Source: an uncultured Bacteroidota bacterium
Lineage (GTDB): Bacteria; Bacteroidota; Bacteroidia; AKYH767-A; OLB10
Length of the DNA stretch: 52,506 nucleotides
Assembly: GCA_903847585.1 (NCBI GenBank)
Contig: CAINEC010000193.1
Location: 1-52,506 of the forward strand
Direction of reading: 5' to 3'
The notes under the pieces are model-generated. The model ran no database searches, had not been told where the DNA came from, and worked only from the letters and a program-made list of their open reading frames with translations. Position numbers and translations under genes: made by a program. Positions 1 through 52,506 of the stretch are shown piece after piece. Every line of letters starts with the position of its first letter. Position 1 is the first letter of the stretch.

Positions 1-701
1 CTTCTTCTTCTGACAAAAACTTCTCCTACATTCCGAAAGATTTCATTATTCCATCTGACATTGATTATCTACACATCACTTCAAACAATACAATTTACGG
101 AACACAAATGAAGTCGTTCCCTAAAACCGAAGTGCCTTTAGTATGCGATATGTCGAGTGATATTTTTAGTCGACCAATTGATGTATCTCAATTCGGATTG
201 ATTTACGCCGGAGCACAAAAAAATATGGGTCCTGCCGGAGCAACACTGGTTATTGTGCAGAAAGATTTATTAGGTAAAACAGGCCGACAAATTAATTCTA
301 TGTTGGATTACAATGTACATATCAAAGCTGAATCGATGTACAACACCCCTCCTGCATTTCCAGTATATGTATGCATGCTTACTTTGCGATGGTTGAAAAA
401 AATGGGTGGCGTTGTAGCTATAGAAAAAGCAAATATTGAAAAAGCAACTCTTTTCTATAATGCGCTAGATAATAATCCCAACTTCTTTGGCAATGTTGTA
501 AAAGAAGACCGAAGTCTCATGAATGCTTGCTTTAATTTAAAAGACCATTCACAAGAAGAAAGATTCTTGGCAGCTTGTGAAGCAAATGGAATTGTTGGCA
601 TCAAAGGACATCGCTTATCGGGTGGATTCAGAGCAAGTTTGTATAATGCTTTGCCGAATGAGAGTGTGCGTGTGCTTATTGATGTGATGAATAATCTTTA
701 A
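1..701 (+). CDS. serC: Phosphoserine aminotransferase, C-terminal part (5' end outside window)
   Basis: PLP-dependent aminotransferase making 3-phosphoserine from 3-phosphohydroxypyruvate and glutamate, the second step of serine synthesis in the cytosol. The frame is open from base 3 with no start before the edge, so the N-terminus is missing. The fragment begins in the family motif HITSNNTIYGTQ, continues with the cofactor-ring Asp in VCDMSSD, and carries the Schiff-base lysine in AGAQKN (codon about 219-221). The C-terminal half matches SerC to the normal end (GGFRASLYNALP). A DUF1015 gene follows on the same strand 69 bases downstream, an arrangement common in Bacteroidota. It looks intact apart from the window truncation. 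Confidence 0.95.
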   Translation, partial: SSSDKNFSYIPKDFIIPSDIDYLHITSNNTIYGTQMKSFPKTEVPLVCDMSSDIFSRPIDVSQFGLIYAGAQKNMGPAGATLVIVQKDLLGKTGRQINSMLDYNVHIKAESMYNTPPAFPVYVCMLTLRWLKKMGGVVAIEKANIEKATLFYNALDNNPNFFGNVVKEDRSLMNACFNLKDHSQEERFLAACEANGIVGIKGHRLSGGFRASLYNALPNESVRVLIDVMNNL

Positions 702-740
702 TTAAGATTAAACGCTCGCTTTTAAATCGATTGAAAGCAT

Positions 741-748
741 TAATTTTG
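741..748 (+). promoter_or_regulatory. Candidate -7 promoter element before the DUF1015 gene
   Basis: TAATTTTG matches the Bacteroidota -7 consensus TAnnTTTG and lies 22 bases before the ATG at 771. No clear -33 TTG is visible at the expected distance. It suggests the DUF1015 gene can be transcribed separately from serC. Confidence 0.45.
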
Positions 749-770
749 CAAAACTAATTCTGGAAAAATC

Positions 771-2015
771 ATGGCTATATTAAAACCATTTCGTGGAGTA
801 CGTCCAACAAAAGAACTTGTTAAGAGAGTAATTTGTCGCCCCTATGATGTATTAGATGAAAAAGAAGCAAGAGTTGAGGCTAATGGCGACTCTTATTCAT
901 TCTATCACGTAATAAAACCAGAGATTGATTTCCCAGACGATTTTGATCACTACTCGCCTGAGATTTATAAAAAAGGAAAGGCGAACTACGAGCAGATGAA
1001 AGCAGAAGGAGTATTCTTTCAAGATGAGAAAGAGTGCTTATACATCTATGCTCAAACAATGAATGGTCGTACGCAGTACGGCATTGTTGGATGTGCGGGT
1101 GTGGAAGATTACTTCAATGATATTATTAAAAAGCACGAGTTAACAAGACCAGATAAAGAAGAAGATCGCAAGACGCATGTGCGTGTTGGTAATATGAATG
1201 CAGAGCCTGTATTCTTTGCTTATCCGCAAGTAGTAGCGCTTGATGAAATTGTTAATGAAATTATCAAGCACGAGCCTGCATATAATCTTACAACAGATGA
1301 CGGCATTGGACATACCTTTTGGGTGGTGAATGATGATGCAACTATACAATCAATTGTTCATCATTTCGAGCAGATTCCTTATACCTATGTTGCAGACGGA
1401 CATCACCGTACAGCTGCGGCTGCTCTTGTGGGAAAAGATTTGAAAGAAGCTAATCCGAATCACACAGGAAATGAAGAGTACAATTTCTTTTTAGCGGTTC
1501 ACTTCCCGGATAATCAATTACAGATTATGGATTATAATCGCGTTGTAAAAGATTTGAATGGGTTATCTAACGAAGAGTTTTTAAATAAAATTTCGGAGAA
1601 GTTTGATGTTAGTGTTGTTGGTTCGGAAGAACATCGCCCTGCGCAATTACACAACTTCGGAATGTACTTAGCTGGACAATGGTATTCGTTGACTGCTAAA
1701 GCTGGAACTTATAATGATGCTGATCCAATTGGTGTTTTAGATGTTACTATTTTAAGTGAAAGTATTTTAGCTCCGATTTTAAATATCGTTGATTTACGCA
1801 AAGACAAACGCATTGAGTTTGTTGGTGGTTTACGCGGACTTGGCGAATTAAAGCGTAGAGTTGACAGTGGTGAAATGAAAGCCGCATTTGCTTTATATCC
1901 TGTAACGATGAAGCAATTGATTGACATTGCAGACAATGGATTAATAATGCCTCCTAAAGTAACTTGGTTTGAACCTAAGCTGAGAAGCGGCTTAGTGATT
2001 CACGAGTTGGCGTAG
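771..2015 (+). CDS. DUF1015 family protein
   Basis: A 414-residue cytosolic protein of the DUF1015 family. The N-terminus (ILKPFRGVRPTKE) and the motif YVADGHHRTAAA at residues 206-217, with Asp209 and the His211-His212-Arg213 cluster, are the family signatures. Length is normal for the family. The gene often lies beside serA/serC, as here, so a link to serine or phosphoserine metabolism has been suspected, but I know of no proven reaction. No signal peptide or membrane segment is visible. The ATG at 771 is used because it precedes the conserved KPF(R)GVRP block. Confidence 0.85.
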   Translation: MAILKPFRGVRPTKELVKRVICRPYDVLDEKEARVEANGDSYSFYHVIKPEIDFPDDFDHYSPEIYKKGKANYEQMKAEGVFFQDEKECLYIYAQTMNGRTQYGIVGCAGVEDYFNDIIKKHELTRPDKEEDRKTHVRVGNMNAEPVFFAYPQVVALDEIVNEIIKHEPAYNLTTDDGIGHTFWVVNDDATIQSIVHHFEQIPYTYVADGHHRTAAAALVGKDLKEANPNHTGNEEYNFFLAVHFPDNQLQIMDYNRVVKDLNGLSNEEFLNKISEKFDVSVVGSEEHRPAQLHNFGMYLAGQWYSLTAKAGTYNDADPIGVLDVTILSESILAPILNIVDLRKDKRIEFVGGLRGLGELKRRVDSGEMKAAFALYPVTMKQLIDIADNGLIMPPKVTWFEPKLRSGLVIHELA

Positions 2016-2035
2016 TTCCAAAAATATTCATCACC

Positions 2036-2728
2036 ATGAAACCAAAAATTCTTTTACTACACGGATTTCTGGGTTCTATTCAACAAATGGAACCCTTGGC
2101 CGAATGTTTAAAAGATCGGTTTCAAGTTTATATGTATGACCTTCCTGGCCATCATGGAAAGTCGTTTCCCGAGGAGAAATTTACTTTTACTACACTTCAG
2201 CAACATTTATACGAGTACATCAAAGAGTTTCAATTGAACGGATGTATGGTATTCGGTTATGAGCTTGGAGGTTATCTTGCTTTAACTCTTGAAGCAAAAA
2301 AAAGCGGAACCTTCGATAGTATTTTTACATGGGGCACCGACTTCGATTGGAGTCATCAAAAAGTACAAACCTACAGGCAACTATTTGCAGCAGATAAAAT
2401 TGAAATGCAAGATAGTTTATTAGCCGACAAACTTAACCTTCTTCACTTCCCATCCGATTGGAAAGAAATCTGCAAAGAGACATTAAATCTAATCGACTAC
2501 ACACAAAAGCATCCGTTATCAGAATCAGACATTGATAACATTTCCTGTAAAGTAAGAATTGCTTTAGGAGATCAAGAAGAACATATTACCATTGAAGAGA
2601 GTGCACACTTTTATCGCCAACTACCACAAGGCTCTTTGTTAGTATTGCCTCAGACAAAACACAATTTAGAAGAGTTAAACTTGAATTTATTTAAAGACGA
2701 ATTAATTCGATTTTCAGAAACAGTATGA
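2036..2728 (+). CDS. Alpha/beta-hydrolase fold protein with Glu at the nucleophile position
   Basis: A 230-residue single-domain alpha/beta-hydrolase fold protein of about MenH/esterase size. The oxyanion-hole motif LLHGFLGS (residues 7-14), the GHHGKS turn (38-43), a late Asp in LGDQEEH (Asp179) and a C-terminal His in TKHN (His209) are all in place. The nucleophile elbow, normally G-x-S-x-G, reads G74-Y-E-L-G78, so the catalytic Ser is Glu76. It is therefore probably not an ordinary serine esterase; a binding role or different chemistry is possible. It starts 20 bases after the DUF1015 gene and its stop overlaps the next start (ATGA), so it is probably co-transcribed. The substrate is unknown. 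Confidence 0.75.
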   Translation: MKPKILLLHGFLGSIQQMEPLAECLKDRFQVYMYDLPGHHGKSFPEEKFTFTTLQQHLYEYIKEFQLNGCMVFGYELGGYLALTLEAKKSGTFDSIFTWGTDFDWSHQKVQTYRQLFAADKIEMQDSLLADKLNLLHFPSDWKEICKETLNLIDYTQKHPLSESDIDNISCKVRIALGDQEEHITIEESAHFYRQLPQGSLLVLPQTKHNLEELNLNLFKDELIRFSETV

Positions 2729-3399
2729 GTATTAATCTAGATAACTACCATAAAATAAAATCGATTGCAGATAGATATCAGGCGAGTTTGATTGCTGTTT
2801 CGAAAACAAAACCTTTATCTGATATTTTAGAGCTGCATCACGAAGGTCAATTGTTATTTGGAGAAAATTATGTGCAGGAATTAACGGACAAGTTCAAAGA
2901 AGCTCCTGCTACGATTGATTGGCATTTTATCGGACATTTACAAACCAACAAAGTAAAATTCATTCAGCCGATTACTAAGTTGATTCATGGTGTTGATAGT
3001 GAGAAATTATTGATGGAGATTAATAAACAAGCAACAAAAAATAATTCCATTTCAAATATCCTTTTACAGATTTACATAGCGCAAGAAGAAAGCAAATTCG
3101 GACTTGATGAAAATGAATTAACTGGTATTCTTGAAAAATATTCCAATGGAAATTATTCCAACGTACGCATTAAAGGATTAATGGGAATGGCGAGTTTTAC
3201 AGAAGACCAATCACAGATAAAAAAAGAATTTACTCAGCTAAAACAAATTTTCGATCGACATAAATCGAATGATGATTTTGATACGCTTTCGATGGGAATG
3301 TCGTCGGATTATCAAATTGCATTAGACTGCGGAAGCACAATGATTAGAATTGGAAGTGCATTTTTTGGAGCGAGAAATTATGCTAACACTAATGGTTAG
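2725..3399 (+). CDS. YggS/PLPBP family pyridoxal phosphate homeostasis protein
   Basis: A 224-residue cytosolic PLP-binding protein of the YggS/PROSC family. These are single-domain alanine-racemase-like barrels that buffer PLP rather than act as enzymes. Lys27 in LIAVSKTKP is the expected PLP lysine. FGENYVQEL and WHFIGHLQTNK are the family fingerprints, and the C-terminal LSMGMSSDYQIAL closes the phosphate site. Length is typical. The start overlaps the preceding hydrolase stop by 4 bases (ATGA), implying translational coupling. Its 3' end overlaps the convergent DUF5723 gene by 11 bases. Confidence 0.92.
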   Translation: MSINLDNYHKIKSIADRYQASLIAVSKTKPLSDILELHHEGQLLFGENYVQELTDKFKEAPATIDWHFIGHLQTNKVKFIQPITKLIHGVDSEKLLMEINKQATKNNSISNILLQIYIAQEESKFGLDENELTGILEKYSNGNYSNVRIKGLMGMASFTEDQSQIKKEFTQLKQIFDRHKSNDDFDTLSMGMSSDYQIALDCGSTMIRIGSAFFGARNYANTNG

Positions 3400-4864
3400 G
3401 CACTTTACATTTCTCGATTGATTGTTTTTTTACTCTGCCATTTGAACCACCACATTTTCCTCTGTTTTTAATTGAAATTCCGATATAAAAATCAGCACCG
3501 TAACTATCTGTCAAACCGAATAGCGGGCTCAACATATCCGAACCAATAGTTAAGATTCCAAAACGAAGTCCGATGCCTATGCGCGGTTTAAATTGCTCAT
3601 AGAAAGAGACAGGCACAGCCACTTCAAATCGTTTTCGTTCATACCTGGGCGTTATAGCCAATTGATTCATTCTGCGTAAAGCTATTTTACTAAGAACGAC
3701 TCTTTGAATCGCTGAGACATTTACAAAAAAATGATTATCCAACGCCAAATCGAATTGTACACTAACGGCAGCCGGAGTTGCAATTTTAAAGCTCCTTGCA
3801 AAGCGTGTATTAGTTGGCTTACCAGTAAATTGTGCACTGAACATACTATCAATTTGTGTGGCATCCATAAATTTAGCGGTATCGATATAAAACCAATCAG
3901 TCGACAAATTTTCAAATTGATAAGTTCTTGTTTCACGATTAAATGTCATGTAACCTAAATCAATAATGGATACTCCCAATTTAAAATCATACGGTTTTTC
4001 ATCGTTGTTTGCGCAAGGCTTATAAAAATTTGCATTTCTATTTCGATAGTATTGCAATCCTGCATTAATCCCCCACCCCTTCCCTCTTTTAGAAAGTATA
4101 TTAGCTAATTGAAACTCGTTTTCCTCTGGCAAAGAATGACCGTAATCCATATTTATGTTCTGTACGATTAACAAGGAGTCGGCGGCGGAGTTATAAGTAA
4201 CGGCATTCAAATTAACATAGGCTGCTTCAAATCCACGGTTATTCTTACCCGTTAGTCCGAAGGTGATGTAGTTTGTTCCATCATCTACTGCTAAGGCTCC
4301 AACCGTAATTGCTGTTTCCTGCCAAGATATCATCCCTATTTTGACATTTCCTCCTTCAAAAAAATAAGTTTGTAATGGGTCGTATTCAAATCCTTCGTAT
4401 GCAAATTTTGCAAGGTGCCAAGGGACATCTAAGGCACTGTACCCACCACGTAAGGAAGTTGAAAATGCTAATCCAAACTTTTTTTGAGAGTATAAAAAGG
4501 CAGGTGCTTTAAAGAATGTTGATCCAAACGACCATTTATCGGATGTTGTGTATCGATCAGTTGTAGACTCATCCGATGAATTTGACATTGAAATCGCCCC
4601 TCTTCCTTTTTTCAAATAAATATAATTATTGGCAGCGTTAGCATCCAGCGATAATAAATGAAGTTCCCAATTAAAAGGTTCTCCAACTACCGAAGCAGGA
4701 TTCATAGTAAGGCCCATCTGACCTGCGTAATTACTATTTGCTATGCCCCATAATTCTTGTGCGTTAGATTTTACAATAGAAAATAAAAACACAACCACTA
4801 AAACAATTCGTAGAACTGCCTTAGCAAAAAAAGGATTTTTACTTATATCAAATCTATTAATCAT
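3389..4864 (-). CDS. DUF5723 family outer-membrane protein
   Basis: A 491-residue exported protein. It has an N-terminal hydrophobic segment (about residues 14-32) ending in a signal-peptidase-like SNAQ. The remainder is rich in alternating aromatic/hydrophobic beta-strand segments typical of an outer-membrane barrel. The N-terminal ANSNYAGQMGLTMNPAS pattern and the overall composition fit DUF5723, common in Bacteroidota and of unknown role. The C-terminus is Lys/Arg-rich, unusual for a barrel that should end on an aromatic residue. It is convergent with, and overlaps, the yggS-like gene. No operon partner is visible. Confidence 0.72.
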   Translation of the reverse strand: MINRFDISKNPFFAKAVLRIVLVVVFLFSIVKSNAQELWGIANSNYAGQMGLTMNPASVVGEPFNWELHLLSLDANAANNYIYLKKGRGAISMSNSSDESTTDRYTTSDKWSFGSTFFKAPAFLYSQKKFGLAFSTSLRGGYSALDVPWHLAKFAYEGFEYDPLQTYFFEGGNVKIGMISWQETAITVGALAVDDGTNYITFGLTGKNNRGFEAAYVNLNAVTYNSAADSLLIVQNINMDYGHSLPEENEFQLANILSKRGKGWGINAGLQYYRNRNANFYKPCANNDEKPYDFKLGVSIIDLGYMTFNRETRTYQFENLSTDWFYIDTAKFMDATQIDSMFSAQFTGKPTNTRFARSFKIATPAAVSVQFDLALDNHFFVNVSAIQRVVLSKIALRRMNQLAITPRYERKRFEVAVPVSFYEQFKPRIGIGLRFGILTIGSDMLSPLFGLTDSYGADFYIGISIKNRGKCGGSNGRVKKQSIEKCKVPNH

Positions 4865-4932
4865 TAAAAGCTATAACTCTTGAAAAAAGAGAATATTGCT
4901 TTAACGAAATAGGAGATAAAAAGTTCCGGAAA

Positions 4933-6330
4933 TCAAACAAACATTTTTCCGGGATTCAGAATATTATTTGGATCAAACAAACGCTTTATTCCCTTCTGAA
5001 TTTCAATCTGAGTTGAATTGAATGCGATGTCCATGTAACCTTTCTGCACATACCCAATTCCGTGTTCACCACTGATAGTTCCTTTCAGCTCCACGCAGAG
5101 TTTAAATATTTCACGAATGCCATGAGGAATTTTATTATGCCAGTCATCATCACTCATTTCATCCTTCAAAATATTCACATGCAAATTACCATCGCCTGCA
5201 TGTCCGTAACAAACCGAACGGAATCCATACTTATTTCCAATTGATTTTACACCAGCCAATAATTTTGGCAATTCAGCGCGAGGAACAACGGTATCTTCTT
5301 CCTTGTAAACAGAATGGGATTTTACCGCTTCACCCGCTGCGCGACGCATTTTCCAAAGTTCATTCTTCTGTGCAGCTGTATCAGCAAATAAAACCTCATC
5401 GCATTCGAACTGATACATCAACTCGGTAATTTGTTCACATTCCTTAAATAAAACATCAACATCATTACCATCCACTTCAATTAAAAGATGTGCTTTATGT
5501 TCATCTTTCACAGGTATTTTCACATCAACAAACTGCATTACATAATCAATCGCATCACGCTCCATAAACTCCATAGCAGAAGGAATAAATCCAGCACGAA
5601 AAACCGCACTCACCGCTTCGCAAGCTTTTTCAGGAGAATAAAATGGAACCAACATTAATAAGTTTTGTGTTGGCAATGGAATCAAACGGAAAACGATTTT
5701 AGTAACAATACCCAATGTGCCTTCACTACCAATCAACAACTGCGTTAAATTATAACCAGTAGAATTTTTCAAAACATTAGCACCGGTCCAAATTACTTCA
5801 CCGTTGGGAAGAACTACTTCACAATTCAAAATATAATCTTTTGTAGTTCCATATTTTACTGCACGTGGACCACCAGCATTTTCTGCGAGATTACCTCCGA
5901 GAAAACAACTTCCTCGTGAAGCAGGATCGGGAGGATAAAACAAACCTTTTGCCTCAACTGCATCTCTAAAAACCTGATTGATGACACCTGGCTCTACAGT
6001 AGCTTGTAAATTACGTTCATCGATTTCAAGAATCTTATTAAACTTTTCCATCGATAAAAGAATTCCGCCATGAACAGGCAATGCACCACCGCTTAGACCT
6101 GTTCCAGCACCTCGAGGAGTAACAGGAATTTGTTCTGCATTAGCGATGCGCATGATTTCAGCAATCTGATTTACAGTGGTTGGCTTTACAACAACGGCAG
6201 GCAAAAATTTCAAATCTTCCGTTTCGTCGTGCGAATAATTTTGTAATTGCTCAGCATCTGTAAAAACATATTCTGTCCCACAAATTTCAGTAAGCGATTT
6301 TAGTATATCAGAAGTAATACTTGCGTACAT
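4933..6330 (-). CDS. FAD-linked oxidase, GlcD/D-lactate dehydrogenase-like
   Basis: A 465-residue flavoprotein of the VAO/PCMH family, most like GlcD and D-2-hydroxyacid dehydrogenases, which oxidise an alpha-hydroxy acid to the keto acid. The FAD-binding domain shows TPRGAGTGLSGGA (residues 71-83), PPDPASRGSCFLGGN, and a GTLGIVTKIVFRL strand. The C-terminal cap shows CYGHAGDGNLHVN and ISGEHGIGYVQK, the substrate and FAD-shielding motifs. It is full length. No glcE, glcF or lactate permease gene lies nearby, so it probably acts alone with an unknown electron acceptor. Glycolate or D-lactate are both possible substrates. Confidence 0.88.
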   Translation of the reverse strand: MYASITSDILKSLTEICGTEYVFTDAEQLQNYSHDETEDLKFLPAVVVKPTTVNQIAEIMRIANAEQIPVTPRGAGTGLSGGALPVHGGILLSMEKFNKILEIDERNLQATVEPGVINQVFRDAVEAKGLFYPPDPASRGSCFLGGNLAENAGGPRAVKYGTTKDYILNCEVVLPNGEVIWTGANVLKNSTGYNLTQLLIGSEGTLGIVTKIVFRLIPLPTQNLLMLVPFYSPEKACEAVSAVFRAGFIPSAMEFMERDAIDYVMQFVDVKIPVKDEHKAHLLIEVDGNDVDVLFKECEQITELMYQFECDEVLFADTAAQKNELWKMRRAAGEAVKSHSVYKEEDTVVPRAELPKLLAGVKSIGNKYGFRSVCYGHAGDGNLHVNILKDEMSDDDWHNKIPHGIREIFKLCVELKGTISGEHGIGYVQKGYMDIAFNSTQIEIQKGIKRLFDPNNILNPGKMFV

Positions 6331-6347
6331 TTCGTTTGATTTGATAA

Positions 6348-6355
6348 CAAATTTA
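6348..6355 (-). promoter_or_regulatory. Candidate -7 promoter element of the FAD-linked oxidase gene
   Basis: On the minus strand this reads TAAATTTG, a perfect TAnnTTTG match, 17 bases before the ATG at 6330. No strong -33 element is seen. Confidence 0.45.
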
Positions 6356-6423
6356 AATTTAAAAAATTTAGTTTTTACTAATCGAGAAACAAGTAATCAA
6401 CCGACTTATTAATCAAAAAGCAG

Positions 6424-6431
6424 TAAGTTTG
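6424..6431 (+). promoter_or_regulatory. Candidate -7 promoter element abutting the rnhA start
   Basis: TAAGTTTG matches TAnnTTTG and ends only 5 bases before the ATG at 6437. Transcription would begin at or almost at the start codon, giving a leaderless or nearly leaderless mRNA. Confidence 0.45.
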
Positions 6432-6436
6432 CGGCA

Positions 6437-7078
6437 ATGGCCACGAAGAAGAAATTTTACGTTGTTTGGGAAGGGAGAACTCCTGGTGTTTATAGCAGCT
6501 GGGACACCTGTAAAAAGAATATTGAAGGATTTGCGGCAGCCAAATACAAGTCATTTACGAGTAAAACAGAAGCGGACGCAGCATTTAAAAGTCATTATTC
6601 AAACCATATTTCAGCATTTTCGAAAGGCACTAAAAAGACATTAAAAATTTCCCATCCTCCTACCCATAACCCAATACGCGATAGCATTTCTGTAGATGCA
6701 GCCTGTAGTGGGAATCCAGGAAAGATGGAATATAGAGGCGTTGATACGACCACCAAAACCGAACTTTTCATTATGGGACCATATCATGACGGCACCAATA
6801 ATATCGGAGAATTTTTAGCCATTGTTCATGCGCTTGCCTACTTGAAAAGATGTGAACTTCCGAAGAAAATTATTTACAGTGATAGTCAGATTGCCATTGG
6901 TTGGATAAAAAAGAAAAAATGTGGGACCAAGTTGGCAGAAACATCAAGAAATGCTGAAATTTTTGACTTGATTGATCGTGCTGAAAACTGGCTAAAAAAC
7001 AATAATTATAGCAACCCTATTTATAAATGGGAGACCGAAATTTGGGGAGAAAATCCCGCAGACTTTGGAAGAAAATAA
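6437..7078 (+). CDS. rnhA: Ribonuclease HI with N-terminal viroplasmin domain
   Basis: A 213-residue ribonuclease H that cleaves the RNA strand of RNA-DNA hybrids. Residues 5-50 (KKFYVVWEGRTPGVYSSW onward) form a caulimovirus viroplasmin-like domain, known from eukaryotic RNase H1 as an RNA-DNA hybrid-binding domain. The catalytic domain follows with SVDAACSGNPG (Asp87), NIGEFLAIVHAL (Glu125), YSDSQIA (Asp149) and NPADFG (Asp209), giving the full DEDD set. The ATG at 6437 is right because the viroplasmin domain starts almost at once. It stands alone, divergent from the oxidase gene. Confidence 0.93.
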   Translation: MATKKKFYVVWEGRTPGVYSSWDTCKKNIEGFAAAKYKSFTSKTEADAAFKSHYSNHISAFSKGTKKTLKISHPPTHNPIRDSISVDAACSGNPGKMEYRGVDTTTKTELFIMGPYHDGTNNIGEFLAIVHALAYLKRCELPKKIIYSDSQIAIGWIKKKKCGTKLAETSRNAEIFDLIDRAENWLKNNNYSNPIYKWETEIWGENPADFGRK

Positions 7079-7224
7079 TCACAGGTAATTCGTTTTTCAT
7101 TTTGCAGAACAAAGTATCTTGTTAATAAATTAATTCCTAATTAAAGCGTTTTTCATTCTTATAATAGTCACATTAATTTTACAGATTGTTTATAAAAGCA
7201 ATTTAATAATTGAGCGCGAATAGT

Positions 7225-7232
7225 TAATTTTG
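7225..7232 (+). promoter_or_regulatory. Candidate -7 promoter element of carA
   Basis: TAATTTTG, a perfect TAnnTTTG match, ends 17 bases before the carA ATG at 7250. The 171-base rnhA-carA gap shows no other obvious signal besides a short repeated string (CGTTTTTCATT, near 7089 and 7146). Confidence 0.5.
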
Positions 7233-7249
7233 CCAAAATCTAATGACCT

Positions 7250-8371
7250 ATGAAATACGCTCCCAAATCACCTGCTGTTTTAGTTTTAGCCGATGGAACT
7301 GTTTTTAGAGGTATGGCGGCCGGCGCTATTGGTGTAGCTACTGGGGAGCTTTGTTTTAATACTGGTATGACAGGTTATCAGGAAATTTTTACCGACCCTT
7401 CTTATACTGGACAGTTAATGGTAATGGCCAGTGTTCACATTGGAAATTACGGGATTAAAAACAGCGAATCAGAATCAGACGGAATTAAAATAGCTGGATT
7501 AATTTGTAGAAATTTAAGTCAGATAGCTTCACGTAAAGATTCTGATCAAACCATTCAGGAATTTTTATCAACCAAAAATTTAGTTGCTATAACGGATGTG
7601 GATACCCGTGCGATTGTAAAGCATATTCGCGAGAAAGGTGCAATGAATGCAATCATCAGCACAGCTACTCAAAATATTGATGAATTAAAGCAATTATTAG
7701 CTGATGTACCTTCGATGGAAGGTTTAGAATTATCTTCTCAAGTATCTACACAAAAAATAGTAGACTATAATACGGGGGGAGATTTTAAAGTTGCATTATT
7801 AGACGCAGGAGTTAAATTAAATATTGTAAGACTACTTACAGATAGAGGTTGTCATGTGAGGGTGTTTCCGTACGCTACATCTTTCGAAGAAATGATGCAT
7901 TGGGAACCTGATGGTTTTATGTTAAGTAATGGACCTGGTGATCCAGGTGCTATGCCTGAAACCGTTGCGAAGGTTAAAGCGATGTTGAATACGAATCTTC
8001 CTGTCTTCGGGATTTGTTTGGGACATCAATTATTGGCGGAGGCTTGTGGCATCAGAACATTCAAAATGCACCACGGACATAGAGGAATAAATCATCCAGT
8101 AAAAAATATTATTACAGGTCGTTGTGAGATAACCTCACAGAATCACGGATTTGCTGTAATGCCGGAAGATGTTGAGAAATCAGATTTAGTTGAAATTACT
8201 CATGTCAACTTAAATGATAATAGCATAGAAGGAATAAGAGTAAAAGACAAGGCGGCGTTTTCTGTTCAGTACCATCCTGAAGCAGCTCCTGGGCCTCATG
8301 ACTCAGAATATTTATTTGACGATTTTGTCGAGAATATTAAAGCATCTGTTTCAAATAAAATTTCAGCATAA
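7250..8371 (+). CDS. carA: Carbamoyl-phosphate synthase small subunit
   Basis: A 373-residue glutamine amidotransferase subunit that hydrolyses glutamine and passes ammonia to CarB for carbamoyl phosphate (arginine and pyrimidine synthesis). The N-terminal domain has FRGMAAGA and GELCFNTGMTGYQEI. The class I glutaminase domain has LSNGPGDP (oxyanion strand), the nucleophile Cys256 in FGICLGHQ, and His342/Glu344 in YHPEAAPGPHD. Length is normal. carB is not adjacent: the gene is followed at once by a strong terminator, so the large subunit must be elsewhere. Confidence 0.96.
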   Translation: MKYAPKSPAVLVLADGTVFRGMAAGAIGVATGELCFNTGMTGYQEIFTDPSYTGQLMVMASVHIGNYGIKNSESESDGIKIAGLICRNLSQIASRKDSDQTIQEFLSTKNLVAITDVDTRAIVKHIREKGAMNAIISTATQNIDELKQLLADVPSMEGLELSSQVSTQKIVDYNTGGDFKVALLDAGVKLNIVRLLTDRGCHVRVFPYATSFEEMMHWEPDGFMLSNGPGDPGAMPETVAKVKAMLNTNLPVFGICLGHQLLAEACGIRTFKMHHGHRGINHPVKNIITGRCEITSQNHGFAVMPEDVEKSDLVEITHVNLNDNSIEGIRVKDKAAFSVQYHPEAAPGPHDSEYLFDDFVENIKASVSNKISA

Positions 8372-8373
8372 AC

Positions 8374-8403
8374 AAAAGAGCCGCAAAATGCGGCTCTTTT
8401 GTT
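8374..8403 (+). terminator. Rho-independent terminator after carA (works both ways)
   Basis: An 11-bp perfect stem (AAAAGAGCCGC / GCGGCTCTTTT) around a 5-base loop starts 3 bases after the carA stop. Flanking A and T runs make it usable from both sides, so it can also end the convergent CsbD-like gene, whose stop is at 8411. Confidence 0.92.
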
Positions 8404-8410
8404 CGAAAAA

Positions 8411-8611
8411 CTATAATGTTTTCAAAATAGAGTCGAGCTCTTGTTTTGTTTTGCCCAATTTTACTTGGAGCTTTTCAAACATTACATTTTGTTTCCCTTC
8501 GTCATACTGAAGATCAGCATCCGACAAAACAGGGAATTTTGCTTTGAGCTTAGCTTTAAGCGCTGTCCACTTTGCTCTTGCGGCAATTGGACTCTCAATT
8601 AATTCTTCCAT
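8411..8611 (-). CDS. CsbD-like small stress protein
   Basis: A 66-residue acidic/Lys-rich soluble protein. The pattern KWTALKAKLKAKFPVLSDADL, YDEGKQNVMFEKLQ and LGKTKQELDSIL resembles CsbD-family general-stress proteins of Bacteroidota (W-x-L-K-x-K then D-L-x-Y-x-E-G-K). The role of the family is unknown beyond stress induction. I start at the ATG at 8611 because the 20 residues upstream in frame (Phe/Tyr-rich) do not belong to the family and run across a small hairpin (8626-8642). It shares the bidirectional terminator with carA. Confidence 0.7.
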   Translation of the reverse strand: MEELIESPIAARAKWTALKAKLKAKFPVLSDADLQYDEGKQNVMFEKLQVKLGKTKQELDSILKTL

Positions 8612-8728
8612 GATTTTTAGGTTAAACCCGAAATCTGCGGGTGCATAGTAATAAAAGCTATTACAAAACAAAGATGATTACTAAGAGAATAAAATCCATT
8701 ACAATAAAAACTGAAATAATTATACTAT

Positions 8729-9289
8729 TCACACATCTTCTAAATTTAAACGATTACGATTGTGCATAGCCTTAAATGCACTTGGCGTTTGACCAGTGAT
8801 TTTCTTGAATTGATTGGATAAATGAGCAACACTACTATAGTGCATTTTAAATGCAATCTCTGTTAGATTTAACTCATCATACATTATTAATTCCTTAATC
8901 TTTTCAATTTTATGCTGCAAAACAAAATGTTCAAGTGTGCGTCCTTCAATTTCTGAAAATAGATTAGACAAATACGTGTAATCGTAATTTAGTTGTTCAG
9001 ATAAATAGTTCGAGAATTTCGTTTTAGGAAGCTCATCTAGATAATGTACCATTTCAACGACAACATTCTTAATCCGTTCAATCAAAATAGATTTTTTATC
9101 GTCTAAAACATCTAGTCCCGCATCATGCAATGCTTCTTTTAAATGATCAAGTTGATTAGTAGTAAGATTGTTGATACATACAACCTCCCCGAGTTTTACA
9201 TTACAATCTTTATAGCCCATTTTTTCTAGTTCGGCTTTAACAAACATTGTACAACGAATACTTACCATATGTTTTATATACAACTTCAT
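8729..9289 (-). CDS. AraC family transcriptional regulator (short form)
   Basis: A 186-residue DNA-binding protein with a C-terminal AraC double helix-turn-helix over the last 100 residues. The second HTH shows LTEIAFKMHYSSVAHLSNQFKK followed by ITGQTPSAFKAM, the classic AraC signature. The N-terminal 80 residues (SIRCTMFVKAELEKMG, KLGEVVCI) resemble the heavy-metal-associated-like ferredoxin fold often fused in short Bacteroidota AraC proteins, but no CxxC metal site is present. The ATG at 9289 is preferred over a TTG 9 bases upstream. The effector is unknown; the cupin/zinc-protein genes upstream are candidate targets. Confidence 0.85.
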   Translation of the reverse strand: MKLYIKHMVSIRCTMFVKAELEKMGYKDCNVKLGEVVCINNLTTNQLDHLKEALHDAGLDVLDDKKSILIERIKNVVVEMVHYLDELPKTKFSNYLSEQLNYDYTYLSNLFSEIEGRTLEHFVLQHKIEKIKELIMYDELNLTEIAFKMHYSSVAHLSNQFKKITGQTPSAFKAMHNRNRLNLEDV

Positions 9290-9390
9290 ATCTAGCAAAT
9301 AAAGAATTAGACAAATAATATCACAAGTATGATTACTTATAATATTACGATATTAATATAAATGCAGTAGAAAAGTGTAAATAATAAGTC

Positions 9391-9420
9391 ATATAATTCC
9401 TATTACAATATGAATTATAT
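9391..9420. repeat. Inverted repeat upstream of the araC-type gene
   Basis: ATATAATTC and GAATTATAT form a 9-bp inverted repeat with a 12-base spacer, about 100 bases before the regulator's ATG. It could be an autoregulatory operator or simply AT-rich chance symmetry. Confidence 0.3.
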
Positions 9421-9444
9421 CATACTATTTAATCGTCAATTTGT

Positions 9445-9702
9445 TTACAAATTAAGCACGCGAACACTAAAGGCATCACTAACAAAATCAAGTTTGTTTT
9501 TTTCACTATACTCCCAATTGCCATTATAATATGCACGTTTATGACAACGCCAGCACCAACGAGCCATTGTAAAATCATACTGACTCCCATCAGGCTTAAT
9601 AAAATTAGAATAATCTTTATATCGCCACGAATGCCCTATTACATTACATGTTTTAATTGCGACAAAATGTATCGTGCTGCTGTACACTGATGATATATTC
9701 AT
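9445..9702 (-). CDS. Small protein with a putative zinc site, function unknown
   Basis: An 85-residue protein I cannot assign to a named family. It has CNVIGHSWRYKDY in the first third and RWCWRCHKRAYY in the middle. A Cys/His pair followed by a CxxCH knuckle looks like a small zinc-ribbon site. No signal peptide is evident. The start ATG at 9702 lies 17 bases after the cupin gene's stop on the same strand, so the two are probably one transcript. Confidence 0.55.
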   Translation of the reverse strand: MNISSVYSSTIHFVAIKTCNVIGHSWRYKDYSNFIKPDGSQYDFTMARWCWRCHKRAYYNGNWEYSEKNKLDFVSDAFSVRVLNL

Positions 9703-9719
9703 AAGAAAAGATTTTAAAA

Positions 9720-10067
9720 TTATAATTCATATCCGCTTTTTATGACGGTTAAAATCATTTTAAAGCGGTGGTTAGGACTAACAAAACTTGAAACATGTGC
9801 AGGAATTACAATTGATTCGCCCGTGAACAATATAAATTTTTTACCACCAATGATTAACTCTGCTTGTCCATCTATCACCTGCGCATAAGTATCAAAAGCA
9901 CTCGTTCTTTCCGACAAACCTTCGCCATCATCTACGGACATTACCGTTACTGACCCAGTTGTCTTTTTTAAAATAGTTTTAATTACAACTGAATTAGGAA
10001 TATACTCAATCAACTCCACTGTTATTAGGGCTTTCGATTTTTCAACTTCAGAATTATCCATTGTCAT
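9720..10067 (-). CDS. Cupin-domain protein
   Basis: A 115-residue single-cupin protein. The barrel is recognisable in SERTSAFDTYAQVIDGQAEL, IGGKKFILFTGESIVIPAHV and a final VSPNHRFKMILTVIKSG strand. The usual first metal motif is degraded: FDTYAQVIDG lacks the HxH pair, while the second motif keeps GESIVIPAHVSSFV with one His. Metal-dependent catalysis is therefore doubtful, and a ligand-sensing role is as likely. ATG codons at 10067 and 10061 are both possible. The start lies 7 bases beyond a hairpin plus U-run (see the terminator-like feature), which may control it. Confidence 0.7.
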   Translation of the reverse strand: MTMDNSEVEKSKALITVELIEYIPNSVVIKTILKKTTGSVTVMSVDDGEGLSERTSAFDTYAQVIDGQAELIIGGKKFILFTGESIVIPAHVSSFVSPNHRFKMILTVIKSGYEL

Positions 10068-10074
10068 ACGTTTT

Positions 10075-10100
10075 AAAAAAGGGTGAGAAAACTCTCACCC
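10075..10100 (-). terminator. Terminator-like hairpin in the leader of the cupin gene
   Basis: On the minus strand a perfect 8-bp GC-rich stem (GGGTGAGA / TCTCACCC) with a 4-base loop is followed by six U, and the cupin ATG comes 7 bases later. No gene ends upstream on this strand, so it is either an attenuator in the cupin leader or the end of a small RNA. Confidence 0.65.
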
Positions 10101-10385
10101 TTATTATGAGAAAATATAAAATACATATTAACGAATCATCAGACTGGCTGAATTGCAAACGACAACAAAATAAAAAAGACCGGGGGTGACAATTCGTTAA
10201 TTATGATAAATCAAAAGTGAACAACCTCAAGCTAACAGGCGTTACATATAATTAGATAATCGTTACACAATTCACATATTTGAATATCTTAAAAACAATC
10301 ATTCATAATTATTAAAATAAACATAAATGACCATTTCACTTAGGTTAAATTATAAAATTAGAACACAAGATAATTTGAATTTACA
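10101..10385. other. Gene-free stretch between divergent cupin and peptidase genes
   Basis: About 285 bases with no convincing reading frame. It must hold the minus-strand promoter for the cupin leader and the upstream part of the peptidase promoter. Apart from a short GC patch (GACCGGGGGTGAC near 10180) I see no repeat, tRNA-like fold or operator. Confidence 0.5.
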
Positions 10386-10393
10386 TAGTTTTG
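10386..10393 (+). promoter_or_regulatory. Candidate -7 promoter element of the M1 peptidase gene
   Basis: TAGTTTTG matches TAnnTTTG exactly and ends 24 bases before the ATG at 10418. It overlaps the alternative TTG start at 10391, which supports translation from the ATG. Confidence 0.5.
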
Positions 10394-10417
10394 CATTGTA
10401 TATTATTTGAAACCGAC

Positions 10418-13400
10418 ATGTTAAAGAAGTTAAGCCTAATTGTTACCGCGATTATTATTTGCAATTTCGCAAAAGCACAAAAAATCTATTTCCAACAGGA
10501 AGTAAATTATAAAATAAATTGCTCACTAAACGACAACAATCATACACTCTCGGCTAACATTCAAATTGATTATATCAATCGCTCAAAAGATACTTTATCC
10601 TTTATTTACATTCACCTATGGCCAAATGGATATAAAGACAATAAAACCGCTTTATGTCAGCAGGAATTAAATCAAGGCAATAGCGCTCTTTACTTTGCAG
10701 AAGAAAAAGACAGAGGCTACATTGATTCTTTAAACTTTCAAGTAAATGCTAAATCAGCACAAATTGAATTTGATGGAATCAATAATGATTACTGTAAGCT
10801 GATTTTAAATGAACCACTTTGTCCTGGGCAACGTGCAGTAATTACAACTCCTTATAAAGTGAAGATTCCTAATGGGAAGTTTTCTCGTTTAGGACATATA
10901 GGGCAAGCATATGCCATTACGCAATGGTATCCCAAACCAGCGGTGTATGATCAATTTGGTTGGCATCATATGCCTTATTTGAATCAAGGCGAGTTTTACT
11001 CTGAATATGGAAGCTTCGATGTTTATATAACACTTCCTGAAAATTATGTAGTTGGCGCTACTGGAGATCTAGTTGAAGATAATAATTCAGATAATGCAGC
11101 AGAGATTATTCGCATGAATGGATTAGACATAAAAACAAGAACACAAACAGATAATTCTATTCCTACGGATAAGAAAGATATGAGCTTTCCTAAAAGTTCA
11201 GACAAAACAAAGACGTTACATTTTCATCAGGAAAAAATTCATGACTTTGGATGGTTTGCTGATAAACGTTATCATGTATTAAAAGATGAAATTGTATTAG
11301 ATCGAACAGGAAAGAAAGTTACTACATGGTCGCTATTCACAAATAATGAATATCAACTTTGGATGAAGAGTCCGGAGTATATTAAAGATGCATTAAAATA
11401 TTATTCTCATTGGATTGGAGACTACCCGTATAATCAATGTACAGCAGTAGACGGAACAATAGCAGCAGGCGGAGGTATGGAATATCCAAATGTGACTATT
11501 ATTGGAGCAAGCGGTAATGCCAAAACGCTAGAGACTACAATTGTTCATGAAGTTGGACATAATTGGTTTTATGGCATCTTCGGAAGTAATGAAAGAGAAC
11601 ACCCATGGATGGATGAGGGAATTAACTCTTTCTATGAAATGCGCTATAGCTTAACTAAATATCCTCCTCAAGATGAAAAAAAATCAAATAGTTTGAGTGA
11701 AGGTCTTGGTGGACTAAACAAACTAATTGGCTTAGATAAATTTGATTATAAAGATGCTTTTGGATTTGCCTATAGTTTATCCGCAGCGGAGAACAATGAT
11801 CAGCCAATCGATTTGCATTCTGCTAATTACACTTCGATGAATTATGGAACCATTGTTTATATGAAAACAGGTTATTCAATGAATTACCTTAAAAGCTATC
11901 TAGGAGATGAAGGATTTGATAATTGCATGCGTACTTATTTTAATCGATGGGCTTTTAAACATCCGTATCCGCAAGACTTACAAAATGTATTTGAAGCAGT
12001 GAGCGAAAAAAATCTTAGTTGGTTTTTCAATGACTTAGTTAACACTAGTGATAAGATTGATTATAAAATCTCATCGATAAAAAAATCAGGTGACAATTAC
12101 GAATTGAAAATTAAAAACAATGGAGAATTAAATACGCCATTTTTAATTGCAGGAATGACTGAAGGAAAAATAACTAATACAAAATGGATAGCTCCAAATA
12201 GTATTGATGAAAAAATTCTTTTCAATTGTAACGATTGTGATAAAATAAGTATTGACCCGAATAATGATATGCCTGATGTTAATCGAATTAATAATTCAGT
12301 GCGTACTCATGGGTTATTCAAAAAAGTTGATCCATTCAGAATTAATTTCATTGGTAAAATAAATTATCCAGTTAAGAACACCCTATACATAGCTCCTGCA
12401 TTAGGATATAACTATCACAATGGATTTATGGGTGGTATTCTTGTTCATAATTACTTTTTACCGAAGCGAAATTTCGAATTTGCTGTTGCTCCGATGTATG
12501 GATTCAAGAATCAACAATTAGCTGGAGTTGGTAATATCAATTATACCTGGCAAATGAATGATGGATTATTCAAGAACATTGTATTAGGCGTAGATGCAAG
12601 AAGATTCGCATTCGACAATAATGAAGATAAAGTAACTCAAAGCAGCCACTTTTCAAAAGTGAATCCTTATTTGGAATTCAATATTCGTAATAATGATAGA
12701 CTATCAAAAATCCGACAAACAATCAAGTTAAGTTGTAATAATGTGGAAGAAGATTATTGGTATGATAAAAAAAGTGAGACTAGTTTATTTACAAGATTAA
12801 CTTATAACTACGAGAACAATCGTACGCTTGACCCATGGAAGTTTAATTTATTTGTGGAGAACAATGAATCGTTCAACAAATTAAGCATTGACTATAACTA
12901 TAAATTCTCTTACAAAAAGAAGAATAAAGGTTTATATGTTAGAGTTTATGCGGGTGGATTAATCAATGGAAACTTAAAAAATCTTAATGATGGCTACGGT
13001 ATCAACTTAAGTGATGGTGCAAGTTATTATGACTATGGATATGATAGAAACTATCTGGGAAGAAATCTACCTCGAACTAACTTTTTATCGAAGCAAATAT
13101 TTACTGATCAGGGAGGATTTAAAATCTACACTCCAATCGCTAATAATGCTACATGGGCGAGTACAATCAATATTACTGCTGACTGCCCTATTCCACTTCC
13201 ATTCCGATTCTTCTTTGATGCAGGAGTTTGTGATGGCTTAGATGTAAGGACTAAAAATATTGATTTAAAAGAAAGCTTTGTTTATGAAGGAGGAATTACA
13301 TTCTCATTGGTTAAAGATGTAGCAGAAGTTTATTTCCCATTATTAGTTTCAAAAAGTATTAATAAGTACTTTGACACCAACGATTATAATTTTGCTGAAA

Positions 13401-13468
13401 GAATCAGATTTAAATTTGATATTTCGAAGTTGAATCCGTTGTTATTAAGAAAGCAGATTTCGAATTAA
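10418..13468 (+). CDS. M1 family metallopeptidase with barrel-like C-terminus
   Basis: A 1016-residue exported zinc aminopeptidase. MLKKLSLIVTAIIICNFAKAQ is a signal peptide, and the ATG at 10418 places it at the very N-terminus. The gluzincin core has GGGMEYP (351-357, the GAMEN-like substrate motif), HEVGH at 377-381 (zinc ligands and catalytic Glu) and WMDEGINSF (third ligand Glu) downstream. After about residue 640 the protein changes to repeated aromatic/polar alternating strands (YIAPALGYNYHNGFMGG, LFTRLTYNYENNRT, LYVRVYAGG) resembling an outer-membrane beta-barrel, so the enzyme may be built into the outer membrane. Likely role: peptide scavenging at the cell surface or periplasm. The neighbouring cyclase gene is convergent. 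Confidence 0.88.
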   Translation: MLKKLSLIVTAIIICNFAKAQKIYFQQEVNYKINCSLNDNNHTLSANIQIDYINRSKDTLSFIYIHLWPNGYKDNKTALCQQELNQGNSALYFAEEKDRGYIDSLNFQVNAKSAQIEFDGINNDYCKLILNEPLCPGQRAVITTPYKVKIPNGKFSRLGHIGQAYAITQWYPKPAVYDQFGWHHMPYLNQGEFYSEYGSFDVYITLPENYVVGATGDLVEDNNSDNAAEIIRMNGLDIKTRTQTDNSIPTDKKDMSFPKSSDKTKTLHFHQEKIHDFGWFADKRYHVLKDEIVLDRTGKKVTTWSLFTNNEYQLWMKSPEYIKDALKYYSHWIGDYPYNQCTAVDGTIAAGGGMEYPNVTIIGASGNAKTLETTIVHEVGHNWFYGIFGSNEREHPWMDEGINSFYEMRYSLTKYPPQDEKKSNSLSEGLGGLNKLIGLDKFDYKDAFGFAYSLSAAENNDQPIDLHSANYTSMNYGTIVYMKTGYSMNYLKSYLGDEGFDNCMRTYFNRWAFKHPYPQDLQNVFEAVSEKNLSWFFNDLVNTSDKIDYKISSIKKSGDNYELKIKNNGELNTPFLIAGMTEGKITNTKWIAPNSIDEKILFNCNDCDKISIDPNNDMPDVNRINNSVRTHGLFKKVDPFRINFIGKINYPVKNTLYIAPALGYNYHNGFMGGILVHNYFLPKRNFEFAVAPMYGFKNQQLAGVGNINYTWQMNDGLFKNIVLGVDARRFAFDNNEDKVTQSSHFSKVNPYLEFNIRNNDRLSKIRQTIKLSCNNVEEDYWYDKKSETSLFTRLTYNYENNRTLDPWKFNLFVENNESFNKLSIDYNYKFSYKKKNKGLYVRVYAGGLINGNLKNLNDGYGINLSDGASYYDYGYDRNYLGRNLPRTNFLSKQIFTDQGGFKIYTPIANNATWASTINITADCPIPLPFRFFFDAGVCDGLDVRTKNIDLKESFVYEGGITFSLVKDVAEVYFPLLVSKSINKYFDTNDYNFAERIRFKFDISKLNPLLLRKQISN

Positions 13469-13472
13469 AAAA

Positions 13473-15500
13473 TTAACATTTATTTACAAAATACATATCA
13501 ATTTCGCCCTTGTTCTTTGCCATTATCTTACCTCGATAAGAACAATCGAATTTATCCTTTACCAGCTGATATGTATTACCGCTAATATTGATCTGACCAG
13601 ATTCGCCACTACTTTCCATTCTGCTTGCGGTATTAACCGTATCGCCCCATATATCATAAGCAAACTTCTTCACACCAACAATTCCTGCAACAACAGGCCC
13701 CGTATGAATACCAATACGAATATCAAAGAATGGCAAACCAAGATTTTGTCTTTCTTGTTTATGGTTAAACATAAACTTTTGTATTTCTAATGCAGCTGAG
13801 ACTACATCAAATGCATGTGTTTTATTTGGAACAGGAATTCCACCTGCAGCCATATAACTATCACCAATAGTTTTTATTTTTTCAATACCATACTTCTGCA
13901 TGATATGATCAAATTCTGAAAAACAAATATTGATTTCTGCAAGAAGTTCTTTAGGAGATAATTTTTCTGATAGCTCTGTAAATCCTTTAAAGTCTGTAAA
14001 CAAAACAGTGACATCATCCACTAGTTTTGCTTCGGCACTTCCCTTTAACTTCAACTCCTCAGCAACCTCACTTGGGAGAATATTTAGCAGTAGTTCATCA
14101 CTGCGATGCTTTTCAATCGCCAATGTTTCGGCCTGTTCTTCAATTAACTTTTTCTGTTTACGTGTAGTTCGAAAACGATCAAACAAAACAGCAAAGAATA
14201 CAATAGCTAAAATTGCAACTATAGAGATTGAAGTAATAATTAAATTACTTTTTAATTTCTCTTGCTTTCGTTGTAATTCAGAATTTTCTTTATCTAAGCG
14301 CGCTGCATCCTCTGTAGCTTTAATTTGAATCTGTGTACTTGTTTGAATAGTTTCATTTAATATAGCCTGTGATGCTATATTTAAACTGTCGGAGGTTCGT
14401 TTAACTTGTGCATAAGCTTGTGCAGCTTTTTCAAACATCCCGGCTTTTAAATAGGATTCAGCTGTGAGCTCTAATGCTAAATTAAAATATTCAGGATTTT
14501 TTATTTTATATGTTGATATAGTTGCCATTTCGCAAAGTGCAACAGCTTCCTTATACTCCTTAAAAATGAGATGCGCCTTTACTAAATCTCGAAATTCATA
14601 AAATTCAATATATCGTTTCTTTGTTGGATGAAGCGTAGTAGTATTTCTTGGTACATCAGTATAAATCTCTGGTTTATTAAAAAAATAGAATGCACTATCA
14701 TGATTGTTTAAATTCGCATAAGCTGTACCCAATCGTGAGTAAACATATAGGAAATTACAATTATCAATCATAGTAAGATTAGCCATACCTACTTGAATAA
14801 TGTCTTTATGTCGTTTTTGACGCGCCAATGTCATTAAATAAATTTTGTATTTATCTGCTACTCCCATTATAGATGATTTAGCTGGATTTTTTCTACAATA
14901 ATTTATCACATTTTGTAATAACACCAAAGCAGAATCCATTGCGACAGTATCTCTTATAAAAAAACCTTGAGAAAGAGGCCAAGCATAATCGCCATCTGCT
15001 AAAATCGTATCTGATTTATTCTTTGCATTTTCAAGTTGCATAGCATAAATCTCACGAGAATAATTTATTACTTCTTTTATCATGCCTACTTCCGAATAGA
15101 TATATGTAAAAAGCCGTAGTGCATTTATTATTGATTGGTAATTACCAGTTTTTTTTACATTATCATAATATTCCTGAGCGACTAATATTGCTTTGCCAGA
15201 CTCATGCGTCATTAAATAAGATCTTAGTTTAAATACCGCAATTAAGTTAAGCGTACTATCATTTTTAGTGCTAGCAAATCGTTGATCAACTAATTTACTA
15301 ATCAAGGCGAATTCTTCACTTTTTAAGGGTTTGGTACTAACATAATAATCTTTTGACGCCAAAGAATCAAAAAGCTGATTAAAGGTAATATCCTTATTGC
15401 TCAATAACTTCTTAACTAAATCTAAATACGGTGTAGATTGAGAAAACGAATTGGAAACAATAAATAAAAACAACCCTAGTAAAACAATTATTTTCCTCAT
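13473..15500 (-). CDS. Membrane class III adenylate cyclase with periplasmic helical-repeat sensor
   Basis: A 675-residue sensor cyclase. A signal peptide (residues 1-21) is followed by about 380 residues of TPR-like alpha-helical repeats in the periplasm, a transmembrane helix near 413-435 (LIITSISIVAILAIVFFAVLF), a coiled linker (RKQKKLIEEQAETLAIEKHRSDELLLNILP) and a class III cyclase domain from about 495. The metal Asp in VLFTDFKGF and in KTIGDSYMAAGG are present, the substrate-specifying Lys (KTIGDS) and Asp (YDIWGDTVN) indicate ATP rather than GTP, and the transition-state Asn/Arg lie in NTASRMESSG. It probably makes cAMP in response to an envelope signal. The gene stands alone. Confidence 0.9.
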   Translation of the reverse strand: MRKIIVLLGLFLFIVSNSFSQSTPYLDLVKKLLSNKDITFNQLFDSLASKDYYVSTKPLKSEEFALISKLVDQRFASTKNDSTLNLIAVFKLRSYLMTHESGKAILVAQEYYDNVKKTGNYQSIINALRLFTYIYSEVGMIKEVINYSREIYAMQLENAKNKSDTILADGDYAWPLSQGFFIRDTVAMDSALVLLQNVINYCRKNPAKSSIMGVADKYKIYLMTLARQKRHKDIIQVGMANLTMIDNCNFLYVYSRLGTAYANLNNHDSAFYFFNKPEIYTDVPRNTTTLHPTKKRYIEFYEFRDLVKAHLIFKEYKEAVALCEMATISTYKIKNPEYFNLALELTAESYLKAGMFEKAAQAYAQVKRTSDSLNIASQAILNETIQTSTQIQIKATEDAARLDKENSELQRKQEKLKSNLIITSISIVAILAIVFFAVLFDRFRTTRKQKKLIEEQAETLAIEKHRSDELLLNILPSEVAEELKLKGSAEAKLVDDVTVLFTDFKGFTELSEKLSPKELLAEINICFSEFDHIMQKYGIEKIKTIGDSYMAAGGIPVPNKTHAFDVVSAALEIQKFMFNHKQERQNLGLPFFDIRIGIHTGPVVAGIVGVKKFAYDIWGDTVNTASRMESSGESGQINISGNTYQLVKDKFDCSYRGKIMAKNKGEIDMYFVNKC

Positions 15501-15590
15501 TTAGCTGCTATATTCTGCTAATGTAAATAATAATAATCAGAATAAAGCTCCAATTATCTTTTTAAAATCAATAGAGGATCAATTAGTCCT

Positions 15591-15782
15591 TTACTTGGAC
15601 AACCTATTTAATTTTCTTTTCAAGAAAATTAACAATACTGGAAAGCCTACAATCAATCCTGGATAAACCACACAAAACAGTATGAAGTTGATTTCATAAT
15701 AAGATAGTCCTGTGAAATTTGCGAGGTTAATTACAAAGTCAGTACAGTAATTATAAAGGAAAGAGATCAGCTTGAAAATCAT
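15591..15782 (-). CDS. Small membrane protein, function unknown
   Basis: A 63-residue protein with two hydrophobic segments (around 1-20 and 28-52) and a basic tail (KRKLNRLSK), so a two-pass inner-membrane protein is likely. I recognise no family. Its ATG overlaps the stop of the preceding small membrane gene (ATGA), implying co-translation and perhaps a complex. Confidence 0.5.
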   Translation of the reverse strand: MIFKLISFLYNYCTDFVINLANFTGLSYYEINFILFCVVYPGLIVGFPVLLIFLKRKLNRLSK

Positions 15783-16159
15783 TTTTTCGCCTCCTTTATT
15801 TCTTGCAGGGTATCGATTATTTTAATTAGAAAATACCAGAGGTATAGTGGAACTAGTGTAACTAACAATAAAATATTAATCAAAGAATAGTTGCCTGCTA
15901 ATTTCAATAACATAATCTCTCCAAAATAAAAAGGTAGCGAAACAGCTAATAAGTTCTTATTCATTTTAACATGATGTTCAATACAGTAAATAGTATTGTT
16001 ATGACAAGCCCATGAACATCGGTTAGGGAGTGAAACAGTTGTATTCCATTTACCATCATTAGGAATTGGATCAACGGAAGGTTTGATGAAATGATTCACA
16101 AAAACCATCAGTGCAAAAGGAAAAAGAAATAAAAACAGATTACGAATTTTCTTATTCAT
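15779..16159 (-). CDS. Membrane protein with a Cys/His cluster, function unknown
   Basis: A 126-residue protein with an N-terminal membrane segment (7-25), a short external loop containing NRCSWACHNNTIYCIEHH, and two further hydrophobic segments (about 68-110). The loop's three Cys and nearby His residues could form disulfides or bind a metal or heme; CSWACH is not the exact CxxCH heme motif because it reads C-S-W-A-C-H. No family is recognised. It starts 16 bases after lpxH ends and overlaps the next gene by 4 bases, so it belongs to the ompA-like/lpxH transcription unit. Confidence 0.55.
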   Translation of the reverse strand: MNKKIRNLFLFLFPFALMVFVNHFIKPSVDPIPNDGKWNTTVSLPNRCSWACHNNTIYCIEHHVKMNKNLLAVSLPFYFGEIMLLKLAGNYSLINILLLVTLVPLYLWYFLIKIIDTLQEIKEAKK

Positions 16160-16175
16160 AATAGCGAATGAATAA

Positions 16176-16931
16176 TCAATTATACTTTTTCAATTGCAGT
16201 TCTTGTCCGTCATAAACAGCATAGGTAAAGTGATTAATCCACTCTCCTAAATTAATATAACGTGAATTGTCTGAAAGTGATTTATCCAGTGGCATATGAC
16301 GATGACCGAAAATAAAATAATCGTAGTGTTCTTTTTGTAAAACCTCACGACTATAAATCATCAGCCATTCTTTATCATCACCTAAATAAACATCGTCTGA
16401 CGTCCCAGTTGCTATTCGACTTCTTCTTGAAAAAAACTTCATCAGACCAATTCCTGTGTTCGGATGAATCCGTGCAAAAAGCCATTGAGCTAATTTATTG
16501 GCAAAAACTTTTTTAATGAATTTATAACCATAATCACCAGGCCCTAATCCATCACCGTGTCCTAAGAAAAACTTTTTATCATTATACTCCCTTTGAATCG
16601 GAGATCGATGAATTTGCAAACCAATTTCCTTCGGTAAATAATCGAACACCCACATATCATGATTGCCTGTAAAATAATGCATCTCTACGCCTGCATCACT
16701 CAACTCAGCTAATTTACCGAGCAATCGTACATACCCTCTTGGAACCACTTCTTTGTATTCGAACCAATAATCGAATACATCTCCCATTAAATATAAAATC
16801 TGAACGTCGTTACTTATTGAATTTAACCAAGCAACTATTTTATCTTCCCTTTTACGGCTATCCGTATCGTTAGGAACGCCTAAATGGAAATCACTGATAA
16901 AATAAATTTTCTTTCCAGGAGTCAAATTCAC
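16176..16931 (-). CDS. lpxH: UDP-2,3-diacylglucosamine diphosphatase
   Basis: A 251-residue metallophosphoesterase that hydrolyses UDP-2,3-diacylglucosamine to lipid X in lipid A synthesis at the inner membrane. The calcineurin-like metal motifs are all present: SDFHLG (near residue 14), YLMGDVFDYW, FTGNHD, FLGHGDG and FGHRHMP. FDYWFEY is the LpxH-specific cap contact. Length is slightly over the E. coli enzyme. It begins with GTG at 16931, directly before the first motif; no ATG is available in frame nearby. It lies 12 bases after the OmpA-like lipoprotein gene, so both envelope genes are probably one transcript. Confidence 0.9.
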   Translation of the reverse strand: MNLTPGKKIYFISDFHLGVPNDTDSRKREDKIVAWLNSISNDVQILYLMGDVFDYWFEYKEVVPRGYVRLLGKLAELSDAGVEMHYFTGNHDMWVFDYLPKEIGLQIHRSPIQREYNDKKFFLGHGDGLGPGDYGYKFIKKVFANKLAQWLFARIHPNTGIGLMKFFSRRSRIATGTSDDVYLGDDKEWLMIYSREVLQKEHYDYFIFGHRHMPLDKSLSDNSRYINLGEWINHFTYAVYDGQELQLKKYN

Positions 16932-16943
16932 TATCGAGAAGTA

Positions 16944-17786
16944 TTAAGGTTTAGGCTCCATCAATTTGAAAAACTGATCTAATTGCGGCAAGATTATAAT
17001 TCGCGTACGACGGTTTGATGCTCTTCCATCAGGAGTATCGTTAGAAGTTACTGGAACATATTCACTACGACCTGCTGCAATCATACGTGCAGGATCAACG
17101 CCATATTGCTTTTGCAATGTACGTACAACAGATGCTGAACGAAGTACGCTTAAATCCCAGTTGTCACGAATATTAGCTGTAGCTATCGCTTTATTATCGG
17201 TATGTCCTTCTACCATAAACTGAACATCAGGCTGCGCTTTAATCACATCGGCAACCTTTCCTAAAATTTCTTTAGCACGAGGAGTAATATCATAACTACC
17301 ACTCTTAAATAACATCTTATCAGAGATGGAAATAAATACTGCGCTTCCTTCAACATTAATATTGATATCATCATCGTTTACATCTTTCAATGCTCCTTTA
17401 AGATTTAACACCAAAGCCATGTTCAAAGAATCTTTACGTGATAATTCTGTTTGAAGATTACGAATATATCCTTCCTTCGCATTAATATTTTCAAGCGACT
17501 TCTTTATGCTCTCTGCTTGGGCTGCACTGATGACTGATAAATCACTTAATTGCTGAAGCATAGCTCCACTGCTTTTTTTAGCAACACTCAGCTCCTCTTC
17601 CAAATTCCCAATTCTACTTTGCTTCTTTTTTGATTCTTCGATGCAATCGCTTAGCATCAAATCAACTTTATCAAAACTTGTTTTCAAAGAATCATATTTA
17701 GAAACCTGAGCATTAAATTTCTTTTTACTTACACAGCCTGTCATAAAATAGACAGCAACGAAAAATAGAACGGTGATTTTTTTCAT
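16944..17786 (-). CDS. OmpA-family lipoprotein
   Basis: A 280-residue outer-membrane lipoprotein. The signal peptide ends in the lipobox-like FMTGCVSKK. A Lys/Glu-rich coiled-coil region (about 25-120) follows. The C-terminal OmpA/MotB domain has LFKSGSYDITPRAKEIL, VEGHTDN and the peptidoglycan-binding GRSEY...DGRASNRRTRI motifs. It should tie the outer membrane to peptidoglycan across the periplasm. I start at the ATG at 17786, where the signal peptide begins, instead of an ATG 21 bases earlier that lies inside the promoter region. Confidence 0.9.
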   Translation of the reverse strand: MKKITVLFFVAVYFMTGCVSKKKFNAQVSKYDSLKTSFDKVDLMLSDCIEESKKKQSRIGNLEEELSVAKKSSGAMLQQLSDLSVISAAQAESIKKSLENINAKEGYIRNLQTELSRKDSLNMALVLNLKGALKDVNDDDININVEGSAVFISISDKMLFKSGSYDITPRAKEILGKVADVIKAQPDVQFMVEGHTDNKAIATANIRDNWDLSVLRSASVVRTLQKQYGVDPARMIAAGRSEYVPVTSNDTPDGRASNRRTRIIILPQLDQFFKLMEPKP

Positions 17787-17804
17787 GATAAATTTATTAT
17801 GGTG

Positions 17805-17812
17805 CAAATCTA
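17805..17812 (-). promoter_or_regulatory. Candidate -7 promoter element of the OmpA-lpxH operon
   Basis: The minus strand reads TAGATTTG, a perfect TAnnTTTG match, 18 bases before the ATG at 17786. Confidence 0.45.
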
Positions 17813-17874
17813 AATGCTTTTACGTTCACGAAAAACACGAAATGTAGATAAACATTACAAAATATCAACAGCAA

Positions 17875-19137
17875 CTAAGTCTTTTGCTTGCGCTTCTTCG
17901 CAGCAGGGAATAGCACATTATTTAATATTAATCGATACCCCGGTGAGTTAGGATGTAAAGCTAAATCTGTTTGAGGATCACCTACCATATGCTGATAATC
18001 TTCCGGATCATGTCCACCGTAGAAGGTCCATGTACCTTTACCATATTCCCCATGTATATATCGAGCTTCATTAGCCGCTTTATTCTCCCCCATTATTAAA
18101 ACATTCGACTTTACAAGGTTCTTATTGAAGGATGTTGTTTGTCCCATGAAACCTTTTATCACTTGTTCATGATTCTGACAAAGCATACTTGGAACCACAT
18201 CCCATTTAGCGGAGAATTCAAAAATGGTAAACACATCTTCGTTACGTGGAATCTTTCGAAAATTAGTCATATCAATATCCGAGAACTCATATTCAAGTGG
18301 ATTAGTGGATAATTTAAAATCCTTAAATGCTAACGTATTTTCATAATTCAATTTTGAATTATAACTTGAAGTGGTTCCATCGCCATCATAAATCTTATCG
18401 CAAATATCTACACCTTGAGCAGAAAGTGCGATATCATAACTATCCGTACCAGAACACATCGAAAATAAAAAGCCACCTCCAGAAAGAAACTCTTGAATTT
18501 TCTTCACTACAGCAAGTTTTAATTGAGATACTTTTTCAAATCCTAACTTCTTTGCTTTTGCTTCCTCGGAACGAACCTGCTCTTGATACCATGGCACCGT
18601 ATGATAGGCTGCATAAAACTTTCCATACTGACCTGTAAAGTCTTCGTGGTGCATGTGCAACCAATCGTATTTTGGAAGGTCGCCAAGAATTACTTCTTCA
18701 TCATAAATCACATCGTAAGGAATCTCCGCATACGTCAAAACAAGCGTTACGGCATCATCCCAAGGCAACTTATCTTTCGGAGAATAAACAGCCATCTTAG
18801 GCGCCTTTTCAAGCTTTACCACATCCATATTAGCTTCTGGCTGCGCAATTTCATCTAAGATACTTGCGGCTTGTCCATCAGCAATCACATTAAAACTCAC
18901 TCCTCGCACGCGACACTCGTTTTCGAAAGCAGGAATTTGTTTAATCATAAATGAACCACCTCGATAATTCAGGAGCCATTGCACTTCCACATTATTTGTC
19001 AATACCCAGTAAGCAAGGCCATAAGCCTTTAAATGATTCGACTGTGAATCATCCATTGGAATTAAAATATAAGCAGCCTTAACAGGTAAAAATCCGATTA
19101 CAAAAACAAAAACTAATAGCGTAATTTTTTTTAACAT
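17875..19137 (-). CDS. Secreted conserved protein of the family often mislabelled asparagine synthetase B
   Basis: A 420-residue exported protein. MLKKITLLVFVFVIGFLPVKA is a signal peptide. The sequence (AYILIPMDDSQSNHLKAYG, VKLEKAPKMAVYSPKDKLPWDDAVT, DWLHMHHEDFTGQYG, LFSMCSGTDSYDIAL) matches a Bacteroidota family that databases commonly call asparagine synthetase B. It has no glutaminase Cys2 and no ATP-pyrophosphatase loop, so that name is not supported. The Rossmann-like MAVYSP, GGGFLFSMCSGTD and FYGGHDPEDY segments resemble glutamine-amidotransferase-like (ThuA/DJ-1 type) folds; that is inference. An in-frame ATG at 19182 overlaps dnaB's stop, so coupling to dnaB is possible. Confidence 0.7.
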   Translation of the reverse strand: MLKKITLLVFVFVIGFLPVKAAYILIPMDDSQSNHLKAYGLAYWVLTNNVEVQWLLNYRGGSFMIKQIPAFENECRVRGVSFNVIADGQAASILDEIAQPEANMDVVKLEKAPKMAVYSPKDKLPWDDAVTLVLTYAEIPYDVIYDEEVILGDLPKYDWLHMHHEDFTGQYGKFYAAYHTVPWYQEQVRSEEAKAKKLGFEKVSQLKLAVVKKIQEFLSGGGFLFSMCSGTDSYDIALSAQGVDICDKIYDGDGTTSSYNSKLNYENTLAFKDFKLSTNPLEYEFSDIDMTNFRKIPRNEDVFTIFEFSAKWDVVPSMLCQNHEQVIKGFMGQTTSFNKNLVKSNVLIMGENKAANEARYIHGEYGKGTWTFYGGHDPEDYQHMVGDPQTDLALHPNSPGYRLILNNVLFPAAKKRKQKT

Positions 19138-19178
19138 GCTCTTAAAACGATAGACGTTGTATAATGTTGTAAAACGCA

Positions 19179-20720
19179 TCAAAATTCCGCATCGTCTGGT
19201 CTTTGTTCATTTATGCGAGACTCGATGATAATTGTATTACTTCCTGAATCTGCCGAATAATTTGGTGACATTCCTGCACCATGCATAATTTCGGTTTCAT
19301 CTGTATAATCGAAGTGATTATAATCGGAGAATTTGGTTAATGGTCCGATGAATTGCAACCTAACATCTCCCAATGAACCAGCACGATTTTTTGCAATGAT
19401 AATTTCAGCCAGATTCTTTGTTGATGTTCCATCTTCTAAGGTTTCCAATTGATAGTATTCAGGACGATAGATAAACATTACCATATCCGCATCCTGCTCA
19501 ATAGCTCCTGATTCACGAAGGTCACTTAATTGAGGACGCTTAGACGAACCTCTCGTTTCTACCGCACGACTTAACTGCGAAAGAGCGATAATTGGAATAC
19601 TTAATTCTTTTGCAATACTCTTTAACGATCTTGAGATATAAGAAATCTCCTGCTCACGATTACCGCCTCGACCACCACTTTCAGCACCACCACTCATTAA
19701 CTGAAGGTAATCGATTACGATTAATTCTATTTTCTTTTCTGCAACCAAACGGCGACATTTCGCTCGTAATTCTAAAATTGAAAGTGCAGGTGTATCATCA
19801 ATATAAATTGGCGCATCTGTTAGTCGCTTAACCTTGACATTTAATCGAGCCCACTCATCTTTATTTAAATCGCCTTTTCTTAATTTTTCAGAGGTGATTT
19901 CTGTTTCAGAAGAAATCAAACGATTCACCAACTGTAGTGAAGACATCTCAAGCGAGAAGAAGGCAACTGGCTTCTTTCCATCTAATGCTGCATTCTTTGC
20001 AAGACTTAATGTAAATGCTGTTTTACCCATACCTGGACGAGCAGCGATGATGATTAAGTCTGACTTCTGCCAGCCCATTGTATGACGATCTAACTCTGTA
20101 AATCCTGAAGGTACGCCCGTAACACCATCTGTTAATGTAGCAGCATTAGCTACATCATCAAGCGCTCTTCCAACTAGCGTATGCATGTCTTCGTAGTTTC
20201 TTCGGATATTCGACTCCGTTATAGAAAACAAATTCTTCTCAGAACGATCAAGTAATTCTAATACATCGGTAGTTTCTTCAAATGCATCCTTGATTGTTTC
20301 AGTTGAAATACGGATTAACTCACGTTGAATAAATTTCTGAAGAATAACTCTCGAGTGAAATTCAATATTTGCTGCTGATGCAACGCGATTCGTTAATTGA
20401 GTAATATAAACAGCACCACCAACAATTTCTAACTCGCCCATACTACGCAGCTTCTGCGTAACGGTTAAAATATCGATAGGCTTTGTATCGTGAAACAATG
20501 AAATAATTGCTTTGTAGATTTTCTGATTTGATTCTACATAAAAACACTTTTCATGTAATAAGTCAATTACTTCAGCAACTGCATTTTTATCAATTAATAA
20601 TGCTCCTAAAACTGCTTGCTCAAGCTCAGGAGCCTGAGGAGGTAATTTTCCACCTTCTATTGTAGAAAAAGCGTTTGTTGGATTTATTTTTTTTCTTGTT
20701 GTTGGTCGTTCGTTTGCCAT
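19179..20720 (-). CDS. dnaB: Replicative DNA helicase
   Basis: A 513-residue hexameric helicase that unwinds DNA at the replication fork. The N-terminal DnaB domain begins at PPQAPELEQAVLGALLIDK. The RecA-like motor has Walker A in ARPGMGKTAF, Walker B in LIVIDYLQLM, and the motif RESGAIEQDADMVMFIYRPEYY. No intein or insertion is present. The ATG at 20720 is only 4 bases downstream of a -7 element, so the message may be leaderless. Confidence 0.96.
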   Translation of the reverse strand: MANERPTTRKKINPTNAFSTIEGGKLPPQAPELEQAVLGALLIDKNAVAEVIDLLHEKCFYVESNQKIYKAIISLFHDTKPIDILTVTQKLRSMGELEIVGGAVYITQLTNRVASAANIEFHSRVILQKFIQRELIRISTETIKDAFEETTDVLELLDRSEKNLFSITESNIRRNYEDMHTLVGRALDDVANAATLTDGVTGVPSGFTELDRHTMGWQKSDLIIIAARPGMGKTAFTLSLAKNAALDGKKPVAFFSLEMSSLQLVNRLISSETEITSEKLRKGDLNKDEWARLNVKVKRLTDAPIYIDDTPALSILELRAKCRRLVAEKKIELIVIDYLQLMSGGAESGGRGGNREQEISYISRSLKSIAKELSIPIIALSQLSRAVETRGSSKRPQLSDLRESGAIEQDADMVMFIYRPEYYQLETLEDGTSTKNLAEIIIAKNRAGSLGDVRLQFIGPLTKFSDYNHFDYTDETEIMHGAGMSPNYSADSGSNTIIIESRINEQRPDDAEF

Positions 20721-20724
20721 AAAT

Positions 20725-20732
20725 CAAATTTA
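20725..20732 (-). promoter_or_regulatory. Candidate -7 promoter element abutting the dnaB start
   Basis: The minus strand reads TAAATTTG (TAnnTTTG) followed by ATTT and the dnaB ATG. The start codon would lie at or within a few bases of the transcription start. Confidence 0.45.
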
Positions 20733-20817
20733 CAATTCCGTCCTTAGTTATCGTAAAATACTTTTAAACATTGCTGAATACTCCTTGATTTCAGCACATT
20801 ATCTTTTCGACAACAAA

Positions 20818-20841
20818 GCCGGCAAGATTACTCAAGCCGGC
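20818..20841 (-). terminator. GC-rich hairpin downstream of accA
   Basis: Two copies of GCCGGC separated by 12 bases can pair into a 6-bp all-GC stem about 22 bases past the accA stop. No long U-run follows, so it is a weak or imperfect terminator between accA and dnaB. Confidence 0.4.
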
Positions 20842-20863
20842 CTGCTGCTGAAAACAATTTTTT

Positions 20864-21826
20864 TTATTCGTTCTTATAAACGCCCATCGAGCAAAACTTC
20901 TCGATACGCTGATTCACTCGCTCTTCAGGAGTTAATTTATTAAGTTCCGCTAAGTTTTTCAGAATCTCTTCTTTAACTGTTTCGAATACCTCTGCAGGAT
21001 TAGCATGAGCACCACCTAACGGCTCCTTCACGATTCCATCAACTAAATGCAATCCGTTCATATCAGTCGCAGTAAGTTTTAATGCTTCTGCAGCTCGCTC
21101 TTTATTATTCCAGTTTCTCCAAAGAATACTTGAACATGACTCAGGAGAAATAACAGAATACCATGTATTTTCTAGCATCAATACTCTATCTCCAATTCCA
21201 ATTCCTAATGCACCACCAGAAGCTCCTTCGCCAATGATAATACAGATTACAGGAACTTTTAAAATCGACATTTCATACAAGTTACGAGCTATAGCCTCTC
21301 CTTGTCCCCGTTCTTCTGCTTCTAATCCTGGATAAGCTCCTGGAGTATCGATTAAAGTAACGATTGGCTTATTGAATTTTTCCGCAAGTTTAAAAAGTCG
21401 TAGCGCCTTACGATATCCCTCAGGATTAGGCATTCCGAAATTACGATACTGACGTTGCTTAGTATTATTTCCTTTTTGCTGTCCAACAAACATTACCGTT
21501 TGTCCGTTGATATCACCAAATCCACCAACCATTGCTTTGTCATCTTTCACCTGACGATCACCAAAAAGTTCCATAAAACTGCCATTTGTAATGGCATTGA
21601 TATAGTCAAGTGTATATGGTCTTTCCGGATGACGTGATAACTGCACACGCTGCCAAGGGGTAAGTTTAGAATAGATTTCTAATTTGGTTTTTGCTATTTT
21701 ATCTTCCAAGTCTTTGATTGCAGCCTGCACATTCACCTTTCCTTTCTCCTGAATCTGTTTCGCTTTGGTTAGCTGATCATGTAATTCTTCCAGCGGTTTC
21801 TCAAAATCCATCAACGTTGTTCCCAT
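20864..21826 (-). CDS. accA: Acetyl-CoA carboxylase carboxyltransferase subunit alpha
   Basis: A 320-residue subunit that, with AccD, transfers CO2 from carboxybiotin to acetyl-CoA to give malonyl-CoA for fatty acid synthesis. Characteristic segments are [42 protein letters not shown] and [13 protein letters not shown], the latter holding the oxyanion-forming glycines. Length is normal. The ATG at 21826 gives [11 protein letters not shown]; the ATG at 21811 ([10 protein letters not shown]) is equally plausible by comparison with the family. accD is not adjacent. Confidence 0.96.
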
Positions 21827-21849
21827 GATTTATTAATTTTAATTCTTTG

Positions 21850-21857
21850 CAAAGATA
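21850..21857 (-). promoter_or_regulatory. Candidate -7 promoter element of accA
   Basis: The minus strand reads TATCTTTG, a perfect TAnnTTTG match, 23 bases before the ATG at 21826. Confidence 0.5.
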
Positions 21858-21914
21858 TCCGAAAATAAAAAAAAGTAGATTCGCAGAGTGAAACTTTGTT
21901 CAAGATTCTGAAAA

Positions 21915-22727
21915 ATGATTGTATTCCCCCATTGTAAAATAAACTTAGGACTTCATGTTGTGCGTAAGCGCGAGGATGGATTTCATGATATTGAGACGCT
22001 TTTTTATCCTGTTTTTTGGAAAGATATATTGGAAGTTACGGATGGAATTAAAGGAGAATTTGATTTGGAAATCAGCGGGTTAACCATATCTGGAGACCTC
22101 AATTCAAACTTAATCTACAAGGCATGGAAGCTCATCAAAGCCGACCATTCCATCCCACCGATACTTGTCCATTTACACAAGTTATTACCCATGGGAGCTG
22201 GACTTGGAGGGGGGTCATCGGATGCCGCTTTTATGTTAAAACTGCTCAATTTAAAGTTTAATTTGGGCATTAGTGACGAAAAACTGAGAGAATATGCAGC
22301 TCAATTAGGTAGTGATTGTCCTTTTTTCATCGATTCACAGCCTGCCATAGCAACTGGAAGAGGTGAGGTATTGACACCAATTGATATCGATTTATCGAAC
22401 TTTCAAATTGTAGTGGTGATGCCAAATAATATTTCTGTTGGAACGGCGGAAGCTTACAGCTGGGTAAAACCAAAACAACCAGCAACATCTATTTCAGAAA
22501 TTATTCGAATGCCAATAAGTGAATGGAAAAATCATTTGATTAACGATTTTGAAGAGCCCGTTATTAATCACCATCCGAAAATAGGCGACATCAAAAATGA
22601 ACTTTACAAAGTGGGAGCACATTATGCAAGTATGAGCGGTAGTGGCGCAGCTGTATTTGGAATTTTTGATAAAGGACTTGATTTGGATTTCAAATTTGAT
22701 GATTGTGTAGTTTGGAAAGGTGAATAA
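21915..22727 (+). CDS. ispE: 4-diphosphocytidyl-2-C-methyl-D-erythritol kinase
   Basis: A 270-residue GHMP kinase that phosphorylates CDP-methylerythritol in the MEP isoprenoid pathway, using ATP. The N-terminal CKINLGLHVVRKREDGFHD contains the catalytic Lys and substrate loop. The GHMP motif PMGAGLGGGSSDAAF binds ATP phosphates, CPFFIDSQPAIATGRGE holds the catalytic Asp region, and MSGSGAAVFGIF is the third motif. Length is normal. It is divergent from accA with an 88-base gap and stands alone. Confidence 0.95.
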   Translation: MIVFPHCKINLGLHVVRKREDGFHDIETLFYPVFWKDILEVTDGIKGEFDLEISGLTISGDLNSNLIYKAWKLIKADHSIPPILVHLHKLLPMGAGLGGGSSDAAFMLKLLNLKFNLGISDEKLREYAAQLGSDCPFFIDSQPAIATGRGEVLTPIDIDLSNFQIVVVMPNNISVGTAEAYSWVKPKQPATSISEIIRMPISEWKNHLINDFEEPVINHHPKIGDIKNELYKVGAHYASMSGSGAAVFGIFDKGLDLDFKFDDCVVWKGE

Positions 22728-23034
22728 AATTTGATTTTGATTTAAGAAATATTTTATCGTTTGAAAATAAATGTTTGTAAATGGATATAAGCGTTTATTA
22801 ACCGAATAATAGATTTTGAATAAATAATTTTGTTCTCGGGGTGGGGCTGCTGTCCCCCCATGGTGTTGGATGTGTTTTAATTGGGGTAATAACTTTTTTG
22901 AAAGCCTATTTTATAGCAAAAAAGTATGCTTTATTTCACTAATTTTATGAATAGATTTCAAATAATCTATTTATCCTATTCCAACTTTCCATTCAATATC
23001 ATCTTAAATAAAACAGCAATTCCTACTTCATTTT
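22728..23034. other. Gene-free stretch with a promoter-like site and an isolated GC-rich hairpin
   Basis: No convincing reading frame. TAATTTTG at 22825-22832 matches the -7 consensus on +. Shortly after comes a strikingly G/C-rich block at 22837-22860 (CGGGGTGGGG, then CTGCTGT, then CCCCCCA), able to fold with a TGGGG/CCCCA stem, in otherwise about 75% A+T DNA. The rest is plain AT-rich sequence. It may encode a small RNA or be the remnant of a lost element. Confidence 0.45.
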
Positions 23035-23355
23035 TTATTGAAGTTTTCTAATAACTACATAGTCCATCGCAACATCAATTGCTTCTTTTATTACCTCCCA
23101 CTCCAACTGTTCAATGCTAAATAATGTCCAACCATAATTCCCCCATTGATTAGGAACTTTCCATATTTTTTCTGGAGCATAGTCAACAAAAACACTTTGC
23201 TCAACAGCAGGCAATCGCAAACAAATTCTATCTTTCGAAAAGTTTAGCGTAAGAAAAACAGTGCTCTTATACTTATACGATCTGATTTCTTTTCTATCTG
23301 AAAAAGAAAAATTCCCCAATGATGGGAGTTGACTTTCCAACTCTACAAAATTCAT
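23035..23355 (-). CDS. MmcQ/YjbR-like protein
   Basis: A 106-residue soluble protein. The C-terminal pattern KVPNQWGNYGWTLFSIEQLEWEVIKEAIDVAMDYVV fits the MmcQ/YjbR (DUF419) fold, where a W-G-x-x-G-W-T turn is followed by a helix ending in A-x-x-Y. ICLRLPAVEQSVFVDYAPEKIW supplies the preceding strands. The family has a CyaY-like fold and an unknown, possibly DNA-binding, role. It lies 29 bases downstream of the rhodanese lipoprotein gene on the same strand, so it could be the last gene of the sulfur cluster. Confidence 0.65.
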   Translation of the reverse strand: MNFVELESQLPSLGNFSFSDRKEIRSYKYKSTVFLTLNFSKDRICLRLPAVEQSVFVDYAPEKIWKVPNQWGNYGWTLFSIEQLEWEVIKEAIDVAMDYVVIRKLQ

Positions 23356-23384
23356 TGGGGAAAATTAGTTAAAAATTTTTATCC

Positions 23385-23771
23385 TTACTCAACAGGCAAA
23401 CTTGCAGATTGCCAAGCATTGATACCACCATTCAATTCAAAAACATTTTTGAATCCATGAGTTCGCATCCACTCAGCAGCTAATCCACTTCGGTGTCCGC
23501 TACGACAATACAAAAAATAGTTTTTTGATTTATCGTATCTAGAAACGATACTTTCAAATCCACCACCATTCCAATCAGCATTCACAGCACTTTTAATATG
23601 GCCTTCTGAGAATTCCCCAGGAGTTCGTACATCCAAAAGCACTATATTTTTTGATGCTGCCATCTTGTCTGAAAACTGTCTCGGACTTAAAGCATTATTT
23701 GAAGTTTGTCCAGAGCAAGCTGTGAAAAACCAAGCCGTTAAAATGGTAATTAAAGAATATACTTTTTTCAT
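23385..23771 (-). CDS. Rhodanese-domain lipoprotein
   Basis: A 128-residue single-domain rhodanese with an export signal (MKKVYSLITILTAWFFTAC) and a likely lipid-modified Cys19. The domain has VLLDVRTPGEFSEGHIKSAVN and the active loop YCRSGHRSG, whose Cys would carry the persulfide, then GINAW near the end. It is probably periplasmic, unlike the other two rhodaneses of the cluster. It begins 2 bases after the thioredoxin gene stops, indicating one operon. Confidence 0.88.
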   Translation of the reverse strand: MKKVYSLITILTAWFFTACSGQTSNNALSPRQFSDKMAASKNIVLLDVRTPGEFSEGHIKSAVNADWNGGGFESIVSRYDKSKNYFLYCRSGHRSGLAAEWMRTHGFKNVFELNGGINAWQSASLPVE

Positions 23772-23773
23772 AG

Positions 23774-24070
23774 TTAAGAATTTTGATTAATGATTTGTTC
23801 TAAATAATCGGCAGGCACAACGCCTGATTGGCGCCATAACACTTTCCCATTTTTGAAAAGAATTAAGGTAGGCACACCTTGAATTTGAAATGCTGCTGCA
23901 GCTTGCGGATTTTTATCTACATCTACCTTTAAGATTGAAGCATGACTTCCAACTCTTGATTTTAAATCTTCTAAAATTGGATGCATCATTTTACATGGTC
24001 CACACCACTCTGCTGAAAAGTCGACTAATACCAGCTTGTCTGATTGAATTAATTCTGAAAAAGTTGACAT
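23774..24070 (-). CDS. Thioredoxin
   Basis: A 98-residue cytosolic thioredoxin with the redox motif AEWCGPCKMMHP and the cis-proline GVPTLILFKNGK. Length is typical for thioredoxin without extensions and there is no signal peptide. It sits between rhodaneses, so a likely job is reducing persulfides or disulfides formed on rhodanese and OsmC cysteines. The gap to the upstream rhodanese gene is 11 bases. Confidence 0.92.
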   Translation of the reverse strand: MSTFSELIQSDKLVLVDFSAEWCGPCKMMHPILEDLKSRVGSHASILKVDVDKNPQAAAAFQIQGVPTLILFKNGKVLWRQSGVVPADYLEQIINQNS

Positions 24071-24081
24071 GATTTTTTTTA

Positions 24082-24396
24082 TTATTTGATTTTGTTATTT
24101 AAACTCATCCAGCCACCGCCATTGTGCACATCGGCAAAACCACTTGCTTTCAATATGCTTTTAGCAGAAGCACTACGCATTCCTGATGCACAACAAGTAA
24201 TTACGGGTTTATCTTTTTTTATTTTTGATAAAGATTGTTGCAATGCATTCAATGGAATGTTTACCGATCCACGAATATGTCCGCCTTGATACTCGCCCTT
24301 CGTACGCACATCAATTATCTGTGCACCATTTTCAATTAGTTCTTTGTAATTAACAGCGGGACCAAAACCTAATAGTTTTTTAATTGTATTTATCAT
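24082..24396 (-). CDS. Rhodanese-like sulfurtransferase (cytosolic)
   Basis: A 104-residue single rhodanese domain with QIIDVRTKGEYQGGHIRGSVNIPL and the active loop TCCASGMRSA. The active Cys is the second of a CC pair. The N-terminal 15 residues are hydrophobic-basic but too short for a clear signal. It is closely similar to the next rhodanese upstream (CCASGMRS, GGHxxGSxNIPL, NGGxW), so the two look like a tandem duplication. Confidence 0.88.
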   Translation of the reverse strand: MINTIKKLLGFGPAVNYKELIENGAQIIDVRTKGEYQGGHIRGSVNIPLNALQQSLSKIKKDKPVITCCASGMRSASAKSILKASGFADVHNGGGWMSLNNKIK

Positions 24397-24408
24397 TTGA
24401 GTTTATTT

Positions 24409-24663
24409 TTAATAATCACCATTTACATCTAACCAAGAACCACCATTTTCACAATTAACACCGAGACTTTTTAAATACGCTGTAGCTTGTCCACTTCTCA
24501 TTCCACTTGCACAACATAAAACTATAGGTTGAGCCAACGCCATAATTTCATCTTTACGATTTTGAATTTCTTGCAATGGAATATTTATACTTCCAGCAAC
24601 ATGTCCGCCCATAAACTCACCTGGAGTTCTTACATCAATAATTGTCATTTTTTGATTTGTCAT
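24409..24663 (-). CDS. Rhodanese-like sulfurtransferase (cytosolic, short)
   Basis: An 84-residue minimal rhodanese. MTIIDVRTPGEFMGGHVAGSINIPL and the loop LCCASGMRSGQ carry the CH2-type motifs and active Cys. It starts 1 base before the osmC stop region ends (gap of 1 base), so it is tightly coupled to osmC. It is paralogous to the following rhodanese gene. Confidence 0.88.
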   Translation of the reverse strand: MTNQKMTIIDVRTPGEFMGGHVAGSINIPLQEIQNRKDEIMALAQPIVLCCASGMRSGQATAYLKSLGVNCENGGSWLDVNGDY

Positions 24664-24664
24664 T

Positions 24665-25120
24665 TTAACTAAGTATTGTTTCCTTTTTATTTGTGAATAT
24701 TAAATGTCCATTGTAAGTCACATCCCATGTAACAGGAATTATTTTCTTTAACATATGACTTATCCCGCAATATTTTTCTTGTGAAGCCATCACCGCATCT
24801 AAAGCCGCTTGCTTTGAATCCTCATTCCCTTTGAATTCATAAACAATATGAATAGCGATGTATTCAATAGGCGCTTGCTTACTGATTTCACCAGTCACCT
24901 TCATATTAAAATCTTGCACTTGATGACTAGATCGTTTAAGAATAGCTATTACATCCATTCCCGTACAACCTGAAAGTGCAGATAAAACAAAAGGTTTCGG
25001 AATTGGTCCATTGTCTTCTCCACCTACTCTTTCAGGAGCATCCATAACAACGGTGTGACCATTTACAAGGGCATTGAATTGCATTTTACCCATCCACTGT
25101 GTTTCTATTTCGTGTGTCAT
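24665..25120 (-). CDS. OsmC/Ohr family peroxiredoxin-like protein
   Basis: A 151-residue OsmC-family protein. Cys52 in LSALSGCTGMDV and Cys118 in QEKYCGISHML are the peroxidatic and resolving pair that reduces organic hydroperoxides or hydropersulfides. MTHEIETQWMGKMQF is the usual N-terminal strand. The ATG at 25120 is chosen; an upstream ATG at 25156 lies inside the proposed promoter. It is the first gene of the OsmC-rhodanese-rhodanese-thioredoxin-rhodanese run and follows the CRP-like regulator by 65 bases containing a CRP-like operator. Confidence 0.88.
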   Translation of the reverse strand: MTHEIETQWMGKMQFNALVNGHTVVMDAPERVGGEDNGPIPKPFVLSALSGCTGMDVIAILKRSSHQVQDFNMKVTGEISKQAPIEYIAIHIVYEFKGNEDSKQAALDAVMASQEKYCGISHMLKKIIPVTWDVTYNGHLIFTNKKETILS

Positions 25121-25145
25121 AATTGAAATTTTTAAATTGACACTG

Positions 25146-25190
25146 CAAAGTTGCAATAGAATTCAGCGGTTAACAGTGACTAATATCACA
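25146..25190 (-). promoter_or_regulatory. CRP-like operator plus near-consensus -7 element before osmC
   Basis: On the minus strand TGTGA-N6-TCACT (25175-25190), a one-mismatch match to the CRP/FNR-family palindrome, overlaps the regulator's stop codon. A -7-like CAACTTTG (25146-25153, one mismatch from TAnnTTTG) lies downstream. The palindrome centre is about 40 bases before the predicted transcription start, the class II activator position. The osmC ATG is 25 bases further on. Confidence 0.6.
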
Positions 25191-25815
25191 TTGCGTTTAG
25201 AAGCTTAATTTGATTTCGATAGATAAGTAATCTACCATCGAGTTCAAGTTTTTTTAAAAGTCGTGAAATTACTTCACGAGAACTTGCTAAATCATTGGCT
25301 ATTTCGGTATGGGAAAGATTCAATACTGCAGAGCCTGTAAGTTTCGATTTTTCCTTCAGATAATTTACTAATCGCTCGTCCAATTTTTGAAATGCTAATT
25401 GATCAATAGCGTGCATCAATTCATTAAATCGACTGCGAATCGTTCGCATCACAAAACTTTTCCATGTTGGATATTTAACAATCCACTCATCCATAACAGA
25501 AATTGGTATTGCTAAAAATGTCACATCTTCCTCTGCAACAGCTTGCACTTCACTTGGAAACTGCTGCATGCAACAAGTGAATGTCATTGCACAACCTTCC
25601 ATAGCATTTAAATAATAAAGAAATATTTCATTCAGTTTATCATCTAAACGAGATACTTTCAAACTACCTTTTAAGAGAAAAGGGATAACTCTTACTGTTT
25701 GTCCAATACTAATTATTTTATCTCCTTCTTTAGCCTCAACCACTTTTACCTTCTCCTCGAACTCTTTTATTAATTCAGGCTCGAACACATTTTTGAAAAT
25801 TTCTTTAAAATCCAT
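25186..25815 (-). CDS. CRP/FNR-family regulator with Cys-rich sensor loop
   Basis: A 209-residue regulator: cNMP-binding-like beta-roll (about 20-110), dimer helix, and a winged HTH at 168-190 (SHTEIANDLASSREVISRLLKKL). Where CRP binds cAMP phosphate (GELGL...RSA) this protein reads EGCAMTFTCCMQQFPSEV, so the Glu and Arg ligands are gone and Cys75, Cys81 and Cys82 take their place. cAMP binding is unlikely; persulfide, disulfide or metal sensing is plausible. It is followed by the OsmC/rhodanese/thioredoxin genes and a matching operator, so it probably activates them. Its own start is 18 bases after the SGNH gene, leaving open read-through from that operon. Confidence 0.87.
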   Translation of the reverse strand: MDFKEIFKNVFEPELIKEFEEKVKVVEAKEGDKIISIGQTVRVIPFLLKGSLKVSRLDDKLNEIFLYYLNAMEGCAMTFTCCMQQFPSEVQAVAEEDVTFLAIPISVMDEWIVKYPTWKSFVMRTIRSRFNELMHAIDQLAFQKLDERLVNYLKEKSKLTGSAVLNLSHTEIANDLASSREVISRLLKKLELDGRLLIYRNQIKLLNAM

Positions 25816-25833
25816 ATCAACTTCTTTTTTTAA

Positions 25834-26706
25834 TTAATTACTCAATGAATCCACATCCATTTTTAAAAGATTTGTATCAACATTATTTTCATCTGAATCA
25901 TTCTTCTTTTTCCTACCCGCGTTAAATGATCGATGCGCAAATCGATAACTTGCATTGAATTTATCAGGCTTTTTCATCACAATATGATGTACCGATTCAT
26001 TCTGCATCCATTTAGCGATACTATCCATCCAAACATAGTATGCCGATGCAGAAGGATGTCGACCATCACTACCTCTATCCAAAACTAATTTATCAGAAGC
26101 ATAAAAACATCCTTCATCAAGATTATTTCTATAACACTCTGTAATTCCATTATCAGGAATCCAACTTGCAGGGCCTATCCATGTATACGGTATTGTATCA
26201 AACGTGGCTAGTATCTTTTCAATCGCCTCTTCTGATTTCGAAAATCGATCTTGAAACACCTGATTCAATCCAATGACCATTACAATATGATCAGGCTTAT
26301 ATTGTTCAATCAATAATTTCAGTGTATCGTTATTGGCATATGTAACATCTCTTGCGCTATACCAAACTTGCGCAAAAGCTAAATCATGTCCATTGTATTT
26401 ACAATAGTTATAGAAAGGATACATTATTCCACCAACTTGACTATCCCCTATTAACAAAAAACGCTTGTGTGTAGTATCCACTTTAAACGTTATCGTTTTT
26501 TTATGTTCTAATTTCGATTGATGATGTTTTGATTTTTTTCGAATTGTTTTTTTCTTCTCAGCAAACTGCAACTCCTTACTCTTTACTAATTCAAAATCAA
26601 ACAAACTAAATTTAATCGTACTATTTGCGTAAATGAAAAATAATAGCATCACTACTGAAAACAATAGTCCCGATTTAAATGTAGTATTTTCAAAAATGTT
26701 TTTCAC
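25834..26706 (-). CDS. Membrane-anchored SGNH hydrolase-like protein of MBOAT cassette 1
   Basis: A 290-residue protein with one N-terminal membrane anchor (about 13-28), a very basic linker (KKKTIRKKSKHHQSK) and an SGNH-like domain: block I RFLLIGDSQVGG (Ser89), a V-block VIGLNQVFQD, and the C-terminal SDGRHPSASAY with a D-x-x-H pair. This fits an acyl-transferring or deacylating esterase acting in the periplasm. It starts with GTG at 26706, 3 bases after the second SGNH gene, and belongs with the MBOAT gene upstream. The substrate is unknown. Confidence 0.75.
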   Translation of the reverse strand: MKNIFENTTFKSGLLFSVVMLLFFIYANSTIKFSLFDFELVKSKELQFAEKKKTIRKKSKHHQSKLEHKKTITFKVDTTHKRFLLIGDSQVGGIMYPFYNYCKYNGHDLAFAQVWYSARDVTYANNDTLKLLIEQYKPDHIVMVIGLNQVFQDRFSKSEEAIEKILATFDTIPYTWIGPASWIPDNGITECYRNNLDEGCFYASDKLVLDRGSDGRHPSASAYYVWMDSIAKWMQNESVHHIVMKKPDKFNASYRFAHRSFNAGRKKKNDSDENNVDTNLLKMDVDSLSN

Positions 26707-26709
26707 GAA

Positions 26710-28011
26710 TTAATTTTTAAAATCAGTACTGTATATCGGAACAATTAAACTATTATTTGCATCTGCCATTTTATTGAATTCAATAAATAATGCATACATA
26801 AACATCCTCGCTTGTAATTCATATCCTGCCTTTTTGAAATGCAATTTGTCTTTCGATGCTAAACCTTTATTAAACCATTTAAGCATAGATCCAGATCCAC
26901 CCATTTGACTATTTAAATTCCATAAAGCGATATTCTGTTCCATTGCAACTTTTCTTAAAACAATACAAATATCCATATTATTGATTGGGAACCTGCCATT
27001 GGACCTTGTATCAGGTGGCGTTGTTAAAATGATTGATACGTCAGGTAATATTTTTTTCACCCGCTGAATATAATCCGTTACTGCTAGATAGTAATCATTG
27101 CTATTAAAATTGGGATCGTATGCTTCGTTAGAACCATATGAAAAAATAATCAAATCGGGATTAATATCTGATATTTGAGAAATTGAAAGACTTGAGTTCT
27201 TACTTAACTGTTTAAATGTTGCACCTACCACACCACAATTATGATAAACAATCCCAGGTTTCTCATGATTTAAAAATTGAATTCCACTAATATAAAAAGG
27301 CAAACTATCTTTCTGCTGATTTACGTTTACTATTACTTTGTTTATTGTCTGATTGAAAAAAAATGTTGTTTTCTTATACTGAAAACCGTCCCCTTGTATG
27401 TTCTCAGTTTCGAAATTAATTGGAGTTACTTTATTGATACTATCGATTGAATAATTTATTCCTTGAATTGTAATCAAACTCGAATCATCTCCAGAATAAT
27501 AAATCACAATTTTATTCCCTGATAAAATAGTTGAATCACATTTCACGGCCTGCATTTCAAACTCCGATACTTTGCTTTGTGTTTTAATAGTAAAACCTGC
27601 CACTCCGTATTTGTAATCACTTTCTGATTTCAAATAGCATTTACCCTCCCAAACACCTTTTGTCGATTTTGTTTGAACAAAATAAGGAACCGATTTAGCC
27701 AGTTGATAGGGGAACAACATTCCAAATCCGGCTAATGCAAAATTGTCTTTAAAACATCTGCGGGCTTCTTCAACAAAATACCCCATTTCAATATGTGAAT
27801 CACCTAAATGAAGGATATTAATTTGCTTAGGATGCTCACGTTGCGATTTTATTAATGTAAAAAAGTTATTAAGCGCTTCGCCATTTTGAATAACATTTCC
27901 CTCTTGGTGTAATGTATCAACAACAATCGAATCAGATTGTGCTTGAACAGGTGTTACCATTGTACAAATCCAAACAACCAAAACAAATAAAAAATTTACT
28001 TTTTCTTTCAT
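26710..28011 (-). CDS. Secreted SGNH/GDSL hydrolase of MBOAT cassette 1
   Basis: A 433-residue exported protein. A signal peptide (MKEKVNFLFVLVVWICTMVTPVQAQ) starts at the ATG at 28011; an ATG-like start 36 bases earlier would overlap the MBOAT gene. The SGNH blocks are INILHLGDSHIEMGY (Ser72), FSYGSNEAYD (the Asn block) and KDKLHFKKAGYELQ (Asp and His of the triad). A middle beta-rich insert (about 120-260) may be a carbohydrate-binding module. It lies 1 base after the MBOAT gene, so it probably receives or moves acyl groups on an extracellular glycan. Confidence 0.85.
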   Translation of the reverse strand: MKEKVNFLFVLVVWICTMVTPVQAQSDSIVVDTLHQEGNVIQNGEALNNFFTLIKSQREHPKQINILHLGDSHIEMGYFVEEARRCFKDNFALAGFGMLFPYQLAKSVPYFVQTKSTKGVWEGKCYLKSESDYKYGVAGFTIKTQSKVSEFEMQAVKCDSTILSGNKIVIYYSGDDSSLITIQGINYSIDSINKVTPINFETENIQGDGFQYKKTTFFFNQTINKVIVNVNQQKDSLPFYISGIQFLNHEKPGIVYHNCGVVGATFKQLSKNSSLSISQISDINPDLIIFSYGSNEAYDPNFNSNDYYLAVTDYIQRVKKILPDVSIILTTPPDTRSNGRFPINNMDICIVLRKVAMEQNIALWNLNSQMGGSGSMLKWFNKGLASKDKLHFKKAGYELQARMFMYALFIEFNKMADANNSLIVPIYSTDFKN

Positions 28012-28012
28012 A

Positions 28013-29461
28013 TTAAAATTGGAAATAAATAAATGGTGCAATCTCACTTGTTTTTAATTGAAGGACTATTTGAAAAAACATCACCATAAGAATAGCGATT
28101 ATCCATATCGATGTCTTATTAAAATATTTGCTTAATGACTCCTTTACTATTGAAGGAATAAAAATAAATAATAGTCCGACCATCAACATAAAAAACACAG
28201 CGGTACGATCGACAATAAATCCAATTAGGTCTAAAGGATTTGTATTAAATAATATTTGATGCAAAATGGTAAACGAATCTTTAAAATCAATAGCTCTAAA
28301 AAAGATCCACATAAAAGCAACAAAATGAAACGTAAGAAATACTCCTATAATATTTGACCATTTCCGATTATAAATAGCATTCGCTTCACCTTTAAAAAAC
28401 AGCTTATGAATAACTAAAGCAACACCATGACCAACACCCCATAAAACAAAGTTCCATGATGCTCCATGCCATAAACCACCTATGGTCATAGTTGCCATTA
28501 AAAACAAATAGGTATTAATTAGACCTTTCCTATTTCCACCTAGAGGAATATAAATGTAATCGCGAAGCCAAGAGCTTAATGAAATATGCCAACGTCTCCA
28601 AAAGTCAGTGATTGAATTAGCACGATAGGGATTATTGAAGTTTTCTTTTAATTCATAGCCCATTAACAATGCTATACCAATGGCAATATCAGAATAACCA
28701 GAAAAGTCAAAATAAATCTGACAAGCATATCCATACACCGCTAAAAGATTTTCTATTCCTGAATAAGCACCTGGACTTAAATGAACCATATCAACATACC
28801 TTGCTATATAGTCGGCAATTAATACTTTTTTAGAAAGCCCAACTAAAATCCTAAACAAGGCTGTTTTCATGATTAAAGAATCAACCTGCATTGGATTATT
28901 AATCTGCGGAATAAAATCACGAGCACGAACAATTGGACCTGCAACGAGATGCGGAAAAAATGTCATGTAGAAAGCGTAATCAATAAAATTTCTAGTAGAG
29001 TTAATTTTTCGATGATAAACATCAACAATATAACTGATCGACTGAAAAGTATAAAACGAAATTCCAATTGGAAGAAATAATTTTTCTACCCGAAATCCTG
29101 AATCAAAAAGTTCATTCAAAGTCATTAGGAAAAATCCGGAATACTTAAAGTAAAGTAAAAATGACAAACTAAATAAAATCGAAACTAACAATAGCATCTT
29201 CCTCACTCTTTCATTGACAACAATCTCAATTGCTTTTGCAATTTGATAGTCGGCAATAATCATCGTAATAAAAATCAACAAAAAAGGACCACTTGATTTG
29301 TAATAGAAAAACAAACTAAATAGAATTACAAAAACTTCCTTCCATTTCGAATCAGCACGAAAAATAGAATACAACATCAGAAAAACACCAAGTACCAACA
29401 AGAAGGAATAATTGGTAAAAAACCATGGGTGCTCAAAAGAATAATTCAAAAAAGAAAACAT
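28013..29461 (-). CDS. MBOAT family O-acyltransferase (cassette 1)
   Basis: A 482-residue polytopic membrane protein with about ten hydrophobic segments. The MBOAT signatures are FLPIGISFYTFQSISYIVDVYHRK, DFWRRWHISLSSWLRDYIYIPLGGN and the catalytic-His region GGLWHGASWNFVLWGVGHG. It is of the AlgI/PatA type, which exports acetyl groups across the inner membrane for O-acetylation of alginate, cellulose or peptidoglycan. The ATG at 29461 is used; an upstream in-frame TTG is not convincing. It heads a tight run with two SGNH genes. The polymer modified is unknown. Confidence 0.9.
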   Translation of the reverse strand: MFSFLNYSFEHPWFFTNYSFLLVLGVFLMLYSIFRADSKWKEVFVILFSLFFYYKSSGPFLLIFITMIIADYQIAKAIEIVVNERVRKMLLLVSILFSLSFLLYFKYSGFFLMTLNELFDSGFRVEKLFLPIGISFYTFQSISYIVDVYHRKINSTRNFIDYAFYMTFFPHLVAGPIVRARDFIPQINNPMQVDSLIMKTALFRILVGLSKKVLIADYIARYVDMVHLSPGAYSGIENLLAVYGYACQIYFDFSGYSDIAIGIALLMGYELKENFNNPYRANSITDFWRRWHISLSSWLRDYIYIPLGGNRKGLINTYLFLMATMTIGGLWHGASWNFVLWGVGHGVALVIHKLFFKGEANAIYNRKWSNIIGVFLTFHFVAFMWIFFRAIDFKDSFTILHQILFNTNPLDLIGFIVDRTAVFFMLMVGLLFIFIPSIVKESLSKYFNKTSIWIIAILMVMFFQIVLQLKTSEIAPFIYFQF

Positions 29462-29522
29462 CAAAATTATCAGTTAAATAGAACAACACAATTAGCAACC
29501 ATATCCAATCTTGACTCTGATA

Positions 29523-31838
29523 TTATAACTCTTGATGTTTACGTAATTTCAATACAATATACTTACTGGTAGGTGTATTGCTTTTTTCTGCGACACTGTC
29601 AATCGGAACTAAAACATTAGTTTCAGGAAAGTAAGTTGCAGTGCATTTTTCAGGAATATTGAATTCAATAATGATAAACTTACGTGCGATACGCTCAATT
29701 CCGTTATGCTCATTGTATAAATCTACAATGTCACCGGCCTTAAATCCTAAATCAGCAATGTCTTTCTCATTCATAAAAATCACACGTCGCTCATTAGTAA
29801 TTCCGCGATAGCGATCATTAAGTCCGTAGATAGTAGTATTAAACTGATCATGACTACGAATAGTCATCATTACCAATTCTCCTTCTTTAAGTTTTTGAAA
29901 AGTGACATCAGCAACATTAAAATTCGCTTTGCCTGTCATGGTATTAAACTTACCAATGCGCGAACCATTTGGAAGATAAAAACCTCCTAATTCACGAACT
30001 CGAGAATTATAATTATCAAAACCAGGAATCGCTTTTTCAATAGCATCACGAATATAATCGTAGTGTTTAGTGAACGACTTCCAATCAACAATTGAATGCT
30101 CGCCAAATAACGCTAACGCCATACCGCAAACAATCATGGGCTCACTCATTAGGTCGTTACTTACCGGTTTTAAATTCCCCTTACTCATCTGCACAACACC
30201 CATCGAATTCTCACAAGAAATAAACTGCTCTTCTCCATTCAAAACATCTTTATCGCTTCTGCCTAGAGTAGGAAGAATAATTGCTTCCTTACCAGTAATC
30301 AGATGACTTCTATTTAACTTCGTTGAAATTTGCACTGTTAAATCACAACGATTCAATGCTTCAGCAGTATATTTTGTATCAGGAGTTGCAGATAAGAAAT
30401 TTCCACCCATGGCAATGAATACTTTTGCTTTTCCTTCGTGCATAGCATGAATACAATCTACCACATCATATCCATGATGTTGAGGTGGCGTAAATCCGAA
30501 TGCCTTTTCAATATTATTCAAAAACAACTGAGGTGGTTTTTCATAAATACCCATTGTACGATCACCTTGCACGTTACTATGTCCACGTACGGGACAAGTA
30601 CCTGCTCCTTCTTTACCTATGCTACCTTTTACCAATAATAAATTAACGACTTCCTTAATAGTATCAACCGCATTTTTATGTTGCGTTAATCCCATTGCCC
30701 AGCAGGCGATAATCTTTTTCTTGCTTTTAAAAACTTCTACTGTTTGTTCAAGTTGCTCTCGTGAAATCCCAGCTTGTTCAAGTAAATCATCAATTGAATA
30801 TTTATTTATTTGCTCGATAAAAGCATCGTAGTTATGCGTATTATCTTTGATAAAATCAAGATCAAAAACTGTCCCGGGAGCTTTTAATTCTTCTTCATAT
30901 AATCGCATGATGATAGCTTTTAGCAAAGCCATATCACCATTGATTTTTACTTGAAGAAAAATATCTGTTAAACGCGCTTTTATTCCAAGTGCTCCCTTTA
31001 TCTGTTGCGGATTTTTAAATCCGATTAAGCCAGTTTCAGGCAATGGATTAACAGAAATAATTGTTGTTCCGTTTTCTTTAGCATCTTGCAAGGCACAAAG
31101 CATACGGGGATGATTAGTACCCGGATTTTGTCCAAGAATAAGTATTACTTCTGATTTATAAAAATCATCTAACGTAACAGAGCCTTTTCCAATACCTACC
31201 GACTCTGTTAAAGCAACACCGCTACTTTCATGACACATATTTGAGCAATCCGGTAAATTGTTCGTGCCATATTGACGAACCATAAGCTGATATAAAAAAG
31301 CAGCTTCATTACTTGTTCTTCCAGAAGTATAAAAAACAGCTTCATCGGGAGAACTTACTTTTTTAAGATGAGATGCAATTTTTTGGAACGCATCAGTCCA
31401 TGATATCGGTTGATAATGCGAAGCACCTTCAGGCAAATACATTGGCTGCGCTATACGTCCGCTTTTACCAATTGTAAAATCATCTAAGTTGGATAATTGA
31501 GCAACTGAATATTTTCGAAAAAAATCTGCAGTCAGCTTTTTGTTTGTGGCCTCCTCTGCAATTGCCTTTACACCATTCTCGCAATACTCACCAAGCTTTG
31601 ATCGATGATCTTTGTCTGGCCAAGCACATCCAGGGCAATCAAATCCTGTTTTCTGATTTACAGCAAACAAAGCCCTAACCGCACGCAATGGATCCATTTC
31701 TGAAAATGCAATTTGTGCAGAAATATAAACGGCTTCAGTACCTGCAGCTGCAAGACGTGGCTTGTCTAATTTTATACCTGTAAATCTTTCAGGATTTTCA
31801 GGATTAGGATGTGAATGATGATCGAGCAATTCAGCCAT
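29523..31838 (-). CDS. FdhF/YdeP-family molybdopterin oxidoreductase
   Basis: A 771-residue bis-MGD oxidoreductase of the YdeP (acid-resistance, formate-dehydrogenase-like) group. It has the N-terminal DCPGCAWPD motif in place of a standard CxxCxxxC 4Fe-4S site, LPDCSNMCHESSGVALTES with the probable Mo-ligand Cys, ILGQNPGTNHPRML, and late MGD-binding MMTIRSHDQFNTTIYG and FKAGDIVDLYNEHNG. No Tat signal is visible, so it is cytosolic. The physiological substrate of YdeP proteins is unproven. A small DUF7009-like gene starts 9 bases upstream; fdhD and mobA lie further up. Confidence 0.9.
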   Translation of the reverse strand: MAELLDHHSHPNPENPERFTGIKLDKPRLAAAGTEAVYISAQIAFSEMDPLRAVRALFAVNQKTGFDCPGCAWPDKDHRSKLGEYCENGVKAIAEEATNKKLTADFFRKYSVAQLSNLDDFTIGKSGRIAQPMYLPEGASHYQPISWTDAFQKIASHLKKVSSPDEAVFYTSGRTSNEAAFLYQLMVRQYGTNNLPDCSNMCHESSGVALTESVGIGKGSVTLDDFYKSEVILILGQNPGTNHPRMLCALQDAKENGTTIISVNPLPETGLIGFKNPQQIKGALGIKARLTDIFLQVKINGDMALLKAIIMRLYEEELKAPGTVFDLDFIKDNTHNYDAFIEQINKYSIDDLLEQAGISREQLEQTVEVFKSKKKIIACWAMGLTQHKNAVDTIKEVVNLLLVKGSIGKEGAGTCPVRGHSNVQGDRTMGIYEKPPQLFLNNIEKAFGFTPPQHHGYDVVDCIHAMHEGKAKVFIAMGGNFLSATPDTKYTAEALNRCDLTVQISTKLNRSHLITGKEAIILPTLGRSDKDVLNGEEQFISCENSMGVVQMSKGNLKPVSNDLMSEPMIVCGMALALFGEHSIVDWKSFTKHYDYIRDAIEKAIPGFDNYNSRVRELGGFYLPNGSRIGKFNTMTGKANFNVADVTFQKLKEGELVMMTIRSHDQFNTTIYGLNDRYRGITNERRVIFMNEKDIADLGFKAGDIVDLYNEHNGIERIARKFIIIEFNIPEKCTATYFPETNVLVPIDSVAEKSNTPTSKYIVLKLRKHQEL

Positions 31839-31847
31839 AAAAAACGA

Positions 31848-32216
31848 TTAACAAACGGCGTTAGGATTCGGATAATTATCGCTTTGATCTTCGAACGTAT
31901 TATCGAGACAAACAAAATCTTTTTCTACCAACAAAAATAAATGATCATCATTTCCAAGTGGCATTTTATGATTAAACCCAATCATATCTGTTGACGTCCA
32001 CTCAGTCGCAATAGCTTCAGGAATATGAACCGTAATGCAATTGTCATTATAATCGGCAAAAAGCGACGTTGCTGTGTTTGTCCGTTTCAGACAATAATGA
32101 AAATGATTTGTTCCGAAGAATGTCGATTCATTCAACTCCCCGTTCTTTTCAAAATTAGTTACTTCAGTTTTAGTAACACGAATACGAATAGAGTTTCCTT
32201 TTATTCTTAATTTCAT
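31848..32216 (-). CDS. DUF7009-like small protein next to the YdeP-type enzyme
   Basis: A 122-residue soluble protein. MKLRIKGNSIRIRVTKTEV, FFGTNHFHYCLKR and the internal strand NCITVHIPEAIATEW resemble short Bacteroidota/Proteobacteria proteins catalogued as DUF7009; I am moderately sure of the name. It ends in a Cys (NPNAVC). It is separated from the oxidoreductase gene by 9 bases and preceded by a TAnnTTTG promoter, so it is probably co-expressed with it. A cofactor-loading or partner role is inference. Confidence 0.55.
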   Translation of the reverse strand: MKLRIKGNSIRIRVTKTEVTNFEKNGELNESTFFGTNHFHYCLKRTNTATSLFADYNDNCITVHIPEAIATEWTSTDMIGFNHKMPLGNDDHLFLLVEKDFVCLDNTFEDQSDNYPNPNAVC

Positions 32217-32234
32217 GATTAATCGGTTGTTTTA

Positions 32235-32242
32235 CAAAGATA
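32235..32242 (-). promoter_or_regulatory. Candidate -7 promoter element of the DUF7009-YdeP pair
   Basis: The minus strand reads TATCTTTG, a perfect TAnnTTTG match, 18 bases before the ATG at 32216. It shows that the oxidoreductase genes have their own promoter downstream of the toxin-antitoxin pair. Confidence 0.5.
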
Positions 32243-32357
32243 GAAAAGTGCTTGGGAAATTATAATAAAAATTAATCGAATCGAGTTTTTTAAAAAAGAC
32301 AGTTAAGTAAGCCAACTGCGAAAAAGAGAATCTATTTAAATCAACAATCAAAAAAAA

Positions 32358-32615
32358 TCAATCATAATGAAAACGACATTTGGCAATTAATATTTCACCT
32401 GCTTTTACTTGGTAAATTAGTCGGTGTTTATCATCAATTCGTCGCGACCAAAAACCAGTATATTTAAATTTCAAAGGTTCAGGTTTACCAATACCCTCAA
32501 ACGGACTCCTCGAAATATCCTTTAAAAGCATGTTGATTCTTTTTAACACTTTCTTATCTGTCGATTGCCAATACAGATAATCTTCCCACGACTCATCAAC
32601 AAAAACATATTTCAT
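32358..32615 (-). CDS. yoeB: YoeB-family toxin (ribosome-dependent mRNA interferase)
   Basis: An 85-residue toxin of the Txe/YoeB family that cuts mRNA at the ribosomal A site. WEDYLYWQSTDKKVLKRINML, FEGIGKPEPLKFKYTGFWSRRIDDKHRLIYQV and the C-terminal KCRFHYD carry the family motifs, including the catalytic Arg/His pair and the terminal HY. It overlaps the antitoxin stop by 4 bases (ATGA). Length is exactly typical, so it looks intact. Confidence 0.93.
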   Translation of the reverse strand: MKYVFVDESWEDYLYWQSTDKKVLKRINMLLKDISRSPFEGIGKPEPLKFKYTGFWSRRIDDKHRLIYQVKAGEILIAKCRFHYD

Positions 32616-32866
32616 TCTTCGATTAGTTTCTTGCGAATGGACTTACCCTTATTCAGCTTTTGAATAGCCGAATCCAATCGTTTTTCATTGACTTTAGAAG
32701 AAAGTTCATGCTTTGTAGCGCATAATGAATTATACTCCGCCAAAGACATAATAACAATTCCGTTATCCTTTCCACGATTAATGATTAAGGTCTCTACGTT
32801 TTGAGTTACTTTATCGAAGTAGTGCTTAATATCTTTTCTAAAATCCGACAATGTTGTAGTTAACAT
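32612..32866 (-). CDS. yefM: YefM/Phd-family antitoxin
   Basis: An 84-residue antitoxin. MLTTTLSDFRKDIKHYFDKV is the Phd/YefM DNA-binding N-terminus, IINRGKDNGIVIMSLAEYNSL the family core, and the C-terminal half binds YoeB. The ATG at 32866 is right: two further in-frame ATGs upstream lie inside the operator repeats and give a non-family N-terminus. It forms a two-gene operon with yoeB. Confidence 0.9.
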   Translation of the reverse strand: MLTTTLSDFRKDIKHYFDKVTQNVETLIINRGKDNGIVIMSLAEYNSLCATKHELSSKVNEKRLDSAIQKLNKGKSIRKKLIEE

Positions 32867-32870
32867 ATTT

Positions 32871-32900
32871 ATGTACATATTTATGTACAAATATATGTAC
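32871..32900 (-). promoter_or_regulatory. Triple TGTACA-type operator and promoter of the yefM-yoeB operon
   Basis: ATGTAC cores begin at 32871, 32883 and 32895, an exact 12-base period. A -7 element (TATATTTG on the minus strand, 32888-32895) is embedded between the second and third cores. The cores lie directly before the antitoxin ATG. The E. coli yefM-yoeB operator is also built on TGTACA palindromes, so YefM-YoeB autorepression is strongly suggested. Confidence 0.75.
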
Positions 32901-32960
32901 TTATAAAATAATCGCAAAATCATTTTACAAAAATATACAGGATGATTTTTTTATCCGGTT

Positions 32961-32984
32961 ATTAAACGTTTACAATCGTTTAAT
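32961..32984. repeat. Perfect inverted repeat between fdhD and the toxin-antitoxin pair
   Basis: ATTAAACG and CGTTTAAT form an 8-bp perfect inverted repeat with an 8-base loop, 5 bases past the fdhD stop. It has no U-run, so it is a weak terminator or an mRNA-stabilising hairpin. Confidence 0.4.
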
Positions 32985-32988
32985 TTAA

Positions 32989-33837
32989 CTATTCGACTCT
33001 ATAAGCATGCGAATAAATATTAAATCTCCCGTCTCGCAAAAAACCAATCAAGGTAATTCCGAATTCCCCGGCCGTTTGCACTGCTAACGAAGAAGGTGCT
33101 CCAACAGCACAAACAATTTTAATCCCGGCCATTGCAGACTTTTGTAATAATTCAAAACTAGCCCTGCCACTTAAAAACAACACAGATTCCTCTGCCATAT
33201 GCAATTTGTTTAAGGCTATTAGGCTTCCTATTAATTTATCCAAAGCATTGTGCCGACCAACATCTTCCATTGTTAGCAACAATTCGCCATCCAACTTAAA
33301 TAGGGCCGCTGCGTGAATACCGCCTGTATTGTTGAAAATAGTTTGTTTTTGCTTCAGCTTTTCAGCTAATGAAAAAACAGTACGCTTTTCAACAGTCAAA
33401 CTATCCTTTTCATTTACTATCTTACAATGAACAGCAATTGCATCAATACTTGCTTTGCCACAAATACCACATGCTGATGTCATGTAGAAGTTACGATTGA
33501 ATGCACTTGCTTCGAATTCAATATGAGGCTTTAATTCAACACGAACGATATTATATTGTTGTTCTGACTTCTGATGATTAGTACAATACTTTATTGATAG
33601 GATATCATCACCACTTTTAATTATTCCTTCGGTAAATAAAAATCCTGTTGCCAATTCAAAATCATTTCCAGGAGTGCGCATCGTAATAGACACATTCGTT
33701 TCATCTCGCATATCCATCGGACCATACCCTAAGCGAATCTCTAAAGGTTCTTCTACAACTATGATATCATCGATCATTTGCGATGATAAATGATTCACTT
33801 TCGTTATTTGAATAGATTGAACTGGTAACTGAGACAT
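32989..33837 (-). CDS. fdhD: Formate dehydrogenase accessory sulfurtransferase FdhD
   Basis: A 282-residue cytosolic protein that moves sulfur from IscS to the bis-MGD cofactor of formate-dehydrogenase-type enzymes. TSACGICGKASID carries the essential Cys pair; PGNDFELATGFLFTEGI, NTGGIHAAALF and MEDVGRHNALDKLIG are the other signatures. The ATG at 33837 (MSQLPVQS) lies 1 base after the NTPase-MobA stop; an earlier in-frame start would overlap that gene. Its client is probably the YdeP-type oxidoreductase just downstream. Confidence 0.94.
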   Translation of the reverse strand: MSQLPVQSIQITKVNHLSSQMIDDIIVVEEPLEIRLGYGPMDMRDETNVSITMRTPGNDFELATGFLFTEGIIKSGDDILSIKYCTNHQKSEQQYNIVRVELKPHIEFEASAFNRNFYMTSACGICGKASIDAIAVHCKIVNEKDSLTVEKRTVFSLAEKLKQKQTIFNNTGGIHAAALFKLDGELLLTMEDVGRHNALDKLIGSLIALNKLHMAEESVLFLSGRASFELLQKSAMAGIKIVCAVGAPSSLAVQTAGEFGITLIGFLRDGRFNIYSHAYRVE

Positions 33838-33838
33838 A

Positions 33839-34903
33839 TTATGGTAATTTATAGGAATGATAATCTTCAGGTGTATCAAAACTTTTTAGAAATGAATCAT
33901 CACTCAATTCAATCATTAGTGGATTGACCTGCTGCAAATACTTATTCAAGGATCTACCTCCTTCTGAATAAAATTTCTTTAATTGAGTTAGTGTTTGAAA
34001 CGAAAGGTAGCAAATCAACGGTTCTACAATATTGGGACGATCACTTTTTACAAATGCTACTTCATCAAAACCGTATCCTGCAAATTGCTTTAGAATATCA
34101 AGCTGAACTTTACCTAAGAGTGGATAATCACATCCGACTATAATCAAATCACTTTGCAATTTTTCAAATGCCGAAAGTATTCCGGTTAATGGACCTGCAT
34201 CGGCAAAATCTGAATGATCTGCAATTCTATCAATATCTACATTCTTATAATGATATTGCTTTTCATTGCATGATAAAAACACAGGTAACTTCATTTCATC
34301 AAAGTCAGAATACAAACGCTTGTATTGCTCTACTCCATCATACTTCAACAAGAACTTATCTGATTTCATACGACTACTTTCTCCTCCCGCTAATATCAAA
34401 GCATTTAAACTAACATCCAAATTGAATTCAACATCCAAATCTTCCTTTTTAATTACTGATGCATTTTTCAAATCAAACTTTGCAATTACCTCATTAACTA
34501 AATGCTCCCTTATAACAAGAATCAGTGTTCCTTCCTTTTTGTTTTCCCAATTTTCAAGTAAAATTTTTAACGAGTGATAATAACCTTGTTCTTTTAACTC
34601 TAGCGGACCTACTTCGTCGACAATTACAAATTCATTATCTAACGTTGATGCATCAACTAAAATAGCACAAGCTTTATTAAATACGTTTTTATCGAATGTA
34701 AACCTTCCGATAGAAATTTCATTTTCGTTATTGGCTATTTGAAGCGGGATTACTCTTTTCTCATTTAAAAAACAAATCATTCTTTGTCCGTTTACATCAG
34801 GACAAATAAATCCACCAATATTTGATTTACGAGAAAAGTGATTTAAAAGAGCTGTTGTTTTTCCACTCTGAACCGCTCCCGATAATATTAGAACTTTACT
34901 CAT
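33839..34903 (-). CDS. Fusion of a P-loop NTPase (THEP1/DUF2478-like) and MobA guanylyltransferase
   Basis: A 354-residue two-domain protein. The N-terminal half (about 1-165) is a P-loop NTPase with LILSGAVQSGKTTALL and a Walker B-like FVIVDEVGPLEL, most like THEP1/DUF2478 nucleoside triphosphatases. The C-terminal half is MobA, which joins GMP to molybdopterin: ALILAGGESSRMKSDKFLL (GTP site), ADAGPLTGILSAF and the metal-binding GCDYPLL. Each half has the length of a complete domain. The ATG at 34903 overlaps the membrane-protein gene by 8 bases. MobB is the NTPase usually partnered with MobA; here a different NTPase type appears fused to it. Confidence 0.85.
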   Translation of the reverse strand: MSKVLILSGAVQSGKTTALLNHFSRKSNIGGFICPDVNGQRMICFLNEKRVIPLQIANNENEISIGRFTFDKNVFNKACAILVDASTLDNEFVIVDEVGPLELKEQGYYHSLKILLENWENKKEGTLILVIREHLVNEVIAKFDLKNASVIKKEDLDVEFNLDVSLNALILAGGESSRMKSDKFLLKYDGVEQYKRLYSDFDEMKLPVFLSCNEKQYHYKNVDIDRIADHSDFADAGPLTGILSAFEKLQSDLIIVGCDYPLLGKVQLDILKQFAGYGFDEVAFVKSDRPNIVEPLICYLSFQTLTQLKKFYSEGGRSLNKYLQQVNPLMIELSDDSFLKSFDTPEDYHSYKLP

Positions 34904-35888
34904 TATCAGTTTTAACATCATTTAAAGATATTGCAACCATATATAGCACGAACATTTTAAATCGATAGACTCCATGATAATTCATATTCACATATTTTAT
35001 AACAGGCTTTACAGAATCCCTCAATTGAGCCACATTATTATTTAAATCGGATATTTCCTGCACCCTATTGCGAGATAAAAACTTGATTAGTTTAGTAGTC
35101 AATGGACCAACTACATAGTAAAACAACAACATAAAGAAAATAACTCTGAAAAAAAACTGACCGAATGGTAATTTCAAAAAAACACCCATCAACTCAATAG
35201 ACAATAAAATTGAAAGCAATCCAATCAGCAATCTTCGCTTTCTTCTTTTGCGATTTTGTTTAACGGGATGGCTAGTATCAGAAAATGAAATCATAGAAAA
35301 ATCAAGCGAAGAAACGGCATCTGGAATTTGACTAGCAAATCTTCCTATAATCAAACCTAAAACAAAATATACAGTTACATAGCTTAAGGCAATCCATTCG
35401 CTAAATGAAAAATCAGCAGGCAATTGGAATGTTTTTAATGTAGTTATAACGAAATCATCAACCGATTTCCAGAATGACATTCCAAAAAACAATACCGTTA
35501 AAAGTATTTTTTGAATGGCCGATTCAAGTAATGCTAATCCTCCGAATAGTATTGGAGCAGCCTTAAAATTTTTCGTGGTTGAAAAAATGAAAGCACCTAA
35601 CAATCCTTGAAAAGAAACAGCTATATAAGCAGGAAACGGAGAATGTGGACTAACTGCAGCTTTAATCATCAGGACCATTGCAGTTGCTTTTAAAATTGCT
35701 TTAAAACTATAATTTGAATAGCGCGCTATCAAAGAAATTAAAATCACTGCAAAGCCTCCAACAAAAATACCTGTAAAAGGAAATTTTGCAGCGTGCAATA
35801 TACCACCTAAGCCAGACTCATTTAACGCCCAAAGTGCAGTTAAACGATTTACAGCTCTGTGATTAAATTCGCCTTCTTCCTGATTCAT
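34896..35888 (-). CDS. Polytopic membrane protein upstream of mobA-fdhD, function unknown
   Basis: A 330-residue protein with about seven hydrophobic segments. The first half (FPFTGIFVGGFAVILIS, MVLMIKAAVSPHSPFPAYIAVSFQGLLGAF) has the length and Gly/Ala-rich small-residue pattern of an ECF-type substrate-binding membrane component. A basic cytoplasmic loop (KQNRKRRKRRLL) follows. No family name is certain. It is the first gene of the operon with NTPase-MobA and FdhD (8-base overlap), so transport of a cofactor precursor or metal for molybdenum enzymes is a reasonable guess, nothing more. Confidence 0.55.
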   Translation of the reverse strand: MNQEEGEFNHRAVNRLTALWALNESGLGGILHAAKFPFTGIFVGGFAVILISLIARYSNYSFKAILKATAMVLMIKAAVSPHSPFPAYIAVSFQGLLGAFIFSTTKNFKAAPILFGGLALLESAIQKILLTVLFFGMSFWKSVDDFVITTLKTFQLPADFSFSEWIALSYVTVYFVLGLIIGRFASQIPDAVSSLDFSMISFSDTSHPVKQNRKRRKRRLLIGLLSILLSIELMGVFLKLPFGQFFFRVIFFMLLFYYVVGPLTTKLIKFLSRNRVQEISDLNNNVAQLRDSVKPVIKYVNMNYHGVYRFKMFVLYMVAISLNDVKTDNE

Positions 35889-35899
35889 TACACTAAAAT

Positions 35900-35911
35900 A
35901 GCTAATTAGCT
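35900..35911. promoter_or_regulatory. Perfect 12-bp palindrome before the membrane-mobA-fdhD operon
   Basis: AGCTAATTAGCT is a perfect palindrome 11 bases before the first ATG at 35888. It could be an operator for the operon; no matching second copy was seen. Confidence 0.35.
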
Positions 35912-35940
35912 GTCATATGAAAAAGACAGTTAAAAAGAAA

Positions 35941-36498
35941 CTATCGAATTATCATTTTATAGGAGATTGATAAAGTAATAGGAAACAAATCACTTTTAAA
36001 TACTACTCCATAATTCTTCTTTAAGTAATCCATATAATTAGTTACTTCATTACTTCGAAATGGATAATAAACAGCAAAAGACCAATAGGTATGACTAGTA
36101 CCTAGTGCCTTGGAATCAAAACCAAATCCTAGTGATGGGCCATAAAATAATTTATTCTTTTCACTTAGATTTTTAATTTTTATAGCAGCATTATATCCGT
36201 AAATAGCGGTGAAAAATGGTGTTCGTTTAGACAGTGTTTCGCCTTTTAAAAAACGATATTTTACACCAGCATTATATCCAATGCCTGCAAGCGCATATCC
36301 CAAACCTCCCTGAAATCCTAGTCTATTAGTAGCATAATACGTTAAATTGGCTCCTATTCCACCAAGGTCTTGACCGAAACCAAGTCCAACAGTAAAGACA
36401 TCAGCAGGTTCATCTTTGAAAGGAATTGTTGAAACGGTATCTGATTGTGCAAATGCAAATACAGGAGTAAAAAGCAAAAGAAACAGTATTTTTTTCAT
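35941..36498 (-). CDS. Outer-membrane beta-barrel protein
   Basis: A 185-residue exported protein. MKKILFLLLFTPVFAFAQ is a clear signal peptide (start at the ATG at 36498; a second ATG 9 bases earlier is less likely). The mature part alternates polar and aromatic residues (VFTVGLGFGQDLGGIGANLTYYATNRLGFQGGLGY, then YKMIIR at the end), fitting a small 8- to 10-strand barrel or porin-like fold. No specific family or partner was recognised. Confidence 0.65.
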   Translation of the reverse strand: MKKILFLLLFTPVFAFAQSDTVSTIPFKDEPADVFTVGLGFGQDLGGIGANLTYYATNRLGFQGGLGYALAGIGYNAGVKYRFLKGETLSKRTPFFTAIYGYNAAIKIKNLSEKNKLFYGPSLGFGFDSKALGTSHTYWSFAVYYPFRSNEVTNYMDYLKKNYGVVFKSDLFPITLSISYKMIIR

Positions 36499-36530
36499 CG
36501 CTAACAAAAGTAACGATATTAATTGACTAT

Positions 36531-37115
36531 TTAATCGTCAATTTTCACGTGTCCCCAATTCTCTCCCGACTTAATTCTGTACAGCTGCATTTCGCTAATA
36601 CCGAATTGCTTTGCGAGCATCTTCAATCGTGTTTTACGATTAGGATCAAATATTTTTTTCTTCAGCAAACGCACCTTAGTTTCAGTAAGCTTTGCTCCAT
36701 CACGTTTTTTATTTAACTCAACCAACTTACGCATCGCCTCTTTTACTGCAGGGCTTTCTTTCTTAAATTGAATACTTTCCTCGCGGGTAGCCCACTTAAG
36801 ATTTTTGTAGTGATTGTTAGACTTATTACGGTCTAAGTGGATAACATAATTATGTTCTGTAGTTGGCTTATCTAAAAATTTATCCGCAACGAGGTTGTGA
36901 ATCATTTTAGAAAAGTACCGTATTTTGGCACCAGCATATAGCTTGTACCTAAATGTAGTATATCCTTCTACTTTCCCTGGTTTAATTATTCTGCCATCTT
37001 TAATAGCCTCTGAATAACTAACCAAGCGTCCATAATTTGATATCGCATAATTGTATCGAAGCTTATGATCTACATCAATCTGCTCCCATTTTTCACCTGG
37101 ATAATTTCTAAACAT
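36531..37115 (-). CDS. Free-standing NUMOD4-HNH endonuclease
   Basis: A 194-residue homing-type nuclease. NUMOD4 at the N-terminus: GEKWEQIDVDHKLRYNYAISNYGRLVSY. An HNH_3 core: YVIHLDRNKSNNHYKNLKWATREESIQ, with the His, Asp and Asn residues in place. The C-terminal third (LTETKVRLLKKKIFD then KMLAKQFGISEMQLYRIKSG) looks like a DNA-binding HTH. No intron or interrupted gene surrounds it, so it is a stand-alone chromosomal copy, which is common in Bacteroidota. It is probably a selfish gene whose target is unknown. Confidence 0.87.
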   Translation of the reverse strand: MFRNYPGEKWEQIDVDHKLRYNYAISNYGRLVSYSEAIKDGRIIKPGKVEGYTTFRYKLYAGAKIRYFSKMIHNLVADKFLDKPTTEHNYVIHLDRNKSNNHYKNLKWATREESIQFKKESPAVKEAMRKLVELNKKRDGAKLTETKVRLLKKKIFDPNRKTRLKMLAKQFGISEMQLYRIKSGENWGHVKIDD

Positions 37116-37219
37116 AATTACTATTAATCGACATTACCCCCGTAAGTCGAATACTTAGTGTAACTTATTGTATATGGAGTGCTAAAATAAACGAAGGTTT
37201 ATTAAAAAACAAGTCTGTT

Positions 37220-37234
37220 TGTCATTAAATGACA
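37220..37234. promoter_or_regulatory. Perfect palindrome upstream of the HNH gene
   Basis: TGTCATT-A-AATGACA is a 7+1+7 perfect palindrome, about 105 bases before the HNH start at 37115. A TAACTTTG (minus strand, 37279-37286) -7-like element lies further upstream. It could be an operator or the nuclease's own recognition site. Confidence 0.35.
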
Positions 37235-37341
37235 TATAAAATTGATAAAAAAAATATTCAATATTGGTAAAACAGTGGCAAAGTTATTATTTTACGAATG
37301 AGATAAAAAATTAAACATTTGCCCCTAACAAACCGAAAAAA

Positions 37342-37824
37342 TTATTGAGAATCTGCACTATATCCGTACACTGCAGGATTTTTCCCGCCCATTGGTCTTA
37401 CGTAAGCTGATAATTGCCCCCTGTGATGAATGATATCAAAAAAGAAAAACCACATCATTTGGCTACGCTTTAACGTTATGAAAGGGTTAGTATTTATAGT
37501 TAATTCTACATCCTCATTTTCCCATTGATCATCGCTCAATGAAATTAGAATTTGCATTAACTCATCGGACTTATTCTGATAAGCTGCTGCTGCTTCTTCG
37601 ACATTTGAAAAATTATAGGTAAGCGTTTCATCACACGATCCTGATGATGCAATTGTTACCAAATCCACGGCATGTCCGACCAAATGCTCGACAATTTCAT
37701 ATGCCGTACGATTGATATCATGTGGCTTATAGTCCAATTTATCATTAGGCAATGCTTTAAAGATACTTACTGTAGCGTTTAGTTCATTATTCCAGCAGGC
37801 TTTGAAGAATTCAAGATTTGACAT
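37342..37824 (-). CDS. DinB-like metal-dependent hydrolase/transferase
   Basis: A 160-residue four-helix-bundle protein of the DinB/YfiT superfamily. The His ligands sit in YEIVEHLVGHAVDL (about residues 43-56) and DIIHHRGQLSAYVRPMGG. The phrase DIIHHRGQLSAY and the following PxGGKxPxxYGYS end are typical. Members use Ni or Zn and often act as thiol S-transferases; the substrate here is unknown. It stands alone with a TATATTTG promoter. Confidence 0.88.
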   Translation of the reverse strand: MSNLEFFKACWNNELNATVSIFKALPNDKLDYKPHDINRTAYEIVEHLVGHAVDLVTIASSGSCDETLTYNFSNVEEAAAAYQNKSDELMQILISLSDDQWENEDVELTINTNPFITLKRSQMMWFFFFDIIHHRGQLSAYVRPMGGKNPAVYGYSADSQ

Positions 37825-37845
37825 AGTAATTTAGTTTTATTGTTT

Positions 37846-37853
37846 CAAATATA
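37846..37853 (-). promoter_or_regulatory. Candidate -7 promoter element of the DinB-like gene
   Basis: The minus strand reads TATATTTG, a perfect TAnnTTTG match, 21 bases before the ATG at 37824. Confidence 0.45.
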
Positions 37854-37950
37854 CTTATAACAGCTTTAAATCACTATATGATATTCGTTAGTAAAAGAGA
37901 TTTATCGTTATGCTAAATCATTTTATTTAAATTAGTGGCTTGAAAAAGTT

Positions 37951-38964
37951 ATGGAAAGTAAAAATATCGACCGATTAAACATACTTCTGATAGTAATCTC
38001 TTTGCTATTGGCCTACAAGATTCCATTCGAGTTGTTCTTGTTTTCATATGCGTTTTTAGGCCCTTTACACTATCTCACAGAAATAAACTGGCTGAAAGAA
38101 AGAAACTACTTTATTAAAACGAAAGATTGGATCTGGACATTTGTACTATTTGGAATAGTCATATCCGTTCCACTTTTACTATCTCTACCATGGTTTAAAT
38201 TTATCTATGATATCGAAATTGTAAAGAACTTTCTGAAAGAGCTAAACACCTCCTCTAATGTTATTCTATTAACTGCTTTATTCTTCTCAATAGGATTAGT
38301 ATTCTTAAAAGAGCTAAAGTATACACTTCCTTTCCTTATTATAAGCTTGTTGGTATCCTACTTCATTTTAAAATACATTTCATTCTCAATTGTACTAGTA
38401 AGTGTTTTCCTGCCAACTATTATTCATGTGTATCTGTTTACACTTTTATTCATGTTGTTTGGAGCGATCAAATCGAAAAGCACACCTGGCTATATCGGTG
38501 TAGCATTACTTGCGTTAATTCCTCTTGTTATCACCTTCGGAAATGTCCATCCTGAACAATACATCTTAAGTCAGCATACGCAAGACAACTTTATTGCCAG
38601 TGGATTTCACTCACTAAACTTTTCTCTTGCAGATTTATTAAAAAATTCGAAAGAAGAATCTTTTTCTTTGTTATCCATTCTAGGAATTAAAATTCAGATT
38701 TTTATTGCATTTGCTTACACCTACCACTATTTAAATTGGTTTTCCAAAACTTCAATCATAGGATGGCATAAGGGCACTTCTAAGACACGATTAGTATCTA
38801 TAGCTATAATATGGCTAGCGAGTATTTCATTTTACTTATATGATTACAGAACCGGCATTATCGTATTGTTCTTCTTAAGCTTCCTGCATGTATTCTTGGA
38901 GTTTCCATTAAATGTAGTCTCTGTAAAAGGGATAGCTGAAAGCCTCTTCAAAAAGCAGAAATAA
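37951..38964 (+). CDS. Polytopic membrane protein with intramembrane histidines, function unknown
   Basis: A 337-residue protein with about eight hydrophobic segments. His40 (LGPLHYLTEINWL), His159 (PTIIHVYLF), His259 (YTYHYLNWF), His273 (GWHKG) and His313 (SFLHVFLEFPLN) lie in or at the ends of membrane segments, with acidic and Trp/Asn residues nearby. This arrangement is reminiscent of membrane di-iron enzymes or of the Brp/Blh carotene dioxygenase fold, but I cannot confirm homology. The ATG at 37951 is preceded by a short AT-rich leader. No neighbour indicates its role. Confidence 0.55.
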   Translation: MESKNIDRLNILLIVISLLLAYKIPFELFLFSYAFLGPLHYLTEINWLKERNYFIKTKDWIWTFVLFGIVISVPLLLSLPWFKFIYDIEIVKNFLKELNTSSNVILLTALFFSIGLVFLKELKYTLPFLIISLLVSYFILKYISFSIVLVSVFLPTIIHVYLFTLLFMLFGAIKSKSTPGYIGVALLALIPLVITFGNVHPEQYILSQHTQDNFIASGFHSLNFSLADLLKNSKEESFSLLSILGIKIQIFIAFAYTYHYLNWFSKTSIIGWHKGTSKTRLVSIAIIWLASISFYLYDYRTGIIVLFFLSFLHVFLEFPLNVVSVKGIAESLFKKQK

Positions 38965-38966
38965 CA

Positions 38967-39284
38967 TTATAAATTTTCTATTACGACATTAAAATCATTG
39001 CCAATTTGGCTCTGATAAAAACACTCTTTCTCTTCTGTCCAGTTGCGTATAGTCGCAAAAATATTCTTTGAATTATTATTTGAGGGCTTTAAGAATAGCA
39101 ACATCAATAATGGAATATCCTCCTCAATAAAATAGTCTTTATCTGTATCATATTCGATAAACGCTTCGGACAATTGTGACTTATTTGAAATCTTTATTAC
39201 CGAAAGCAGCTTAGCTGATGATACGGCATGCTGTCCATCTTGCTCTAATAATTTACGAAATGTTTTTTTGAATAAAATCTCCAT
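38967..39284 (-). CDS. Hypothetical small protein
   Basis: A 105-residue soluble protein not recognised. It is acidic (YDTDKDYFIEEDIP) with a hydrophobic stretch LLMLLFLKP and no signal peptide. It is convergent with the preceding membrane-protein gene (2-base gap) and lies just downstream of a strong terminator, so it needs its own promoter, which is not obvious. Confidence 0.5.
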   Translation of the reverse strand: MEILFKKTFRKLLEQDGQHAVSSAKLLSVIKISNKSQLSEAFIEYDTDKDYFIEEDIPLLMLLFLKPSNNNSKNIFATIRNWTEEKECFYQSQIGNDFNVVIENL

Positions 39285-39298
39285 TGGTATATAAATTA

Positions 39299-39331
39299 AA
39301 AAGCCCTATAGTAAAATACTATAGGGCTTTT
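39299..39331 (-). terminator. Strong terminator downstream of the Omp28-like gene
   Basis: A perfect 15-bp stem (AAAAGCCCTATAGTA / TACTATAGGGCTTTT) with a 3-base loop and a U-run on the minus strand, 15 bases past the stop at 39347. It is symmetric, so it could also stop + strand transcription. Confidence 0.9.
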
Positions 39332-39346
39332 ATAAATTGGTATTAA

Positions 39347-40174
39347 TTACTTAACAACATTCGAGTTTACTATCTGAGCAGGAGAACCACCCATCTTCCA
39401 AAGAATTCCAATAACTTTTAAGTTATTCTTATTCCAAGCTGGTTTTAAATACATTTTGTAAGTATTAGAAAACTCTTGATCTAAAGCGATTGCATCACCA
39501 CCATTATTAATTTCTGTACCATAATAAACAGTAGCATTAGAAGTTCTTACTAAGTTACGATACTCATAGTTAGAGTTCGTACCTGAACTAGTAGATTGGG
39601 ATGTAAATAATTTATCTTCTACAACATAAACTGCTAAACGGTAATCAGAACCTGCAGCTATATCGCTAAAGAATTTTACTTTCGTATCTACAGCGATAGA
39701 GTCACCTGAGATACTTTTTCTTAATGCGATACCAGCGATAACAGTTCCATTAGCAAACGTAGTTGCCTTATTAACTGCACCAGAATAATTGCTAGATACA
39801 CTTGTAGTTACGCTTTGCTTGGTAGTGTTAACAGCCATTGAAGGAATTGCATTTGCACTTGCAAATACACCTGTATTGAAAACATTCCACATTCCTTGTC
39901 CTGTTGACCAGTTCAAAGAAGAATTGTTTGAACTTGTATTGATTTTCATTCCTGTTAACAATGTTCCTTCTTGCTTTAAACAGCTATCTAAAGTTGGACC
40001 ACCGTAAGTACCACATGGAGGACACCAGTCTTCTCCAAAGTAAATTACTGCTGCTCTGTTTTTCTTTTCTACTGTTAATGTTGTAGAACCACTAGAACTA
40101 GGCGCAGTATCATCTTTCTTACAAGCATTGAATAAAATGCTTACACATGCTAATGCTAAAACTAATTTTTTCAT
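39347..40174 (-). CDS. Omp28-related lipoprotein with thioredoxin-like CPPC motif
   Basis: A 275-residue exported lipoprotein. The signal ends in SILFNACKKDD, giving a lipid-modified Cys18 and a Ser/Thr-rich linker. Next is a thioredoxin-like segment AVIYFGEDWCPPCGTYGGP and a beta-rich C-terminal domain, as in Omp28-family outer-membrane proteins of Bacteroidota. The CPPC suggests possible redox activity. It is followed by a strong terminator and lies 44 bases downstream of the LURP-one-like gene. Confidence 0.8.
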   Translation of the reverse strand: MKKLVLALACVSILFNACKKDDTAPSSSGSTTLTVEKKNRAAVIYFGEDWCPPCGTYGGPTLDSCLKQEGTLLTGMKINTSSNNSSLNWSTGQGMWNVFNTGVFASANAIPSMAVNTTKQSVTTSVSSNYSGAVNKATTFANGTVIAGIALRKSISGDSIAVDTKVKFFSDIAAGSDYRLAVYVVEDKLFTSQSTSSGTNSNYEYRNLVRTSNATVYYGTEINNGGDAIALDQEFSNTYKMYLKPAWNKNNLKVIGILWKMGGSPAQIVNSNVVK

Positions 40175-40218
40175 TTGGGTTTTGGTTTTGGGTTTAATGA
40201 TTGTAGTTTATTAATTTT

Positions 40219-40809
40219 TTATTTGCTTTCTTTTAAGACCATATCGATGGTAATTGCCGAAGATAAGATAGCAATTTTACGCAAATTATCTTTTATTTCC
40301 GAATTTAATGTCACATTATATTTATCGGCAGAGGTAAAAATCTCTTGCATTGCACCCGCCCACTTCTTATCTATTTTACCAATAGACTGTTGGTTGGAGT
40401 CTAAAATTTCAAAATTCCAAGCCTTCCAATCGCCTTTAATTATCGCTATTTCTTGTCCATTACTATCTGAAATAATAAACTCAGGCTTGAAGAATTTGAA
40501 CTTTTGTTTAATTGAACCAGCTATATTTCCACTTCCATCAGAAATGGTAATTTTCGACATCCAAAATGTCCATCCTCGGGCAATACTAGCTTGCACATTA
40601 CCATCCATATCTTTAATTTCCAATAAAAATGGAAGCATTGCCTTATTAAGTATCATTCTTAATATTTTTTGTCCGATTGTCAATTTCTGACAAACAGCTC
40701 CAATATTTACTCCCATATCATCATAAAGTTGATAGGTATTTTCGAACTTAAAGAAGTTCACATTTTCATCGATGAAATAACTGTTCGAACGGAAGTAGTT
40801 GCTTTGCAT
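40219..40809 (-). CDS. LURP-one/scramblase-related (Tubby-like) protein
   Basis: A 196-residue protein with repeated strands ending in a buried C-terminal helix: SYFIDENVNFFKFENTYQLYD, FLLEIKDMDGNVQASIARG, ISDGSGNIAGSIKQK, FEILDSNQQSIGKIDKKW. This pattern matches LURP-one-related/phospholipid-scramblase-like Tubby barrels (role in bacteria unknown). The ATG at 40809 (MQSNYF) is chosen because the preceding 16 in-frame residues overlap the nuclease gene's end and are not family-like. No signal peptide is present. Confidence 0.75.
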   Translation of the reverse strand: MQSNYFRSNSYFIDENVNFFKFENTYQLYDDMGVNIGAVCQKLTIGQKILRMILNKAMLPFLLEIKDMDGNVQASIARGWTFWMSKITISDGSGNIAGSIKQKFKFFKPEFIISDSNGQEIAIIKGDWKAWNFEILDSNQQSIGKIDKKWAGAMQEIFTSADKYNVTLNSEIKDNLRKIAILSSAITIDMVLKESK

Positions 40810-40832
40810 AGTATAGTATTTGGTTTGTTGTC

Positions 40833-41966
40833 TTAATTTCCGCCGTGCTGATAACAATAACCATTGGAACTGCGTGTCATTCTACGACAACGAGCACCTT
40901 TCTTTGTTGTTCCATTGCATTGCGTTGATGTTTCGCTACGGGTACCAACATTTTGACGCTCACTGCTCCCGCTCCCCGATTGAGATTGGTGAAGATAGCA
41001 AAATCCGCTGGGATCGGTAGTTGTTTTTCTACAACGTGCTCCCGCCTTCGTAGTACCATTACATTGCACCGAGGCTCCAGTTTCTTTCTTGCTCCCACCT
41101 GAATGACTAGAAACAGAATTGGTCCAATCCCAACATGGCAAACATAATCTTGCCTCCACTGCATTTTCCGACTTATCAGGCAATCGCGGAAAAAAATCAA
41201 TTCCTGTAAATCGTTCTACGCTATCAATTGAAACAGCATATTCCTGCAAATTTCCAGAAGCGCCTTCATTACGCATAATAAAACCGATTCCCTGTAAATG
41301 CGCGCTATGGTAATCCAGGATGACTTTGTAATAATACTTAGGTACTGCCAAGCCGTTAGTAGCTGTTATATTACCTTCTGATAAAACTGGACCTGTAACA
41401 ATATAAATAGATTGATATAAAACTGCCCAATTTCGAATTTTCTCTTCCAGCTTTTTCCAAATACCTCGATTAAAAGAAGGATCTTGAGGCGACATATTGC
41501 TATAGTAGAAAGACTCTAACATAGTCTCTTCGCTATAGCTCATATCACCGGCAGGAGCTAAATGACCACGATCATATCCCGAACCTTTATAATCAATATC
41601 AGAAGCAGAGCCTGTTTTAACTTCAGGATCTTTAAAGAACTTATTACTCCTTTCAAATTGCTTCACCGTTTCCTCAGCTGTTAATTCATAGGCAACCCAT
41701 GAAGCTTGTTCATATTTCTCTACGTAATCGAGCGTGTAAGCGAGATGCTCCACGATTTGATCTCCAGGACGAATAGTTGGTATCTCTAGTCTAGGAATTA
41801 ATGAATCGGGAGGCGTGCTTTCAAATGCACATGGCTTAAAATATGGAGAATTGGGGTCGTTTAAATTAACAACCTCTCTTCCAAAATTTCTATCATAATA
41901 TCGCTGACCGAAGAGTCCAACCGCGAAACAAAGCAAGGCCAATAAAATAATATGCGATTTTTTCAT
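40833..41966 (-). CDS. DNA/RNA non-specific endonuclease with two C-terminal zinc-knuckle repeats
   Basis: A 377-residue exported nuclease. The N-terminal hydrophobic segment (4-20) serves as a signal or anchor. The beta-beta-alpha-metal domain has GYDRGHLAPAGDMS (residues 130-143, His135 the general base) and Asn157 in YYSNMSPQDPSFNRG as the Mg ligand. Two copies of a Cys3His motif follow: Cys302-Cys312-Cys323-His326 and Cys350-Cys360-Cys371-His374, each in CNGTTKxGARC...CYxH, the DUF5763 type. Ser/Gly-rich linkers separate the parts. It is probably a secreted or periplasmic nuclease for DNA scavenging or defence. Confidence 0.9.
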   Translation of the reverse strand: MKKSHIILLALLCFAVGLFGQRYYDRNFGREVVNLNDPNSPYFKPCAFESTPPDSLIPRLEIPTIRPGDQIVEHLAYTLDYVEKYEQASWVAYELTAEETVKQFERSNKFFKDPEVKTGSASDIDYKGSGYDRGHLAPAGDMSYSEETMLESFYYSNMSPQDPSFNRGIWKKLEEKIRNWAVLYQSIYIVTGPVLSEGNITATNGLAVPKYYYKVILDYHSAHLQGIGFIMRNEGASGNLQEYAVSIDSVERFTGIDFFPRLPDKSENAVEARLCLPCWDWTNSVSSHSGGSKKETGASVQCNGTTKAGARCRKTTTDPSGFCYLHQSQSGSGSSERQNVGTRSETSTQCNGTTKKGARCRRMTRSSNGYCYQHGGN

Positions 41967-41984
41967 ACTCTAAAATATATAAAA

Positions 41985-42731
41985 TCAATCAGACAATAAA
42001 GCAGAAACAATAGCAATTGAATAATTAGAGGCCACATACTTTGCAAATGGCTCAAAGTCGACAGCAGCAGAGTCATTAGCACTATCTGATATTGTACGAA
42101 CAATTGTACAAGGAATATTATGCTCAAAACAAATTTGTGCTACAGCGGCGCCTTCCATTTCTACACATGCAACGTCGGCTAAATTTACTTGAATATCATT
42201 TCTTGTTTCTTGCGAGTTTATAAATTGATCACCGCTTGCAATTGGTCTATTCACAATCATTACAGCTGATAAATTAAAATGACCTGACCATTGCTCACCT
42301 ACTACATTTGAAATATTATTGACATCAAACACATTTTGTAATTTTTCGATTAATCCATCAGTAACATGCACATCAAAATACTTTATGTTAAGCAAAGGAA
42401 CAACGTAACGATCATGCAAAGGACGTGTATCCATATCGTGAAAAACACAGCTAGAAGCCACGACAATATCACCCACTTTTAAATCGGCATGAATACCACC
42501 TGCAATTCCCGTAAACAAAATTTGGTTGACATTAAAAATATCAATCAATGTTGTCACAGTTGAAGCAGCCGCTACTTTTCCCCATCTCGAAAAAACAACA
42601 ACAACATTTTTGTCATTAATAGTACCTGATATATAATCTCGTCCACCAATACTTTTTATTTCAGAATTTTCAACCAGCTTTATAACACCTTCAATTTCTT
42701 CAGGCATTGCTGCCATAATACCGTATATCAT
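41985..42731 (-). CDS. mtnN: 5'-methylthioadenosine/S-adenosylhomocysteine nucleosidase
   Basis: A 248-residue enzyme that splits the N-glycosidic bond of MTA and SAH, salvaging methionine and removing the SAM-by-product inhibitor. MAAMPEEIEGVI and GIAGGIHADLKVGDIVVAS carry purine- and ribose-binding residues, and CVEMEGAAVAQICFEH and IRTISDSAND hold the catalytic Glu and Asp. Length is slightly over the E. coli enzyme. It follows the DUF3445-like gene by 5 bases. Confidence 0.93.
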   Translation of the reverse strand: MIYGIMAAMPEEIEGVIKLVENSEIKSIGGRDYISGTINDKNVVVVFSRWGKVAAASTVTTLIDIFNVNQILFTGIAGGIHADLKVGDIVVASSCVFHDMDTRPLHDRYVVPLLNIKYFDVHVTDGLIEKLQNVFDVNNISNVVGEQWSGHFNLSAVMIVNRPIASGDQFINSQETRNDIQVNLADVACVEMEGAAVAQICFEHNIPCTIVRTISDSANDSAAVDFEPFAKYVASNYSIAIVSALLSD

Positions 42732-42736
42732 TTCAA

Positions 42737-43492
42737 TTATTTTGAATTTAAAATTGATTTTATTGTTTTTAAATTTTTGTATTCAAGCATTGCCTCTGAC
42801 ATCGAATCGATGCTTGCGAGAATGATGTTTTTCTTTTCATCATCGTTCCAAATCTCTTTTAATGGTATCATCGAAACTTTAACACTAAACAATGCATGAA
42901 TATTATCACCAAGAGGAACGGTGGTTTGTACTTCAGTTCGAAAATACAAATCATCTATTACCTTAGGAGCGTATTTATCTTTCAACGATGGATGCTGATT
43001 ATTTGATGGATTTGCAGTGATCGTCCACACGTGCCTTCTGTGCGGTCCTTTAGTACTATCTGAAAGCAATGACCCCATCTTAGCACTCATCTTTAATAAT
43101 AAATCTGAATCCGGAATTGGCTGATGGATTTCAAAAAACGACTTGCCTACTATTTGAGAAGGAATAAATCCACTTGGCGAACAAAAACAAATTGCTAGTA
43201 CTTTTCCGAGAGCTAAAATCGCAACATCCTCCTCAACATATAAAGCAAGTTCTTTTATTGATGTGGCTTTAGGTAAATTATAATTAGTTGTGATTTTATT
43301 GTAACAAACAAGCAAGTCATCACTCATTATTTCATCTGCTAAATCACTAGGAAAGACGTCTAACTCTTCACGCTTATATTGAAATGTTCCATCAGAAATT
43401 GGAGTTAACGAAAAATCATCTTTCAATTTAATGATATCAGGAGCAGTGCTATAAGGCACCTTGACCGGAAATATGATTTTATCTGTTCGCAT
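42737..43492 (-). CDS. Heme-dependent oxidative N-demethylase-like (DUF3445) protein
   Basis: A 251-residue cytosolic protein. EEDVAILALGKVLAICFCSPSGFIPSQIVGKSF then IHQPIPDSD, RRHVWTITANP and LYFRTEVQTTVPLGDNIHALFSVKV fit the DUF3445 heme-dependent oxidative N-demethylase (HDOD) family, whose members remove methyl groups from small amines or choline-derived compounds. The match is by pattern, so the family is likely but the substrate is open. It heads a probable operon with the nucleosidase, nuclease, LURP-one and Omp28 genes (gaps of 5-44 bases). Confidence 0.7.
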   Translation of the reverse strand: MRTDKIIFPVKVPYSTAPDIIKLKDDFSLTPISDGTFQYKREELDVFPSDLADEIMSDDLLVCYNKITTNYNLPKATSIKELALYVEEDVAILALGKVLAICFCSPSGFIPSQIVGKSFFEIHQPIPDSDLLLKMSAKMGSLLSDSTKGPHRRHVWTITANPSNNQHPSLKDKYAPKVIDDLYFRTEVQTTVPLGDNIHALFSVKVSMIPLKEIWNDDEKKNIILASIDSMSEAMLEYKNLKTIKSILNSK

Positions 43493-43621
43493 AAATTGAT
43501 TTGCGAATGTACAACAAGTAAATTGCTTTTAAAAAAAGGATATTTATCATAGACATTAAGAGATTAATCAGGTTTTATTAAGTAAAACGCAACAACCTTT
43601 GTTAAAACTAATATTAAGATC

Positions 43622-44578
43622 ATGAAAAAATTACTTACACTTTTATTTTGCTTTTTTGCCTTGGGTAGTTTTGCTCAGGTAAAACCAGTTGATTCAACTA
43701 ATCTTCAAAAGCCAATAATCTACAAAGTAACTCTTAACTCAGGCAAAATTTATTTTGGAGAAATCTTAAGTCAGGATTCCAAAGAAGTATTACTAACGAC
43801 CAAAGAAATTGGGCAAGTTTTAATCCCAAAATTTGAAATAAGCCTGATTGAACAAATATCCGACACAGAATTAAGTGAGGATGGCTTGTATAAACCATCT
43901 GAAACTTTTTCCACTCGTTATTTTATTACTACAAATGGATTACCTATAAAAAAAGGTGATAGTTATATTCTATGGAATTTATATGGTCCCGACTTTCAAT
44001 TTGGCGTATCGAATAATTTCGGAATTGGAATCATGACTACTTGGGTTGGAGTGCCAATTATTGCTCAAGCAAAATATTCTTTCAAATTAAGCGAAAATGC
44101 CCACCTTGGTTTAGGCACATTAGTAGGTACAGGGTCATGGGCAGCTGCTGATTTTGGACTTATACTTCCATACACCTCATTCACACTAGGAGATAGAAGA
44201 ACAAATGCTACTTTTTCTGCTGGATATGGAAGCGTTTGGAGTGATGGACAATCAAGTGGCCGTGCGCTTATTTCAATTGCAGGAATGACAAAAGTTTCAA
44301 ATAAAGTAAGTATCGTTTTTGATTCTTTTATTGTTCCTCCGAGTGGGTATAAAGATGTAACAACTACCGATATGATTTACAATCCAATTACACAGTCATA
44401 TGAGGAGAAGACGACAACAACACGTGAGAAAAGAACAGGACTAAGTATTTTCATTCCAGGTATCAGGTGGCAGTTATCAGAAAACAAAGCCTTTCAATTT
44501 GGATTTACCGGATTTAGTATTGATGGAGATATGGCACCAGCTGCAATACCAATGGTACAATGGTTTCGCAAATTATAA
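43622..44578 (+). CDS. Outer-membrane beta-barrel protein with N-terminal Sm-like strand segment
   Basis: A 318-residue exported protein. MKKLLTLLFCFFALGSFAQ is a signal peptide. Residues 35-75 (YKVTLNSGKIYFGEILSQDSKEVLLTTKEIG) resemble a short SH3/Sm-like beta segment often seen before Bacteroidota barrels. From about 120 the chain alternates aromatic/Gly-rich strands (LGLGTLVGTGSWAAADFGL, FQFGFTGFSIDGDM) as in an outer-membrane barrel. Function unknown. It converges with the SGNH-LysM gene with a 2-base gap. Confidence 0.65.
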   Translation: MKKLLTLLFCFFALGSFAQVKPVDSTNLQKPIIYKVTLNSGKIYFGEILSQDSKEVLLTTKEIGQVLIPKFEISLIEQISDTELSEDGLYKPSETFSTRYFITTNGLPIKKGDSYILWNLYGPDFQFGVSNNFGIGIMTTWVGVPIIAQAKYSFKLSENAHLGLGTLVGTGSWAAADFGLILPYTSFTLGDRRTNATFSAGYGSVWSDGQSSGRALISIAGMTKVSNKVSIVFDSFIVPPSGYKDVTTTDMIYNPITQSYEEKTTTTREKRTGLSIFIPGIRWQLSENKAFQFGFTGFSIDGDMAPAAIPMVQWFRKL

Positions 44579-44580
44579 AT

Positions 44581-46083
44581 CTATTTTAATTTGAGTTTTT
44601 GTCCAGGCTTAATTAAATCACTATTCAGCTTATTAAGCTTGCGAAGTTTTGCAATTGGAACTTTCGTTTTTAAAGCAATTCCGCCAAGAGTATCATTCTT
44701 TTTTACTATGTAAACGGAAGGTGTTTTATCTTTCTTCTGTGTTTTTGTGGGTTTATTTTCTTTAACAACCGCTTTCGTATTTTGCTGATCTAAATTGATT
44801 TTATGAGTAGTTAAAGAATCAGTGATTATTGTATCAACTTCCTGCATCAATGAACTGTCAGCAATAATTTCAAATGGCTTTGAAGCGATATGTTTGTTAC
44901 GAATCAAGGATACACTATTTTCAATCGCATGAAAAAGCATTGTCCCTTTTAGCTCTGAACCCACACCGTTTAAATGAATACCATCACCTTGGGTATATTT
45001 TGCAGCATCCCAAAAACGCCATGCATTCTTTCCTCCTGAAACAGTGTAATAACTCCAGAAGCCGGTATGAAACTCAACAGAAAGATTGTACATTAATTCT
45101 GAAAACTGATTAGCAATAGTAGTACGTTTTCCTTTATACTTCATTTCTTGGGCATCCGTCAAAATAATATCTGCATTCGGATTAGCACTTTTTACTTTCT
45201 CAATTACTTTAATAATTTGTTGTCGTAAATCAGGTTCGATACGATTGTAGTAAAGAAAATCATTTGTACCTAAATCTATGATAACTACATCTGCATTTAT
45301 GTACTTGGCTTGCGGTTCATATAATTCTTCTGATAAAACCATTCTATATGGAGCCGCTCCTACTCCCGCATTATGCCAAACACCGCCTCTATGTAAAGAA
45401 TCTTGTAGAATTAGTCCTGTAATAGTGATATCCTTTTGATGTGATTGTGTTTTTCTTGATTTATAAGACAAAACAGAAAAACCTCCAATAATATCATAAA
45501 TAACTTTTTCATCATCACTGTACTTAACTTTCGCAGGTTGATCATCAATAAAAAATTCCATTTCAAAAACCGAATCATTATCATGACGAAAAACAACGAG
45601 TTCATTATTTGCTGATGAAACATTTTGAGAAAATGTCATTTTAAAAGTTGCATTCGTATCACTTGTATAGCTTGTCATACCACGAACGCCCATTGGATAA
45701 TCAAACTTACTCATATAACTTTTGGAATATTTCCAAGTTCCTGTATGCGTTGATTTATAAAATCGTGCATCATACGATTTAACAGTAGAGAATGGCACTA
45801 TTAACCCAATACCAGCATCTCCTTGCATTGCCTGAAATAACTTACGAGATTGATTGGGCAAATTTTCATTTTGTAAATGACTATCACCTATATGCAATAC
45901 CGTTAGACTTTTACCCTTGGCACCTAACAAGTCACAAAGATTTTTCAAATCAGAAGAATCTTGAAAATAAATATAATTGTAATCTTGCTTTATCCATGAA
46001 GGATAATTGGAATTAATTTGTGCGAACGACTGAATTGAATAAACAATACAACACAATAGCAAATAAACTTTTCTTCTAGTCAT
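44581..46083 (-). CDS. Secreted SGNH hydrolase with C-terminal LysM (cassette 2)
   Basis: A 500-residue exported protein with a signal peptide (MTRRKVYLLLCCIVYSIQSFAQ). SGNH blocks: TVLHIGDSHLQNE (Ser68), VVIDLGTNDFLYY (Asn block) and GDGIHLNGVGS (Asp-x-x-His pair). Residues 457-500 form a LysM (VYIVKKNDTLGGIAL...NKLNSDLIKPGQKLKLK) that binds peptidoglycan. It is followed immediately by the DHHW and MBOAT genes in the same direction. It probably transfers or removes acyl groups on a peptidoglycan-proximal glycan. Confidence 0.9.
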   Translation of the reverse strand: MTRRKVYLLLCCIVYSIQSFAQINSNYPSWIKQDYNYIYFQDSSDLKNLCDLLGAKGKSLTVLHIGDSHLQNENLPNQSRKLFQAMQGDAGIGLIVPFSTVKSYDARFYKSTHTGTWKYSKSYMSKFDYPMGVRGMTSYTSDTNATFKMTFSQNVSSANNELVVFRHDNDSVFEMEFFIDDQPAKVKYSDDEKVIYDIIGGFSVLSYKSRKTQSHQKDITITGLILQDSLHRGGVWHNAGVGAAPYRMVLSEELYEPQAKYINADVVIIDLGTNDFLYYNRIEPDLRQQIIKVIEKVKSANPNADIILTDAQEMKYKGKRTTIANQFSELMYNLSVEFHTGFWSYYTVSGGKNAWRFWDAAKYTQGDGIHLNGVGSELKGTMLFHAIENSVSLIRNKHIASKPFEIIADSSLMQEVDTIITDSLTTHKINLDQQNTKAVVKENKPTKTQKKDKTPSVYIVKKNDTLGGIALKTKVPIAKLRKLNKLNSDLIKPGQKLKLK

Positions 46084-46087
46084 TACT

Positions 46088-47650
46088 TTATTTTATCAGT
46101 TCACCATTTAAAAATCCTCTAATCAAGGCATCATGATAGCCAGCATCTACCATTTGAAGTCTTAGCTTATCTGCTTCGCTGTAAGTAGTTGTGTTACCTA
46201 CCAGATATAAAAAATAATTTTTGTGTTGATATTCTGTATACTTAGGAATATTCTTTAACAAGTAGTAGGTTGCATCTTTATGCTCCTTAGAAGAACAAAT
46301 CTGTACTTTAAATATTGTCCCTTTGGGATATTCTTTTTGAGCTTGGAGATTTGCTACTTGGCTAGATTTTTTAGCATCGGTAATTTTTAAGATAGATTTT
46401 ATTCGTTGAACATGACTAACCGTATTAGAAGAGAAAGCCGGAATAGGAAAAAGAATATCCGTTATATTCTGATTAATTACTAAATCATAAATACTTCCTT
46501 GGAAATAACGGTAATCGATAACAAAAACAGTCTCGAAATTTTGTACAAGATGCGGTATTAATGCATTACCAAAAGAATTTTTAATTACTACCAATCGTCG
46601 ATTATTTTTCACATCGGAATCAAATCGTTCAAGAGGAAGATCACCACTGATATAACAACCATAGGTATTATTCCACTTATAATACATTTGCCCTGCACTT
46701 CCCTTTGTGTAATTTTTAGGATTATCAAGCACCTTCATAGTATACTTATTTCGTATTTTATGAATGATTAAAGAATCTCCTTTTTCTTTTAATCGCTGAT
46801 CGCGTGTAAGCTGATATAAAGATCCTAAAAACTTTCCTCTGTATTCTATATCATAATTTTCAATTGGAGTCGCTTTAAGTGCGGCTGCTTCACAAAATTT
46901 CTGATAAGCGTAATACGAACCTAAATCTGTCCAATGATGATCCGTATTAAAGAAAATATACTCTTTACGATGTTGCTTGATATAATCAGCAATAAAAACG
47001 CTTTTAATTTGTGGGTTCAAGAGCGTTGCCGTGAAGGCAATATTCTTCGACTCCGAATTTCCTTTTTTGTAATCATCAGGCATATAGTATTCTCCATGTG
47101 CTGGAATACCCATGTAATAAATATTTATGGAAGAATCGAAAGTAGAACGATAATCGTTAATTACTGACGCAAATAATTTCGAATAATTATTCGAGCCGCC
47201 AAAAATCTGTATCCCCATTCCATCGTAAATCATCAACCCTTTTGCTGATCCTAATTTTGCATTATCGAGTTTAATTGAATCTTGAACAATATTTAAATCA
47301 ACTGAATCAAGTTTGGTAGAATCCGTCGACTCCATCGAGAAATTATCGTTTTCAATAATTGCTATTTCTCCATCTTTAATTCCACCTGCGTTACGATATT
47401 GATCAACTAAATCAACCCATCTATCACGAAAAGGAAAATGATCTGCAACATATAAATCGATACTATCTAAGTAACTTCCATTCTCCAGATTTTGCCACGA
47501 ATAAACAGGAAACGGAGTGAGTTTTCTGTTTTCCATCTGAGAAATATTAATTTTCGGCACAGCAAAAAATAATATCGCGCAAATAATTAACACCGCTGAA
47601 AATATTATCAGATGTAACGCAGAAGTTTTATGGAATTTTTTCGCGCTCAT
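46088..47650 (-). CDS. DHHW-family (AlgJ/AlgX-like) acyltransferase protein with SPOR-like C-terminus
   Basis: A 520-residue membrane-anchored periplasmic protein; the anchor is at residues 12-31. The catalytic elements of the AlgX/AlgJ/DHHW group are present: Asp237-His238-His239-Trp240 (FNTDHHWTDLGSYYAY) and a Ser359 in VVIKNSFGNALIPHL. The last 78 residues (from KGTIFKVQICSSKEHKDATYYLL to GYHDALIRGFLNGE) have the beta-alpha-beta pattern of a SPOR domain, which binds glycan strands lacking stem peptides. The start overlaps the MBOAT gene by 1 base. It would pass acyl groups from the MBOAT protein to the polymer. Confidence 0.9.
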   Translation of the reverse strand: MSAKKFHKTSALHLIIFSAVLIICAILFFAVPKINISQMENRKLTPFPVYSWQNLENGSYLDSIDLYVADHFPFRDRWVDLVDQYRNAGGIKDGEIAIIENDNFSMESTDSTKLDSVDLNIVQDSIKLDNAKLGSAKGLMIYDGMGIQIFGGSNNYSKLFASVINDYRSTFDSSINIYYMGIPAHGEYYMPDDYKKGNSESKNIAFTATLLNPQIKSVFIADYIKQHRKEYIFFNTDHHWTDLGSYYAYQKFCEAAALKATPIENYDIEYRGKFLGSLYQLTRDQRLKEKGDSLIIHKIRNKYTMKVLDNPKNYTKGSAGQMYYKWNNTYGCYISGDLPLERFDSDVKNNRRLVVIKNSFGNALIPHLVQNFETVFVIDYRYFQGSIYDLVINQNITDILFPIPAFSSNTVSHVQRIKSILKITDAKKSSQVANLQAQKEYPKGTIFKVQICSSKEHKDATYYLLKNIPKYTEYQHKNYFLYLVGNTTTYSEADKLRLQMVDAGYHDALIRGFLNGELIK

Positions 47651-49062
47651 TAAAAACGATAATAAATAAAAGGGTTATATGACTTACCAACCATCAAAGC
47701 AGTTGATATAACTAACAAGAAAATGGAAAATGCGATACCTGTCCAATAAAGTGAATTACTATTTCTCTCTAACAATACTTTTCTATATCGAACAACCAAG
47801 AATTGATAAACAGGCATACATAACACAAATGCTAAAATCATCCAATAGATATTTTCCTTGATAGTCAGTGTTAATGAATAATCCCACCAAGGAACATCGG
47901 TAACATGGAATAATGATTTAAAACAAGTCAACAATCTTGATGAATCTGTAAAGTAGAATAATGCCCAGCCCAATACGACTGCTAACAATAAATAAATCCT
48001 TAAAAAGAATCCAGGCACTTTATTAATTCGCTTGAATGTAATTAACCTTTCAAGCATTATTAATATTCCAAAAAACAATCCCCAGAAAATAAAATTCCAA
48101 TTTGCTCCATGCCATAAACCTGTTAAGCCCCATACAACAAACAAATTCAAATAGCCATTCTTTTTATTTCCGCCCATGGGGATATAAACATAGTCGCGGA
48201 AGAAAGTTCCTAGTGATATATGCCATCTGCGCCAGAAGTCCGTGGCTGATTTAGCTATATAGGGATAGTTAAAGTTCTCGTGGTAATGAAAACCAAACAT
48301 TCGTCCAAGACCAATTGCCATATCGGAATAGCCAGAAAAATCAAAATAAATCTGAATAGAGAACATGATGACACCAAACCACATCTCACCAGTTGAGAGG
48401 GATGACAATTCTGGATTATCAAGATATTTTACGACAAGCTCTGCAGCAATATTGGCTATGGCTACTTTCTTAAATAACCCAACACAAAAGCGAGTGATAC
48501 CCCCAGAAATATCTCTTATTCTAAACTTGCGGGTATCGATTTCATTCATGATATGCGAATACCTGACAATTGGTCCTGCAACCAATTGATGGTATAAACT
48601 CACGAACATCATAAACTTCATCCAGGAGCGCTGAGCCTTCACTTCACCACGATAAACATCAATCACATAAGAAATCGTTTGAAAGGTATAAAATGAAATT
48701 CCGATTGGTAAAGAATACTTTGGAAACTGAAAAGACGTCCCAAAAATGGCATTTACATTATCGTAAATAAATCCGCTATATTTAAAAAAGAACAGAATTC
48801 CGAGGTTAAATATCAGCGTTGAGATAATCCCGAGTTTTGCCCAAATGGTACCTTGGTACTTTTCAATGAACAACCCATTTAGGTAGTCAACAGTGGCACT
48901 GAAAATCAGCAAGAAAACCCAAATCGGCTCTCCCCAAGCATAGAAAACGAATGAAAACAGCGTAAGTATGAAATTCCTGTAATTCGCATTATTGGAACAA
49001 TAATACAGAATCAGGTTCAGCGGCAGGAAAAAGTAAAGAAAGGTTAAACTAGCGAAAACCAT
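47650..49062 (-). CDS. MBOAT family O-acyltransferase (cassette 2)
   Basis: A 470-residue polytopic membrane protein of the AlgI/PatA type. SLPIGISFYTFQTISYVIDVYRGE, DFWRRWHISLGTFFRDYVYIPMGGNKK and the catalytic His in TGLWHGANWNFIFWGL are all present. About ten membrane segments. It is paralogous to, not identical with, the cassette 1 protein. It heads the operon with the DHHW and SGNH-LysM proteins and should supply acyl groups across the inner membrane. The ATG at 49062 lies just inside the divergent gap with the M23 gene. Confidence 0.92.
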   Translation of the reverse strand: MVFASLTFLYFFLPLNLILYYCSNNANYRNFILTLFSFVFYAWGEPIWVFLLIFSATVDYLNGLFIEKYQGTIWAKLGIISTLIFNLGILFFFKYSGFIYDNVNAIFGTSFQFPKYSLPIGISFYTFQTISYVIDVYRGEVKAQRSWMKFMMFVSLYHQLVAGPIVRYSHIMNEIDTRKFRIRDISGGITRFCVGLFKKVAIANIAAELVVKYLDNPELSSLSTGEMWFGVIMFSIQIYFDFSGYSDMAIGLGRMFGFHYHENFNYPYIAKSATDFWRRWHISLGTFFRDYVYIPMGGNKKNGYLNLFVVWGLTGLWHGANWNFIFWGLFFGILIMLERLITFKRINKVPGFFLRIYLLLAVVLGWALFYFTDSSRLLTCFKSLFHVTDVPWWDYSLTLTIKENIYWMILAFVLCMPVYQFLVVRYRKVLLERNSNSLYWTGIAFSIFLLVISTALMVGKSYNPFIYYRF

Positions 49063-49305
49063 TGTTCAGAGCGGACAAAATTGCAAAATATGAATGAAAT
49101 AATCGAATAAAATTCATAATCCAACAAAATTGTTTAATATTATAAATCAACGACTTATGCTATTTTTTGAATATTTTTTATATTAATTTTTGATCGAATA
49201 TGAACTTAAGATGAATTAACCCTGCCTTAACCCCGAATTGCTTGTTTGGCAAAGATTGAATGGCGAATTTTGCCTCCGTTAATTAATCAAGAAACTTTTG
49301 TTGTT

Positions 49306-50160
49306 ATGATGTTTATTCAAAGATTATTTATTGCAGTTGCACTAGTGGGAATTTGTTCTACAATTTCACTTGCTGATGGCAAGCCTCGTTTTGATGGTGA
49401 TGATTCTTTATTTGTAGAGATGTACAATTTAATTACATGTGAATATTGGGATAATGATAATTTATATCCTTATGCAGATGATAATATTCCTGATACAGTT
49501 CATATCAAATTAACAGATGAGTTCCGTTGTTTTGTAATGCCAGTTGAGACCAAAATTAATTCTCAGTTTGGATGGAGATGGAACCGCCCTCATAAAGGTC
49601 TTGATTTACACTTGCAGACAGGAGATCCTGTTAAAGCTGCTTTTGATGGAGTTGTACGTTACGCTCAATATAACAATGGTGGATATGGCAATTTAGTAAT
49701 TATCCGTCACTATAACGGCCTGGAGACTTACTACGCACATTTAAGTAAAATCAATGTAGAGCCCAATTCAGTTATTAAAGCAGGTGATGTTTTAGGAGAA
49801 GGTGGTTGCACTGGCTCTCGTTGTACTGGTCCGCATTTACATTTCGAAACACGTTATAAAGACAGACCATTTAATCCGCAGGAAATAATTGCATTTGACC
49901 AAGGTTGTTTAAGTTCAGAATCAATTATGCTAACCAAAAGTAATTTTGTAATTGGCAAAAGCAATTCTGTTTCTACAACATTTAATGGAAAGACAACAAA
50001 GACTAAATCCAATTTAAAGTACTCTTACAAGATTAAAAATGGCGACACCCTTTTGGCAATTGCGTTAAGAAACAAAACTTCTGTAAAGACTTTGTGTAAG
50101 CTTAACAATCTGAAGCCTGAGTCGACATTGAAAATTGGACGTGTACTTCGTCTAAGATAA
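49306..50160 (+). CDS. M23 family endopeptidase with C-terminal LysM
   Basis: A 284-residue exported LytM/M23 zinc peptidase. The signal peptide MMFIQRLFIAVALVGICSTISLA fixes the start at ATG 49306 (or 49309); an earlier TTG is unlikely. The M23 core has GWRWNRPHKGLDLH (HxxxD zinc ligands) and the second HxH in CTGPHLHFE, so it should cut peptidoglycan cross-bridges. The last 45 residues are a LysM (KIKNGDTLLAIALRNKTSV...). It is divergent from the cassette 2 operon, with which it probably cooperates in wall remodelling. Confidence 0.92.
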   Translation: MMFIQRLFIAVALVGICSTISLADGKPRFDGDDSLFVEMYNLITCEYWDNDNLYPYADDNIPDTVHIKLTDEFRCFVMPVETKINSQFGWRWNRPHKGLDLHLQTGDPVKAAFDGVVRYAQYNNGGYGNLVIIRHYNGLETYYAHLSKINVEPNSVIKAGDVLGEGGCTGSRCTGPHLHFETRYKDRPFNPQEIIAFDQGCLSSESIMLTKSNFVIGKSNSVSTTFNGKTTKTKSNLKYSYKIKNGDTLLAIALRNKTSVKTLCKLNNLKPESTLKIGRVLRLR

Positions 50161-50168
50161 TTAATGCT

Positions 50169-51353
50169 TTATTTTACCTGATTATAAATCGCTTTCCCCA
50201 GATATTTTAGAAATGGGAATCCGATTGTATCATAATCGTATTTATTATCATTCATTACGCCATCTTTATTTGAATAAGTAGTTGCTGCAATGAACATTTC
50301 TTTCCGTCCACTTTTTGACTTTACGTACGCAATATCAGTAGCAAACCCATATGACAAACCAACGATGTTATAAATTCGAAATGCATCAGATTTAATTGGC
50401 TTTTCTTCTCTACCATAAACAAGATATTTTTTATAGGCATCGAAATACTGCTTGTTAGAAGTATATACTTTCATTTTACTTTCCTTCGGATATCTACTCA
50501 TCCAATACATCAAAAACGTGCGTTGTTTGGCTGTAATTTGCCAAGCAGGGTTACTTGTTGGATATATCAATTGAATTAACATATCTAATCCTTCATCTAA
50601 TGGCAAATAATTATTCATCGAGAAATCTTTTGCTCCTGCAATAGTTGTCAAGCTATCAATCATGATTGAATCACCCACTTTTGCATCAATTGATAATTTA
50701 GAAATTGGATTAGAATAAGTCGTGCTATCTAGATGAAAAACAACCTCGTTCTTATCATTGAAAAAATTCAATGCTGGTTTAATATTTAAAAGAGAATCTG
50801 GACATCCAGAAAATGATTTAACAATTTGCGATTTAGTATATCCTTTAGCTTTTAATTTTGAATTGATATAATCGCGACCCAACAAATCGAATAAAGCGTT
50901 ATAACTACGATTATCACTTACTAGCAATATTTTTTTTATGCAGTTTTCGATAGTTAAGATATCGTCCTTGGATGATGAATTAGATTGAAATGAATGACAA
51001 GTGCTAGTTGAAATTAATTCGAAAGGAGTATTCATGTCTACTCCTACCTCTTGATGTTCATTTAACCACTCCAATGCTAAAATTACAACTGGCAGCTTTA
51101 CAGAACTAGCAGGATAAAAATACTTTGAAGAATCCAATCCAAGAGAAGTAAATGTTATTGAAGGATAAGCTGATTTACTTTTTTGCACTTCACCAACAAG
51201 AATTTGTACTCTATCCTTGTTTAAATCAATCGATACAGGTGATGAGCTAATAATTTTATTAAGATTAACTTTTGAATTGGACACACGTTGAGCATTTGCG
51301 TATAAACAAAAACAAATACAACAAGTAAATAGCGTGACCCAATGTTTTCGCAT
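50169..51353 (-). CDS. Secreted class A beta-lactamase-fold serine hydrolase lacking the KTG motif
   Basis: A 394-residue exported protein (signal peptide 1-21, ...LYANAQ). It has the SxxK motif Ser83-Ser-Val-Lys86 in YPASSVKLPVV and the SDN motif Ser146-Asp-Asn148 in LLVSDNRSYNALFD, both hallmarks of the PBP/class A beta-lactamase fold. The third motif, KTG, is not found; the equivalent strand reads VGLSYGFATD. It is therefore more likely an esterase or a carboxypeptidase-like wall enzyme than a true beta-lactamase. It starts 1 base after the downstream partial gene's stop and shares its direction. Confidence 0.85.
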   Translation of the reverse strand: MRKHWVTLFTCCICFCLYANAQRVSNSKVNLNKIISSSPVSIDLNKDRVQILVGEVQKSKSAYPSITFTSLGLDSSKYFYPASSVKLPVVILALEWLNEHQEVGVDMNTPFELISTSTCHSFQSNSSSKDDILTIENCIKKILLVSDNRSYNALFDLLGRDYINSKLKAKGYTKSQIVKSFSGCPDSLLNIKPALNFFNDKNEVVFHLDSTTYSNPISKLSIDAKVGDSIMIDSLTTIAGAKDFSMNNYLPLDEGLDMLIQLIYPTSNPAWQITAKQRTFLMYWMSRYPKESKMKVYTSNKQYFDAYKKYLVYGREEKPIKSDAFRIYNIVGLSYGFATDIAYVKSKSGRKEMFIAATTYSNKDGVMNDNKYDYDTIGFPFLKYLGKAIYNQVK

Positions 51354-51354
51354 A

Positions 51355-52506
51355 TTACCTAAAATATGGAGAACGTACTTGTAGATTACATTCTCTGTGT
51401 GTAACGTTATAACCTATTGCAAATGGCAATGATTTTACATTATCACGATCAGCATAACGGTTACGCATATCCCTTTGAACTCTTCCTGCAAACAATTTAA
51501 TTGTTCTAGTATATTTGCCATATAACTTGACACCAGCATCTTTCGACTCCATATCTGCTAATGGAATTCCTGAATCGTCTTGAATATGAAGCACAGAGTT
51601 TTCTAAAATAAAATCACGTATTACAGAGAAACTACTTATGTGCATCAAGTAAGAAGCTGATTTCGTCAGACTAACAATCGGTTGACCGTCGGCCGTTTTC
51701 TTTACCCACTCTAACCAATCATTTTCGCCATTCAGACCATGATCGGAAATGTCTTTAGAAAAATAATAAATAGTTATTGGCTTCGACTTACCTTCCATCT
51801 TGCAAACCATTTTAAACATATCACCTTTATTATCCTTAGATATTAACACAGGCTGACCTTTTGCTTTATCCCAATGCATCGGTGTAATTTCACCTATTTC
51901 ACCACCCATTTTTTTCACATAAAATGCGATAATCGACATTGTACCATTTACTCGTAATTCAGAGCGCATATGGTTCGTAACAAAAAAACCAAGTTTATTA
52001 GTTGTTCGAAGAATATTACCTGCTTCTTTAATAAAGTTATTTTGCTTGTGCGTATTATCTTTTTCAAAAAGTGTTAAGTCCCCAATTCCTTCAAGCCCAA
52101 TCATAACATACGTAGATGCATCCGAATAGAACGCATTCGCGAAATCGAAGTCTGGTCCACTAAAGGGATAAAACACTAAGCGCTCTTTACCTCCAACAGT
52201 ATCCAAATGCTCATCCATCATCCAATCACTTACAGGATTAAGCATTTTTTCTTTCTTCTTATTCCATGCATTATTCAACTTAAAAGCATACTTTTTAAAG
52301 TCAGATGGAATTTTACTAGAATCCAAACAAGCAAGATAACTTGCACATTCATTGAGGTTGGCGTCGGATATAAAATTTATATTATCTCTCTCAGATGTAT
52401 TTCTATCAGTAGAAATTTTATTTTGTGTCGAGTCGCTACTTAATGAACTCGTAGAGTCGATTTTATTTACTTCAGAAACGCTATTATTTTCTTCGTTGGA
52501 TTTATT
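51355..52506 (-). CDS. Conserved exported-type protein, function unknown (N-terminus outside window)
   Basis: A 383-residue fragment open to the window edge; translation of the edge bases adds a Ser/Asn/Asp-rich low-complexity stretch (…STSSLSSDSTQNKIST…) typical of the linker after a lipoprotein Cys, so the real start and signal lie outside. The conserved part begins near YAFKLNNAWNKK and contains VFYPFSGPDFDFANAFY and MIGLEGIGDL, a pattern I have seen in unnamed Bacteroidota and other Gram-negative proteins but cannot name. It ends 1 base before the serine-hydrolase start, so the two are probably one operon. Confidence 0.65.
   Translation of the reverse strand, partial: NKSNEENNSVSEVNKIDSTSSLSSDSTQNKISTDRNTSERDNINFISDANLNECASYLACLDSSKIPSDFKKYAFKLNNAWNKKKEKMLNPVSDWMMDEHLDTVGGKERLVFYPFSGPDFDFANAFYSDASTYVMIGLEGIGDLTLFEKDNTHKQNNFIKEAGNILRTTNKLGFFVTNHMRSELRVNGTMSIIAFYVKKMGGEIGEITPMHWDKAKGQPVLISKDNKGDMFKMVCKMEGKSKPITIYYFSKDISDHGLNGENDWLEWVKKTADGQPIVSLTKSASYLMHISSFSVIRDFILENSVLHIQDDSGIPLADMESKDAGVKLYGKYTRTIKLFAGRVQRDMRNRYADRDNVKSLPFAIGYNVTHRECNLQVRSPYFR

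Follow-up and report, generated by a model that had tools for sequence, protein, structure and literature searches.

A conserved CRP-like palindrome on the stop codon of a Crp/Fnr-family regulator gene is the probable class II operator of a sulfane-sulfur operon in Bacteroidota

RESULTS

A regulator gene, a CRP-like palindrome, and sulfur-related genes lie in succession

The window, by which we mean the whole stretch of DNA analyzed here, comprises 52,506 nt of contig CAINEC010000193.1 (assembly GCA_903847585.1) from an uncultured Bacteroidota bacterium (AKYH767-A; OLB10). On the minus strand, it encodes a Crp/Fnr-family regulator followed by an OsmC-like protein, two rhodaneses, a thioredoxin, and a third rhodanese (Table 1). 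The initial annotation described a TGTGA-N6-TCACT palindrome on the regulator's own stop codon and, downstream, a near-consensus −7 element. Both are present: the palindrome is exact, its TGTGA half includes the TGA stop, and CAACTTTG fairly deserves to be called near-consensus. The regulator reading frame ends with AAT GCA ATG TGA, and TGTGATATTAGTCACT starts 2 bases ahead of the TGA. The TTTG of CAACTTTG lies 26 nt past the 15th base of TGTGATATTAGTCACT, and the originally annotated span of 25146-25190 corresponds exactly to the palindrome, these 26 nt, and the TTTG.

The closest NCBIfam model to the first downstream gene is PRK10738, under its cut-off, and we therefore refer to the product as OsmC-like rather than OsmC proper. 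A start of this gene at a TTG at 25156, which would add 11 codons, was rejected because it falls within the promoter; the ATG at 25123 is probably the true start. An Rfam gathering scan and a tRNA scan of the window returned nothing.

Table 1. Features of the regulator-operon locus
Feature	Position	Strand	Evidence or remarks
Operator TGTGATATTAGTCACT	25175..25190	-	Exact TGTGA-N6-TCACT, 0 mismatches; conserved in relatives
Regulator TGA stop, common to left half-site	25186..25188	-	Reading frame; covariation
−7 element CAACTTTG	25146..25153	-	Consensus TAnnTTTG, one mismatch; TTTG spacing in relatives
Predicted transcription start	25141..25141	-	Inferred from F. psychrophilum −7 box at −12 to −5; operator centre −41.5
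Crp/Fnr-family regulator, 209 aa	25186..25815	-	PF13545, PF00325 over cut-off; PF00027 26.0 bits vs cut-off 27.5
Recognition helix R180-E181-V-I-S-R185	25261..25278	-	R180, R185 invariant in 86/86 aligned regulators
E181 codon	25273-25275	-	Within recognition helix
C75, C81, C82, candidate sensor	25570..25593	-	Replace cAMP phosphate-binding cassette
OsmC-like protein, 152 aa, first operon gene	24665..25123	-	PF02566, 54 bits
Single-domain rhodanese 1	24409..24663	-	PF00581
Single-domain rhodanese 2	24082..24396	-	PF00581
Thioredoxin	23774..24070	-	PF00085; NCBIfam TIGR01068 over cut-off
Rhodanese 3, lipoprotein-like N-terminus (by eye)	23385..23771	-	PF00581

Chance expectations were estimated from 40 Markov-1 sequences matching the window in composition: per window, TGTGA-N6-TCACT is expected 0.125 times in exact form and observed once, and a palindrome combined with TTTG is expected 0.025 times and likewise observed once. 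Motifs with up to two mismatches are not enriched in the window (47 found versus 51.2 expected). In the whole 3.0-Mb genome, the window's site is the only composite with zero mismatches, while composites with one mismatch number nine, versus six with a reversed-pattern control. Because this last count is near the control, we do not claim a genome-wide regulon by pattern alone. The ORF behind L115 was judged by eye to be secreted and kelch-like. Taken alone, these statistics are suggestive only. With mismatches allowed, enrichment is absent in the window and scant in the genome, as would be expected if the palindrome were a functionless product of chance; its conservation, the fixed spacing across relatives, and the covariation described below make such an origin exceedingly improbable. 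We argue for function rather than chance because the palindrome is conserved across relatives with a fixed spacing.

The palindrome is conserved downstream of related regulator genes

Homologous loci were gathered from GTDB genomes and further genomes, yielding 181 with a match to the regulator. Pedobacter arcticus A12 (L052) and Sediminibacterium soli (L060) are cultured isolates among the carriers. From these, we kept 163 distinct loci after dropping four without a stop codon, 13 that were identical-ended, and one short match (L105), which itself carries the palindrome. The zone from 20 nt before to 350 nt after the regulator stop was searched for the composite pattern TGTNA-N6-TNAC, in which positions 4 and 13 are free, with TTTG 25-27 nt on. 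Of the 163 loci, 78 had the composite site in the 3' flank, and none of the 163 reversed flanks did. Thus, the palindrome is conserved; a lack of conservation would, according to the initial annotation, have refuted the operator. Among the 85 loci lacking a composite in the 3' flank, 67 have a regulator with less than 55% identity. At an identity of at least 55%, the composite is present in 52 of 70 loci and absent from 18, and a palindrome right on the stop codon, with no TTTG required, is found in 54 of the 70. All four of the last-fetched loci (L255-L258), which are outside the counts based on 78 and 163 loci, have the composite on the stop codon. No palindrome was found in L070, in which the regulator is 68% identical and the locus has none of the searched operon genes. 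Plasmid records gave 30 matches, all with less than 60% identity. In L010, the 3' flank of the regulator gene contains tandem palindrome-like sites, AGTAACCTTTGTTACA and then TGTAACCCCGGTTACT, ahead of the promoter.

The spacing between palindrome and −7 element is rigid

Of 92 palindromes picked out regardless of any promoter, 73 are followed by TTTG at an offset of 26 nt from the 15-mer and five at 27 nt; no other offset between 5 and 45 occurs more than three times. The spacing is 26 or 27 nt in all 78 composite sites, though 25 was permitted. Of the 78 sites, 47 are in register with the stop codon and 31 are out of register (offsets −14 to +288); these 31 retain the promoter spacing too. 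An inverted repeat on the end of a gene could also work at the RNA level, by terminating the regulator mRNA or forming a stem at its end. This we consider very unlikely, since no T-run follows the repeat in the window, the spacing is kept to the promoter and not to the stop codon, and standard pairing between positions 4 and 13 is possible in just 53 of the 78 sites, with 12 V-type sites having A-A; on this pairing count, an RNA hairpin or terminator was rejected.

Mapped starts place the sigma-A box (TAnnTTTG) of Flavobacterium psychrophilum at −12 to −5 (PMC9723704). This box position and the 26-nt spacing together predict a start at about 25141 and, therefore, an operator centre at −41.5. 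The original proposal of an operator about 40 bases upstream of a predicted start, at a class II position, agrees with this value, and 25175-25190 would accordingly sit at the position of a class II activator. Alternatively, the regulator could repress the operon and be relieved by sulfur compounds, as SqrR/BigR and CstR are; these known persulfide sensors are repressors (PMC7315123, PMC9774590). We regard repression as unlikely because a centre near −41.5 that leaves the −7 box uncovered, together with the rigid 26-nt spacing, is an activator position, and because 28 of 38 E-type promoters (11 of 34 V-type) begin their −7 box with G or C instead of T, a feature of weak promoters that depend on an activator.

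Residue 181 of the regulator covaries with the operator

Residue 181 carries the same number here as in the CRP of E. coli. The 78 regulators with a site divide evenly at this position, 39 having Glu and 39 Val. The fourth base of the left half-site is G in 34 and A in five of the sites associated with Glu181, and A in 35, G in two, and T in two of those associated with Val181. Its partner base in the right half-site is C in 29 and T in 10 (Glu181) versus T in 20, A in 12, C in four, and G in three (Val181). The exceptions to the rule that Glu goes with G and Val with A are L006, L081, L168, L196, and L204 (Glu with A); L029, L069, and L255 (Val with G); and the two Val sites with T. The rule was first noticed in loci L001-L110, and 18 later loci with a site served as a check: with Glu181, the left base is G in four of seven and the right base C in five of seven, and with Val181, the left base is A in 10 of 11 and the right base C in none of 11. 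Of the last-fetched loci, L256, L257, and L258 obey the rule, while L255 (Val with TGTGA) does not. L255 (genome G007) and L029 (G020) share the genus code g2, and in both a Val181 regulator is paired with a half-TGTGA site, TGTGAT...GTTAC, on the stop codon. At some sites of Val181 regulators, a T or A in the right half (e.g., L065, L073, and L085) generates TGTAAC-N3-TGTAAC, which resembles a direct repeat.

Among the Crp papers drawn on here (PMC11253593, PMC12531629), the former describes a contact between Glu181 of E. coli CRP and the cytosine in the G4:C4 pair; therefore, losing Glu should free the fourth base of the operator. Based on the bases found with Val181, recognition looks relaxed rather than switched.

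In a maximum-likelihood tree built with the recognition-helix columns left out, eight changes between Glu and Val are needed, of which six are forced by well-supported branches. Six independent pairs on well-supported branches were available; the left base gave 4.1 pairs in the same and 1.0 in the opposite direction (median p 0.375), and the right base 4.7 and 0 (median p 0.0625). When the two traits are modelled as dependent, the fit is better than with independence, both for the left base (likelihood ratio 28.7, p 9e-6) and for the right base (likelihood ratio 24.8, p 5.5e-5), both p values being approximate because they derive from a custom optimiser with two starts, one rooting, and a flat root prior. 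Altogether, the covariation of residue 181 and operator is supported, with few independent switches behind it.

In register, the stop codon mostly follows the residue at position 181

In the 47 loci with an in-register site, the regulator gene stops with TGA in 17 and TAA in two cases when residue 181 is Glu, and with TAA in 26 and TGA in two when it is Val; by construction, the middle base of an in-register stop is the fourth base of the left half-site, and the two are the same measurement. Likewise, that the last codon is nTG in 47/47 of these loci follows by construction and is no evidence. In the 31 out-of-register loci, the pattern is if anything the opposite, with TAA in 15, TAG in four, and TGA in one for Glu and TAA in four, TGA in four, and TAG in three for Val. 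As a second control, the best matches to rhodanese 2 in the register loci stop with TAA (13) or TGA (3) for Glu and with TAA (13), TAG (4), or TGA (3) for Val, while the regulator genes in these same loci stop with TGA (16) or TAA (1) for Glu and TAA (19) or TGA (1) for Val. Because of these two controls, we conclude that the stop difference between Glu and Val loci is not a general stop-codon habit.

A DUF983 gene is a likely second target

The same genome carries AGTGATAATTGTCACT / AGTGATAATTGTCACTG, with TTTG at 26 nt, before a DUF983 gene (G000:C20:42815-42859; L114, L206). Among 30 genomes, the best 30 of the matching places, the composite precedes a DUF983 gene in 12 and the reversed control in none. 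The fourth base of this unlinked site agrees with residue 181 of the genome's regulator in seven of eight judgeable genomes, several of which share a genus, so that these are not eight independent tests. Agreement is seen in G000, G001, G002, G015, and G019 (Glu, GTGA) and in G020 and G060 (Val, GTAA), and disagreement in G007 (Val, TGTGA; the genome of L255); G003, G005, and G022 hold both Glu and Val homologues and are not judgeable. Support for the DUF983 site comes only from relatives, not from the pattern search in this genome. In G004, the site is present before the DUF983 gene, but no relative of the window regulator was found. On these sequence comparisons, the DUF983 gene is likely a second target of the regulator, and G004 counts against this.

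G004 also bears on the question of which protein binds. In the genome of the window, counted by PF13545 alone, two proteins are over the cut-off, i.e., the window regulator and a 355-residue protein; the helix of the latter, read within its C-terminal 230 residues, is T-E-S-L-I-R, and the window regulator is the only one of the two with an R-E-x-x-x-R helix. The gene for the 355-residue protein (G000:C162; L237) lies near P-type metal ATPase-like and histidine kinase-like ORFs, both named by eye. A homologue of this protein is present in G004, where the DUF983 site matches in shape and spacing although no relative of the window regulator was found, as would be expected if the palindrome were a real Crp/Fnr-type site bound by another family member, e.g., the 355-residue protein. 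We consider a different binder improbable: the operator varies with residue 181 of the adjacent regulator, the unlinked DUF983 site tracks this residue too with one exception in eight, and the 355-residue protein has a different helix. It is because of the covariation between residue 181 and operator that we tie the site to the family of the adjacent gene.

Sulfur-related genes accompany the site

The initial annotation assigned the operator specifically to osmC, on the ground that it directly follows the regulator gene. The link to the adjacent regulator gains from the covariation with its residue 181, but osmC is too narrow a target, since OsmC-like genes occur in only 30 of the 78 site loci. 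Nor is this the only promoter with such a site, a similar one being found at the DUF983 gene elsewhere. Rhodanese-type genes are present in 57 and YgaP-like genes in 35 of the 78 loci, and in L053 a YgaP-like gene is first in order. The 11 query genes used included those for OsmC-like, rhodanese, YgaP-like membrane, TauE, thioredoxin, SulP, metallo-beta-lactamase-rhodanese (persulfide-dioxygenase type), sulfur transport, and CoA-disulfide-reductase-like proteins; several carry a rhodanese domain and match the same genes. At least one query match is present in 76 of the 78 site loci, 52 of the 85 loci without a site, and 1/30 and 0/15 control loci, with a mean locus length of 5.0 kb for site loci and 2.9-3.9 kb for the others.

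Sixteen further composite sites, counted without a shuffled control, lie within the loci. They precede genes for persulfide-dioxygenase-type (L159; L162 by resemblance), TauE-like (L189, L202, by resemblance), sulfur-transport (L164), SulP (L200), and rhodanese (L019, L022) proteins and for a CoA-disulfide-reductase-like protein with rhodanese (L102). Others lie before a TolC-like ORF, named by eye (L108), a DUF983-like gene (L172), or no listed ORF (L145). In four distant relatives (L019, L022, L153, and L187), a composite upstream of the regulator's own start suggests autoregulation.

The regulator is a Crp/Fnr-type protein with conserved cysteines

The regulator belongs to the Crp/Fnr superfamily by its domains, with PF00027 just below the cut-off, and by its fold: the AlphaFold model (mean pLDDT 84.8) has the CRP fold, and the best structural match is 4ev0. 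It is not CRP proper (NF008732, 37.4 bits versus a cut-off of 266) and has no Arg at the place of CRP R82 in an alignment by eye; nor is it FNR (NF008365, 21.7 bits versus 228), its first cysteine being C75. Among 86 aligned regulators, C75 is conserved in 85, C81 in 83, and C82 in 77, and all three are invariant in 39 of 39 rows; by sequence, the regulator thus has the conserved cysteine pair of persulfide sensors. We claim no distance between the cysteines because the model is a monomer and its confidence is lowest at this segment (block means 62 and 70). The regulator probably senses reactive sulfur through the candidate sensor thiols. Reactive sulfur is the signal that requires the fewest assumptions, though the same thiols may instead respond to oxygen, NO, hydroperoxide, or metal.

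DISCUSSION

Here, we present an analysis of a CRP-like palindrome in an uncultured Bacteroidota bacterium. The likeliest explanation is that the Crp/Fnr regulator uses 25175-25190, on the stop codon of its own gene, as a class II operator to activate the sulfane-sulfur operon. According to this model, a regulator dimer would bind centred at −41.5, setting R180, E181, and R185 against each TGTGA half-site. From there, it would stimulate transcription by sigma-A RNA polymerase from the CAACTTTG promoter, switching on the operon for the OsmC-like protein, two rhodaneses, thioredoxin, and the third rhodanese. Most likely, increasing levels of persulfide or of another form of reactive sulfur would modify the thiols of C75, C81, and C82 and thereby switch DNA binding; the operon products may then relay or remove sulfane sulfur.

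E. coli CRP uses R180, E181, and R185 to bind a TGTGA-N6-TCACA-like operator, which at class II promoters is centred near −41.5. The window regulator resembles it in fold, in these three residues, in the type of operator, and in the predicted centre near −41.5, but lacks an Arg at the R82 place, has cysteines in the cassette, and is paired with a Bacteroidota TAnnTTTG promoter; among the Foldseek matches listed, its identity to E. coli CRP/CAP chains is 16-19%. The nearest solved relative by sequence is 3DV8, a Crp/Fnr protein of Eubacterium rectale from structural genomics (E 1.6e-21), which keeps the equivalents of C75 and C81 and has Ile at the C82 place. Reportedly, the CAP E181 mutants studied by Ebright in 1984 recognize the G:C pair of TGTGA less strictly once Glu181 is lost. 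Such relaxed recognition of this pair is what the two cases have in common; here, in contrast, Glu and Val are natural, changed at least six times on the tree, and are tied to the gene's stop codon. Among the literature matches listed, residue-base correlations concern the IclR and MerR families and none Crp/Fnr.

Sulfide and persulfide detoxification genes are controlled by CstR, SqrR/BigR, and FisR, which have two or three cysteines (PMC7315123, PMC9774590) and belong to the CsoR, ArsR, and sigma54-activator families, respectively, unlike the Crp/Fnr-type regulator described here. None of the reactive-sulfur regulators treated in the sections of PMC9774590 drawn on (CstR, SqrR/BigR, FisR) is of the Crp/Fnr type, and in the open-access literature searched, we found no description of a Crp/Fnr persulfide sensor or of the present operon. 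Class II action by Crp/Fnr proteins is already known; new here are the kind of sensor proposed and the placement of the operator on the stop codon. It is quite possible, and we advance this tentatively, that Crp/Fnr proteins with C-x5-C-C form an undescribed class of reactive-sulfur sensors whose operator doubles as last codon plus stop, with residue 181, the stop codon, and the far half-site co-evolving.

If so, the regulator would be a Bacteroidota counterpart of CstR, SqrR, and FisR, and its family would repeat in nature the altered-specificity experiment done with CAP E181. The near two-letter code, in which Glu goes with TGTGA and a TGA stop and Val with TGTAA and a TAA stop, is a naturally occurring example of a transcription factor that changes along with its operator, the codon for residue 181 and the operator lying at the same end of the gene, no more than about 100 bases apart. 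Known exceptions aside, operators may be guessed from the protein sequence, and site, promoter, and partner residue lend themselves to joint testing. For the Bacteroidota, the regulator and its operator provide a candidate switch for sulfane-sulfur handling.
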